Assembly: GCA_037042915.1 (NCBI GenBank)
Contig: CM073203.1
Span: forward strand, 1,798,001 to 1,862,000
DNA from: Auricularia sp. M13
Lineage: Eukaryota > Basidiomycota > Agaricomycetes > Auriculariales > Auriculariaceae
Reading direction: 5' to 3'
DNA: 64,000 nucleotides
Every line of letters begins with the position of its first letter. Within the stretch, counting starts at the first letter, position 1. Made by a program: the position numbers and the translations under genes. The notes beneath the pieces are model-generated. The model was not told where the DNA came from. It ran no database searches and worked only from the letters and a program-made list of their open reading frames with translations. Shown here piece by piece: positions 1 through 64,000 of the stretch.

Positions 1-153
1 TCCAAGGAATTCGCGTGGGAAGGGCGCCGGATTTCGCCGATCGAAATTGTGGCGGACTCCGAGAAGCGCCGACTGCACAGTTGCTTTCTTCGTTCCACTT
101 CGTTCATACTGTCCCTGTATACGGCGGCCTGGGCTTCCTGGGTCGACACATAG

Positions 154-1725
154 ATGGCCACTCGCTCTGCGCTTGTAAGCTGAAGATTGCTTCCTTTCAA
201 TTTCGTTCTGTAGCTCATCGTCCAGTCCGACGCTCAACGTGCGATGGCAGCAGCGCTCTTATGGCACTTCGAAGACGACGACGTTAGGCAAGAGAATATG
301 AAGCTTCGGACAGAATTGATCGCCATGCAACAGGTCCGCGCGTTTGCCTATACTTGTGATCGCCGAAGGTTGATCGGTTTGGACCTGTCGCCACAGCGTG
401 GGCATTAACACTTCGTGAGTCTCGTAAAAAGGCCTGTCAATAGTCATTCTAATGTCTTCGAGCAGTAGATGATGGCGCTACTGACGACTGGTATTAACAG
501 AGGCCGTGCCACTCGAGACGTACGAGCAAACATCACGGGAAATTGTCGAGCTACGAAAAGAAAATCAAGCACTGCTGCAGCAAGTGTGTCCAAGCCGCTT
601 GAACCTGTATTGTCTTTACATAACCTTCATCTTAGGTGGCCCAGGCGTATCAGGAACAGCAAAAGGCATTTGCTGAGGCAAACACCTGGCGCGATTACAT
701 GGTTAAACTCAACGGTTTCATTACGAGCCTGGTCGGACAAGATCAGGTAACGATAGTGAAAACGCTAAATATCGCTGAGCTGAAGAATTCCAGCCTCCAG
801 CCAACGAGAAGATGGACCAAACAGTACAGCGTTCCAGTTCTTTATTTTCTCTACTAATCTAAGAACCAGATTCTTCGCTGTATCCGACTCTGCGGCATGG
901 CGCTCAAGGAGGTCACTACCAGCTACAAGGCTTTGACCGCCGAACACATGGCCTTGAAAGCCCGTTTAGCCGAACTGGGGCAAAGCTTGCATGCATCCCA
1001 TTCACCCAATGAAACCACCCCACAAGGTTCCTCGCGGCTGCCTCCTGATTCCTCAGGTCAGGACTTCCAGCCGATGAAGGTCGAAGGCTATGAAGATACA
1101 GTGGGTGACATGCCCTTAACGGTCGATCCCCGCGCCACGATGCTCAGTGCCCCACCCACGTCCTCGGCGACTATTTCTCTACCTCTTGCATCGGATCCAT
1201 CGCAGCATCAGCCATCTCTACAAGACGTACAGCAAGTCCAGCCGCCTCCCCGCTCGGACTCGCTTTCGCCAACTCCACCGCCTCGTGCACGGTGCCAATG
1301 TCCTGCCTTCGTCGTCATCTCTCCCACTGAGCGTACCGCGCTGATTCAGACAGAGGAGCCGAAGCGTGCTGGTGACTGGTACACCCGCCTTGCCGTGACT
1401 TCAGTTTCAGTCTCAAACTGCACTCAGGCTGCAGGCCGCATTTGTTGCCGCCGACCCCGGCGGCGGCACCGTGATCTCGCAGGCGGAAATGTATAAGGCC
1501 TACAAATCTCTTGGGGCTTCCGACCCGCTCTCGCCAGCGACCTTCTTCTCGCTCATCAAAGCAGTATTTCCGTCGTCGAAATGCGTCAAGACTGAAGCCA
1601 CTCCGGGGTCAAACTCGAAGGAGGCATATGTCATCCGCGGTGTGACCCGCAGGCCGGCGCCGTGCACCTGCGGACTGCGCCCTCTTCAGAAGAACTCCTC
1701 GCATCAATGCGTTTCTTGGGACTAG
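154..1725 (+). CDS. Coiled-coil protein with C-terminal RFX-like winged helix (family member 1)
   Basis: I read six exons: 154-174, 226-333, 503-583, 636-746, 864-1378 and 1428-1725. They give 377 codons in frame. The second exon carries the family signature LLWHFEDDDV followed by an E-N-x-x-L-R heptad start. Long charged helices follow, then a Ser/Pro-rich linker, a Cys-rich spot (RCQCPAF), a D-W junction, and a C-terminal domain with Y-K-A-Y, F-F-S-L-I-K-A-V-F-P and a final PCTCG. That last domain resembles the RFX-type winged helix of RSC9/ARID2-like proteins; this is a motif judgement. The last intron (1379-1427, 49 nt) interrupts a Trp codon exactly as in member 3, which supports both models. 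The exon 2 donor (GTCCGC) is weak. Function is unknown; a DNA-binding or chromatin role is only inferred. Confidence 0.65.
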
Positions 1726-1810
1726 CGCACGGCACAATCATTGTATGTGATCCCTCGCGAGGGATTGGGCGGTGCTGACACTGAGCTTATGGCGATGTCA
1801 GGATATAAGA

Positions 1811-2322
1811 TACTGTAAAGCTAATAATTATTACCGGGCCCTCTGGACCGTGACACGGCGGAAACATTACCTTGAGCCTCCCGTGACGCGTGACCAAGTT
1901 CCTATGTCTGGAGAAAAAAGGAATATCTTATTGGTGTTTCTCACCAGGAAAGGACAAGCAGTGCAACATTTGACCAGGTAGGCAAGATCTTGGGCCGGAT
2001 TGTCTGGTTTCCAGACTTTATCAGGTCTCCTAATGCTCTCACCAGGTGATTTATCGAGAACTACCAGGTGATTTATCGAGAACTAAGGTGCTAACCACTC
2101 CGATTTGCAACATACCGTGTGATAGATCCACTTTATGTAATCATATGTCTTGCGCGCCGAAGGCGCGCCGCTCCCGGAGGTCACAAATGAGAAATCAGTC
2201 CTTGCAAGACTGTGACATCCTATTACCTTGAGCAGCCCGTGACATGCTACAAAATGCGTTTATTACCGGGCCGTGCGTCCTCCGTGACGCGTGACGCGGT
2301 AACAATTATTAGCTTTACAGTA
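1811..2322. mobile_element. MITE-like element with 26-bp terminal inverted repeats and TA target site
   Basis: The ends TACTGTAAAGCTAATAATT (1811 on) and its reverse complement (ending 2322) match over 25 of 26 bases. If the outer TA is the duplicated target, the element proper is 1813-2320 (508 bp), as expected for a Tc1/mariner-like or related non-autonomous element. Both subterminal regions share extra direct motifs (TTACCGGGCC near 1831 and 2263; TTACCTTGAGC near 1868 and 2224). There is no open reading frame that looks like a transposase. It lies about 85 bases downstream of the stop of family member 1. Confidence 0.7.
2041..2084. repeat. Two perfect 22-bp tandem units
   Basis: The unit ACCAGGTGATTTATCGAGAA plus CT occurs twice head to tail, at 2041-2062 and 2063-2084, inside the MITE at 1811-2322. 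Confidence 0.85.
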
Positions 2323-2475
2323 CTCTAGGGCGATGCCACTGAAACTGGTTCTGTGTTCGCTAAGGCATGCTATCACAGATAGACTTGTATGATACGGATC
2401 GAGTAAACTTCCAAATGACTACAGCTACAGACTCTCGACGAAATGACAAGTACAATGAGTTAGGGCTAATCGCAG

Positions 2476-2734
2476 CTACTCGCTCTGCGAGGCGCCACTC
2501 GGTCCGGATTTTTTGACCTCGTCCCCAGGCGGGGAAGAGGCAGTATTTTGCTCGGAGGATGTCGACGCGGCCGGAGGAGGCGGAGCGGTGAGGGTGCTGG
2601 AGCGCGGCGCACTGTCGAAAGGGGAATTGGGCTTGCCCCAGTCGACGCACGACGCCTTGAATTCCGCACTTCAGCTTCGTTAAAGGGAGACTGCTGCCTT
2701 CTCATCTCACCGTAAGGTTGGGATCGCCTGCCAT
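2476..2734 (-). CDS. Small Ser/Pro-rich hypothetical protein, 67 aa
   Basis: Two exons on the minus strand: 2711-2734 (start codon plus seven codons) and 2476-2655. They are separated by a 55-nt intron with a GTGAGA donor and AAG acceptor. The product starts MAGDPNLT, passes through ASCVDWGKPNSPF and continues as a disordered Ser/Pro/Ala tail ending in GASQSE. The tail reads as natural low-complexity protein, whereas the other five frames give Arg-rich shadow translations. I recognise no family. It could instead be the end of a longer transcript with an untranslated first exon. Confidence 0.5.
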
Positions 2735-4494
2735 AATGAGTGTGCGGCGGATCTTGGTGTAGTAAGCGGGTGAGACGAGAAGTTCAATGGGTTGGAATGC
2801 TGTTGGTATCACAACTTGTAGTCTTACTTATACGAGACAATGTTAGTTTGTGGACGCATCGACTGAGCACGACTGACTGCGGACTCGACGGACACGACAT
2901 TCCAACGCTATCCTCCTAGCACCTGCTGCAGGGGTCAGTGACCCCGGAGTACAGGCATGGCGAACGATAGATGGTGGCAGCGCCACCGTATGCAAACAAA
3001 GACTGCCGTTTGTACTCTGCTCCCTCAGACCATTTCAAGAATACAAAGACCTCTTCATGATTGGTGTGCCTTTCTAATGCATGTAGATGACTATCCGTTA
3101 ATATATCCTCGAAATTCTGGGTGCCGTTCCCGCCCCTGGGTAATTTCGAACGGAGAACCTAGGGATTACTAATTCGAATCCCCCGGTTAGGTTTGAGCCC
3201 TACGTCGCTCTGTATCAGTGATGGCGGGGGATCTTCAACAATGCTGATCATGCGCAGCACAGCGTTCCGATGTGAGTCTGTGAAGCCTGCTGTCCTCTCT
3301 GACGACTGGCTCTTATTGAGCTCTTCGGTGCAGTGCCTAGTGGGGGCAACAACGGTCTGTCGCCCTTTCCCTAGATATTGTACAACCTCCCTCGGATGCC
3401 GGGGACACATGGCTAGCTTGTTTCGGTGTTTGGCACCAGCCTTTAACTGCGCTCCGAGGAGAAACAGTCACGATCTCGTCTTTCCAAGCAGCCACAAAGG
3501 AAAGCGACCGTTTCGACTATATTGAAGGGGGTCGAAGATGGATGAGCTACGGGCGAAGCGCGCAGGTGCGTTCTTGTAGTTCAAGTGCCGCACGTAACTG
3601 CCATGACTCGGAGTGTTCGTTTACTACGATTCATACCGTGATTCATAGCAAAATGAACGTTATTCCGGGACAGGAAGATCGAAATGCATCAGGCTCCGAG
3701 TCGCAGGTCTTTGAAACAGCATGCTCAGCTTCTTTGAGTCCGATATAATCATTTTCAATATCTATGAGGAGAACGTGGTCCGCTGAGTGACGGTTTCGGT
3801 TGAAAACAGCGCTCGTCACCAAAGAGGACGCAAGGTTCAAACACCGACAGATCCGCATTTGACCTCTCGACTTTCAGCGTGGCCGGTTCGCATTGGAGTT
3901 GCGGGATCGTCGCAGCGCCTCCCACAACACATCTCAAACACGATCATTATTCAATGCGGTTGCCATGAACCTATCCACCAGAGGCGCTGAGCCCTGGTGA
4001 CACTCAATACGATTGTCCGGCCATGGCGATCTTGTTTGTTCATGCATTGGGTATGCTGTCAGGTACCTCACATTCTATTTCCTTCTCTTACCGACTTGCC
4101 AGCGCAAAAGGCTTGCCGATATGTGCATGCTTGCCTCAGTATCCCGATCCGGTCGTCAGACCTCCACCAACATGGCTCTACCTTCCACTCCTAGACTCCA
4201 CAATAGAATACAGGCCATGCCTGGCCTCAGACCCCATTCCTAGGCCGCGGTCTGTTCATACAGGATGGCTCCCGTTCGGTCCTAGCCCATGCGCAAAGCA
4301 ATTCACATTTGAGCGTGCTCCAGGGCAGACACGTCTCGTGAGCTGCTGTCAAATACGCGGATTTGCGTCTTCCCAAGGGACAAATCGGGTCCGTATTAGC
4401 GCGGGACCTTTAGCAGCCTCCTGTTCCCGATAGTCAGCTAGCCAAGCGGGATCGCGCGCGGCCCAGCCCCTTGCCCATCCCTCTCCCTCCCGCC
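2735..4494. other. Intergenic stretch without a supported gene
   Basis: Open frames here (for example 3193-3525 plus and 3159-3410 minus) are short, overlap on both strands and show no domain or convincing splice pattern. A tRNA B-box-like TTCGAATCCC near 3175 is not embedded in a cloverleaf I can draw. Confidence 0.5.
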
Positions 4495-5577
4495 ATGCGC
4501 CAGCACCACCGCCTGGTTTTATCCCTCGCTTTGTCTGTCGCTGTTGCTGGTGCAGTTGAGGACCAAATTGTGCTCACCGCGGGCGACGAGGTCGGCGAAA
4601 GCTGCGCTCCCATTTCCGATGCTTCGTTCAACGAGCGTGCGTCTTTTTCTCACGCTCCGAAAGGCAGAATACTGAATATCCTTTCACTCGTAGTCTTTGG
4701 GGACGCGGTCTCTGCCTACGGGACCGCGACTTATGCTGCCTCGCTGTACTCGATCCACATTTCGCCGTACGAGAAGATGCTCGTCTGCGTATCGCAGAAG
4801 CGATTATCCGTCGTTCAGGACGGTTTGTGCAATTTTCTCAGCCTAGAACACATGTTGACGAGCTGACAGCGCCGACCTGCACCGTACACAACGCCACATT
4901 GCAATCTGACTTGGCAGTCGTCGATAGAGACGGGTTCGCAGAGCTCACTTATCGACGGGGCGCCTCATCGTCTCACACGCTGAGCGCGCAATGTGAGCCC
5001 TGTGTCCCACTCGCATACTCTTGCAGTATTTGAATTCACCCGCAGCAACGTCACCATTGTTACTCGCGCGTGCGCACACGGCGCCCAAGCACCGCTCGCC
5101 TCTGGACGTCCACCTCTCCGTCCCGCACATCCAAAACAGCCTCGCGACAGTCGAGCTGGCATTCAACCTCGAGTGTGTCGCGCGATTCCATTCAACTGCG
5201 CTTCGGGATCGTAGCGACTAACACGTTCCCGTTGCGTGTCTGTCAGGAACCCAGCGCCGATCTCCAATCCAGCGCGCCGCACGGCGCACGCCGTTCTTCG
5301 GATCCCGCGGTCCCTTCCCGCATGCCGCGTTGAGCTGTCCTCCTGGCGCTGCGAGGCCAGCGCGCGCGTGCTGCTGCCGCTCCGGTTGCGCGGGTCGGTT
5401 GCATTCTTCGTCGATGGCGCGGCCTCAGATGCGTTGCCGGTGAAAGTCCCGATCGAAAGAATTGTGGGTCCAGATGACGCCCCCGTTGCGTGGACCATGC
5501 AGTTGCAGTCCTCAGAAGAGTGGGAGGGACGGCCGAGGGTCGCCTGTGACCCTGTCGCGCCGGAGACGGCAGTCTGA
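4495..5577 (+). CDS. Hypothetical secreted protein with several introns
   Basis: The start at 4495 opens an N-terminal signal-peptide-like segment (MRQHHRLVLSLALSVAVAGA). It continues to about 4819, where a GTTTGT donor and a CAG acceptor near 4868 give a plausible intron. Further exons include an APTCTVHNAT segment, and the last exon ends with the stop at 5575-5577 after a globular-looking stretch (LRLRGSVAFFVDGAA). A second intron near 4992-5026 fits a GTGAGC donor. The junctions between about 5027 and 5240 are not resolved, so the exact product is uncertain. No family is recognised. The antisense 153-codon frame over 5163-5624 looks like a shadow of this gene. Confidence 0.45.
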
Positions 5578-5859
5578 GGGTGCCAATGATGCGCAGATGA
5601 CATCGTTGGCTGAGTCTCACTCATCGGCGCAGCGAGTACCTAATGTGGACAGTTACACTCGCTTTGTAGTTACATCAATGAATCTCGATTTATGCAGCAT
5701 CTTTTGTGTGCAATGCGAAGGTCCTCGGCGTCACGTTGGGTCTTAAATGACACGTTAATATGTCTGTCCCACAGGCAGTTGCGCCAATATAAACAAAATG
5801 CCAAAGTAATATAACCATTGCTACCCATATACGAACTAGAACGAGAGATCTTAGACATT

Positions 5860-7966
5860 CTATGAACACTCCACCAAGTCGGGTACGCTGAGTGAGTTCG
5901 CTGTCTCTACAAGCTGACCGTTCACTTCGGCCATGATAACCTGCGATTCGATGAACCCGGGAAAGCGCGCCTCAAAGTCCACAGTCCAAAGCTCGTAAGG
6001 ATCTGTGCCGGAAGCCGCGTCCGACGTCGGCGGCGCACCGAAATGCTGGGTAATTGGTCGACTGATAGCTGCAGGGTCGAAACGGATATTCTCAAGCCAG
6101 AGCCGTGTCACATTACTGCCCTTCCGCACCTGAAGATAGCTCAGAATGATGGTGAAGCTGAGAAAGGGACAACGCACCGCAATTTTGTACTTGAGGAGCG
6201 TGGGCTTCTCGAAGTCCGGGTCGACGACGTTGATCCCGCAGCTGGCCGACGACCACATTACTACATCCTGCATGACGAAGCCCAGGCCACCCTGGTCTTC
6301 GATACGGACGGGCGTGCCGTCTCCCTCGTCAATGCGGAAGCTCATCTTGGAGATGGATGTCTCCGCGTCGAGAGAGAGGAACTTCTCGCCCGACGGGCCT
6401 TGGATCGAGTACCACATCGACGTCCGACGGCGACCTTGTGCCCAGCCCACCATGTCAGGCGTATGCAGCAGGAGAGCCCCTTCGGCGGGCTGACTGGGCC
6501 GGCCCTCCCGATCCGTCCATAGGAGGCGTACAGTGCGCTGTGGATTTTCGGCGACGTCGAACAGCTGTACAAGCGCGTCAATCTACGTAGGCTAAATTGA
6601 ATGGTGACATCTGCTCACTCGGACGTCTCCAGAGAGCCTGATAGTGCCATCTCCCACGTGGTACAGCGCGAACTTGGTCGGCCGCACAGGCAAAGGCTGG
6701 ATGACTTCGGTGAGCTGGACGCCTTTCGGAACCGTGTCGAGCATTTTCGCGAAGAGCGTCGAGCACGTCGCTGCGAAGAGCTCGGGCGAGAGCGCGAAAC
6801 TGGTGCCCCAATCAATAAGCAAGCACAAAACAAGACTCCACATACCTAGACATCGTGGCATTATTGTCACTGCCAAATATACGCTTATCAGAGTTGTTGG
6901 TATCGTTAGTGCCGATGACAAGCGGGTTGTTGGTTGTCCCATGTATATATTCGGTAGCTCTGCAGGCAATTAGAACTCGCGTCTGTGCCCACTGACTGCG
7001 TACACGTTATTATCGAAATGAACGAATGTCGAGTCGAAGGCAATGTTGCCGTCTAAGTTATCGGGGTCGTTCTGATCCGGGACAATCTGCGGGAAAAACG
7101 AATGCTGGACGCCGCCGAAGGAATGGCTAGTCGACCGGTACAGCTCCAGATGAGCAAGCTGGGCGGCGAAACGGGACGTACCCGCAAGCAACAAGGCCGA
7201 TCATCTCAGATTGGTTGAAGCCCTGGCGCGCGAAACTAGCAATATGCTCGTCGATGCCCTGTTGAGGCTCGGGTACTCCGGGTGCGCCAGGCCCGGTTGC
7301 GTCGATGCGTCCACCGCGGAAGGGTATTTCGGGGCCACCGCTGCTAGGCGTCAGGCCATCATCACGACTCTGTAGAAGAGCCCTACCAGGTCTCAATGGC
7401 AGTAATGGCAAGCAGGGCCAGAGAATCGGCGACTGCAATAAGATGTGAGTTCTGTAGGTGAGCTGACGAGGACACATACTGGATACGTATCGAAGGTCTG
7501 TAAATGATACGAACACAAGAGTATGCTGAAAGTGGTTCCCTGTGTTCTAGCAGGGAAATGAGTTTTCCTTGCGTCAATGAGAATGGATGGATGAACCTCT
7601 CCGCGCGACTGCTCTTCCTTGAAGAAGATCGACCCGTCCAGGCCGCCCGTCCCGTCGGCGATATTGTGGGTAGCCATGTCGTGATAGGCCTGGCATGAAG
7701 ATGGGTCTGTGTGCGACGAAAACGCAGGGTCAAGGTAAGGAACTCACCGCACGAATCCAATCCGCCGCATTGGAGCGTCCGAACTCTGGACCCTGGATGA
7801 ACCTGGTACAATTACCATCCAGGTTGCCTCTGACGAAGTCTGCGCCGGCATTGTACCCCTCCTGGTCCCACCGGGAAGCGTCCAAGCCTTCTAGCTTCGG
7901 CGACGGCCAGACATACGCATACGCGGATGCGGAGACTCGCAGAGCGATGAGAATCGTAGGGAGCAT
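5860..7966 (-). CDS. Secreted class II-like haem peroxidase
   Basis: Ten exons on the minus strand, all in frame: 7748-7966, 7597-7689, 7480-7546, 7387-7432, 7182-7340, 7004-7126, 6846-6959, 6619-6799, 6178-6564 and 5860-6129. They encode 552 residues. The protein begins with a signal peptide (MLPTILIALRVSASAYA). The distal haem site is complete: WIRAAYHDMATHN puts Arg near residue 72 and His near 76. The proximal site ACGHSFGGVQH puts His near 196, a spacing usual for plant-type peroxidases. An IPFRGGRID segment lies between them. About 300 residues of extra C-terminal domain follow, as in a fungal peroxidase group sometimes fused to other modules. The likely role is extracellular, H2O2-dependent oxidation; the substrate is unknown. 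Introns are 46-62 nt. Confidence 0.88.
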
Positions 7967-8703
7967 TGCCGGCAACGCTTTCTAGCTGGAAATGCTGAAT
8001 CAGTGTATAGTGGCAGCAAAGCGAGTGTTTTGGATTTATAGACCGCCGATTGATGATTGCCGGGCTATTGGGCTGCGGACTTGGGTTCGCCGGCCATGGA
8101 GAATGGACCGCAGTGGTGCTGCGTACTGCACAGTCGCTTGACAGCTATCAACGTCGGCGGCGAGCCAGAACCAGAAAGAAGAGGTAGAACCAGGATGGAG
8201 AAAATCAAGCAATCAAGTGCGAATCTGAATGCAGCTGGAACTTGGTTGTATTGCTCGTCCTTCGCGCAATTTGGCGGTGTTGTGTGGTCTCGAGCAGATA
8301 AAGGTCGAAGCGTGGGCGAAGCACGAAGGCTTGCGGAACGGGGAGATGAGCGCCTGCGCGCCGCAGCACCGGGGGAGCCGAATAACTCCAGCCGCGAAGT
8401 CGTGGTTCTGACAAGGCCAGCATGTGCAATGTAGGTGTTAAAAGTGGACGAAGCGAAATTCTGAAAGTGAGCTACCATACGCGCGACGCCCGTCGACGAC
8501 GGTTTGTGACAAGAAACGTGGCGGACTTCGGATCGCGCAAGCACAAAAGTCGGCAACTCCGGCTACTTGATTACCGTAATTGGAAGAGACCGCACATTCT
8601 CGTCTGGTTAGACCGTGCACAGGACCTACGATGCAAGATGCTCGCGTCCGGTAGACAACATTCAGAAAAACTATTTAGGAGCACGAAACAATAACGCGCA
8701 CAG
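7967..8703. other. Intergenic region between peroxidase and dioxygenase genes
   Basis: This is the upstream region of the minus-strand peroxidase and the downstream region of the dioxygenase gene. Frames of 125 and 163 codons overlap on opposite strands around 8057-8556, with no recognisable domain; I treat both as chance. Confidence 0.45.
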
Positions 8704-9708
8704 CTATAGCATTCGATCGTCTGATTCGCCGAGACGCTCAAACATCAAATCGGTGCGCATGGTGTACTTGACACCCGAATAGACGTCAGCGCCAGCGTGT
8801 AGAAGTGCGCGATGCTGAAATATCAGCACTCGCCCCGCACGTGGGAAAACGTCGATTTGCGCCTTCATATCGTCCGTATAGAACGTCGTCGCTCCGCCGC
8901 GAAGCGTTGTTGTGCGTTCTGCTTTCCCATTCTGATCCACAGTCGACGGAGGGGTGGCAGAAATCTTCGAGACCAACCGAGACAATCCGCTCTTCTGCTG
9001 GGGGATCGAGAACTTGTTGTCGTCGGCGAGACCTTCAACAGAGTCGTTCAGGTAGAGATGCAGGGTATAGAACGATTTCTCTTGCGTTCTTGGCTCGTAG
9101 TAAGACCCGTCGCAGTGTTCTGGCGGAGCAGCGAGATGAGACGATCAAGATGACACACCTTGAGACGATGCAGGTGACTCACCTCGGAAAAACATGCCCT
9201 GTTCGTAACGCAGGAAGCGCATACGTTCGTTGAGACGGGTGAATCGCCAGCGTTGGTGCTTCTTCGCTGCCTGCGGGCCGAGAACGTGCGCCTTCGCCGC
9301 TCCCTCGAGTTTCACGATATCGTTTTCAACCCCCGGCGCCGCAAGACACCGTGCCCACAGTAGGTCCATCATGCGCTGGTCGTCCCAAATAATGCGCTGG
9401 GAGTTTCGATACTCGGGGATGAAGGCTTCCCTCCCCGGGCCAGAGTTAACAAGTGCGACCTGCCACGCAGGATCGCTCGTGCTGCTTGCCTCGGCGTAAT
9501 GGATGAGCTGCGCGCACTCGCTGGGCGAGAGCACATTGTCGATAACAACAGCGTAGGCATTCCGACGCTCCTTGAGTGCGGTCTTGTTGAAATTCGCGCG
9601 CTCGACCTCGATCGGTTTGGAGTCTGCCGCTGGCTGGACGAGAAAGGCCGCGTCGACCTCAACCGGCTTCGAAGAATACGAGGTGGACACAGTCGTATAG
9701 CGCGACAT
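8704..9708 (-). CDS. Prolyl 4-hydroxylase-like 2-oxoglutarate/Fe(II) dioxygenase
   Basis: Two exons, 9183-9708 and 8704-9119, joined by a 63-nt GTGAGT-CAG intron, encode 313 residues starting MSRYTTVST. The N-terminal half contains VIDNVLSPSECAQLIHYAE, the usual opening of the P4H fold. The iron-binding HxD is EHCDGSYYE, created exactly at the splice junction. The distal iron ligand is in VLIFQHRALLHAGADV, and the 2-oxoglutarate-binding basic residue is probably the Arg of KYTMRTDLMF. All residues needed for catalysis are therefore present. The substrate cannot be told from sequence; there is no signal peptide, so it is probably intracellular. Confidence 0.85.
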
Positions 9709-10464
9709 TGTTGCTGGTGGGGTGCGGAGCGTGGCAGACGGTGGCGTGGTTTAGGTATAGCGACGGTGTAAGGGACAAGTCAGCCTGGAGTCAATTGGCA
9801 AACTCCGGAACCGCTGTTCACTGCACAGCAACGGCGCTGGCACATTGACAATCTTGCCTTTTCCAGACATTTTCCAGCCGTTACCCCGTTCTGAGTCGGA
9901 CCCGATAACCATTGAAAGGTTTACTCATCGAATGATTTTACTTAGGAAGCTCGAAAGCAGGCGATATGAAAGCTCATAGAATGATCTTGGCACGCAATTG
10001 AGACTTTACATTTGGAATGGTATCTTCCTTCGTAAAGTCTAAAAAGGAGACTAGCACGCAGTGCCTGTTCGCACGACGACTAAACCAAGAAGACTGCCTC
10101 CGAGTGGCGTTGAGCAACAAACGGTCGAAGATCATATACAATCGCCCATCCGTCAAGACTCAAGAGAGGATCCTTGTACATCTATAGCAGCTGTCTCATG
10201 CGCGGTCGTTGGTGTGGTCAAGCAGTGCGCCCAGTGGAAACACCATATACCCACAAGCTTCGTATAGTATCTCGAAGTTACGTGATATAATGTCGAAGTT
10301 ACGTGGCGAGAGGATGGAAAGAAAAGCACGCAAGTAACTCCGGAACTCCGACACAAGTATCAAAGCGCTCGTTGGCTGTGTACCATCCGGCTTTTTTGCT
10401 GGCGACATCGGAAACGCGTTGTGGCGAGCCCTCTTACCTTGCTCCCCTTAGAATCATCTGCTCG

Positions 10465-11702
10465 ATGCCGCCCCGTCGTTCTGCGCGCTCTAAGGCTTCC
10501 GTCCCCGTACCCGACGCAGCGCCGTTCGTCGAGGCTCTCGTCTACCCAGCCGCCACCGGAAAAATTCCACGCCTGGCAGCACTAGCGCCCGAGCTCTTCC
10601 ACGAAATCCTATCCTACTTGAAGGTTCTACCGCTCAGCCTGAACTACAACGTGCTGCCTCCCGGCGACATAGCGGTCCTGTACCCCTTTGCTGAGCGGAA
10701 TGAAACTCTACGTGCCCTCTCGCAGACTTGCCGAGCTCTCAGAAAGTGTGCGCACCCGCTGCTGTGGGAACGTCTGGATTGCGTGCTAGTCCCCCAGGCC
10801 AAAGGCGGGAATTGGTACAAGTATGTCATGGCGAAGGTTCAACGCTTTTTCAAGGGCCTGGCGGAAACTCCTGGCCTGCGGATTTATGTGCGGTATGCAC
10901 AATTGCTGTGCTCATCGCCGTTAACGTTAAATCTTCGCGTCACAGGTCGATCTCGCTCTCCGTCACGTCGTCGCAGACTGAGGAGACGCTCTCCTGCCTA
11001 GCGTCACTATTGTCCACCTTGCCAGCGCTTCGTACAATTCAGGTACTCGGCTGTAACCAGCCAGGAAAGCTCTCCGCCGCCGTTAAGGAACTCTCGCTCG
11101 ACTCTGTCCGCGTCGTCGCTGTGGGCTCCGACGCGCACGCGCTCGTCAGGTGCTGCCCGAACGCGACGCATGTGCGATGCGCCGGCGCGAGTAACGCCGC
11201 GCTACTGGGTGCACTTTCCGGCTGCAAATCGCTGGAACGGTTCGATGGGATGTTCGACTGGTCCGAACCGAAGAACGTGCTCAGTGAATTTTCTCGATAC
11301 TCTCTCCCCTCGCGCTCACTGATGACTTGCCTGGCAGAACTCATCAAGGCCGCACCGGATTTGAAGCACCTCGAGTTGCGCCATGCGTCGCGGACGCACG
11401 ACGCGGTAGCCAAGTGGCGAACGGCGTGCATACCCCAGCTCGCGAAGCTGCACCACCTCACCGGTCTAACGTTGACGTTCGCCGTTCCTGATGGAAGTTA
11501 CCCCGATGCCGACCGCGAGGCTGAGGCCCAGGAAACCTACACCAAGGTCGTGGAAGATGCGCGAAAGCTCATGTCGGCGAAACGACCCGGTAGCGCTCCG
11601 GGGCGCAGACGACTGATTACTCGGCATGTGGAGCCTCCGGGATACGATAATAGACACCTCGAAGACTTCATTAAGGACTGTACTGTGGAAATATTTGAAT
11701 AA
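10465..11702 (+). CDS. F-box-like protein
   Basis: Two exons, 10465-10892 and 10946-11702, joined across a 53-nt intron (GTATGC donor, CACAG acceptor), encode 394 residues. After a short basic N-terminus (MPPRRSARS) comes an F-box-like segment: LAALAPELFHEILSYL, then LRALSQTCRALRKCAHPLLW. The rest has leucine-rich character (LASLLSTLPALRTIQVLGC, APDLKHLELRHA), as in the many Agaricomycete F-box proteins that present substrates to SCF ubiquitin ligases. No specific substrate can be inferred. The 3' end is close to 11702, and the region to 12320 separates it from family member 2. Confidence 0.75.
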
Positions 11703-11838
11703 TACGCGCTTCGATGCTCTGTATATCCGGCTAATTGAAAAATTCATCGTTTCTTGTGCTTTGCAACCGTAACGGTGCTAGTCCGTATCCTCAGATTATT
11801 AAAATCAGTAACCTCTTGGATGTCTGAACGTTCACATA

Positions 11839-12243
11839 CTACCTCCTACACCGTGTCGAGATGATGGACTCCAACTTCCCTTCCTGGCTCAAAATTCCGG
11901 AATCCGGACCGAGCTTTTTGAAGATGAGACTGCCGAAATGACACTCCCACTGAACAGCCAGAAACCGGTCCGAAGTCACTGGCGAAGTCGTCATTACACG
12001 CTTCGCGGGCCATATTGTGTGGCAGGAAACTCCGGACTCGGTACCCCGCAAGCAATTCCTGTTAGTCAACTGTAGGCGGCGCTGCATCCTTTCACCGTTC
12101 ACGTCTCTAGAGCGTTCAATCTGGCTGTCGATTGAACAGACCCCGGCCTCAAGGCGCACTTCGCTCGGGGCAACGTCCCCGCAATTCACTGGCCCACCTA
12201 CACGTGCATTTGGCACGGTGATCATCGACTCGCGCGGTTCCAT
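11839..12243 (-). CDS. Uncertain open reading frame, 134 codons
   Basis: An uninterrupted ATG-started frame lies between the F-box gene and the coiled-coil gene on the opposite strand. The translation (MEPRESMITVPNARVGG...) is of mixed composition and could be real, but there is no domain, no paralogue in the window and no splice evidence. It may be chance. Confidence 0.25.
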   Translation of the reverse strand: MEPRESMITVPNARVGGPVNCGDVAPSEVRLEAGVCSIDSQIERSRDVNGERMQRRLQLTNRNCLRGTESGVSCHTIWPAKRVMTTSPVTSDRFLAVQWECHFGSLIFKKLGPDSGILSQEGKLESIISTRCRR

Positions 12244-12320
12244 GTAAAATCTGTCTGGATGATGCAACGAGACTGCCGTTTGCCCCTATCTGTCACTGGA
12301 CGAACCATCCCATCTCAACC

Positions 12321-13253
12321 ATGGAAATGACCCTCCACCAGAATTCTTCGGGCTTGGGCTTGCAGCCAGCAGAGCGTGCGACCGTTGCGGCGCTCCTGTG
12401 GCACTTCGAGGACGACGATGTCAAGAAGGAAAACGCTACGCTTCGTCAGAAGGTGCTGGAGCTCAGCGCTGAAGTACGTAGCGATCGATTCCATCTGGAT
12501 CATCCACTCAATGACCGGTTATATAGCTGGCCTCTGTGCGCGAGGAGCATACCTCTCTGCAGATGCAGCAGAGATCCGATGCAGACTCCCTCCGCGTCAC
12601 CCAGGAATCGCTGCGTTATGAGAGGCGCGTTAACACTGAGCTCGAGGGGATGGTACGCGCAGTCTGTTTTCTGTTATCCGGATAGCTGAGATGGCGCGTC
12701 GCAGCATCGTCTCGCGACAGAGAATCTAGGCAAACTGCGCGACGAAGTGCGGGCCGTGTACGAGGAGAACACTCTATCGGCCATGCGCGCAACACAGTCC
12801 AGGATGGAAGGAGCACTTCTCGGGATGGGATGGAAGGTATGTGAAGATGGTGCTCGCCGGGCAAGATGGACTGATCGCATTTTGTCGCAGCGAGCGGAAA
12901 ACGAGACGCTGGACCAAACGGTTAGTCTTTCTTAGTGACGACACTTACCACATACTTAGAACTAGAAAAGCTTCGCCGTGCCCTGATAGCAAACTCGGAC
13001 ACGCTCCAAGAGCTCCAGAGGCAGAACTCAGAGCTCAAGATGCACGTGACGCTGTTGGAATTGTGAGTGGATTATGTCTCCGTATACATATGCACCTGGT
13101 GACATTATCGACAGCATATGGACGCAGCCACTCGATGTTCCCGCGGCAGACTCCCAGGATGTTGCCATGGCCGGTATTCAGGACATGCTGGCAGCGTGGG
13201 CGCCGGACGGCGAAGTTTCAGCCGCGGGTGTTGCATCTGAGAACAGTTTTTAG
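12321..13253 (+). CDS. Coiled-coil protein of the HFEDDD family (member 2, lacking the RFX-like domain)
   Basis: Six exons: 12321-12473, 12527-12652, 12705-12836, 12891-12920, 12971-13062 and 13115-13253. They total 224 codons, with 46-54-nt introns. Exon 1 carries ALLWHFEDDDVKKEN, the same signature as members 1 and 3. The rest is almost continuous coiled coil (LASVREEHTSLQMQQRSD, LATENLGKLRDEVRAVYEE, LQELQRQNSELKMHVTLLE). It ends in a short acidic tail at the stop 13251-13253, so it has no RFX-like C-terminus. The acceptor before 12971 is ambiguous: the nearest upstream AG would create a stop codon. It may act as a dimerisation partner of its neighbours; that is inference only. Confidence 0.65.
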
Positions 13254-13477
13254 TGTAGGGTGACTCGATAGGTTGCCCATGTCGAAAGAACATACTTTCT
13301 CACGCGCAATGAAAGAGACTGTGCATTTTCGAAGTTAATTTTCGCGGTCAGCGGAAAAGTCGGTCCGGAGCCATCGTCGGACTTTTTGACGACTTCCGAC
13401 TTGATCATCGACTCGTATTCTGCACGTTCGGGCCCGTGCCATCTACCCATTTTCCTGAACGTTATCTTTTTTCCGGA

Positions 13478-14797
13478 ATGGACAAGACAAATCAGGTAAG
13501 ATCGCCGCACAGTTCGCGCCACCATCGTTAGCTTGAGCCGACAGGTAGGCGCCATACGATGGCAGGCTGTGGGTGCTGACTATTGCTATCTGCTGTTTCG
13601 TTGGGCCAGGTATGCTGGAATATAACATGAAGTCAATCCTGACACATTCTACAGAAACGCGCACAATATGCAACGGCTTCGGCTCTATTATTCCACTTTG
13701 AAGACGACGACCTCCGCACAGAGAACGAAAAGCTGCGGCATGCGCTTACCAGCCTAGCAAAGAACGTACGTTGAATCCCTTATCTAATATTGACGGCCTC
13801 TTAACGGTGCACAGTCCAAGAGAGCAGTCGCCAATCCTATGAGCAAAGAGGAAATCTCTGGAGAGCGCCCTCTTGACGTGAGCCTATGGATTTTCACTCC
13901 AAACTGACTTTGTGACTCTCAATAGTTTACGGCAGTCCATCCACTTCATCCCAAGGTTCGTGGTCTAGGCCTCTTCGCGCCCAGTTGCTCAGCTGTCAAT
14001 AGATCGTCAGATTATTGAAGGAGTGCTCTCAACGTCTACGACATCTACAGTCAATCTGCACAGCTTTCAAACGAGAGAACGCAGAACTGCGATCCCGTCT
14101 CAAAGATCCGTCGTCGATCGCGCAGTGGCAAGCTGAGGAAAACGCCAAGTCCGCATCCGACACGCGCCCCGCCACGGACGCCCTCCAGTCCCCTCCCGAT
14201 GACATGCTCGTAGACGCGATAGATTCAGCCATTTCTGCAAGCGAGACAGTCGCAGGGCCCTCGGGACAGCAGCAGCCCTCTCTGCAGATACAGACTCTCG
14301 TCCGCGCGGCGCCCGCCCCCGTAGCGTCTCCCACCGACTCTGAGGTCATCATTTCCCGCATCTCAATTGGCGTCCAAACCGGCTGTAACTGCACGCGTAG
14401 CGAGGTGGCCCTCACCGGGAGCGAGCTCGAGTTCATCCGCACGCGCGGCGAGCCGGAGCGCAGCAAGGAATGGTACGTGCCGATGTCCGGACCGTGGCGC
14501 ATTCTGACCGAGCTCATTCTGTCTACCACTGACAGGTTGAGCACGATGTGCGTTGCGGCGGGCCGGTCGAGCTCCGTCGCGCAGAAGGACCTCTGGCTGG
14601 CGTACCGGTCACAGTGTGACGGCGGACGGTCCGAACCAGGCGGCGCGGCGTTCGACCCCGTGCTCTTCTTCAATGTGTTGAAGGAGCTCTTTCCCGGGTC
14701 TAAAATGTCGAAGGCCGGCGGCGACAGTAAGGAGCTGTACAGAGTGTATGGGCTTGCGCGGAAGCGTCAGCCGTGTCGGTGCGGTGCCGAGCGGTAA
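13478..14797 (+). CDS. Coiled-coil protein with C-terminal RFX-like winged helix (family member 3)
   Basis: Six exons: 13478-13495, 13655-13765, 13815-13877, 13926-13955, 14003-14472 and 14536-14797. They encode 317 residues. The signature is ALLFHFEDDDLRTENEKLR, followed by coiled coil (SQRLRHLQSICTAFKREN), a Ser/Pro/Gln-rich linker, a Cys spot (GCNCTRSE) and the W-split intron shared with member 1. The C-terminal domain has KDLWLAYRSQC, FFNVLKELFPGSKMSK and KELYRVYGLARKRQPCRCG. This arrangement matches RFX-like winged helices of RSC9/ARID2 type, by pattern. The first exon is short and its 159-nt intron is long for this locus, so the start is the weakest part of the model. Confidence 0.68.
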
Positions 14798-15576
14798 AGG
14801 TCGCTTTTTGTAAGACTAGCATTCCTCATGTCTTGAACGGTGTTAAATATCTACATATGCTGCATCATCCAACGATCAACTCGGTATTCGTCGTCGGATT
14901 TTTCTGCAACCTGCGAATCAATGGTTGTGACAAAAACGATTCCACACTTGACGAGTTGATTCTTCGCGCGTTCCTCAGGCGAGCGAGGAGGCACGTGTTT
15001 AGTCGACTTGGATTGGTCTCAGTCTAAGTCATGGTCATCCGCGAATGCTGTGATGAACTGCTGCGATGCTTGTGCCGTCGTCGTCAACAAGCTGCGCAAG
15101 CTTGAAGTGCCCGAATATAGTCCTTCCTCGAAGCCATGAGCTGTACTTCATATCCGGAACATACTGTATCGCCGGGAGCTCCACAACAGCTCTGAGATGG
15201 TCGGCGCGGCCGAGAAACAGCAAGCTCGCCGACGACAGTCCTCACATCCGACCAGGCGCTTCCGATACTTCATCTCAGCATATATCGCGCTCTCATCATC
15301 TGCTATGCACGCGGCACCAAACACCCCATCGTGTCTTCACGCACACGTTCATAGACTGCTGCCTGAACCAAACCAGCCAAGCCGGGCTAATAGTCAAAGG
15401 GACAGTAAAGGTAAGAGAAAGAGCGGAAGGCGCATCCCGGATTCTATCGCCAGGGAACATATGTAATGAAAGAACTGCAAGGCGGGCTGGGTGCCGGTGC
15501 CAGGGCGCGAGTGTAGCCGTTGCTAATTTGCATACATTCAGTATCATAGAGGGAGAATCAGTTTACAAGCGCAGTG
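14798..15576. other. Intergenic, no supported gene
   Basis: Overlapping short frames on both strands (for example 15066-15617 plus, 15296-15547 minus) have no recognisable domain. Confidence 0.45.
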
Positions 15577-16539
15577 CTAATCATATTGGCTCCGGAGAGT
15601 CTCCACCAGGGCCTTGAACGCGATGAAATATCGGAGAGCGTCTGCACGGTATTTGGGCACTTCCATCCCATCGTACGCCCGCGAAGGCACGACGCACTTG
15701 GCGACATGCGTCACGGCCTCGAGCGGCATCCCGATGCGCACCGCCCGACTGAGCGCGGCCGTGACGGGTATTTTGTAGAACGTCGGGCACGAGCGAACCA
15801 TGACGATGCCGGGGAACACCATCTCCGTCATCACCGGCTTGCCCCTGCTCGGGCGTTTCTTGTTGTTGGCGTCGAAGGCGGCAATCGCTGCGGTGACGAG
15901 CTGCTCCTCCGCATCGTCCAAATAGGGCATCTGGCGGTTGGTTTGTACGAGCAGGAGGATCATGCCGTTCTCGGTCCCGAACAGGCTGATGTCGGGAGAC
16001 GCGACCTGAGGGTCGAGGCCAATAAGAAAAGGTAGGGGGTAGCGGGTGAAAAGGAGTCCGGTCCGCGTCTGGAAGCCCAAGGCGCGCAGGAGCTCTCTGG
16101 CGAAATCCGCGACGACGAACTCGGGGTCTCCGCTGATCATAGGAAATGCGGCGAACCGCAGGTACTTGAGCAAGTAATACGTCGTATCCGAAATCTCGAC
16201 GTCGGTGAGCGGAGACTCAATAGGGACGGTGGTTGCGGGCGCGGTATTGCCTCCATCATCTCCGCGGGCGTCCTCGGTAGCAACATACAGGGGCACGGTG
16301 CTGGGATTGTCCGTGACTGGGGTAACGGCGGCGACAGGACGCGGGGCGGTAATTGTCGCGCGCATGGTGGAGGTGAGCGAGCCAGTGACATCAAATTCGA
16401 GAAAGACAGGGTCGATATGGGCAAGCGAGATGTCCGTAACGCTCAAGCCAAAGAATTGCACGGCGGGTTGAGCAAAAATTTCAACCTTGTAAGTAAACAA
16501 ATTGATAGCGGGTCTCGAGGCGGAGTCGGCGGAAGACAT
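15577..16539 (-). CDS. Agaricomycete PD-(D/E)XK-like family protein (copy A)
   Basis: A single exon of 320 residues if the start is the ATG at 16539 (MSSADSASRP); the frame stays open further upstream, but that part is antisense to a decayed RFX-like fragment. The core reads DFARELLRALGFQTRTGLL, then PDISLFGTENGMILLLVQTN, then MVFPGIVMVRSCPTFYKIPV, and ends YFIAFKALVETLRSQYD. I recognise this as a multi-copy Agaricomycete family of unknown function whose typical members read ILLLVQEDK. The E-x-x-x-L, D and E-x-K pattern suggests a PD-(D/E)XK nuclease-like fold. Here the E-x-K position is T-N-R, so a nuclease activity would be lost. The fold call is inference. Confidence 0.6.
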   Translation of the reverse strand: MSSADSASRPAINLFTYKVEIFAQPAVQFFGLSVTDISLAHIDPVFLEFDVTGSLTSTMRATITAPRPVAAVTPVTDNPSTVPLYVATEDARGDDGGNTAPATTVPIESPLTDVEISDTTYYLLKYLRFAAFPMISGDPEFVVADFARELLRALGFQTRTGLLFTRYPLPFLIGLDPQVASPDISLFGTENGMILLLVQTNRQMPYLDDAEEQLVTAAIAAFDANNKKRPSRGKPVMTEMVFPGIVMVRSCPTFYKIPVTAALSRAVRIGMPLEAVTHVAKCVVPSRAYDGMEVPKYRADALRYFIAFKALVETLRSQYD

Positions 16540-16656
16540 GGATGGCAGACGGCGGCGACTGGGAGCGTCAAGAGTGATTATGGTTTCGGACTCCGCGGTG
16601 CCGTCCGGACTTCGAACCTGGGCCGGGCCTCCGCATGATTGCCAGTAACTGTAAGG

Positions 16657-16880
16657 TCCTCTGGCAGTCTGGCTGGCGTACCGGTCGCAGTGTGACAAAG
16701 GACGGACAGAAGGCGGCGCGGCGTTCGACCTCGTGGTCTCCTTGAATGTGTGTTGAAGGAGTTGTTCCCCAGAACGAAGATGTCGAAGGTTGGTCGAAGG
16801 CCGGGCCTGGCCGGCGGCGACAGAAAGGAGCACTGGAGCAGTACAGAGTCTCTGGGCTTGCGCGTGCGCCCGATTTTTTG
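16657..16880 (+). pseudogene. Decayed RFX-like winged-helix fragment
   Basis: The sequence closely follows the last exon of family member 3 (14577-14780): VWLAYRSQCDKGR corresponds to LWLAYRSQCDGGR, and segments matching KELFPGSKMSK and the Tyr/Gly-Leu-Ala end are still visible. The reading frame is broken near 16752 and again after an inserted stretch near 16795. Only the last about 70 codons are represented, with no coiled-coil part upstream. It lies between copies A and B of the PD-(D/E)XK-like family, antisense to both. Confidence 0.7.
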
Positions 16881-17019
16881 CCTCATAGCTGTTTGGGATC
16901 CTTTCACGGCTCCTGACAGTCCAGGCTCAGTGGATGCGGACGCGTAAGACGACGTTGCTGATGTATTATTTACATGCATTTCATGATCACACAATGAGAA
17001 GCAAACTTGACAAGCCGAA

Positions 17020-17994
17020 CTAATCGTATTGGCTCCAGAGAGACTCCGCCCAGGCCTTGAACGCGATGAGATGTCGGAGAGCGTCTGCACGGTACTTGCA
17101 CACTTCCATGCCTTCCTCCATCCACGAAGGCACGACGCAATTGACGACGTGTGTCGCAGCCTCGGGCGGCATCCCGGTCATCACGGCGCGACTGAGCGCA
17201 GCAGTGACGGGAATTTTATAGAACGTCGGGCACGAGCGAACCATGACGATCCCGGGGAACACCAATCTCCGTAAGCGCCGGCTTGTTCCTGTCGTAGAGT
17301 TTTTCGTTGTTAGCGGCGAAGGCGGCAATCGCTGAGGTCACGAGCCGATTCTCCACGTCGCACTGGGAGGCCATGAGGCGGTCTGTCTGCACGAGCATGA
17401 GGATCATGCCGTTGTCGGTCCCGAACAGGCTGATGTCGGGACGCGCGACCTGTACTTCTCTGCCGACAAGAAAAGCCATGGGGTAGCGAGTGAGAAGAAG
17501 GCCGGTCCGCGTCTGGAAGCCCAAGGCGCGCAGGAGCTCTCTGGCGAAATCGATGACGGCAAACTCGGGATCTCCGCGTAGGTTAGGAAACGAGGCGAAC
17601 CGCAGGTATTTGAGCAAGTAATATGTCGGATCTGAGATCTCTAAGTCGGTGGGCAGGGACTCCATACGGACGGTGGTCGCGCGCGTGGTCTTGCCTCCAT
17701 CTCCGCGGGAGTCCTCGGTAGCAACGGGCAGTGGGCCGGCGCTGGGACTGTCAGCGATTGGGGTAACAGCGGCGACCGAAAGAGGGGGGGTGACCCTCAC
17801 GCGCGTGGTGGAGATTAACGAGTCGGTGCCAGGTGGCATCAAATGCGAGAAAGACAGGGTCGAGATGGTCAAGCGAGATGTCCGCAACGCTCGTCTCGGA
17901 GCCAAAGAACTGCGCGGCGTGTTGTACGTCAATTTTGACCTTGTAAGTAACCCGGTTGAGGACTGGTCTCGAGGAGATGTCTGTGGCGGACATG
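17020..17994 (-). pseudogene. PD-(D/E)XK-like family, broken copy B
   Basis: Copy B aligns with copy A from MSATDISSRP (17994) to the same ending SQYD (17020), and homology continues upstream of the start codon. Two frame breaks interrupt it. One is near 17840, after FLAFDAT, where the downstream part continues in another frame. The other is near 17270, where an extra T in the sequence for T-E-M/V-F-P-G shifts the frame. The core DFARELLRALGFQTRTGLLL and PDISLFGTDNGMILMLVQTD remains readable. The E-x-K position reads T-D-R, as in copy A's T-N-R, so the motif was probably lost before the duplication. Confidence 0.75.
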
Positions 17995-18360
17995 AATGGA
18001 AGACGGTGGCGAGTGGGCAAGCGTCAAGAATGGTTATGGTTTTAGGACTCCGCGGCCCCTCCGCACGATTGAGGCAAACTCTTTAGTGCATGTCTCATCT
18101 CCTTCCCTATAACAGAAGAAATTCGTCGCAGAGAACTTCTGGAACATAATAGAACACGTTTTCGAGCTTGCCGCCTTCCTGATGGGAGGAAACCCACCAG
18201 TGAGACCGAGCGGCCGCGAGAGTGTTCCCGCGCTCTCAGAAGATGCCAGCCGTGATGTAACTCTGTACGTGAGAGCGGAATTAGCTGCGTCACGACGTTC
18301 CCCACATGAATTCTAGTTAGCTAGTGATAAATATCGAGACCTATAGACTCGTAACCTAAG
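17995..18360. other. Intergenic, no supported gene
   Basis: The first about 60 bases still resemble the 5' flank of copy A. Beyond that nothing recognisable. Confidence 0.4.
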
Positions 18361-18960
18361 TCGGCGTTCGCCGGCGGAGTCTGAATCGCTGCGCTGAGCC
18401 TTGGCGAAGCGACTGGGAGCCAGTTCCGTCACATGGCGCGTCACACTTTTAGATACTGAGCGTGACTTTGGACTTAGCCGCAACGCGTTGACCCCTCCAC
18501 ACTCAACTTTCACCTCTCCAGGCACATAGTTAAAAATGACTTTTTAAGGGTTTTGAAGCATTTGAGATACGATTATATTTTGACCTCGAAAAATAGATGG
18601 AAAATAGGCAAAGCATTGCGCTGCTGCAGGTCAAGTTGGAACACCTCTCCAAGCACTCTAACTGTGCTTCTGAGTCGAAATTTTGGGTTCATAGGCCCCC
18701 CTCTCATTTCTGTGTATTTATCTTTGACAAAATTGAACTCGTTCTCAATCACCTCAAAGTCGCCTAAAATGTGTTTTAACCTGTACCTGTGGAAACTCGA
18801 AATCAGTGGTGGGAGGTCGCCAGGCGCGATTTGGCGAAGTCCAAAGTCACGTTTAGTATCAAAAATGGCGGCGCTTGAAAAAGCGGAACTGGAGCCCAGC
18901 CGTTTTGAGAATCCGTTCAAGCGGACTTCCAAAACGGCTGGGGACGAGCCTACGAGACCT
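18361..18960. repeat. Long imperfect inverted repeat around an AT-rich core
   Basis: The reverse complement of about 18400-18476 aligns at roughly 70 percent with 18834-18910, beginning with a shared AAGTCCAAAGTCACG and including CGGAACTGG. The right arm also contains a perfect 13-bp hairpin, CCCAGCCGTTTTG (18896-18908) with its complement at 18929-18941. The core is AT-rich and has no transposase-like frame. It may be a foldback or old MITE; its exact ends and target duplication are not clear. Confidence 0.5.
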
Positions 18961-19758
18961 ACTTGAATATCCCGATATGAGATCTCAATCAGGATGAGGA
19001 TGCATGCAAGCTCGCGAGAAACATTCCTTAGATCGTGGGGTCACAGCGACTCATGGACATCCGGGCCGCCTGCCCTGAATGCCGCCAAGACTAGGGTGGA
19101 CGTTTTTGAACCGCTCGACGGACACGGCAGCTCGTCGACGGCTTTCGCATCCGACGAGGTAAGGGGCTTGGAGGACGTCGACCGCTCAACACCATTCCCA
19201 ACTTTCATCTCACCCTCACATCGCGCTCTCATCATCTGCTAAGCACCAAGCAGCCAATCCTGATTCGACGACGCGCATGCGACCTCACCGCACCAGCGCC
19301 TCATAGGCGACGGTGAACGGGAGCGGCATGGCCGCCCTCGGTTGACAAGCACAGGCCGCACGACTTCAAGTCCACCGACTGCACTTCTTCACACCTTCGG
19401 TAGCATCATACTCCAAACCACGCGCCGTGTATCCAGCATCCATTTCAACGACGTCAAAAGTCAGGGCAGCAGTACATACTACCAACCAACCGTACCAATC
19501 CAGCCGAGCCGGATAAATAGTCAAAAAGACAGTAAAGGTAAGAGCGCAAGTCAGAGGCAGAGTGTCCCGGATCCGATCAAAAAGGGAAGAGAGCGAAAGG
19601 AATGGAAGGCGGGGGTGCGAGGGGGCGATGGCAATAACTCAGAGGAAACACTATGCGCGAGAGGTCCGTAGCGGCAGGGTCTATGAGGGGGTCTAGCTAG
19701 CAGGGCAACAGCGGAGGGGAGGGTGATCGACAACATGCAGAGGCGTAGGCGTAGGCGT
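18961..19758. other. Downstream flank of the GT2 gene, no supported gene
   Basis: Short overlapping frames only. The 19551-20132 minus frame partly reads the last intron of the GT2 gene and is not a separate gene. Confidence 0.4.
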
Positions 19759-22700
19759 TTAGTACGAGAACAGCAGCAACCACGGGTTGAGCACAATCTA
19801 CACCATGCCCCCGCATCAGCACCGCAGCGAAAAACGAAAGAGGCAGGACGCACCGGATACAGAATATGGCACCCGACCTGCACCGCGAGCGGGAAGATGG
19901 CGGCCCACGCGGAGCCGTCGATGCGCCACGCGATGGGCACGAGCTTGGTCGAGAGCAGGATGATGCCCGCCACCATCGTCCAGCAGATCACGTACGTCGC
20001 CCAGAAGCGCTTCAGGATGCGCGGCACCTCCATGAAGAAGTTGGAGATCTCGACCTCCTTGATCGTCGCGCCCCACTGGATGTTGTACTTGAAGAGATGC
20101 GCGAGGATCGAGCCTGAGAGATGGAGCGACATCCCGCCGAAGAAGAAGAAGCTGCGAAGGAGTGAGCGTCAGCGAGCGGTCCGAGCGCGAGGAGCGACGA
20201 GCGAGCGACGGGTACGAGGAAAACGAAGTGGAGTGGGAGGTGAAGCGGGAAAGAAAGAAAAAGTACGCACAAGAACGGCAGCCACTTGATGTTCAACCAC
20301 AGCGCCTCCAACAAACTCGAAATACCCAACCGATACTCCAAAATCGTCATGCCCAAGTTACCCGCACCCAAGAACACAACGCTGCACGCGATCCAGATTT
20401 CCCACGAGTGGAGGTAGTACCCATCAATGGGCAGCGCCCACCCCAGCACGAGATAGTTGATGGTCGAGAGCGTCAGCGCGCCCGCGATGCCGTAGTACGA
20501 GAACATATACGCCAGCACCGAGAGCTTATAATGGATCGGGACCGGGCTCCACACGAACTGGTGCATGCGCTTCGTGATCGGGCCGCGGTAGAACCACTGG
20601 TAGAGCGGGTTGAACAGCAGCTCGTTGCATCCATAGGAATACTTCATCCAGCGGTTCAGCTCGTCGTCGCACGTGAGCGAGACGCCCTCCTTGAAGCCGC
20701 CCTTGGAGTACGTCGCCCAGCGGATGGTGTAGCCCTTGAGCTGCAGCCGCAGCGCCATGTCGAAGTCCTCCGACACGTGCTCCTCGGACCAGAACTTGCG
20801 CTGCCCGTCCGCCGGGTCGACGAACGCCGCGTCCTGCATCGCCGTCCAGCGCAGGAACGCGTTGTGGCCGACGAACGGCGCGACCTCGCCGTTCGCGCAC
20901 GCGACCGAGATCGCGTGGTTGATGCGCCGCGTGAAGTACGCGATGCCGTTCTACAAAACACAGCAGCGCGTTAGCAAAGAAAAGATAAGGATGAAAGCGA
21001 GCGCGGCTCACCTCGAAATAATGATGCGCAACCTGCATGACGTCCGACACATGCTGGATGATGGCGACCTCGGGGCACTCGTGCAGCTCGCGCGCCGCAT
21101 CGCGCAGGCAGTCCTCGGGCACCATCGTGTCCGAGTCGACGATGAGCACGACCTCGCCCATGCGCAGCGCCTTGCCGCCCGCCGCCCACGCCTGCCCGTT
21201 CGTCTCGGCGACCGCCATGCCCAGCGCGCGCTCCTCCAGGCCCATCTGCGTCGGGATGCCAATGCCCGGCATGCCGAGCGCGCCGCCGGGGCCCATGTAC
21301 TCGCCCTTCTCGTCGTAGTCGCCCACGGCATTGACGGCCTGGTACCCGCTCTGGCTACGACTGTGCATCCCGCCCCCGCCGCCCGGTGTATTCGGCGTGT
21401 GCGGCGTCGCATTGGGATCCGCCTGCAGCTGCAGCAGGATCTCCTCCATGCGCAGGCTCATCTTGAGCGCGTAGTTCATGTTGCTCGCCTTCTTGAACCG
21501 GCCCGCGCGCTTGAACCCGCCGGGCTCGTTCGAGTGCTTCGGGCGCGCGACCCAGCCGATGTCGTGCGCCGCGTAGAACGCGACGCGCGCGTCGCGCTCC
21601 GCGGGCGGCAGGAGCTGCATCCCGTCGTCGCACACGAAGATCGCGCTCGTCCCGCCCTGGCGCGCGTACGTCAGCATCGCCTTCTGCAGCGACGCGACCG
21701 ACGGCGCGATCGTCGCCTCCAGGCTCTCCTTGTACACCGGCATCTGGATCGTCACGTGCGGCAGCACGCCCTCGTCCACGGTCTCCTTGAGCCCTCCGTG
21801 GATGCTCGACGCGCCGTCGTTGTACGGCAGCGCGCCGACCGACGGCGGAATCGGCGGCGGCGGCACGGCCGAGTAGAATTTGCTGTTCTGGTGGTACTGC
21901 GCTACGGGCCCGACGACGAACGTGACGCTGTTGACGAGCGACATGCAGAAGAAGAGCGACACGCAGAAGATGAGCGGCACGGTGAGCAGCAGGATGAAGC
22001 GCATGTAGTCGCCGTCGAGCGCAAACTCCTCGACGATGATCTTCACACCGTTCCCGACGAAGAAGATCGCGAGGCCGCTCGCGATGCCGTTGTAGACCGG
22101 CGCGAACAGCCGCGTCGGCCGCGGCGACGGCTTCGGCAGGCCCGTCTCGACGTCGCGGTCGTCCGCCGAGGACGACAGCTTCTCCTTCTCGGGCTCCGGC
22201 GGCGCCTCGTCCAGCACGCTCTGCGGGATGCCGTGCACGTGGCCGAGCCGCGACTGGTGGCCCATGCCGAGCGACGCCGTGCTCTGGTTCATGCTGGCGA
22301 AATGGCCGCTCGGCGAGTTGAGCGGGTTGCCCGACGTCGACGACGCCGTCGGGCGCATCTTCCAGACGAGCTTGATCAGTTTGGCTTCGAACGCCTGGGC
22401 GTCCTCGATGATGTCGTCGATCCGGTCGCTCCATATTACCATTACGCGCTCATCGCGCTGGAGTGGCGGACGCAGTGGTAAGGGAAAATGGGACGGAAAA
22501 GAGCGGAATAAAAATGAAAGCAAGAAAGGAAAGGAGAGCGCAATGGAAGTCGCAGAACGATGAGGAATGTAGATCGCGCGACGAGGCGAGTGGAAGAATT
22601 GGAAGACAGAACAAAGCGGGCGCGAGCGACGTGCACGAAGGAAAGCGGCAATGTCAAGTGCAGTGTATGGTTCGTGTAAAGGCGAGGTCGTCGAAAATGC

Positions 22701-24552
22701 AATAAACAAACCGGGGAAGCGTGCAAGGTTGAGGGCGACGGGTCGAGTAGATGCGAAGGTGTCAAGCGGCGCGTCGAATGGTCGCGAGCGGATCAAATGC
22801 AGAAGACATCGAGGAGACGCCGTCAGGGCAAGCAGCCAAAGGGAAGAGCAGGCAGTAGTGCAAGGGACAGCGCGGAATTGTCGAAAGAATGGATCAGCGG
22901 AGTAGTAAGCGAGGCGGCGAGCCAAGGGGAACAGAGTAAAGCGAGGCCGGGCGAAGGCGTAGCGTAGCATAGGTTCGAGGCAAAGCGGTCGATGAAAGAA
23001 ATAGGAACGTGAGGTAATAGGAAGGAACGAGATTATGCGACGGGTTAGGGAAGGCGAGCAGTGTAAATGCGCCGGCGGTGTCGTTGGCACAAGATACAAA
23101 TGGGCGTAGAAAAAAAAAGGAACAAAAGAACGAAAATGGCGATACGGAAATTGTAAATGGAACAGCGTCGCGTGGGCGCAGAGCATCATACGGCGCGCGG
23201 TGGTGCATGAGGGGGGAATGCAGGAAATTTTCGGGAAGGCCGCATCAAAGGTAAGGAAAGACGAATGAACGTCGCATATAGACAAAGGAGGACGGAAATG
23301 AGTGCAGAATGCATGCACGATGGAGACAGGGTGTGTGCATGAGCGGTGATGCCGAGGTCGCGATAGGATCATAGTCGACGATCATCGCGTGCCAAGATCC
23401 AGGATTTTTCAGCCACACAGGGGGGAGGGCGGTGTCGGAGGCAGGCAGCACGCAGACGGGACGAGGCGCCGGTAACGAAGGCGACGGACGGAGGCGGAGC
23501 ATCCGAAAGGGGACAAGCGTCGATAACGGAGAGGACAAGCGGGAGGAAAACGTCAGCATACACTCTGGGCGTAGGAGGGAGAGAGAACGCACGATGAAGG
23601 CTGCGCCCTGGCCCTTCTCAGCGGTGGCGAGCTCGTTGATGTTTTCGAGGATCTGGATGCGCGTGCGCGGGTCGACGTCGATGTGTTGTGCTTGCGGGCC
23701 GCTGGACACGGCGTGTATCAGCATCAGTGTTCGGTATCATAATACGAGGGCGCAGCGAGGGGCGGGTGCGAGGTGCGAGGTGCGGGGCCGGCTGCTATTA
23801 GTGTTACGCCGCCGGAGGATGCGCAGCACCCACAACGCGCGGTCCCGCGCCGCAGATACGCCCGCTCCCGCCGCGGCCTTTCAGGCTTTCACGATTGGCG
23901 CAGAGTGCGAGCGCAAGTGTACGAGCCAGACTCGACACTCTGCCTCGGCGGCTGTAGCGTAGCGATGACGCAAATTCCGCCGCAGCCAGACTGCGGCGCC
24001 GCCGCCGCTGCTGCGATCGGGGCCCGGGTTGCGATGGTGCATTGCGCACATCGCGACGGGGCGTGCAGGCCATGACGGCAAGCGGCCGGCCGCAGCGGTG
24101 CTCCTGACTGGCCCAGCCAGGCGCCGTAACGTGGCGCCCGACCCAGCGCGAATCGCATAGCTGGCACGCGGGCCCGCCATCGACACGCTGCACCCCTCGC
24201 CCTCCCAAAAAACCAGCAAAAGCAAAAGAAAAAGAAAAAGGAAAGCAGGACTCACACATTCGCCAGGGCAGCATGTACACTTGCGCTGCGGAGCTTGACG
24301 GCGACCTCGGGGTTGAGGACCTTCACGGCGGCCTCGAACGGCTCGAGGTAGCGGTTTTCGTACGGGAAGACGCGGAAGACGCCCGGCTCGACGCGGATGC
24401 AGACGCCCGACGCGATGTTGTCCTCCGCGCTCTTGAACCACGCGTCGCCTTGCGTCTAGGGGGGGAGTGAGCGTAAGGGTTGAGCGGGCCGGCCGGGTAC
24501 CCACCTGCTTGAAGATGTGGTGCAGAATGGCATCGTACGCGTCGTAATCCAT
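19759..24552 (-). CDS. Fungal family 2 membrane glycosyltransferase (GT2)
   Basis: Seven exons: 24505-24552, 24256-24455, 23593-23701, 21012-22457, 20271-20950, 19854-20151 and 19759-19797. They encode 939 residues and all phases agree. It starts MDYDAYDAILHHIFKQ and ends NPWLLLFSY. Two N-terminal membrane segments (around GLAIFFVGNGVKIIVEE and FILLLTVPLIFCVSLFF) precede the catalytic domain. GT2 motifs are visible: IQMPVYKESLEATIAPS, the CDDG, the metal-binding LIVDSDTMVPEDC, the base region HVSEDFDMALRL, and DDELNRW in the QxxRW position. Several C-terminal membrane spans follow. This resembles fungal GT2 enzymes that make a cell-surface polysaccharide; the product is not deducible. The third intron is 1,135 nt and free of AG over 1,103 nt. 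Confidence 0.85.
22458..23592 (-). other. 1,135-nt intron with a complete AG-exclusion zone
   Basis: The donor GTGCGT (from 23592) follows ...AEKGQGAAFI, and the acceptor CCAG (ending 22458) precedes RDERVMVIWSD; both are phase 0. On the minus strand no AG occurs from 23562 down to 22460 (1,103 nt), checked base by base as absence of CT on the plus strand. The only AGs in the intron before that tract are a CAGAG about 26 nt after the donor, too close to serve as an acceptor. A branch-point-like GCTGACG lies near 23551-23557. TC and AC are common on the plus strand here, so base composition alone does not explain the gap. Confidence 0.85.
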
Positions 24553-24777
24553 CGTCGACGGCGGCGACGGAGGCGGAAAGGGAAGGGAAGGGAGGAAGGA
24601 GGAAGAGGGCAGGTTACGGCTGTGATGACCACGCGGCAACGACACTGCACGCCGTTTGATATCAGCCAATCAGCGAGGAGCGCTACGTCACCTCCTTTTT
24701 CGCTTTTCCCGCTTTGCTGTTTGCGGGTAGCGCGTCGTGCTAATTGCTTATTAGCGCATAATAGTATACAGTACTTA

Positions 24778-25069
24778 TTTGAGGTGACGCTGCTGTTCGA
24801 GGACGGGGAGATCTTCTGCGCCGGCGTCTATTATTACGGACTCGGAGTCGCTTGCGACGACGAATCCTGCACTGTGCAAGGCGGGGCCGGCGATCTACCA
24901 GGTGTGCAGAGATTGAGAGCGAATCCCGACCTCCATCTATTACATTCTCAGTGTCCACAGCTTCAGAGACAGGCTCAGATTCAGACGTGATTCCAAGAGC
25001 CTCCACGTCCGGCTCCCTCGAAGCCTGAATCGGGAGCTCCGAGTCCTGTACTTGATAGCCTTTAACCAT
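24778..25069 (-). CDS. Uncertain acidic coding segment
   Basis: An ATG at 25069 opens a frame reading MVKGYQVQDSELPIQ and then an acidic, Ser/Glu-rich segment (ITSESEPVSEAVDTENV). A second frame on the same strand near 24790-24860 (VASDSESVIIDAGAEDL) ends at a TAA with similar composition. The two could be exons of one disordered protein, but the gap between them is only about 27 nt, too short for a normal intron. No family recognised. Confidence 0.25.
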
Positions 25070-26493
25070 CTGGCATCCGCATTCTGAGAATCAGCCGACG
25101 CATGCTGACACTGACAGTGAGACTCCGGAGACTGGGGGCAGGCAGACAGGCGGGTGGCAGCTAAGTTAGACGCTTAGCCACGTTGCATATTCTGGCAGGA
25201 CCCGGAATGAGAGTGTCGCCGTTAGCTGACAGTGACAGGCGGAACGGCTGAGAATGCATGCATTCCGGTATACGAGACTGTCCGTTGTGCGGGAATGCCG
25301 AGACTCGGAGCAGATCCAGAGCTCCTCAGGCTGTACCGTACGTTTCGAACGAAAGAGCAGATGTAGTGTGGACCCAGGCCACGGCGCGCGAGATGTCCGG
25401 CACCGGCGCGCAACTTTGAGAAGCTCAAGTCCGCACTGCGCAGTCGGTATCGCGTGCAAGAAGCTGCGGCGTGCGAACAGAGTGGGAAAAGGCTGAGATT
25501 GATGCTATGCGGTTCGAAGAGGCTGAGGGAGAGGAGAGGAGGAGGGGAAAGAGGTGTCGAGCTTGTTGGAGCTCGATGTATATGTTTAACTTTATGCCGC
25601 GGAGCCGGAGTCACATTGACAGTGTAATTGGCAACCTTGTCTTCCATCCTCCTCCTCCCCTCTCCCCTCCTCCTCCCCACGCCCATGCTCTCTACTCGCA
25701 TCCGCATCCACCACACTCATATGAGTCATCTTGAAATAGCCCACCGTCGGGATTCGGCACTCGGCAGCTGACAGATCTATGTAAGTAGATGAGGACGGGA
25801 TTCGCGACTGAGACTCAGATGCGCCGGTCGATGTTTCAACTGTAATTGTAACGATTGCAAACCTATCTCAGCGCAAACGCTCGGAGCGGCCGTCGTGCTC
25901 GTGCAAGGCGCACACAATCATTGAATCATTCGGACTACTGCAGCTGACGTGGAAGTTGGCTCAGGCTCAGACTCTTGATCTCCCATGGCCAGCTAGAACC
26001 GACGGCGACGGAGCCGGCAATGGGCATTACGCAGACGTCTGCTGGCACCGTTTCAAACGTCAGGATGGAGAGGGTCAATCGCCGGCTTGGCTCAGGGTAT
26101 CTCAGGCTGCACCTCCGAGTCTCCGTCCTGGGATTCAGAATCTTAGACTCTCCGTCTGTGGTCGTCCGCCTTGCATCAACAAGCATTGCAGCTTGGTGAA
26201 GAGCGGAGCCGCGGCGGTTCTCTCGGTACTTGTTCTTGTGGGCGCTGGCATATCCGAAGCAGAGCGGCTGCTAGGTGTTGATCGCTGCTTGGCTTGAGTT
26301 GAAGAGTTCTCGCCGAGGCTGCGTTTGGCATACAGTATAACAGAGGTGGGATTAGAATCGTAGCCGTCGTGTTTTCCGCTGTGGCAAAGCTCTCCTGACA
26401 GGCGCCGGGCGGCATGCTGCACCCACTAGCGGTCGATCCCCTCGCTATCACACACAGGAGAGAGAAATCCTCGGCGATATTAGCTCCTAGCTG
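25070..26493. other. Unassigned stretch with scattered coding-looking pieces
   Basis: Minus-strand frames at 25935-26186 and 26176-26601 have mixed composition but no domain or clear splice chain. A purine-rich tract (25518-25556) and a pyrimidine-rich tract (25645-25681) form an imperfect inverted pair of low complexity. Confidence 0.35.
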
Positions 26494-27373
26494 TGGGGAC
26501 GTGAAATGCCCGCTAGGCCGGTGGTTACCGACTGCTGCCGGGATAAGTCCTTCTTGGCTAGATTCGCCTCTAGCACCAGAAATTTTCGATTCCCCTTTCA
26601 AATAACTTATGGAATAGATGGATACACCTGTAATATACGTTCACATGAAATAACTAAGCCGTGGATGAAGGATTGACGGAGAAGGGTGTCACAAGAGACC
26701 TGCACAAGCTACTAGAAAAATCATACTGGCCCAATCTAACTCTAAAACGCATGAATCGTGTATAATATGGCTTTCAATAACTCTTAAGCCACTTGAGACA
26801 GGCCCTTGAGAACTCCAGACTGTAATGCAGGTTTGCTAGGCATTAACAGCCCTTGAGCCATTGAAGCATATTGGTAGTGAGAATGGACTTAGAGTAAGCT
26901 TTAATGACTCTATATACCTATTTCATACTTTAAACCAAGCAGTACAGACGCAGGAAAGCCCTTTAATGCGCAAAACGGTCGTCCGCTGCCTTTCTGGCGG
27001 TCTTGATCGATTACGTAAGTCGGTCCGTCGTATGGCGCAAAACCCGAAACCGCACGTTCTATTTCTCCACGGTGGCGGCACCTCATCGCGTAAAAAGCGG
27101 TAATTAGACATATTTTCAGTCTCTCTACAGTTCCTAGGTCTCAGGAGGCATATCCCTCACCTGAATGTTCGACAATTGGCGTCATTCTATACCTCCGCCA
27201 ACGAGGGCAGAGATTTGACACCTAGCAAGGCAAGATGCTCTAATTAAAAAGCTATCCACATAATTTGTAGAATTTTAAAGTGTCCATAGGACTTAAAATA
27301 GGACCTGGACAGTCCGCTCATACGGGGTTAGCCGGCCGGAGGTAAATGACTTGGCGGGGATTTCACGTCCCCA
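26494..27373. mobile_element. Non-autonomous terminal-inverted-repeat element, 880 bp
   Basis: The ends TGGGGACGTGAAAT (26494 on) and its exact complement (ending 27373) extend as inverted repeats with one mismatch to about 20 bases (followed by CCCGC). They are flanked by a perfect 7-bp direct repeat CTAGCTG (26487-26493 and 27374-27380). The interior is AT-rich with no long frame. The features fit a DNA transposon derivative, possibly hAT-like although an 8-bp duplication would be typical. Confidence 0.7.
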
Positions 27374-27663
27374 CTAGCTGGTCACTATCCCGACGACGAG
27401 GAGGGACATTGCCTGCGCGGCGGATGATAGGATCAGTCGAGTGATTCAATTGCAAGCGGGCTGTGCGACGTCATCCCCTCGCTCAAGCTGGAACCGGATT
27501 AACGAAATAGGTGCGTCCGAATTTGAGGGCCCGCCAAAGCGTCCGGTCGCCGTCCCCTTCCTCCTCCTCCTCTTTCTTCGTTCCTCCAGCGCCCGGCCTG
27601 AGTCGGATCTAATTCCTATATTCACGCCCACACGACCGCCTCGTGCCCCCCGTCCCAGCTAGA

Positions 27664-30600
27664 ATGAGCGGCGACCGCCCCCGCCCGCCGCGCCAGCGGC
27701 AGCCGCAGCAGGCCGAGTTCTTCCTGGACGAGTACAACTACAACCAGGCGCTGGGCAACGACTTCCAGGACCGCGACTCGCCGCCGGGCTCCTCCTCCGG
27801 CGGCCACTCCAGCGCCGACCTCTACCGCGCCCAGCAGCAGCCGCGCGGCAAAGCGCTCCCGCCGCCGCCTCCCCCGGGCGGCGGCGGCCACGCGTACACC
27901 CAGAGCCAGGGCCAGGGTCGGAGCACGGCGCTGGCGGCCGGGCCGTTCGCCGACGACATGGCGGCGAGCCCGCGCAGCAGCTTCAGCGAGGACACGCAGC
28001 ACCTGCACCTGCGGCACGCGCCGTACGCCAGCCAGCCGCGCATCGAGGGGCTGCCGTCCCAGGCCGCCTACGCCCAGCCGCAGCCGCAGCCGGGCTACGC
28101 AGCGAGCGAGCGCGAGTCGTTCTTCGCGCCGCCCGCGATGCCCTGGATGCGCAACGAGGGCTCCGCGCCGCCCTCGCGCTCGGAGAGCCCCAGCTTCTTC
28201 GGCGCGGCCAGGACGAGCTCCGCGAGCCCCATGCCGTACTACCCCCAGAGCGTCTCCCACTTCTCCCACACCTCCACCTACGCTCCCGGCAAGCCGCGCA
28301 GGCAGTTTGTCAGCCATCTCTTGACCGGCCCCGTCGACAAGCCCTGGCTCGTCAAGAAGGACCGCTGGATCCAGGCCGCCTGGTGGATCACCGTCGTGCT
28401 CTGGTTCGCGGGCGCTGCTGGCGCCGCGGTGCTCTGCTTCTTTGCGTATCAGGACGTCCCGTCTTTGGGTAATAATCTGTGAGTCTTTTATTATTATTAA
28501 TCTTCGCTCGCCCGCATCACCTGGATGGGCAGTAGCCAAAGGGCGTGAAGACAGTATGGGCGCGCTGTCTTGACGGGACGGCGGCCCCGCCCGCGCTCCG
28601 CCGCTGCCGCGCGCTCATCATGCCCCCCGCGTCGGTCCCATGTGGCTGCGCGCCATCCACGCGCGACCCTCGTGCCCATCGCCCCGCCTCCCGCCCTCGC
28701 GCGAGCTCGTCGGCCGCTGCCGCGCGCTCACCCGTCTGCGCCATGCCCGCCCTCTCACTGTGTCGATGTGCCCGTTCTGCGGTCGCGACGTGCGTGCTGC
28801 GGCGGTAATAATGCGTGCGCGCGCCAAGGTCCTCACGGGACAGCACGGTGTCGCGCAGCTGCGACGAGAGGCCGCAGCGGGTGATGTCGTCCCTTTGCCG
28901 CCGTTCGCGACGTTGCGCATGCATTGCTTCCGCCCGCCGTCTTCGTGCACAACGGAATGCCACGATTGGCCCGCCCTGGCGCTATGACAGTACCGTGCTA
29001 TGAACTCATGCTGACTCGTTCCGTCTTCGCAGGTGCAAAATCATGGACGACAACTTTGCGGACCTGTCGCACTGGAACCACGAGGTGGGCGTGTCGGGCT
29101 TCGGCAACGGCGGGTTCGAGTGGACGACGGACAGCAACACGAACTCGTTCGTCTCGGGCGGGAAGCTGTACATCGTCCCGACGCTGACCACCGAGGGCGG
29201 CAAGTACTCGGCGGACGACATCCTCAACGGCGTCCAGGACACGATCCCCGGCTGCACGAACGAGGAGGACTTTGACTCGAACAGCTACTTCCAGAATAAG
29301 GTCGTCGGCAGCGCTGTGGGATTCCAGAAGCGCGAGCTGTCGCTTTGGGAGAGGATTGTGAAGAGGGGGCCGGGCGATGATGATGAGGAGACCGGTACTG
29401 ATACCGGTACCGATACTGGCAACACCAACACCGGCAACACCAACACCGGCAACACCAATGGCAACACCAACACGGGCAACACCAACGGCAACACCAACAC
29501 CGGCAACACCAATGGCAACACCAACACCAACGGTAACACCAGCACCAAAGACGGTGGTGGCGCCAACGGCGTCACTGGCGGCGGTGATCCGAACGGTGGC
29601 GGCGGTGGCTCGACTGGTACGTCTCCCTTCTCTTCTGTTCCGTTCGTCGCGCGCGCTCATGAAACGCAGGCCGTACGGGCCAGCACGACCCGTGCCAGGT
29701 CACCTCGGACCGCTCTGCGCGCGAGGCGGTCAACCCCGTCCAGTCTGCGCGGCTGACGACGAAGGGCAAGGCGGCCATCAAGTACGGGCGCGTCGAGATT
29801 CGCGCCAAGATGCCGACCGGGTGCGTTCTGTCCCGTTCGTCTCCCGACGCGGCGCGCGATGCTGACTCCGCGCCTGCCGCAGCGACTGGCTGTACCCGCA
29901 GATCGTGATGCTGCCCGCGAAGACCGTGTACGGCAACTGGCCGCTGAGCGGCGAGATCGACATCGTCCTCGGCCGCGGGAACGACGCGAACTATCCCGGC
30001 GGACGCGATTTCATTACGAGCGGTTTGCAGTGGGGCCCGGCTGTTGGATTCAACGCGTTCGACCGCACGCGTGGATGGTACCAGCAGCGCCGCACGAACT
30101 TTAACCAGGCATTCCATACGTTCACGCTCGAGTGGACCGACAAATTTATGTGAGTAGCGTTGTCTTTTAGCGCCGCTGCTCGTGACCTTCGCTGACGCTC
30201 GCGCGCGCGCGCAGGTGGATCTTCGTCGACAGCCGCGTTCACCGGGTGATCAATCTGGACTTCAAGAAGCAGTCCTTCTTCAAGCGCGGCAAGTTCCCGC
30301 TCGTCTTCCGGAACGGGACGGACGACGCGGTGCTGCAGAACCCGTGGCGGGACCACAACAACGCTGCGCCGTTCGACCAGGAGTTCTACCTCGTGCTCAC
30401 CGTCCAGGCCGGCGGGACGAACGGCTGGTTCGAGGACAGCAAGGGCAAGAAGCCGTGGTTCGACCGCTCGGCGAGCGCCATGTTCGACTTTGCGAACGCG
30501 ACGAATACGTGGCATAAGACGTGGCCGAAGCAGCCCAAGGACCGCGCGATGGTTATGTGCGTCGTTAGCGCGAGAGACGAGCGGCGACTTTTTTTGCTGA

Positions 30601-30666
30601 CGTTTGGACAGTGACTCGGTCAAGATGTGGCAGCTGGGCAGCTGCGCGAAGACGGCCAGCACTTAG
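27664..30666 (+). CDS. GH16 (SKN1/KRE6- or glucan-binding-type) type II membrane protein lacking a catalytic Glu
   Basis: Six exons: 27664-28478, 29033-29616, 29670-29820, 29883-30149, 30215-30556 and 30612-30666. They encode 737 residues. A Pro/Gln/Ser-rich cytosolic tail of about 235 residues precedes one membrane span (WWITVVLWFAGAAGAAVLC, about 236-260); the rest would be lumenal or outside. The GH16 domain runs from NFADLSHWNHEVG through NPVQSARLTTKGK and KYGRVEIRAKMPTG to AGGTNGWF. The catalytic motif should read E-I-D-I-x-E; here it is GEIDIVLGRGND, keeping Glu 541 and Asp 543 but with Leu at 546 in place of the acid/base Glu. An Asn/Thr/Gly repeat of about 50 residues sits inside the domain. 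A role in cell-wall beta-glucan assembly or binding is inferred from the family. Confidence 0.85.
29395..29560 (+). repeat. Coding minisatellite, GNTNT-type units
   Basis: Units close to GGCAACACCAACACC (15 nt) and shorter GGCAACACCAAT forms are arrayed in frame and encode a Gly-Asn-Thr-Asn tract inside the GH16 domain. The phase is kept throughout, so length changes in whole units do not break the frame. Confidence 0.85.
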
Positions 30667-32080
30667 ACGCTTTCCGTTGTTATTGGACGATTTCTCTTTC
30701 TCTGTTTTTGCTGTGGCCTCCCCGTATCTCGCTACCCATCCATCTCCCATCTCCCATCTCCCATCTCCCATCTCCCTCCTCGTCGCTATAGCATAAACGC
30801 AACGCTCGCACGGACACGCTACTGGATACGGATTCTTTCTTTCAACGCTCTTACGGTCTGCGCTTTTACTTACTGGCTACTTATTATTACTCTGCCCGCG
30901 CCGGATATGTGATTTGCACTACATATGTCCTTCGCGCGCGCGTACGCTCGCTCACTGATAGAATGTCGCTCGCTGTTTGCGGTCTGATAGCTGATCTGTT
31001 CAATTGTGCGACACCGTGGGAGTCTGACGTCGATGAGGATGGGGATTAGGATGCAGATGACGTCGAGTGCAGAATCGTGCACCATGGCGCGCCGCCCGCG
31101 TTCCTTGAGGATCAAAACTGGCAGAAACCACAATCAGTGCACGTCTCCCTGGCAGGGCCGTTCCTCGGCTTCAGAGTTTCAGATGACGTCCGCGTTGTGT
31201 CATTGCAGATTTCAGATGTTGGCCCAGTGCCCGGCTTTCACACCGGTGACGTGAAAGCCTGCATGAGAGATGATGCATTTCATTTATGCTGCTCACGACC
31301 CGACGGTCGGTACCTATACTCTGCCTCAGCCATTAAAAAGGTATAAATCCTCGCTGCCAGTGCTTTCATCTCAGTCTCAGAACTTGCCACAGCCTGAGTG
31401 AATCGCCCTCATCATCTGCTACATGCCCTCTCAAGCACGGATGGTATAACCCATTACATGCTGACTCTCAGATGTGGTCCGTGCCGCCTCGCTCTCAAGT
31501 TTTGCCCACGTTATGTCGGGCATTGGACCTGACGATTAACTGGGATCCACTTACAGTCAAAGCCTCCGTCATATATCAAACGCCCCCCCGGCTCGCTCAG
31601 CCTGTCAAGCGTTGGCCCCTGGGCTGCAGCCGCTACTGCGTGGCAGTGTGCAGTGTTTCTTCGTGTTCTGTCAAAGGATGCGATTGTGATACCCTGCCGT
31701 TCTTGGTGTTAGGTGGGAAACCGGGAGTTCCGAACGTCGCGGCATATAGATGCGCGACGGATGAGACGCCTGCTCCCGCGTACCGGCGCCCGGACATTGA
31801 GGCAGAGCCATCCGCGCGCCGAGGGAGAGGTCATTGCATCGCGCGTCACTGTCCTCAACTTGCTCACTGATTTTCAGAGGTAAATGTATGCATAGAGCAC
31901 TATACGTCCGATTGAACTTTGGAGCTTTTGCCACAACCTCAGCTGTAAGTATCTGCAACTCTGAGTCTCTGAGACGCGAGGTGGCTCAAGGATGGTAATT
32001 TAGCAGTCAATATAGTAGTACAGACCCTGATGCATGTCTTTTCCACGCTCACTGTCGAGTTATTGGGGTTGCGAGCGAGG
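30667..32080. other. Intergenic, with a short heptamer repeat
   Basis: Five perfect CATCTCC units occupy 30741-30775, just downstream of the GH16 stop. The rest (to 32080) has only short overlapping frames with no recognised product. Confidence 0.5.
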
Positions 32081-33118
32081 ATGAGCAGCAACAAACGTGA
32101 GAAGCAGAGTATTGTGGCGGAGCCTAAAATAGTCATCGTGCTTGACCTCGCCGACTTACTCATGGCCGCCGCCGCCCGCCCCGCAAATTCTGGCCTGGAC
32201 TGGACAGAAGCAGGACTACATTACTATAAAATTTTAATCGACGTGGTCCCTGCCGCCGAGTTCTTCCTCCCCGGGACAGACACCGAAACTGTGGCACTGG
32301 GCCACCTTGACCCAGCATTTCTCATCTTTGACGCCACACGCCCCATCATCACAACTACGCGCCTGCACCGTGATATCGACACCTTCGGCGGGATCTCGCG
32401 TCTTGCTGTTGAGGACGTCAACGTCAGCGGAGCAAACTCGGTATTGGCGAACAACGCGGGCCCTGCGGCGCCATCCGCGGAAGTATACGAGTTCTCTGAG
32501 CAGACGTTCTACCTGCTCAGGCATCTCCGACGAGCGTCTTGGTCTAGCATAGCCCAGGAAGGAGCCATCGAAGACTTTTCCCGAGAGCTCCTACGCACGC
32601 TCGGCTTCCAGACCAAGCACGCTCTACTCTACACACGCTATACAATCCCTTTCCTTGTGAGCGGCCAATCGCTGACCGCGCAAGCCGACATCTCCTTGGT
32701 CGGCACGGACAACGGCTCGATTCTCCTTCTCCTACACAAGGAGATCCCGGTCTTGCACGAGTCCGCTGCACGAATAGATCCTGTGCCACAGCTCGTCGCC
32801 GCAGCTATCGCTGCATTTGTGGCCAACAACAAGGCGCGTACTGGGAAGGGCAAGGCTGCGCTGAAGGAGATGGTCTTCCCGGCCATTGTCATGCACAACT
32901 CTCGCCCCAAGTTCTTCACGATCCCTGTTACGGCAGCGCTCAAGCGGGCGGTGGGCTGCGGAGCATCCCCCGATGAGGTAACGCATGTCTCGCAGTGCCA
33001 TATGCCTTCGCCGTATGAACTGGCTTGCGGAATGGAAACCCCGGCATTCCGTGTTAGAGCTCTTCGTTACTTCATCGCATTCAAAGCTTTGGCTGAGTCC
33101 CTCTGGAACAATTACTAG
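32081..33118 (+). CDS. Agaricomycete PD-(D/E)XK-like family protein (copy C, intact)
   Basis: A single-exon gene of 345 residues from MSSNKREKQS (an in-frame upstream ATG at 32030 would add 17). It shares the architecture of copies A and B: N-terminal LGHLDPAFLIFDATRP, the core DFSRELLRTLGFQTKHALL, ADISLVGTDNGSILLLLHKE, then MVFPAIVMHNSRPKFFTIPV and the end YFIAFKALAESLWNNY. It is diverged from A and B, so it is not a recent duplicate, and it is complete. At the position where typical members have E-D-K it has K-E-I, again lacking a clean E-x-K. Function unknown. Confidence 0.68.
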   Translation: MSSNKREKQSIVAEPKIVIVLDLADLLMAAAARPANSGLDWTEAGLHYYKILIDVVPAAEFFLPGTDTETVALGHLDPAFLIFDATRPIITTTRLHRDIDTFGGISRLAVEDVNVSGANSVLANNAGPAAPSAEVYEFSEQTFYLLRHLRRASWSSIAQEGAIEDFSRELLRTLGFQTKHALLYTRYTIPFLVSGQSLTAQADISLVGTDNGSILLLLHKEIPVLHESAARIDPVPQLVAAAIAAFVANNKARTGKGKAALKEMVFPAIVMHNSRPKFFTIPVTAALKRAVGCGASPDEVTHVSQCHMPSPYELACGMETPAFRVRALRYFIAFKALAESLWNNY

Positions 33119-33661
33119 TGTTACGGCACTCAGCTCTGATTATGCTGCACTCTAGGTTGAAATTTGGTCTCCGCACGTAGCACTCTGTCACAGATCCCCA
33201 AGGAGGATGAGTTTACAAGGTTGTTCCTCAGTGATTGTCCTCGCGAGTACTTCTGCGCGAGCTTGCTGATGTGCCTCCTTTGCATATCTCTCAGGCTCAC
33301 GACCGATGGATTCGGACCGCTGCTCGCCCAACTTACGCCGTCGGCGCCCCGCAGTTCGACTGTCGTTCGACGTGGCATCACTGCGCCGCCGTCCGTGCTT
33401 CTCGTCTGCACGTCTCATTATTCTTGCGCACGAGGCATCACTGCATCCTGAGTAATTCACAAGGCACAGACGGTCCTTGAATCGCCGGAGGACTGGGCGC
33501 GGGAATGAGCAGAGAAATTCATCTCGCGTGCTCTTCTGCCTGTGGCCGCAAAGTTGTATCTGCTCCCACTAGTAGTGCCGGAGGTATCAATGGTCGAAGA
33601 AGAGCTTCAGGGATATGCCAACTTGTATAGATGTGATTTAATGGATGAACATGAAAAGCTC
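33119..33661. other. Intergenic, no supported gene
   Basis: This stretch separates convergent genes (copy C plus; kinase minus). Nothing recognisable. Confidence 0.4.
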
Positions 33662-35130
33662 CTATCTTGAGACAGAAAGCAAGCGGAATGGGTATCGTAG
33701 CCACGCCAAGATGTTCGACATGTTCCTCGGCCTCAATGGCATGAGAAGGCGTAGCTTGCCGCGCGAGGAAATGGTCGCTCGAAGGAGGTCTAGCATCTCC
33801 TGAGCGCTGGCACGCTCAGAAGGGATGTCCGAGACGAGCCGGTTTACTACCGGCCGAAGGAATGTGAGACCAGAAAATGCCTGGATTCAATCAGTTCTTC
33901 ATCCTAGAGCAACGCTCTACAGACCGATTGTAACTGCCGAATCATGTCCCCGAACATTCTGATGTCCAGGGCAAACGGGTCGTAAGGAATGGTTTTCGAA
34001 AGTTCCGGGACGCCGATGTTCTGAGCTATGTCTCCCACAACCAGCGTGCGCTCAGCGAAGGAGGGGAATTTTAATGATAAGCCAAAGTCAATGTAGTAAT
34101 AGTTTACTGGCACGCGGGATCGAGATTCGACGTGAATGCGGTGAGATCTCGTGCCATCGGGAGGGAAATAGCGGCTGGGCAGAAATGGACTCCATCCACT
34201 TGGAATTAGATGCGTCGCGTCCATCATTGTATTATTCCAGCAGACATCACTGCTCAGACCAGACCAAGTTAGTTTTAGTCACATCCGTGTGTCACAGGCG
34301 TACCGGTGGGCTACGTTGTGTTCGTGCATGAACGACAAACCCTGGTGACAATTAATGAATCATGGTATGATGCTGTTTGCTGTTTACATACCTCTGCGAG
34401 GTCCAATAACAACCCGGTGAGCTCTTGGACGGTCTTTGGTATTGGCCGGAGAGTCTCGCGAAGCAACGGGGTGACCAGGAGCCAGAGTGCCTTCCCGTCA
34501 ATCAAGGGAGGATGAAGGACGTCAAGAAGTGGGCAGCAATGATTTCGAGGGTCCGAGCGGTAGGGCGCAGACATGAAGAACGCTGAAATCTCGAGCTCAG
34601 GCGTGTCCACGGGACACAATTTGAGCCATACGGGGGCACCATCTTCAATGCGGATGGCATCAATCCCAACGGACTGGCGGGCGTTAACAGCGTTTAACGT
34701 TAATACTGTGGCAACGCACGCTTGCGGAAAAGAAGTCGGCTGTCAAGAATGTCCCAATGGGCGCGGAAATCCAGGATGGTATCCAACCAGGATGATAGCG
34801 ACTTCGCAGCTGGTACCCCTGACGTTCAAGCCATGGCTGTAAGCGCACCCATCTCTGTTCTGATGGTTTTAACTCTGGTGAGAGTTCAAGGGAGGCGGTT
34901 CCTAGCTCCTCAAACGTAGGCCTTCGTAAGCTGTTGACGATGCCTATCGCTTCCATGAAGTCGCCGAGAGTTCCTGTACGAAAGAACCGGTAAAGAAGCG
35001 CCGTGCTGAGCACCCTCAGCGCAGGCTCGTTCTGACGAGACTCCAGAGTGAGGCGTGAGCGAGCTATGACAGCGTCCAGGTCATCGATAGTACGGAATCC
35101 ATGAGCTAGGCCAAGTGTGGGAGTGAACAT
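33662..35130 (-). CDS. Agaricomycete protein kinase-like protein
   Basis: Five exons: 34720-35130, 34392-34673, 34304-34341, 33925-34249 and 33662-33880. They encode 424 residues. Kinase landmarks are in order: VWLKL (the ATP-binding Lys), the hinge-like KALWLLVTPLL, GLSFMHEHNVAHRDVCWNNTMMD (catalytic loop HRD with downstream Asn, formed across a splice junction) and YYYIDFGLS (DFG). VPELSKTIPYDPFALDI follows in the activation and F-helix region. I do not see a canonical glycine loop, as is usual in this fungal group. The key catalytic residues are present, so it may be active. Substrate unknown. The start at 35130 was chosen as an ATG in good context; the frame is open slightly further upstream. 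Confidence 0.75.
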
Positions 35131-35585
35131 GGCTGAGGATGTGCGTTGTGAGGCAACGTGGAGGGAGCAAGGCAAAGCCGCGTGCAAGCGGCGATGTCCG
35201 GAAGAGTCTTCATTCCGTTTTTAACCACGATGATCAACTGAATGTCACAAACATCGATTTCGTCAACTGAGAAACAACTGGTAAGGTCCCAGAGAGGTAG
35301 AACGCGCATGAGGACCTTCTGTCTGGTAAGCTTTCGTCAGCAACAGCGTCCACCAAGCGACCGACGTCCAAACAAGCATATATTTCTCATAGTCGCCGAA
35401 TGTACGTGCACGCAGGGGTACGATGCTTTCGGATGCGCCAGCCAAATGACACGGCCGAACATCGTGTCGGGCCTGGCCCAAACGACACAGCGAGAGTGCG
35501 GTGCTCCCTGAGTGTGGCGCTTTCTTAAAGTGCACCTCTCATGTGCTAGAGGAGACGGGATCCAGTACTTCTCCATTCTAAAGTC

Positions 35586-36767
35586 ATGTCTCGAGGTCGT
35601 CGTTCGAGCTCAAAGCTTATTGTCGTGCCCGTCGATACGGACCTACGATGGCAGTCAACAGACTGTGCGCAAACTCTACCAGTAATCCGTATGGCTGCGT
35701 AACTGACCCTCAAATTGCAGCCCGTCCGCCCGCTGGTCTGCTGCCAAAGTCAACTCTTAAAGCCGCGAAAAATGCATTGAATAGCGCCATCGCAAACAAT
35801 GAAAACTTCGTTCCCATGACATCTCCTGACCGCGACGCAAATCGCGCCGAGATCGCTGGGTACGCCAATGTCGGTGCTGCAGAAGTGGTCATGTTGCCAT
35901 ACGCAGCGTTTTGTCGCGCGTTCTTATGAGCAAGAATAGTGCCCGCCAGAGGTCGTGGAATCCTTTATCGTACCTGATAGGCACTGCGGGTGAGAGAGAA
36001 ATGGCGAGTGAGCTGTACGATGCGGCCATGGATCTGTCGAGAGGGGTGGTGGTAAGTGGACAAATAGTCGGCATCATTAGTCACTCACGCATTTGACAGC
36101 ACAGCGCCGAGAAATGCAAAACAGTCGTTGTGATATATCGCAATTCAGGCGATGAATACACCAGTGGTCGGATAGGCGACAGGCCTGAGCATGTAGATGG
36201 CCACGACGAGGCAAGAGAAGACAGGTAGGGATTACGAACCCAAGCAGATCGAACTGATCATCATTTACGCAACTGCAGAGCTGGGAACGGCCAAGAGGCC
36301 TCGGGGAGCACTGTCGCCGTCGACAACAGAGCACATCCCACCGAAAAGCTAGTAACTGTTCTGAGCGCAGAGCCTCTCTCTGGTAGGTTTGACGCACTGC
36401 GACTCGTATTAGTAATGACCATGCTGTTACAGAAGACGCGGATTACGCACCATCTGCGGAAGGCGTCTGGTCGATGGTGGACGCGCGCGCATTTGTGTCT
36501 CCATTCATGGTCGAACCGACCGCTCGAGATCGAGCGCTGGTGGCAAACAGGGACAAGGCTCTTCCAGGTCTTCGGGTCTCAATGCCCATTGCGTTCGAGA
36601 TTGACCCACGACCGAGTGGAAGTGTTCGTCATCGTTACACAATGGCGAGCACGAATTTCTCGATCCCCTCGTCCGGTGCGCTGTCTCCTTTACGAGCGCG
36701 GTCAAGATGCTCAGCTGAACGATGTGAACAGCCCCTCCGGAGTACCTGGGCGCGCGCGGCACACTGA
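35586..36767 (+). CDS. Hypothetical multi-exon protein
   Basis: Several coding-looking plus-strand segments follow one another: MSRGRRSSSKLIVVPVDTDL from 35586, ARPPAGLLPKSTLKAAKNAL (from 35721), EREMASELYDAAMDLSRGVV (to about 36052), a Gly/Glu-rich piece near 36280-36370, and a last piece (EDADYAPSAEGVWSMVDARA) ending at the stop 36765-36767. Plausible donors and acceptors lie between them, but the phases of two junctions cannot be fixed by eye, so no full model is given. No domain recognised. It is divergently oriented from the kinase gene. Confidence 0.4.
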
Positions 36768-37074
36768 TGGCGATTGACGACGTCGACGAGATGCACGTGA
36801 GAATTGTCTCCGAGTCGCGTACGCCACTAGAAAGGGCGAAAACGGCGCCAAATATGAGATGTGATCCTGCCTGGCTGTAGCCGTCCATGACCAGGGCGTT
36901 CAGCAGCGTGTAACGCGAATGGTAATTGTACTGTATACTGTACGTCTGTTGCACGTGAATATAAGAATCCAAACGATGGAGACACACCTCATTCTCTAAT
37001 CCTACACAGACCAAACGCAGACCCATACACCCTGCGTATCATACACCGTCAGTTCACTCCCATTGCGCGGGTTG

Positions 37075-39360
37075 TTATCTCCCAGCGGGTCCAGGCGTGA
37101 CGACCCCGCGCTCGTCCACATCAACAGGCCGCTCGCCCGCGCCGACCTCGGGCGTGTACGCCGGCGGCGGCTCGCTCATCGTGATCGTCATGCCCGTCAT
37201 CTGCGGCACGAGCGCCGCGGGCGATGGCGGGAGCGGCACGTGCTGCGCGGCCGCGGGCAAGGACAACGAGGGCTCGCGCGGCGGGAGCGGCGGCGGCGGC
37301 AGGCTCATCTGCCGCCGCCTGCGCTCGCGGTCGTCTTCGAACGTCGGCAGCGGCGGCAGCTCGCGCTCGCGCTCGTCCTCGTCAGACGAAGAGGAATCGG
37401 CGGTGTCGAGCAGCGAGGGCCCCACTGCGATGCTCTGTCTGTTGCGCGCCGCCAGGGACTCGCCGTCAAATGCGATGAGCGAGGGTTCGGGTGGGCCGGG
37501 AGGAGGGGCGGCAGAAGAAGGAGCGTCGCTGCCGCTGTCGAACGTCGGCACGCGCGCGCGCACCATCTTGAACGCCCGCGCGAACTCGACCGTCGTCAGC
37601 CAGCCGTCCTTGTTGACGTCTGCTTCGTCCCTTTATCGTCGAATTAGCAACAGGGAAATCGCGGGGTGGACAAAGACGCACCATATCTCGGCAAGGACCT
37701 CAACGCTCAGCCCGCTCTTCATAAAGTACGCCAACAGGACACCGCCATCAAGCTTCCCCGCACCCAGCGAGTCAAGCCGTGCGAACGCGCGCGCAGCGTC
37801 GGCCTCGTCCTGCTCAGAGCGGCCAGGCGACGGCGACACACGGCGGCTCTGGAACGCTGCGCGACCCAGCGCGTGTGGGTCGGTGCGGTCAGCGGGCGGG
37901 CCGCCTGCGGCGACGACGAGCGCGTCGGGCAGGCGCGCGGGCAGCTTGTCGGGCGCGAGCGCGCGCGACATGAGGAGCTCGATGAGGTACATGGCAAGCA
38001 CGAACTGGTGCGCCTGCATCGGCGTGTCCTCGGGTGCGTCGCCCGTCGCCAACGACCTAACAGCCAGGCATCAGCTTGACAGGATAGTGAGGCAGGCGGC
38101 TCACCAGACTCTGCCGAGCACGGCGAACCCAAGCCGGCTCTTGACGAACGTCGCGCGGCACGTCTCGCCGTCGAGCGTGCCGGCCGGCGGGGGCGGGCCG
38201 CCCGTGTGGGCCCACAGCTTGAGGTACTTGGCCTTCTGCGCGTCGGTGAGCGGCGGGAGCGGCGTGGGGTCCGCGAACGGGTCTATCGGGCCCGTCGGCG
38301 CGTGGACGAAAGTCGAAGTCGAGCTTGTCGATGCGAAGGTGGCTGGGCGCGGCGACGGCGTGAACGAGGGGCTGCGCGGGATAGGGGTCGCCGGCGAGGA
38401 ATGCGTCTGGAGCGATGGCGATGGGACGATGAGCGAGGATGTGGACCGGTGCTGCGAGAGCGAGGGCGTGCGGATGAGGAATGCGGGCTTCTCCGCGGCG
38501 CTGGTCTCGAGCGCGAGGTAGTCGTGGTGCGGCGTCGATGCGCGCGGGACGTTTGCGCCGTCGGGCGCGGACACGCTGCGGCGGTGCTGGTCAGGCGGCG
38601 GGCCCGGCGGCGGCAGGTACGACAGTTGCGGTGGCGCATGGCCGTTCTTTGGCGGCGCAAAGACTGGCGGCGGGAGCGGCCGCGCGCGCGGTGCGTCCGC
38701 CAGCGCTTCGAGGTAGACCTTCTCGGTGGTCGGTGTGAACCAGTCCAGTCGCACCAGATCGTCTTTCTCCGCAGGGAACGGCTTGCCGTCGTCCATGTAT
38801 TTCTGGGCGTGGGCCATGAGGCGCAACGCAAGGCACAGGCCCTGCAGGGTGAGGAAGCCGCCGCGCAGCTCGTCGCAGACGTTCCAGATCTCGCCCAGCA
38901 GCACGCTCGGCAGCCCGGAGGTCTCGAAGAGCGGCACCGCGCGCTCACCGAGCAGAATGGAGCTCGTGTCCTTGTCTGGGTCGCCAGACTCGGTGACCTC
39001 GAAGATCGCGCGCGCGAGCGCCTTTTCGGCGGCGCTTGGCTCGAAGTCGTCAAACACGCTCAGCTGGTGCTGGTCGGGCGCCTTGAGCACTTGCGGTTGC
39101 CGCGAAGAGCCAGCCTGTGCGTTGGCGCCTGTGCTGGAGCTCGCGCTTGTGCTGGAGCTGGCCTGGGCTGACGATGGGCCTGGTCCGGTGCCGCCAGTGG
39201 CATCCCAGGGCGCGCGATAGATACCACGTGTGCTGCTCGGACTAGACGGCCACAAACGACCCCGCGCAGGCTGAGCAGCATTCGTAGAGACTGGCTGAGC
39301 CCATTGTACAGTCCGTGGCTGGGATCGGGAGCGTAAACGCGCTCTGTCGCTGCCGGTCAT
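37075..39360 (-). CDS. Eps15-type protein with three EH domains
   Basis: Three exons, 38105-39360, 37682-38056 and 37075-37630 (728 residues), with 48- and 51-nt introns. EH1 includes ARAIFEVTESGDPDKD and SGLPSVLLGEIWNVCDEL; EH2 includes KAKYLKLWAHTGG and RLGFAVLGRVWSLA; EH3 includes ARAFARLDSLGAGKLDGG, GLSVEVLAEIW and the calcium-loop DEADVNKDGWLTTVEF. Pro/Ser-rich linkers separate them, and the tail is disordered. EH domains bind NPF motifs, and fungal proteins of this type (Ede1/Eps15) act early in clathrin-mediated endocytosis. EH1 has a degenerate loop. A long antisense frame over the same region is a shadow. Confidence 0.85.
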
Positions 39361-41682
39361 TCCAGCAAGACAGCGAGCTCAAGGCCAAGATAGACTCAGG
39401 ATACAGAACAGCGCACGCGGGATATGAGCTCTGAGCACAGAGCCAGAAAAATTGTCCGTGGCGACGGGGAATTAGGGTGAACTGTGCCTGCGCCCGCAGC
39501 CAAGTCAATGCAAACGGAAAAGGAGCGGTACTTATAGAGCGGCTCGGAACAGGATTGCCGATTTGAGCTTCATCAGGAAAAATTTTCTGCTACATAGTTC
39601 GGGAAATTTGTATAGGTGCTTGTAGCTCTGCATAGAGAGGTGATATTATAGAAGACTCTGTAGTTTCTTGTAGAAACTGTGTTCTCTGTAGTTCCCTGTA
39701 GTTCTCTGTAGAACTCGTAATCTACATAGTGGTACATATATTGGCTGATTCTATAGTACATCCATGTTGAACTATATATTGCAGGACAGGGTTCATAGTA
39801 CTAGATGGTGGCTGGGGCCTATGCATTGCACCCTGGCTGTGCAAGCACACCTTCCACTGTACGCACACACTTTATTACTGTGTCATGCATCACAGAGGTC
39901 ATGCGGTGTGAATGCCCGCGGTTTCGAGGTGTCACAGTCAATTTTGGGGCTCAAAGAGCCCAAATCAGGCCCAAATTTTCGTCGCTGCTTTCTGGCGCTC
40001 ACCCAGATCATTCCCATCATGTAAAGGCTTTCTCATTGACTTCTGACTTCCCTAGAGCGGTGAGAGTCCCAGTTCCATTGCTGGGAGAGGCTTAGAAAGA
40101 CTCACAAGTATTCATTGCCTGACCAAAACCTGAGCGACCCTGGTAAACATCACCAGTCGCAGATGGGCTGGACGTGTCACGGCAGTTCAGGTGCTGGTAA
40201 TAGGCATGTGTATACAGCACACTGCCTTGATTTCTGCGCATAGAATGGTCTACCACTTGCTTGAATTACTTTCATACAACTGTGAGAGGGTGGATAGTCC
40301 CCCAGCTGAGCTTGCCCACTGTTTGGCTGTAATAAAGTGCAACACTTATCATGACCTTGACTCCAGACTGGCCTTCAGTTAATCAGCTCAGGTCATATCT
40401 CACGCAATGATCTCCACATTACTTGGTCGTTCACTACAAGTCAGCAGAAAGCAGGACTCTTGACTGCTTATGGGACTGTACTTGTGTGTTGCATGGAGAG
40501 GCTGTTTGTATTGTACTGACTTCGGTAGCGACATGGACCTCTATCCTTGGCCCGGAAAGGAGCGCAATTGGGAAACTTCATCATTGCACAGGGGTATCGC
40601 CTTCAGCTCGAAGACTGGGGGACATATAAAGCATTCTCCGACATCATGGACCATGTCGATTAATACGGGTGGATAAGCGCAGTGCGCTCGTCGGCATTCT
40701 CATCCGCTGCAAACGTCGTGCGACGCACATGGCCTCCGAAGCTCGTGGACGAGTACGATGTCGAGAACTTCGGAGGCACGAACGTAACGCTATGGACGGT
40801 CAGCGAGCCGTCGGACGCACCGAGCCACCGAGAACGCACCAGCCGTCCGTTGTCGATGATCACGACGTTGCAAGCAGCATGCCGAGGCTCGTATCGAGTC
40901 GTATGCCTACCTCAGCGAGCGCGCTGTATCATGGGATGCGATTGATGACCGAGAGCATGACGATGTGCGAGCAACTCACCGAGAACAGAATCATGCGCAA
41001 GCTCGTCATCACGGTCGACGCAGGCCGCAGAGCCTATGAGAGAGCGCGGCAAGCGATGTGTTGAGCAAAAATAGGCATAGCCCTGTGCACGAGCAAACGA
41101 GACCGTGTCGCGGCGGCGAGAGGCAAGTAGGAGTCGGAGGGAAGGAAGAGGGAAGCTGGATGTTGGCCATGAACTAGTCGTCTCACAGACTTTGACGTTC
41201 GAAGATAATCGTTCGAAGTAAAGTCTGCATTAGATCGCGCCCCCCTGATAGTCCCAAATTCGGGTCAATCCGTGATTGCTCCGGCGGAGAAACTAATTCG
41301 AAAATAATTATTCTCCCTCAACACTCATGCAGAACCTCGACGAAGCTTGTGAAAATGTTTAAATTGTTGACTACATTACCTACAACGCATCTAGGCGATA
41401 GTCTTATATGACGGACATGCGGAATGGTATGATGATGGTTATCCGGCGCTTATCGGTTCGGGCCGAGCAAAAATTCGAGAAATGCAGAAACCGTCCGCCT
41501 CCGTTGGGGGAGCACAGATTAACAATCCATACACTCATTATATAATCTACTTCAATTAATCTGGCAGTTTTGAGTCCCGAGACTCGCTGAATAGCGTGCC
41601 CAAAGAGCGCGTCGAGGTCACGTGCATTGCGGCCATCACCGAATTGGGGACTCACCATCAGGCGGGTGTAATCTAATACAGA
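39361..41682. other. AT-richer stretch, no confident gene
   Basis: At 39640-39720 a short motif, CTGTAGTT, recurs irregularly. The 39760-40660 part is AT-richer than the genes and resembles old transposon debris, but I could not find its ends. A minus-strand frame at 40660-40863 (GRLVRSRWLGASDGSLTVHS) looks protein-like, yet I could not connect it to other exons; it may be a gene fragment. Confidence 0.35.
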
Positions 41683-42241
41683 CTAGCCATGAACGCCTGC
41701 GAACACGCCTTTTATACCTTTGCACATTCCGTAAGACTTTCGAAGGCTCCGTAAGAGCTGATGACGCCATGTGGTACCGCTCGGGTCGGAGGAAGCGTCG
41801 CGACGGGGGGTGAGTGAACGTCGGCATCAACTCACGGCCCGAACATGCCCTGCAGTCTGCTCGCTGCCGCCGCCATCGCCGGCCTCATCTCACGGTTTAG
41901 CAGTACTATCACTGTGCGGGCCTCTGCTCAAATAAGCGCCCATGAGTCTGGCTGAGGGAGGGGGGTAGGTACCCAATCAGCAAGTCCGGCTGCGAAACGC
42001 GCAATCTGGCGGCGTGCATCGGGATCCATAGAATTATATATTAAAGCCGCCGCGAGCGAGTTGGAGCCGAGGAAGACGCGCAAACCCAGTTGCGGGAGCT
42101 CCTCGATATGAGCGGCGTAGGAATCGGGCAGAGGCTCGTCCTGCGGCGAGTCAAAGGCGGTCTATTGGACTATCAGTCAATTTGTGGCGCAATATAAGCC
42201 GACGAAGTACTCACCTGGAGAGATGCAATATCGAGTGTCAT
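41683..42241 (-). CDS. Hypothetical protein, 132 aa
   Basis: Four exons: 42215-42241, 41973-42161, 41836-41921 and 41683-41779. They give 133 codons in frame. The sequence starts MTLDIASL and continues PQDEPLPDSYAAHIEELPQL, GSNSLAAALIYNSM and TVIVLLNREMRPAMAAAASR, all of protein-like composition. The last exon is less certain because its acceptor (CGAG) is unremarkable and an alternative 3' end further down (MVSPQFGDGRNARDLDALFG, 41655 region) is possible. No family recognised. Confidence 0.45.
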
Positions 42242-45117
42242 ATTGCGCCCTTGCGTAGTAATACAGCAGATATAGTACAGGTGGGCGCGAACCGGGAGGA
42301 CAAGGGACGGAAATAGCCGCCGGAGATCCGCGCCGAAAGGCCGAGATAGTTACCCGGATCCTTCCCCAAGTCCTTCCCTTGCAGTTCTCGCGTACATTCT
42401 TTGGGCGATCTCGAATGCAAAGCGCACCAAGACAGCATAGTGTTCAATGCAAAGACTAAAACTACTTCAGCCGCCGAATGAGCGTAATTGAGCCGCAGAT
42501 GGAGCATGAAGACCCGCAGTCAAGGGGTCTTCACATTTTGCTTCCGGGATATCACGTTGGTTAGTTAGTCCAGCCAGTGGACACCTTACAAAATAAATAT
42601 TTTGAACTGAAAATAAGCGCACTATTGGCACTTAGAAGTGCAGGCAGAAGTTTGAGAGACTCCTGTGAGCAGAAACTCACTCAGGAGCCCAGCCAATCAT
42701 CTGAACATTACAGTTCACTGGCCTCAGCCTCGGGATCAAGTCCTTCAGGTCCGGATCTATCAGGATATAGATCCGGATATGCCAAATCAGGAAGTCCGGA
42801 AGCAAATCAGTTAGTTAGTCCTGGCTCAGAGGGGTTACAAGAAAAAACGACGTGATATCCTTAATTTTAATTGTGGTGACCCCTTGCCCGCAGTCGCTGT
42901 TCGACGTTCCACGGCCAAAGACAAGCCACCTTCAGAAATACCGGCCGTGTCTGTAATAAAGTCTTCCGGCTGACCATCACTGGTGGTCGGAGACACTACA
43001 GTGAGAACGGCCTCAACATTCGGCGAGATACAAGCTGGAGGAAAGGTGGAGTTCCGAAGATATGCGCGAGGTCATCATGCGGGTGAATGTCTTGTCCTTG
43101 GGTAGCCGCAGCGCTCAAGTTGGACGAAACCCTAAACGGACGAGGTGTTGTGAGGTCGCAGCCTGAGAGTGCTGAGGAGGCAGATGGAATATTGGTTGCG
43201 GATTGAAGACCCCCCTGCGAGCAGTAGAAACAGGCGAACACTTTGAAAGGGGCGGTATAGGGTGTGTGCTTGGGATAGAAGTTCAAAATGACGAACTCCC
43301 TTAGCGCCCAGAATGTGGGAAGGAAGGAATTTTGATCGGGCATGCAAGGAGAGTTACTAGTACAAGGCGTGAGTCGCAGCTGTATAATAATAACGCATCC
43401 TCAAGACCATATGAACTCGGAATCAGAGCGCCACAATGCCGTCCGACATGCCAATAGTCGAGCATTAGGTATCGCGAAACGGCTAGCCGCGGGCTAGCTA
43501 CGTCAAATATTATAGCGAGTATCCTAGAGCATGCAGGGAGAGAAAACATGACGGCATATGTGAATTTATTGGAACCACACGAGAGCCGTGTGCCCCGACT
43601 ATCGCTTGGAAGTGCCCTCGGATTCCAGAGCGGCGGCAAACAGATGCATTCCGAAGATACGAGACAACGAGAGTTTGTCAAAGCGTTCTATTACCCATCA
43701 GCAATAGTAGTGTTGCGGGAGATGCGCGAGTGCCTGGCACTGCACGTGCGGCAAGCTATTAAAAATCGAACTCGCGGCGAGACGGGACCGGAAGGAGCAG
43801 CGGAGATTGCCGCACCGCATCGCTCTTTTCTTCCCTTTTACACGCGTGGCTCTGCGCCAGCGCATGCCCGATACCGCTGCCTGAGGCTATGACAAACTTG
43901 TGGACCTGCGAGTCCAGCTCCTCATGCTTCTCTGACTGTCCTGGTCTCCGCAACATCGCTTCCAGCTGTCTGCACGCTACACCAACGGACACCGGCAAAC
44001 TGTGCTATTCTCTGATGCTATGACCTGATCGTATTTACATAAGCTCATTTCTGTCTTTCTGATGCACCGCACCATGTTGGAGAGGTACTGCATTCCGTTT
44101 TCGTTTCAATTTTAACGTATGTCACCCCGAAGGGGACTGCATTCCGTTTTCCCTGCTGCTCTCGCTTCTGCTGGCATGGTCGTGCGAATCTCTCTGGATA
44201 CAGTGCAGAACATCACAGAAGCCGTATCTGGATGAGTAGCTCCGGATGTGCGGTCTGACTCGGCTTCACTCGCCGCGGGCGTGGTGCGCGCTTGATCAAG
44301 GCAATCAAGCGACCTCCGCGACTCGAGCATGCCTCGTATGAACGGGCCACACGCCGCCGTATGATATTCACTATTTCTGGAGTACATTTGCCCTGCTGCA
44401 CTCTACGTCTTGCTACACCGGTTCATACTGCTAGCCATGTTGTGCTCCCCAAAGCGCCTAATCCTGAATTCTCACCAACCGACCACCTGACTGCGGCATG
44501 GCACTGCCATAGCAATTCAATGAACTCGGGGAGTGCTCAGCGGGAGATCCTGTTTACAATTACATGGTATTCTTTCGCGGAACTTCGGCATCTCGTTGTT
44601 AGCACTCGAGGATGCGAGGCGGCAAGCTTGGTTTCGTTGGGCAATCACGATATGGTCATAGAAATTGTCGCCTATCCAAGGCATATCGGCTCTGAGACTC
44701 CCCAATCGTGCTATATCTGAATATCCTGTCTGAACTGGTCGAGTCATGGGCAGGATGTGCACTCGGAAGGTACTTTACCAACAGCTTGCAAATTCAGAGT
44801 ATTATGTGGTGATCTGCTACCACTCGCTAACGGGAGCCGTGCAAAGGGACAGCGCCCGTCGATACCTTCTCCGGCGCCCGTCAATACATACCTGACGTTG
44901 CCTAAACGGAGTCATCATAACTTACGCTCTGCTGAGTCGGCCGCCACCATGAAATTGGTTCTCTGCCGCGCGGCGCTGTGTAGGCACGGATCCGCAGTCT
45001 TTGATTGGATGCGACATGTCTGCACTGCAGTGCCCAAACGTGTATTTAATCTCTCGAAACTTTTTTCCGTCGCTCACACTATTCACTCTCGCTTTTGCTG
45101 CAACTGCTCGTCTCGCA
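42242..45117. other. Unassigned stretch upstream of the first P450
   Basis: It contains an AT-rich part (42500-42870) with a near-palindromic GATCTATCAGGATATAGATC around 42757 and two copies of TTAGTTAGTCC (near 42561 and 42811). Frames at 43548-43892 and 44292-44720 are open but carry no recognisable domain. Confidence 0.4.
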
Positions 45118-47339
45118 ATGACCGTTGTCGATTGGATCCGCGATCCCTTCTCGACTCTGGCCAACCATCCTTGGCACTCGGTCTCCCTGACGGGAGCTGG
45201 CCTGGTGGCCACCGGGACCTACGTTGCGTATCGCGTGCTCATTGCCGCTTATGACTACATTCGCAACAGCCTCTCGCCGCTGCGCAAGCTCCCTGGACCC
45301 AGCGACGAAGCTAGCTGGTTTAGTGGCAACATGCGCCAGCTCTTCGACGGCGAGGGCATGCGGGTTCACGAGGACTGGGCGGACAAGTACGGCCGTGTAT
45401 TCGCTGCTCGCGCGCTCCTGGGGGTACGCATATTCTCTCCCTCTTCTTCACCAAGACGCTGACGTGACTTCTAAGAAATATCAGCTCATTACTACCGATA
45501 CTCGCGCTATAACCCACGTTCTATTTTCCACTCAGGTCTTCCACAAGCCCCAGATGATGCGCCGCGGATTGTTGAGGGTACTTGGGGGAGGTGAGCTTCC
45601 CGCATCTCGTCGCGAGGACTGCACTCAGTGCTTTTAGGCGTAATTTATGCTGAGGGTAGGTGACCTCAGCCTCTTCATGTGTCGGGATGTCAATTGACAC
45701 TCGGTCAGGTGAGCAGCACAGAGACCAGGTACTTGCATTGTTTCCTCAGGTCTGGTTTCCAGCCTCATGTATTTCTATAGCGCAGGATTATGAATCCCGG
45801 ATTTGGCCCTGGTCCCGTCCGCGAGATGACGAAGATGTTCCTCGAGATATCGGACAAGGTGTGTGAGTATTTCAAGAGTGGGAATGTAAACTTAGCTTGT
45901 GCGGGCGCTAGATGCGTGGAATTTGGTACAACAAGTGCATGGACGCCGGTGGCAGCGTGCAACTCGACGCTCTGGAATGGCTGAGCAGGGCGACGCTTGA
46001 CGCGATAGGCAAAGCAGGTGTGTCTGTCGTCTTTAGCAACTGGCTGAACGTGCTGACGGACTGCGTGCCATTTAGGTTTTAACTACGAGTTCAACACCCT
46101 CAACGAACAGGGCACGAGGAACGAGCTCGCGGAGGCCTTCGATAAGGTATTCCGCGTCGATGTGAAGCCAGGCAGCCAAATTCTCGGTCTCGTCCACAAC
46201 CAGTTCCCTCTCATTAGCATCCTCTTCGTGAGTGATTTCAAGTCGGCAAGGGCACAGCCTAAATTGACCCGCTTGAATTCTCGACAGCCAGATCAGCGCA
46301 TGAAGGATTTCGATTATAGCAGGAAGAAGATGGATGAGATCGGCATGCGTATTGTGAAAGACAAGAAGCAGGCTATTCTTGACGATCTCGCGGGCACGAT
46401 GCGCATCGAGAAAACCTCAATCGTCGGAAAAGACCTCATTTCATTGCTTCTTCAAGCGAACCTGGCTCAAGACCTCGATCCGGCACTGAGATTGTCGGAC
46501 GAAGATGTGCTCGCGCAGATTCCGACCTTCTTGCTTGCTGGACACGAAACCACGAGGTGCGCAGTACGGAATCAGCTGTAGGGTATACTCAATAGGCTCG
46601 CTTAAGCAACTCAACTACCTGGGCAATGTACGCGCTGGCAGTCGACCAGGAAATTCAGAAGAAGCTCCGCGCGGAGTTGCTGCAAGTCGGAACGGACATG
46701 CCGACCCTGGAGACTCTGAACGCTCTGCCGTACCTCGACAAGGTAGTACGCGAGACGCTGCGCATCCATACCGTCGTTACCTTCGTCGTCCGCGAGGCCG
46801 TCCAGGACGACGTGATCCCGCTCGGAAAGCCTGTCAAAGACCTCGATGGCAACATGATTTCTCATATCAGGTTCGCATTCAGTTATCGCGCGCCGTCATG
46901 TCGCTGAGCCACGGCTACTCGTAGGGTCAAGAAGGGCGACGAAGTGCTGCTTCCGATATGGCTCATCAATCACAGCAAAGAGATCTGGGGGCCCGACGCA
47001 AACGAGTTCAAGTGAGTCCGCCGCAGTTCCCTGCAGGCTACACGCATGTTAATGCATCACAGGCCCGAGCGCTGGGATAATGTACCTCAGGACGCGTCGG
47101 CCATTCCGGGAATTACGCCGAACCTGCTGAGCTTCATCGGCGGCCCGCGCTCGTGCGTTGGGCATCGCTTCGCCGTCGCGGAGATGAAGTCCCTGCTCTT
47201 CCACATCGTCCGCGGCTTTGAGTTCCGCCTCGCGGTCGACAAGTCCGAGATCTGGGCGCGCACCGGTTCTGGGCTGCGCCCACAGCTTCGCAAGGATAAC
47301 TCTGTCCGACTTCCGCTTGTGCTGACGCCGGTCGCCTAA
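45118..47339 (+). CDS. Cytochrome P450 (paralogue 1)
   Basis: Eleven exons: 45118-45423, 45476-45590, 45638-45655, 45709-45728, 45781-45858, 45912-46017, 46076-46227, 46288-46556, 46607-46870, 46925-47011 and 47063-47339. They encode 563 residues, including two micro-exons of 18 and 20 nt. A membrane anchor ([20 protein letters not shown]) is followed by the proline hinge [22 protein letters not shown] is the C-helix region, [14 protein letters not shown] the I-helix oxygen-activation site, ETLR the ExxR, and [13 protein letters not shown] the haem-binding loop (Cys near 503). All hallmark residues are present, so it should be a functional ER monooxygenase. It is a basidiomycete CYP; I cannot assign the family number or substrate. 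Confidence 0.9.
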
Positions 47340-47523
47340 GTTTCTTCAATATACCGCACTCGTGTAATACCATTTAGCGATTCCTGGACTTCCTCCGAGT
47401 CCACAACACAGCCGTATCTTCTCACAGACTTGAATGCCAAATGCTGGTGGGAACGTTAAACGACAGGTCTGAACGCTGTTACAGTATACCTCAGGAAGCC
47501 AATCCCAGAACCGAACTTTGAGG

Positions 47524-47570
47524 CCCAGTCGAGGTCGGTCTGGCGGAAGACCTCACAAACCGACGGTTTT
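47524..47570. repeat. 47-bp sequence with a perfect inverted copy at 48699-48745
   Basis: The reverse complement of 47524-47570 is identical over all 47 bases to 48699-48745. Read in the right sense both copies encode KPSVCEVFRQTDLDW, so the unit looks like a piece of a protein-coding gene. Flanks do not match beyond a few bases. Confidence 0.9.
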
Positions 47571-48698
47571 AGTCCCAGCAAAAAATGTCGGAAAGCGTCG
47601 TGATTTGTACCGATTTCAAGCCATAACTCTTGCAGAAGATGGCGGCTGCAGACGTTTAAAGCTACATAGTCCAACCGCCAGAAACTGCCTTATTCTGCGG
47701 GGTCTTACTTGCTTCCTGTTGTTTGCCGGTTCGACACTTTCCGGCAGCCCAAGACAGGAGTAGCAAATGCATATATTACGCAGTAAGAACACATGTACTG
47801 CCGTGTGAGGACTGCACAGGAACAGAGTACACGAGAGAGGGAAAAATCCAGATGGGAAGAGGGAAGTGAAGGGGGGGGAGGGGAAATAGGTCCAGTCGGG
47901 AGCGACGGCACGAGCTGTAGGAAAGCCCGCGCGGGACAATATATAAACAAGAGGCAAATCGTGCGATGTGCGCACTGCGTGATAACGGTGACCTGGGTGC
48001 GCGAACACTGGCAGACACTGGTCGAAATCAGTTTTTGCAGCCGTGTGGCATGCACAAATGCACACTCACAGCGATGTGCGAGTCAAGATGAATATGATCT
48101 ACCCAGTCAAATATCAGTTGAATCCGCGTATGACACAGAAAGAAACTGCCGTACGCACACGGGCCTGGGCGCTGTCACGGTCTGCAGGTGTTCGCCGTCA
48201 GCGCGTCGGCCTGCTTCCTAGATACGATAGCAATGAGCGGTGGCGATATAAAGGCGACGCGAGAACGCACCGTGCGCCTCGGGTTGCGTGCACGTAATCA
48301 AGCTGGATTCCCGCGGGGGAGCGCTGCGCGACACAACGAGCAGAAGTCAATGAGCAGATGCCCAATGCACTGCTGCTGAACTGGGCGTACGTCTGGACAG
48401 CTGTTGCTGTGATAGCAGCAGCTCTGCGCTACGAGTAGTCAAGGCACCATATATTGAGCGGATTGTGGAGGGAAGAGGAAGAGAGCGCGTAGCGGAGTCA
48501 CAAACCGCCGGCACGTGCTTTTGTAGGCTTTGCACTGCGACACAATTAACTTGTCCTTTTTGAAACTGTCACACTCCCAAATAACTTACAAGTTCCAATA
48601 AAGTCCAATTATGACGCACAGTGTCCTTTCAATCACATGTCTAGAGGCAACATCTTGAACACTTCTCGCCAAACGTCAGCAGACGTCGTCTGTCAGCA

Positions 48699-48745
48699 AA
48701 AACCGTCGGTTTGTGAGGTCTTCCGCCAGACCGACCTCGACTGGG
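48699..48745. repeat. Second (inverted) copy of the 47-bp repeat
   Basis: Identical to the reverse complement of 47524-47570, about 1.13 kb away. In this copy the shared frame runs into a stop one codon after the repeat. Confidence 0.9.
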
Positions 48746-49043
48746 TTTGAGGTGGCACCATTGAACAGCGTGCAAGTCGACAAGTACTGTATGTCTTTCT
48801 GGTTTCCTTTGCAGAGTTTCCGGAATCCGGAGAAAGACAGTCGTTACAAAGGTAATTCAATATCTTTCCCGCGTCAAGAGACAAACAGTGCTACAGTGCC
48901 TTCTCTCCCGTCGTGGCTTCCGACGTCGCCAAGTTTTCATCCGCGCTCCCATCACTTCTCAGGCTTGAGCTTGAGCCCTGCAAGCAGACTCAGTCCGGCC
49001 AGCTCAAAGAATGATGTGCAGCAGGATGGAAGTACTACATACC

Positions 49044-49420
49044 TCAAGCACTCTTTGTCTCACCATCTTCGTCCTTCTGGACCACCTGCGCAGGAGAAGA
49101 GGAAGCGGCAGCCTGCGCCACGGTGGTCGTCGTCTTGAAGTACCGCGGATCCAGCGGCGCGTTTCTATCGCTGGTCCGGCGCGCATGGAACGTCCGCGGG
49201 TCGCCGCTGAAGTCGGCGAGAGGGCCGGTGATCATGGTAACGAGCTGCAGACGGGAACATCCAGTCTGAGTGAGCGATGCCCAGACTCTTTCTGTAGATT
49301 CAGACGGTGCACGCCGTACTCACTGAGATAAAGACGGCCATCAGATTGACGAGTGAGGAGAGCGCGCGCATCGACCTGGTGTCACGGTCAAGTGCGTGCG
49401 GACGCCGGACAAGCGGGGCC
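49044..49420 (-). CDS. C-terminal part of a probable membrane protein
   Basis: Two minus-strand segments join through an intron with GTGAGT donor and CTGCAG acceptor. The upstream part reads RSMRALSSLVNLMAVFIS and the downstream part LVTMITGPLADFSGDPRTFH, ending GETKSA at the stop 49044-49046. The hydrophobic stretch followed by a polar Thr/Ser tail is like the last membrane helix and cytosolic tail of a multi-span fungal membrane protein. I find no upstream helices in the next kilobase, so this may be a relic. Confidence 0.35.
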
Positions 49421-50360
49421 AACGATCTTCTCCCTGATATACTCAAGCGGTGGAAGGCGCGGAGAAGTCGCGGGGCGCCCGGAGTCCTGAGTTGGGGTGA
49501 TGTTAGCTCCCGCCCACTGACAGTGCCACTCTCGCTGTCAGTTCAGGAGAGAGCTAACATCGCCACAACGATAGCCAATAACACGACTCCCTTCTTCGTG
49601 CGTTATGCGCGCCGGGAAGAGTATGAATTGAGATAGATTTTCCTGCACTCGCAAACTAAGGTCAGTTCGCGGAAACACCACGACTGTGACCGGCGAGACT
49701 CATAGGAAAAGATGTCAATAGCCTCAGCGCACGGAGCTGCAGTTTCCATGTCTGCAGTTTCCAATAAGTAGCATCTGTACTACAGTTTAATCCCGCTTGG
49801 TGGAAGGCCCTGCCTACCGGTAGCTGAGACCGTCGTCACGGTGTTAGGATGCAAGTTTACTGTTGGAAGTAACCGTCCGACTAGGAGGGATGCAATTGCC
49901 CGTACCCAGGAGCAATGGAATTAATTAAAAGAAAGGACCGCGTGGCCGTCCGAGGATAATGTTGTTGCACTGTCGTACCGGAATGAGGATTCGGCAGTAC
50001 TGAGTGATCGCACTCGTCCAAGGATGCAAATCTACTGTTAGAGACCGTTCGAAGTTGTCATCCCGGCGCAGAAATAATGTACCGCGAGAGAAGCCAGAAA
50101 GTCAAAGGAATATGCGGTCGTATTGCACAGCAGACATCCACGCAGAGACGCCCAGTTTTACAAGTCGAGTACAACGACGACGAGACACAATATGCAAGAG
50201 ACCGGTGAGGGGTGGAGATCCGAGTGCTAGATCGTGAATATGCCATCCGATTAGACGAGAAAACGCGAGAGGCCAGAGCTGAATCGAGAAAAGCGACGAG
50301 TGGTGACCGGGGAGAGTAGACTCTATGACAGTTGATGTCAAAGCAGCAGCAGCAGTAGAC
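49421..50360. other. Intergenic, no supported gene
   Basis: Around 49501-49560 a local inverted repeat is visible (GTTAGCTC with GAGCTAAC). No gene supported. Confidence 0.4.
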
Positions 50361-51608
50361 CTAGAGCTCGTTAGAGCTGACGCTCCGCACGTCAAAGTCT
50401 GCAGCCGGGTGAGCGCGAGCGTGCGCGCGAGGGCGGCCGGACGACTGCTCGTCGTCCGCGCCGGCGCCCGCGTCCGAGTCGGTGGTGGTGCCAAAGTCGA
50501 ACTCGGACTCGGTCCGGCTGGAGAGGGTGTCGAAGTCGTTCGCAACGGAGTGGGCGACGGAGTGAGGAAGGGAGTGTGCCTGCGACGCGCGCTCGAAGTC
50601 GTCCAGCTCGGACCACGGCGAGACCGGGCGCGAGTCGTACGAAGGCGGGCGCGCGGCGGTGAGCGAGGACGAGGGCACGGGCGAGAGCACGCTGCGGCGC
50701 AGCTCCGGCGGGTGCTCGCCCAGGCCGCCCAGCAGGATCTGCTCGTCGAACGGCGACAGCGCGCGCGATGACGATGACATTGTGCGCTCGCTGGGCGACC
50801 GCGGCGGCACGAACGTCTCGCTCGTGAGCCGCGGGGAAGCTGCCGCGGGTGGCGCGAGACGAATCAGATCCGGCGAGCTGGCGTCCGCGCGCCGTCCTGC
50901 GCGCAGGCGATCGCTGATGAACGAGAGCACCAGGTCGTCTTCGTCCTCGTCGTTGTCCGCGACGCGCACGGGCATGGCCGGGGACCGGGCGGCCGGCGGG
51001 CTGCGCAGCAGACTCGGCACCGTGCTCTCGAACTCGTGCGAACGTGCGGAGCTGGACCGGGCGGGTGCTGGTGGGTCCGAAAACGGGTCGGCTGCGAGGT
51101 CGACGAGAGGCGCGGGGGACTCCTGCGGCGTCTGCAGCCCGAACGGCGCGACGGGCCGGCTGGCGCTGGGCTGGCGCGGCGGTACCGGCGACGAGCTCCG
51201 TGCGGACGCTGACGAGCTCTGCAACAGCCAGAAACCAGTGAGCAAAGGAGATAGGCAAGACCAAGGCGGATCTACGCACCTCTGCCCACCTGGGTCTCCG
51301 CCGGACGTCGCTCATCTCAATCGGCGCGCGGCGCTGCTGGCGCACGGCGTACGCGACCTCGCGCGGCTCGACGAGCATCTGCGCCTCCGCGACGTGCGCA
51401 CGGGCCATGCGCCTGGCATCGCGCCGCGCCATATAGGCCTCGATGCGCGGCTGGATGTACGGATCGTAGACCAGCTGCGCGGACGGCAGTCGATAAGCAG
51501 CTGGGCTCGCCAGGCACCGAGCGGGACGGCGCGCACCTCTTTGAACGCGATGACGGCGCCGGCGGCGACGACGACGCCGCCCACGACGTACAGCACCGGC
51601 GGGGCCAT
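50361..51608 (-). CDS. Single-pass membrane protein with long disordered tail
   Basis: Three exons, 51537-51608, 51280-51474 and 50361-51218 (374 residues), in phase 0 throughout. An N-terminal membrane anchor (VLYVVGGVVVAAGAVIAF) leads into a basic helix (RIEAYMARRDARRMARAHVA). A long Ser/Pro-rich acidic region follows and ends FDVRSVSSNEL, with several DxxD/SD patches that could be phosphorylation sites. The layout suggests an organelle- or ER-anchored cytosolic protein. No conserved domain recognised. Large plus-strand frames over this gene are shadows. Confidence 0.65.
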
Positions 51609-53017
51609 GGCGGCGAGCAGGAGGGCGAGAAGGAGAGAGGACAATGCGCCGCCGGGCGGAGTGTCGTCTGCCAGTCGGAGCGGCGCCACACTTGCCGGAT
51701 CTTCCGCGGGTCTCGGCCGCGCTGGCACGTGCGGGGGAAGGGAAAACAAAAAATCAAAATTCGTCTCGCGCGGGGAAATGGAGCTTGTCGTTTTATGTGC
51801 GCTGAAACTAGACAACTAGGCATGAGACAGGGGGTAATAAGATGCTACGGCCCCGGCCACGTGGGACCTCTCGGCCGAACTCGAGGTTTAGGCCGGCACT
51901 AAACCTTGGTCCCCTCGGGCTCTAGCAAAGAAAATCGTCAGAGATGAGCAATAAATGTTTCATTCTCTCCATAGTTTCACGTCTGAATTGGATTTGGCAA
52001 CACTGTGAAAGACGATAACGGTTCCCAATTGAGAATCGTCGATGCAATGCCAGGCTTTGAACGAGACAGTACAAGAGTTACGCAGGAACCGACGACTCTG
52101 ACGCAACACCTGTCGTCTCCTCTGATTCCTTGTCCAAGCTGAGTGCTAGGGCGGGCGGCGGAGAAGTCTGCGCTGAGACGGAGGGAGGTTTCGTGGCTAA
52201 CGGCGCAGGACCAACATGGTCGCTCCGCCTCGGCATGCTCGCGAACATCGCGTAGGGTCTGCCGCAGTCGACATGGCTGCAGCCGTCCTTCAGGATTCAT
52301 CAACCAGGATGTCGTCAGTATGCAGAGGGCAAAACCAGGTTCGTGCGCGCGCACCGTGAGGTCGAAAGCCATGATGCCAGTGGGAAGTGAGAAACTGGGA
52401 GATGTTTTGCGTGCTTGCAAACCCGCCTCAGCCCACGCACCATCTATGTATTCACCAGACAAATCAACCCGTAGGGATCAGCGTAATCAGCGGTGAGTAT
52501 AAGCTGCTTCTTTTACTTATCCACTAAATCTTAGGCCGCAAAAGACAAAAGCAAGCTTAAACTGAATTGGATTCTGCCAACCAGCACGACAGCCACCCTC
52601 CCTCATCATCGTCGAAGCGGAGCGGTCCGGAGGATGTCACACTGGACGCCCGTACGTGTAGTCCATTCATTTCGAAAGGGAATCCGCCAGCCGCTGCAGT
52701 CGGAATCAATATCACGTAGGGTTTGGGACCCGTTACGCCGCGGAGCCACTCATGCATTTCGCTGTCGCGATCATTGGAACGCGAGTTGTGCCCAAGAACG
52801 TCAACAATTATTGCGGAAAACCTGGAGAATAATGACAAGCACAGTCAGGACTCACCACTACGTATAGCAATCAAGTGCCAGTCCAGCGCGTTTGTAACGT
52901 ACCTGTCCTGCAGAATACTTATAGGGTTGCGTGTACTGGATTGCCTGCATTGCGGCCATGAAACAGTGTAGGTAACGATGAATTTTCGACTGACAATGAT
53001 CACGATGCAGTTGAGAA
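51609..53017. other. Stretch with coding-looking but unconnected fragments
   Basis: Minus-strand frames at 51977-52462 (MSGEYIDGAWAEAGLQARKT) and 52557-52838 (WLRGVTGPKPYVILIPTAAA) have protein-like composition, but no family and no convincing splice chain joins them. They could be remnants of one gene. Confidence 0.3.
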
Positions 53018-53150
53018 TTAAGCGTCGAATGTGCTCCAAAGGGACTTCTCCAAAGCTTTGAATGTGATCAGGTAGTGGAGACCTCAGGCTTCGCACGGTA
53101 CGTCGGGAATTCCATTCCTTTGTCCACAGTCGAAGGCAAATGACACATGG
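53018..53150 (-). pseudogene. C-terminal fragment of the PD-(D/E)XK-like family (copy D)
   Basis: Reading the minus strand from about 53150, MCHLPSTVDKGMEFPTYRAK is followed, after a one-base frame change near 53088, by GLHYLITFKALEKSLWSTFD and a TAA at 53018-53020. This matches the last about 45 residues of copies A-C (for example GMEVPKYRADALRYFIAFKA). Nothing upstream matches the family, so only the tail survives. Confidence 0.6.
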
Positions 53151-53556
53151 CGAGAAGTTTCATGAGTAGGCCGGCACCAAAGAGCTGCCGTACTGACGAC
53201 CGACGTTCGAGGCTGCCCGCGTAGGGATTGAGGAAGTCACTAAAGACGACCGGATATCATAAGATCATGCGGATACGCGCGTGACTGTCAGAGTGTTTGG
53301 GGCCGACGAACGGACAGCCAGAGTGCGACGTTGTACAAGTCAAAGGGCCCTCCGACAATGGAAAATGCGATGGTCGTAATAATGTTCCGTGTGAGTCGAA
53401 GGTACAGCGCGGCACACACAGAGGCAAAAATGGACAACGGAAAGAGATATACACGCCTTCTGCGGTAACCGGTAGTTCCGGGTTCTCAGCGCCGCAAGAG
53501 AGGAGAGAGGAGATTCGGACTGGAAAAATGAGTTTGCGTCACGAGCGTGCCAGGGG

Positions 53557-54082
53557 TAGGGTAGCGTGAGTATATATTGTTGTATATATTCGTGTATATA
53601 CCGCGTATATATACACGTATATATACAATTATATACTGGGCCCCTGAAAACTGCCAGTATATAAACCGCAGCTACAATGCTTCGAGGGGGCTCTGGAGGT
53701 GAAAATTGCGCCAGCAAAATCGTCGACAGGGGCCCCTATTGCTGCCGCTTCCTCGCCGTCGCCTGGACCTGCACCCTGCCTGCACCTGCACGGCATGCCG
53801 AGGTGCGCGCTGAGCTTATTACTCGCGCCGGAGGCAATTTGCAATCGCCACATCTGCGGGCCTTGCTTTCTGATGCACCTATTGGGCTGCCAGCACCTGT
53901 TCAAGTTCCTGCCAGGTTCCTGCATCTCAACCCGCAGTGCTCCTAGCTGCTGACAGGGTTTGGTGGCTTCCGAAAATTATATACATTAAATGTTTATATA
54001 CATGAGTATATACAGGGCCTCAGGCCCGGAAAAAATTTATACTATACATACATTGGGCTCTGGAATTATTCACGCTACCCTA
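53557..54082. mobile_element. hAT-type MITE, 526 bp, with 8-bp target duplication
   Basis: The element starts TAGGGTAGCGTGA and ends with its exact complement. It is flanked by a perfect 8-bp duplication GCCAGGGG (53549-53556 and 54083-54090), the hallmark of hAT insertions. The interior has a TATA-rich palindromic tract (53570-53635) near the left end and a similar one near the right end. No transposase frame. Confidence 0.8.
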
Positions 54083-54378
54083 GCCAGGGGAGGGACACGA
54101 CAGCCTTGCCGCAGCGGTCTAGAGCCGCCCAGTATCACAAAGTGCAACATGAGTGGCGAGCGGCGGCCATTGCTATTCTGGAAACCGGGCCCCGACACAA
54201 ACGAGGGAGCAGAACGGAAAAAAAAAGTTCGGCGAACTCCGCCGCTTGACTCTTGCTGTCGTTCCGTACCGTCCATGTCCGCTATCGCCTTCTTCCAACA
54301 TCGATGTGGCCAGCGCTGGCCGACGATGCGCTACATAGACATTCCGCGGGCGAGCTCGTTACTATCGTTCAATGGGTA

Positions 54379-55084
54379 CAGTTGGGGACAATCAAAAAGT
54401 ATTTAGATTGTATTTGCTCCATATCTTGCCAGGGAAGCTATAGACCAACTAGGAAACTTCAGAATCATGTTCCCACCAAATTTTCGAAAATTTTGAGTAT
54501 GATTATGTAATATTCTAACGAGAAATTAGGTTTTGCCAAAATTTTGGGCCCTCAACAAAATTACAAGTTGTCTCAAAAAGCATTTTGAGCACCAAATGAG
54601 TTTATGTGACATCAATATTTTTTCGGATATTTTGGGGACTAGTAATTTTTTGGGCCCTCACAACATCTTAGATGATGTCAGGCTATAGATCATATCATGG
54701 TGGAGAGTCATGGAGCAGACATGGACCTCCGGATGACGGTCAGCCGTTGGATCAACACTGGAATCAAGTTGCTCAGTTCTGCTTTTGGACAGTTTCCACC
54801 AAATTACACCTGAATGGCTCGTTGAATTGGTCCAATTTTTGCAAAAACATACTCAGATAATCAATAGCTTTCAGATGATATAGCTTACGTAATATTCTAT
54901 GAGGTTTTAAGCTTTTTGCCAAATTTCGAGCGATCCCTTTCCTAAAAAGGAAATTTCCAGGCGAACGGCTCGTTGGATTTTGTTGACAGTTACACCGTTC
55001 GAAAGCGCTCACTGAGGCGCACATTTCCATATATAACACCATGGGGGTCTATAAAACTAAATACTTTTTGACTGTCCCCAACTG
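54379..55084. mobile_element. Tc1/mariner-type non-autonomous element, 706 bp
   Basis: Terminal inverted repeats start CAGTTGGGGACA and pair over about 31 bases with two mismatches (including TCAAAAAGTATTTAG). TA dinucleotides at 54377-54378 and 55085-55086 mark the target site. The interior is strongly AT-rich, contains TTTTGGGCCCTCA twice (near 54542 and 54647), and encodes nothing recognisable. Confidence 0.75.
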
Positions 55085-55184
55085 TAATCAGACTGGTCCT
55101 TCATGATTCGCGGATCACGTATATTTCTTGGTAAGTCACTGCGAAAAACATAATCAAGGAGTGTGGGTTATCAAAAAACAAAAA

Positions 55185-57402
55185 TTAGGCAACCGGGGTG
55201 AGCACCAGGGGAAGCTGGACTGTGTCGTCTTTGCGAGTCTGCGGGCGCATAAGGGGACCAGTGCGTGCCCACAGCTCAGCCTTGTCGACGGCGAAGCGGA
55301 ACTCGAAGCCGCGGACGATGTGGAACAACAGCGACTTCATCTCGGCGACGGCGAAGCGATGGCCAACGCACGAGCGCGGGCCGCCAATGAAGCTCATCAG
55401 GTTGGGCGATATTCCTGGGATAGTCGACGCCTCGTGCGGAACAGTCTCCCAGCGTTCAGGCCTGCCGTCCGTCAGCATCCGTGCAGCCAGCAGTGGAGGA
55501 GACGGGACTCACTTGAACTCGTCGGCGTCGGGTCCCCAGATCAACTTGTTGCGGTTGATCAGCCAAATCGGAACCTGCACCAGGTCGCCTGCCTGGACCC
55601 TGTAGTAAGACGTTCTCCTTCAGCGACCTCCCCGCGCGCCGTGACCGAATACGAACCGAATCTGGGACACCATGTTGCCGTCGAGGTCCTTTGTGGGTTT
55701 GCTGAGCGGGATGATATCGTCTTGGACGGCCTCGCGCGTGATGAAAGTCACCACGGTATGGGTGCGCAGCGTCTCGCGTACGACCTTGTCGAGATACGGC
55801 AGAGCGTTCAGCGTCTCCAGCGTCGGCATGTCGGTCCCGACTTGCATCAACTCGGCGCGCAGCTTTTGCTGAACTTCCGGATAGGCCGATAGCGCATACA
55901 GTGCCCAAGTAGTTGAGTTGCTACAAAAGCTGTCAATCATATCCCGTCGTGCGTACTAACCGCTAACCTCGTAGTTTCGTGTCCCGCGAGCAGGAATGTC
56001 GGGATCTGCGCGAGGACCTCATCGTCTGACAGTCTGAGCGCGGGATCGAGATCCTGGGCCAGGTTTGCCTGGAGCAGCAACGAGATGAGGTCCTTGCCGC
56101 CGATGGATGTCTTCTCGATGCGCTTGACCCCCGCGAGCTCGCTGAGGACGGCCTGCTTCTTCTCTTGCACGATGCGCATGCCGATCTCATCCATCTTCTT
56201 CCTGCTATTGTCGAAATCCTTTATGCGCTGGTCCGGCTGTCGGAAATTGACGGTTGTCAGCGCAGTGTCGAGTGCGCACTACCTTCAATTCACTTACGAA
56301 GAGCGTGCGAAGGATCGGGAACTGGTTGTACATCAGACCGCGTATTTGGATGCCAGGTTTGACGTCGACGCGGAAGACCTTGTCGAAGGCCTCGGCGAGC
56401 TCGTTCTTGGTGCCCTGCTCGTTGAGGGTGTTGAACTCGTAGTCGAAACCTATTGCAGAATATAAATTCTGTGCACTCATCCCAACGCTCGAGACTCTCG
56501 CACCTGCTTTCCCAATGGCGTCAAGCGTAGCCCTGCTTAGCCAGTCTAGAGCGTTGAGTTCCACGCTGCCCCCGGCCTCCATGCATTTGTTGTGCCAGAT
56601 ATCACGCATCTACGAGGGCAAGCTGAATATCGACATCACTTCCTGAACTGCGCACATACTTTCGCAGATATCTCGAGGAATGTCTTGGTCATCTCACGAA
56701 CATGGGCGTGGCCAAATCCAGGGTTCATTATCCTACGCTAAATAATTGTTAGTCTCGCAAGCAGTTGCAGGAAAACTACTGAGCACCTGGTCCCTGTGCT
56801 GCTCGCCTGGCGAATATATTGAGCGTATGTATAAACGGCGGGCGCTTTAACGGGCTCACCCTCGGTATACAGAACACCTGAGATCGCTGAGCGTATCGCT
56901 CGAAACGCCCTGGGGTTGCTCACCTTCACCGACCAGTTTCAACAATGCGCGGCGTTGCGTCTCAGGCTTGTGGAAGACTTGCGTAGCAAACAGCACGTGG
57001 GTCATAGCGCGCGTGTCGGTCGTAATGAGCTGGTATTTCTGCAGGGCGCACATGAACGTCAGTCTGATCTCTAGAAATCTGTCGGGACAGGCGCACCCCC
57101 ATGAAGGCCCGGATAGCGAACACTTCGCCATAGGTGTCCACCCAATTTTGCTGGATCTGCATGCTCTCGCCTTCGAACAGCTGGCGGATGTTGCCAGACA
57201 GCCAGTTGGAGCCAGCGCGCGGTCCGGGGAGCTTTCGCAGAGGTGAGCGGCTGTTGCGCCAGTAGGTGTAGACATTGCTGAGCAGCTGGTATTCGACGTA
57301 GGAGCCGGTAACGACAAGGCCGGCTTGTACCCAGGGTACGGAGTTCCAAGGGTAGTTGGCCAGCGTCGTGAGCGGTTCGCGGCTCCAATCGATGACGGTC
57401 AT
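55185..57402 (-). CDS. Cytochrome P450 (paralogue 2)
   Basis: Same exon layout as paralogue 1 on the opposite strand, from the ATG at 57402 (MTVIDWSREPLTTLANYPWN) to the stop at 55185. Landmarks: membrane anchor near GLVVTGSYVEYQLL, the hinge [42 protein letters not shown] assembled from short exons, LLAGHETT followed by NSTTWALYALSAY, ETLR and [13 protein letters not shown]. The splice sites I could check (around 56940-56750 and 55970-55920) are conserved. All key residues are present, so it is probably functional. It is closer to paralogue 3 than to paralogue 1 in the last exon ([16 protein letters not shown]). Confidence 0.88.
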
Positions 57403-58504
57403 GGTGAGTGTAGTAGCTGGAATGCAAGCGGGGGCGAAATGAGAGGTGAAGGAAGAAGAGAAGCTGTTCCCAAGGCTAAATATGCGTTTGGATTCGGATG
57501 TGCAGACACATGCCAGCCAATCAGGAGAGGGATACGCGGCGTTGGGTGCGCAGCAGGCATGACATCTGGGCGGCTGGCTCAGCATAAGACGATGACCACG
57601 TCAAAGCACCGTCAGACATTGAATGTCGGGGGCCGGAGAAGCTGACCTCGGCTGCAGTTGCATGCACGGCCGCCTGGATAATGATCCACCGGCGGTCCAA
57701 GACGCTCACTGTCATTCACTGTTCAGTCTTTGGGTCTGCTATTGATGAGGACCTACTGGCAGTACATCCTTTGGCCAAAACGTGAAGACTGTGATAATGG
57801 TCTTGCGCCTGGCTGCGTGCTGGCGACCGGCGGACAAGCGTCGATCTGTACCAATTTGAGAAATGATCGTAGCGCCGCTGGATTCGCGGCAGTCACCGAC
57901 TCCTTGGACGATGGAATCCCATCTGATACTGTACTGAAGGAGAAAACTGATCATTATTGCATGAGAACACCTGATATACCGTACACCTTAGTCGCTATCT
58001 TGCTCATTGTGAAAGTCATTCAGTTTTTGAGCTGAGTCGAGGATGTGTCGCAGCGAACAACTTGAAGTTGTGCAACAGCTGCGCACGATGCGAGTCATGC
58101 GATTCCAGTCGACACAACATCTGGGGACTAAGAATCTGTGTACAGGTAGCATCCGAGTGATGCGCCGGCGGTGACTGAGGCTCATAGTGGCTCGCAAACG
58201 GGTTCACTGTCAGCAAGATCATGGACCCCGTACAGCAACATGGACCCCGTGCAGCAACATGGCGACCCTCCTGAAGTCCGTAATCGGTGGCCATCGATTG
58301 CTGAGTATTCAACGTTCAACTGACGATATCAGACGCCTCTCGCGCGCGGTGACGACGCGGCTGCGAAGCCGTTCTGAAGGAGAGACACAGTGAACTGCAT
58401 TTGTCGGGCGCTAACGCAGCATGCAGCCCTGAGCTCGCTGTGTGTGCATATAAACCAGCGCATGCATACTGAACCGCTCGCGAGCTGGTCATGCTAGGGC
58501 AAAG
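57403..58504. other. Intergenic, no supported gene
   Basis: Upstream region of paralogue 2 followed by sequence without a supported gene. Confidence 0.4.
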
Positions 58505-59350
58505 ATCGGCCGACCGTTGACGGGCCTGCCGGAGAATAGCCTTGACGAGGCCGACAACTTCCTGGCGAAGCTGCCGCCGATGACCGCACCGGAGAGGGCA
58601 CTGGAGATTCCAGCGTGCGACAGGCGGACGGTGCGCGCGCATATCTACAAGCCGACCAGCACACCCAAGGACGTGCCACGGCGGCGGCTTCACGATGGGC
58701 GACCTTCTACACGACGAGGACACGGCTGTCGTCGCGCGCCCACCTGCCGCCTCGCACCTCACCCGCGGCAGCGGACGACATGTGGAGCACGCTGCATTGG
58801 CTCACGCAGTCTGCGAACGCCACAACGCTCAGCGCCGACCTGGGCGCGGGCTTTGTCCTCGGCGGCATCGGCGCCGGCGGGAACCTCGCGGCCACCACGG
58901 CGCAGCGCCATGTCTAGGACGGCGCGGGCGCAACGCTCAGGGGAGTCGCGCTCGTAGTGCCATACGTGCCCGAGTCGATCGTGCCCGTCATGTACAAGGA
59001 CATGATCCTCGGCCTCGTGCTGAACTTGAACGTTTGAACGCGCTCGTCGTCCACCAGGCCGCGATGGACCATGTCGTGCGTGTCAACAAGTTCGACTCAA
59101 AGTCGCCCAAGTTCTCACCGTTCAACGACCTGAACGCGCACGTCGGACTGTCGCCTGTATACGTCCACCTCGCCGGCTAGGACCTGCTGCGCGATGTATC
59201 TACGAGCGCGCCAGCTCTGCGTCTAGACCCGCCTCGACGTCTACCCGGTGTGATGCACGGCTATTCGGGCATAATAACCATGCTTTCCGAGTCGAAGAAG
59301 GCCGATGTCGACCTCGTTAAGGCTGCCGGATGGCTGCTCAGCAAGGAGGT
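58505..59350 (+). pseudogene. Alpha/beta-hydrolase (esterase) pseudogene
   Basis: Pieces of an alpha/beta-hydrolase fold-3 type esterase are in order but in different frames: LTGLPENSLDEADNFLAKLP and EIPACDRRTVRAHIYKPTS, the oxyanion-hole HGGGFTMGD-like piece near 58676-58700, LGGIGAGGNLAATTAQ near 58858-58905, SPKFSPFNDLNAHVGLSPVY near 59103-59160, and PGVMHGYSG near 59247. Typical members read GGISAGGNLA; here the nucleophile Ser position is Gly. An in-frame stop follows TAQRHV (near 58916) and another follows YVHLAG (59178). The regions carrying the middle of the fold are missing or scrambled. A dead gene. Confidence 0.75.
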
Positions 59351-62155
59351 TAGCGATGAGGATACGGCAAAAGCGGTTACTGCTGCTGTCGGTGCTTCCT
59401 GGCCGCCTACTCCTTCCACTGCTGGATCATGAGCTCAATTCGTATAAAGGATCCAACGTTGTATTGAATGCTTACCCAGATCGACCAGTTGCAAGAGATA
59501 TCCGTCCTTGATAGCAGTCGGCTTGGGCAGGAGATATGAGGATCGAGCCCTGCCGCACTCACCATGGCGGAATGTAGGACAAGGTGGGTGATAGACTCAG
59601 TCGTGAAGCACAAGCACTTTGTCAGAAAGCTGGCGCGGGCGTCGGAGAAGGATACAGGCAAGCGTAGCGTTGTGATGGCCTGTTTGCGTCGCGCCTAGCA
59701 CATGGGCAATTGGGCGTGCGCTGTGGGACGTCGCCACCGACGCACCGCCGTTTAGTATACGACACACATCGACCACTGACCGCACATCCACACGCATGCA
59801 CAATCCTGCGGTTTTCAGCCTTCCATGGGCATCCTAGGCGCAGCGTCGTTTGGCTCCCGTGCCGTTCCACTCGTCGCGGAGCATTTCGCCGCTGCCGCGC
59901 ACATGCGTCCCGGTCCGTCCTCATTCTCCAACTACGAGTGGCTCGTCATTTGTCGATGGCATGGATGAAGTAGACAATATTCAGCGCAGTGGCCAAAGTC
60001 CGCCGAGCTGCAGGAAAGGCACACCGCGAACAGCTATCCGGAAGGCAATGTCGTTCGCAGTGCTGGTTATATAGTGCCGGGTCTTGGTAGATCCAGGGTA
60101 AGTAGAGCAGTAGACACTTTATCTGTGCATGCCGTCACGCCGCGCGCGGCTCGTAGCCGGGTCACCATGCGCCTGTGTGGTCCGCATTCCTGTCAGTGAT
60201 ACAGCTTCACACAGGTAATCTCACGCACAGGGCTTGAAGTCGGAGCAGGTTTGGCTTGCAGCCGGGAATTTGTGTGGGATGAGCGTGGTCCAGCGCGGTG
60301 AGCTGCTGCGCCAGCTGCTAGTCACACGAACCCGCTGCACCTGCGGGTATCGCAGTTGACCATGGAAAAATGCGACCTGAAGGATTGGGATATTGGTCAT
60401 TCAAGCCAGGTTGTGACGCTCGTCAATACTCCAGTACTCACGGTCCCGAGGTCATTAAAATCAAAACTTCAGTGCACCAGCCTTCGAAGCGCTCTGGTCA
60501 GTCACAGCAAGAGAAATTTCGCGGTTTAACACCTACATTTGGCTTCTAGAGCTTCTATAACCGACCAGGCACCTGGGCGCAAAAGACGACGTAGGATCGT
60601 GTGCTGAGAAGAGGCAGCAGCCAAGAGGCGGAGTTGACAGGCGCCCGCAATCGCGCCGTTTGACCCTCGCATGATGTATAGCCCGCGACGTTGAGTCAGA
60701 ACTTCTTTAAAGCTTGCAAAGTATATGTTTCTTCTGATATAAGTCAGTCTTGAATGCTGATAAATGGCAATTGTGCGCCGGACGGGAGTCAGCAGACCGC
60801 AACCATTCTGCAAAAAGTCAGGGATAGCGCAGCAGGGAAGATGGATGAGACATAAGGTCGAGTTTTTATTAGAGCTGCCAGCAGAAATTTGAGTGGTGAG
60901 AGACTCGGGCGCGAGGTTGAGAGCGAGATTCGAGGTGAGTTACCAAATAGGCAGGCTGTCCGGACGCAAACCTCGAAATCCCATTGGTTCGGCGACCGGC
61001 CCGGAGTTTTTCACTGTTTCAACGAAAGAGACCCTCAGGAAAACCGAATTACCTTATCAGGTAAGACTATCGTCTAACCTAATAAGGAGTCGGTGATTCA
61101 CGATTGCGGATCAGACGGACATCACATAATCATTTGCCACATACATACGGAAGTCCCTCACAGCTGCTTCAGTTGTCAATGTTTTGACCGCTAGTACTAT
61201 GTATGCTACGCACAGGAAGTGCAGATCTTTGGGGCTTGACTGGTGTGTGATTGAGGAGGCCTGAAGCCGATATGATCCTTCAGCCTGTTACAATTATGAG
61301 TTCAAACAATCGGCCATATCCCAGCACGGGAACTCTCACCGGTGCGACTCAGCTGATCGGATGCGGAGCGGGGCGCCTACGGGCGAGTAGGCCTCGCAGT
61401 ACAGGGCGAGTGGCTCCGTGAATCAACAGCGGCTTTAGAGCGCGATAATCTGACCTAGATTATATACAACCCTGCGTGCAATCGGAGGATACCGTGACCT
61501 CAACGCAGACTGTCCCATCCTTTCGACACAGCGTGCATGTACTCCGAGGGCAGGTCCGCGATCAGAGTGCGTGCCACATGCATGTGACGAGCGACGGCCA
61601 TCGCATGCTACATAGATTACGTCAAAGCGCAGAAGCAGAACGAGAAGACAAAAAATGTTTCGGCAATATCCGCCGCTTTCCTGTGTCCCAGGTGGATGCC
61701 GTGATAGCTGGATCGACAACGCGCTGCATGGGCATCGTAGTGTGGGCTCGGTACACCATCTAGCGAGCCTGACTTATCGCCATTCGGCATACAACGGGTC
61801 ACAGAACTGTATCCGTTGTGCACGCGCCGCGCGTGCGACTCGGGAGCGGGCTGCAGGCTATGGATACAGAGCGGCCGCTGAGCTTACTTCGTCTTCACGT
61901 TGGGCATCTGGTCGTTCCCTACTTTTGCTCCTGGCTCTGGCTTCTTCCAACTCCCGATGGTCAAGGGCGGCTTGGTTGATCATAGACTCTGAAGTTGCGT
62001 GTTATGTTCAACCTTGCTATGCTTGATGCCCTGTCATGGCTTCCAGTTTGGCATTCAGTGATCAGTTGGACTGGTCCGGCACGATTCGCGGCGCATGCGT
62101 ATTATTGCGAAGTCCATTATTGAATATAACAACGAGCGTGGGTTATTGAAGAAAT
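59351..62155. other. 2.8-kb stretch with no supported gene
   Basis: Short frames on both strands without domains. I see no inverted-repeat ends that would mark an element, and no splice chain. Confidence 0.4.
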
Positions 62156-64000
62156 TTAGGAGACCGGGGTCAGCACGACAGGCAGCTGGACCTTATCGTC
62201 CTTGCGAGTCTGCGGGCGCATCAGCTGGCCCGTGCGCGCCCAGAGCTCGGCCTCGTCGACAGCGAAGCGGAACTCGAACCCGCGGACGATGTGGAACAAC
62301 AGCGACTTCATCTCGGCGACGGCGAAACGATGGCCGACGCAGGCGCGCGGGCCGCCAATGAAGCTCATCAAGTTCGGCGTAATTCCTGGTATGGTCGATG
62401 CGTCGTGCGGAACATTGTCCCAGCGCTCAGGTCTGTTGTGCATCAGCACGCGTCATACGGCCGGCAGCCAAGAGGGCGGGGCTCACTTGAACTCGTCGGC
62501 GTCGGGTCCCCAGATATCCTTGCTGCGATTGATGAGCCAGATAGGAACCTGTACCTGATCGCCGGTCTGGATGCTGTGAAAAACTCTGGTTCAGCAACAT
62601 GCTCGCCAGCCATGGCTGAATACGAACCGTATCTGGGACACCATGTTGCCGTCCAGGTCCCTGACGGGCTTGCTGAGAGGGATGATATCGTCTTGGGCAG
62701 CCTCGCGCGTGAGGAAAGTCACGACGGTATGCACGCGCAGCGTCTCGCGAACGACCTTGTCGAGGTAGGGAAGAGCGTTCAGCGTCTCCAGAATCGGCAT
62801 GTCCGTTCCAACTTGCATCAACTCGGCACGTAGCTTCTTCTGTATCTCCGGATACGCCGCGAGCACGTACATGGCCCATGCCTTGAACGATCTCATACCT
62901 ATATCTGCATAAGAACGGCGTACCTCGTCGTTTCGTGTCCTGCGAGCAGGAATGTCGGAATCTGAGCGAGGACCTCCTCGTCTGAAAGTCTGAACGCGGG
63001 GTCAAGGTCCTGAGCCAGGTTCGCCTGGATAAGTAGCGAGATGAGGTCCTTGCCGCCGATGGACGTCTTCTCGATGCGCTTGACCCCCGCGAGATCGCTG
63101 AGAATGGCCTGCTTCTTCTCTTGTACGATGCGCATGCCGATCTCGTCCATCTTCTTCTTGCTATCGTCGAAATCCTTTATGCGCTGGTCCGGCTGTCGGA
63201 AATTGACGGTTGTCAGTGCAGTGTTGAGCGCGAAACTACCCGTCAAGTCACTCACGAAAAGCGCGCGAAGGATTGGGAACTGGTTATAAAGAAAGCCGCG
63301 TACTTGGGTGCCAGGCTTGACGTCGACGCGGAAGACCTTGTCGAAGGCCTCGGCGAGCTCGTTCTTGGTGCCCTGCTCGTTGAGGGTGTTGAACTCGTAG
63401 TCGAAACCTATTGCAGAATATAATTCCAGCGCACTCATCCCAACGCTCCGAGACTCTCGCACCTGCTTTCCCAATGGCGTCAAGAGTAGCCCTGCTTAGC
63501 CAGTCTAGAGCGTTGAGTTCCACGCTGCCCCCGGCGTCCATGCATTTGTTGTACCAGAGCTCACGCATCTAGTAAGGCCAGCTAAGTTTCCGCATACCTT
63601 ATGAACTACTCATACCTTTGCAGATATCTCGAGGAACGTCTTCGTCATCTCGCGAACATGGGCGTGGCCGAAGCCGGGGTTCATGATCCTGCGCTGAATT
63701 CAAGTGTCAGTCTGGAGAGCATCGGCAGGACAAAGTCTATAAGCACCTGATCCCTGTGCTGCTCGCCTGGCCGAAGAGTTCAGCGTCCGTCGCGACGGGA
63801 TGCACCTCACCAAGCTTACCCTCGGTATACAGTACTCCTGCCGGTCGATCAGCGCACTGCTCGCAACGCAGCCGCGGACGCTCACCTTCGCCAACGATCT
63901 TCAAAAATCCGCGCCGCTGCGCCTCGGTCTTGTGCCAGACGTTCGTCGCAAAAAGCACGTGGGTGATAGCACGCGTGTCGGTCGTGACGAGCTGGTATTT
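62156..64000 (-). CDS. Cytochrome P450 (paralogue 3), 5' end outside the window
   Basis: The gene runs from the stop at 62156 to the window edge; the first exon (membrane anchor and proline hinge) lies beyond 64000. Visible landmarks: the start of KYQL at the edge, THVLFATNVWHKTEAQRRGF, VLYTEG and [15 protein letters not shown] from micro-exons, [26 protein letters not shown] and FIGGPRACVGHRF. At the AGHETT exon end the next exon begins RSFKAWAMYVLAAY instead of [12 protein letters not shown], because the intron 3' end and several codons differ (62886-62929). The intron there would be only about 32 nt. The gene may be impaired even though its frame stays open. Confidence 0.8.

Follow-up and report, generated by a model that had tools for sequence, protein, structure and literature searches.

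This locus raises the question of why a single intron should contain no AG over more than a kilobase, right up to its own acceptor. An earlier note had described such a stretch of 1,103 nt within an intron of a GT2 gene and had connected it with a far-upstream branch point. In the window, by which the whole 64 kb stretch of DNA that was analysed is meant, the stretch is best read as an AG exclusion zone maintained by selection below an active distant branch point. AG exclusion zones below distant branch points are known as such. The features are collected in Table 1.

Table 1. Features of the GT2 gene and of its intron C, with positions in the window
Feature	Positions	Strand	Basis or detail
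GT2 gene, 939 aa, 7 exons	19759..24552	-	gene model; DUF7928 residues 5-159, Glyco_trans_2_3 residues 556-773
Intron A, 49 nt	24456..24504	-	without CTRAY; CCTTACG 18 nt and GCTCACT 12 nt from acceptor
Intron B, 554 nt, within-gene control	23702..24255	-	first 464 nt: 21 AGs vs 20.9 expected
Intron C, 1,135 nt, phase 0, GTGCGT...CCAG	22458..23592	-	gene model and DUF7928 profile contiguity
5' splice site GTGCGT of intron C	23587..23592	-	gene model
AG-free zone (AG exclusion zone of intron C), 1,103 nt	22460..23562	-	AG count
GCTGACG, candidate distant branch point	23551..23557	-	A at 23553: 39 nt into intron C, 1,095 nt from acceptor
CCTTACC, rival proximal branch point	22477..22483	-	A at 22479, 21 nt from acceptor; 22/25 pyrimidines upstream
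Acceptor AG of intron C, first AG past the candidate distant branch point	22458..22459	-	
Intron D, 61 nt	20951..21011	-	GCTAACG 20 nt from acceptor, A 40 nt into intron
Intron E, 119 nt	20152..20270	-	GCTGACG 17 nt from acceptor, A 101 nt into intron
Intron F, 56 nt	19798..19853	-	GCTGATG 18 nt from acceptor, A 37 nt into intron

The host gene and its AG-free zone

The gene model gives an open protein of 939 aa. Intron C is firmly supported as genuine by the Pfam DUF7928 profile, which places the predicted junction at an exact residue. Profile positions 1-117 correspond to protein residues 4-119, ending at the last residue before intron C, and positions 118-158 of 160 correspond to residues 120-160, beginning with the first residue after it. 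The junction is fixed because positions 117 and 118 abut across it, and the placement of the stretch in a GT2 gene intron is thereby supported to the residue. Relatives of the GT2 protein were found neither in viral_contigs nor in genome_contigs with six short peptide patterns, the reach of which is close relatives only.

The minus strand carries no AG (equivalently, the plus strand no CT) over the 1,103 nt from 23562 to 22460, and a direct count agreed exactly with the extent given in the earlier note. The second longest AG-free run on both strands of the 64 kb window was 190 nt. By mononucleotide composition 23.6 AGs were expected in the zone, and the comparison with shuffled sequence that had been proposed for it returned a minimum of 8 AGs in 20,000 shuffles of the zone and of 11 in 5,000 shuffles confined to 50-nt blocks, against the observed 0. 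As a further comparator, 31 matched 150-nt windows with 64-80% pyrimidine were taken from both strands, with starts at 22300-23750 omitted. Their AG frequency was 0.90 of expectation, and a single one of the 31 was free of AG. At this rate 21.3 AGs are predicted in the zone, with a Poisson P(0) of 5.5e-10, or about 6.5e-8 once multiplied by the 116 places in the window. The absence of AG, with 21-24 expected, is beyond composition, as had been claimed, and the interval terminates at the acceptor.

All four contexts are affected, with expectations of 9.4 for CAG, 5.8 for GAG, 5.7 for TAG, and 2.2 for AAG, and none observed of any. GA was counted 34 times against 23.6 expected, so purine-purine steps are not avoided in general. 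GG was scarce, with 13 against 32 expected from mononucleotide composition and about 27 after the matched-window comparator was renormalised (P 0.002).

The AG content of intron B, the control within the same gene, is normal. In introns A, E, and F the acceptor is the only AG; these introns are short and their AG expectations low, with 1.5 in the 131-nt AG-free run that contains intron E. The earlier estimate of about ten times the usual fungal intron length is borne out by introns A, D, E, and F (49-119 nt), but not by intron B (554 nt). An automatic intron finder with a 700-nt limit returned 16 candidates in the window. Introns B and D were among them, E was listed with the wrong donor, A and F were missing, and C is too long for the limit; at least two candidates lie antisense to GT2 exons, and the output was left out as an unreliable comparator.

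An AG deficit unconnected with splicing, arising from chance, composition, coding constraint, a strand-specific mutational process, or an inserted element, is highly improbable. The depletion of GG alongside AG would suit such a cause, as would a 308-codon open frame (23381-22458) that is in frame with the next exon and has a chance of 0.0115 for one given frame under a first-order model. However, the P of about 5e-10 from matched pyrimidine-rich windows speaks against chance and composition, and one would not expect a mutation bias to stop at the acceptor. The coding reading was rejected on two counts: G+C hardly differs among the three codon positions in the zone (0.54, 0.54, 0.53) compared with 0.63, 0.44, and 0.96 in the next exon, and the codon score is -1.14 against +0.54, the latter figure being partly circular as the exon's own gene trained the score. 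The open frame had no Pfam match at E up to 0.001. An insert or a repeat expansion was likewise rejected: the zone contains no tandem repeat, its internal repeats do not significantly exceed those of shuffled sequence (456 6-mer pairs against 417 +/- 27 in 300 shuffles), and its best similarity elsewhere in the window has E 0.53. Positions 19500-25500 gave no Rfam match at E up to 1.

Candidate distant and proximal branch points

The 3' limit of the zone is the acceptor AG, and its 5' limit lies 9 nt upstream of the A in GCTGACG; the motif, the CCAG acceptor, and the beginning of the zone some 30 nt inside the intron are all positioned as the earlier note had them. Counted from the 5' end of the zone, the cumulative AG expectation is 1.6 at 150 nt (P0 0.21) and 4.2 at 200 nt (P0 0.016), which by interpolation places the site driving the exclusion within about 175 nt of that end. 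Within 200 nt of the zone's 5' end GCTGACG is the sole CTRAY or YTNAY motif, and the next YTNAY and CTRAY in intron C follow at 23340 and 23045, respectively. GCTGACG also has 21/25 pyrimidines downstream, the highest count among the intron's seven CTRAY or CTTAC sites. The intron extends only about 30 nt upstream of the zone, so the fit of the motif to the zone start is weak evidence alone; the 2 AGs in that segment would be harmless under the distant-branch-point reading. The 39 nt between the A and the 5' splice site compare with 40 nt in intron D and 37 nt in intron F, a spacing that is not universal because the branch A of intron E lies 101 nt in. The heptamer itself is common to intron C and intron E, where it is found 17 nt from the acceptor.

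Selection against AG through splicing from some site near 23553 very likely explains the zone, and the A at 23553 is probably, with some reserve, a main branch point of intron C. The far-upstream branch point of the earlier note is probably the best reading, as the AG loss must begin within about 175 nt of the zone start and GCTGACG is the only CTRAY or YTNAY motif there; the proximal CCTTACC, which that note does not mention, is a credible alternative. The main lariat might instead form at CCTTACC (22479), with the strong GCTGACG used rarely or by mistake, yet often enough to purge the AGs between them. This arrangement we consider rather unlikely. The proximal CTTAC does lie at a normal acceptor distance, its 21 nt falling in the 16-22 nt range of the acceptor-nearest CTRAY in introns B, D, E, and F, and it is preceded by 22/25 pyrimidines. 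The branch candidates of intron A are limited to CTTAC or CTCAC, and CTTAC may act as a branch point in this species because intron A has no CTRAY. In passages on S. pombe lariat mapping, consensus distal branch points occur beside proximal ones, with an artefact left as a possibility by the authors (PMC4079972), and in human distant-branch-point cases several branch points are often used, some at canonical positions (PMC2991248). On the other side, CTTAC lacks the CTRAY core that introns B, D, E, and F contain, and the disappearance of all of the about 21-24 expected AGs, even those in weak contexts, suggests that the distant site is used to a considerable extent.

Proposed course of splicing

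The 5' part of intron C would resemble an ordinary short intron, with a 5' splice site, 39 nt, GCTGACG, and a pyrimidine tract, and the acceptor 1,095 nt beyond. Under the preferred reading, a distant branch point with selection below it, the lariat would form at the A at 23553 in an appreciable fraction of transcripts at least. Because the 5' splice site and the distant branch point would be synthesised and paired within tens of nucleotides, commitment to step 1 could precede transcription of the true acceptor. Step 2 would then wait, and the first AG to emerge would have to be the correct acceptor. Any new AG downstream, whether in CAG, TAG, AAG, or GAG, would presumably be read as a false acceptor, and mutations creating one would be eliminated by selection. 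Of the 3,309 single-base changes possible in the zone, 327 would yield an AG. The zone is probably free of AG because splicing from a point about 1,100 nt away would halt at the first AG met. A more specific version, in which step 1 is co-transcriptional, the lariat intermediate is held for about 1.1 kb of transcription time, and the earliest AG is taken ('first AG in time'), is offered tentatively as a possibility; under it, the gene would therefore have been purged of every AG over 1.1 kb. The earlier suggestion of an expanded short intron fits the 39-nt donor-to-branch spacing, but no sign of a duplication or an insertion is left.

Splicing through intermediates and shortening of the distance by structure were both rejected. 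Recursive splicing or a nested intron (stwintron) lacks an internal AG acceptor, as the 2 AGs ahead of the zone lie in the first 30 nt of intron C and the AG-free zone rules out GT-AG intermediates inside it. No predicted RNA fold bridges the gap between branch point and acceptor beyond chance, with an energy z of +0.2 and a branch-point-to-acceptor path of 51 against 56 +/- 30 in 40 shuffles, and a structure-shortened distance of the S. cerevisiae type is not supported.

The same AG-free tract could also serve to stall the transcript after step 1: exon ligation would be delayed or blocked, some transcripts would be let go, and GT2 expression would be lowered or regulated, in the manner of 3' end formation of the S. 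pombe telomerase RNA (TER1). This appears improbable. Passages on S. pombe TER1 describe a strong branch site and a long branch-point-to-acceptor distance with which the first-step product is released (PMC4299874). Intron C shares the extreme distance and offers no AG for an early step 2. However, the branch-site sequence complementary to U2 is TACTAAC, and the GCTGACG region matches this complement, which may not be that of the present species, at 5/7 positions, so GCTGACG is probably not a hyperstable branch site. By the same count, and with the same proviso, the full U2 complementarity that marks step-1-only cleavage of the TER1 type is absent. Moreover, full splicing must occur, because the exons after intron C finish DUF7928 and encode the GT2 domain.

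To our knowledge, it is an open question, mostly tested on built substrates, how far the search for the second-step AG extends and whether it works by scanning, by diffusion, or by order of synthesis. If the distant-branch-point reading is true, intron C provides a natural interval of 1.1 kb over which the search reaches, almost threefold the 400 nt that has been cited in human introns and the longest natural branch-point-to-acceptor interval in the literature passages compared. The clearance of all four contexts would then suggest that GAG and AAG, too, can serve as acceptors. Should the 'first AG in time' version hold, the intron would represent a naturally stalled second-step spliceosome. 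The layout also suggests a route by which a short intron could lengthen without its branch point moving.

Comparison with known systems

The comparisons draw on passages of the cited papers. Among the matches listed, which covered few subscription journals, no kilobase-scale AG exclusion zone was recognisable from a title or abstract opening. In budding yeast, also a fungus, AG is said to be similarly depleted between branch point and acceptor, with the data not shown in that source (PMC11651659), and the spacing in S. cerevisiae has a mean of 36 nt (PMC9508853). The BP-distant introns of S. pombe, which depend on Sde2, Cactin, and Tls1, resemble intron C in having a fungal acceptor far from the branch point, but the distances are tens of nt only and reach at least 30 nt in about 40 of about 5,250 introns (PMC9508853). 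As S. pombe tho5-i1 reporters already splice poorly at a distance of at least 30 nt, 1,095 nt would be extreme (PMC9508853). Distal branch points of fission yeast resemble that of intron C in their consensus sequence and in a position that varies with intron length; they may be artefacts according to the authors, and AG exclusion is absent from the passages compared (PMC4079972). The TER1 intron likewise has an unusually long branch-point-to-acceptor distance that slows step 2. Unlike GT2, TER1 is a non-coding RNA with a strong branch site, and its first-step product is the functional one (PMC4299874).

Mammalian alpha-tropomyosin exon 3, PTB exon 11, HTR4, MBNL1, and CLK1 are likewise AG-free from the branch point and its adjacent pyrimidine tract to the acceptor (PMC1431707, PMC2991248), and upstream of mapped human zones AG occurs at normal frequency (PMC1431707). 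Mammalian branch points are cited up to about 400 nt away, with a zone of 381 nt for PTB exon 11, compared with 1,103 nt in the probably fungal intron C. The mapped mammalian cases precede alternatively spliced exons, whereas no alternative exon was identified for intron C.

New AGs in such zones are chosen as acceptors when they lie more than about 8-12 nt past the branch point (PMC7969005). Against strict exclusion stand a GAG within the sunfish OGDH zone and a series of MIR insertions that yielded no cryptic acceptors (PMC7969005). The OGDH zone is about 280 nt in fish, restrained in length, and linked to mutually exclusive exons, while that of intron C is about four times longer in a gene model without a duplicated exon (PMC7969005). 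Vertebrate OGDH intron 4a (dBP plus megaPPT) is nevertheless the closest architectural match to intron C in these passages, as its human branch points lie 25-41 nt from the 5' splice site and are followed by a pyrimidine-rich AG exclusion zone (PMC7969005).

AG exclusion in intron C

Not a single AG was found over 1,103 nt of the minus (sense) strand in intron C of the GT2 gene, as the earlier note had reported, and the second-longest AG-free run on either strand of the window measured 190 nt. Base composition predicted 23.6 AGs for this zone. The claim that composition is insufficient as a cause held, with minima of 8 AGs in 20,000 shuffles of the zone and 11 in 5,000 block shuffles. Pyrimidine-rich sequence was represented by 31 windows of 150 nt (64-80% pyrimidine, both strands, outside the region), which carried AG at 0.90 of expectation, with 1 of 31 lacking it. 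Their rate predicts 21.3 AGs in the zone, for which P(0) = 5.5e-10. CAG, TAG, AAG, and GAG are all missing, while CT (123), GA (34), TC (126), and AC (64) are plentiful. GG is also scarce (13 against about 27 expected, renormalised from the comparator windows, P 0.002); GG and AA are the sole dinucleotides a single transition away from AG.

Seven minus-strand exons join into an open 939-aa protein with Pfam DUF7928 at residues 5-159 and Glyco_trans_2_3 at residues 556-773. Gene content and intron style point to a fungus, probably a basidiomycete. Exons 1-3 alone matched DUF7928 positions 1-117, up to the final residue of exon 3, and the beginning of exon 4, searched by itself, picked up the profile at position 118 with its very first residue. 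The profile therefore fixes the junction, placing the zone within the intron and its end at the true acceptor, in agreement with the earlier note.

Coordinates of the GT2 gene, its introns, and other features of the window
Feature	Coordinates	Strand	Length
GT2 gene, seven exons	24552-19759	-	
Intron A			49 nt
Intron B	24255-23702	-	554 nt
Intron C	23592-22458	-	1,135 nt
AG-free zone	23562-22460	-	1,103 nt
GCTGACG	23557-23551	-	
CCTTACC	22483-22477	-	
Open frame across zone	23381-22458	-	308 codons
Intron D			61 nt
Intron E			119 nt
Intron F			56 nt
Repeated-family open frame	15577-16926	-	
Repeated-family open frame	17216-18082	-	
Repeated-family open frame	31973-33118	+	
Tandem repeat	29418-29548	+	
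AG-free run	56147-56258	+	112 nt
AG-free run	63103-63214	+	112 nt
P450 match	62902-63495	-	

Other explanations and other features

An open frame that continues into exon 4 without a frame change covers most of the zone; the chance of this in a given frame is 0.0115. Stops are rare there because TAG is absent and A is low. Coding sequence was rejected, with codon periodicity absent and no Pfam match. No tandem repeat or significant internal duplication was found in the zone, nor a copy elsewhere in the window or a match to an Rfam family. The zone, having no AG, can supply neither an acceptor for recursive splicing nor the 3' end of a nested GT-AG intron. By a simple graph measure, the predicted fold brought branch point and acceptor no closer than in shuffled sequence, whose predicted fold likewise cut the path to about 56 steps; 1,095 nt is thus not necessarily an absolute barrier.

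Elsewhere, three open frames appear by eye to be copies of one repeated protein family, sharing stretches that include LLR.LGFQT and DISL.GT.NG.IL; neither of the two searched (15580-16926 and 31973-33115) matched Pfam with an E value of 0.001 or less. The tandem repeat (unit GGCAACACCAACACC) lies inside a long open frame. The paired AG-free runs, 7 kb apart, have equal composition and final bases, which suggests a duplicated segment; a P450 match lies on the minus strand at 62902-63495.

Branch-point candidates

Introns B, D, E, and F have CTRAY 16-22 nt ahead of the acceptor, and intron A offers only CTTAC at 18 nt and CTCAC at 12 nt. In intron C the distances to the acceptor are 1,095, 587, 436, and 365 nt for CTRAY and 21 nt for CTTAC. 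The farthest motif is GCTGACG, whose A lies 39 nt inside the intron, compared with 40, 37, and 101 nt for branch-like As in D, F, and E. This motif is followed by 21 of 25 pyrimidines, the highest count among the seven CTRAY or CTTAC sites in intron C. With only about 30 nt of intron ahead of the zone, the closeness of its start to GCTGACG counts as weak evidence. If a later site alone drove exclusion, AGs ahead of it would be neutral. Counted from the zone start, however, the AGs expected add up to 1.6 over 150 nt, 4.2 over 200 nt, and 10.9 over 500 nt. By interpolation, this puts the responsible site no farther than roughly 175 nt into the zone, a stretch in which GCTGACG is the sole CTRAY or YTNAY.

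GCTGACG fits the place where exclusion must start, but CCTTACC is also well positioned, 21 nt from the acceptor; it could be the main branch point and GCTGACG its competitor. Of the 25 nt before CCTTACC, 22 are pyrimidines, and its CTTAC core recurs in an intron A candidate. Whichever site is main, we infer a distant site with enough activity to render AGs harmful. With GCTGACG as that site, it and the 5' splice site would assemble as in an ordinary short intron, step 1 possibly finishing ahead of acceptor transcription; step 2 would use the first AG, and AG-creating mutations (327 of 3,309 single changes) would be purged. Were sequence of normal AG content inserted, splicing would be expected to fail immediately. 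Growth of the interval by small AG-free steps and slow purging while the proximal site worked are both possible.

As a within-gene control, the first 464 nt of intron B held 21 AGs against 20.9 expected. Its last 88 nt ahead of the acceptor AG lack AG (2.9 expected). This stretch begins right after ACTAATAGCAG, in which a branch-like A sits 96 nt from the acceptor. Intron B may also rely on a branch point at moderate distance, although it has CTGAT at 16 and 22 nt. In introns A, E, and F the acceptor is the only AG, few being expected at such lengths.

Comparison with known systems

Some reports speak against exclusion from a distant site: S. pombe reporters spliced poorly at branch-point-to-acceptor distances of at least 30 nt (PMC9508853), and sunfish OGDH tolerates an AG inside a long zone (PMC7969005). 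A long distance can stall step 2 in TER1 (PMC4299874), and the distal branch points reported from fission yeast lariat mapping are possibly artefacts (PMC4079972). In budding yeast, AGs are said to be depleted between branch point and acceptor, with data not shown there (PMC11651659). Human introns whose branch points lie up to about 400 nt away follow the same logic as intron C (PMC1431707, PMC2991248). OGDH intron 4a shares the plan of intron C: in humans its branch points sit 25-41 nt from the 5' splice site, and the fish zone is given as about 280 nt (PMC7969005). The cited passages on these systems describe no zone near 1,103 nt, and the intron C zone is a new, extreme form of an already known phenomenon.
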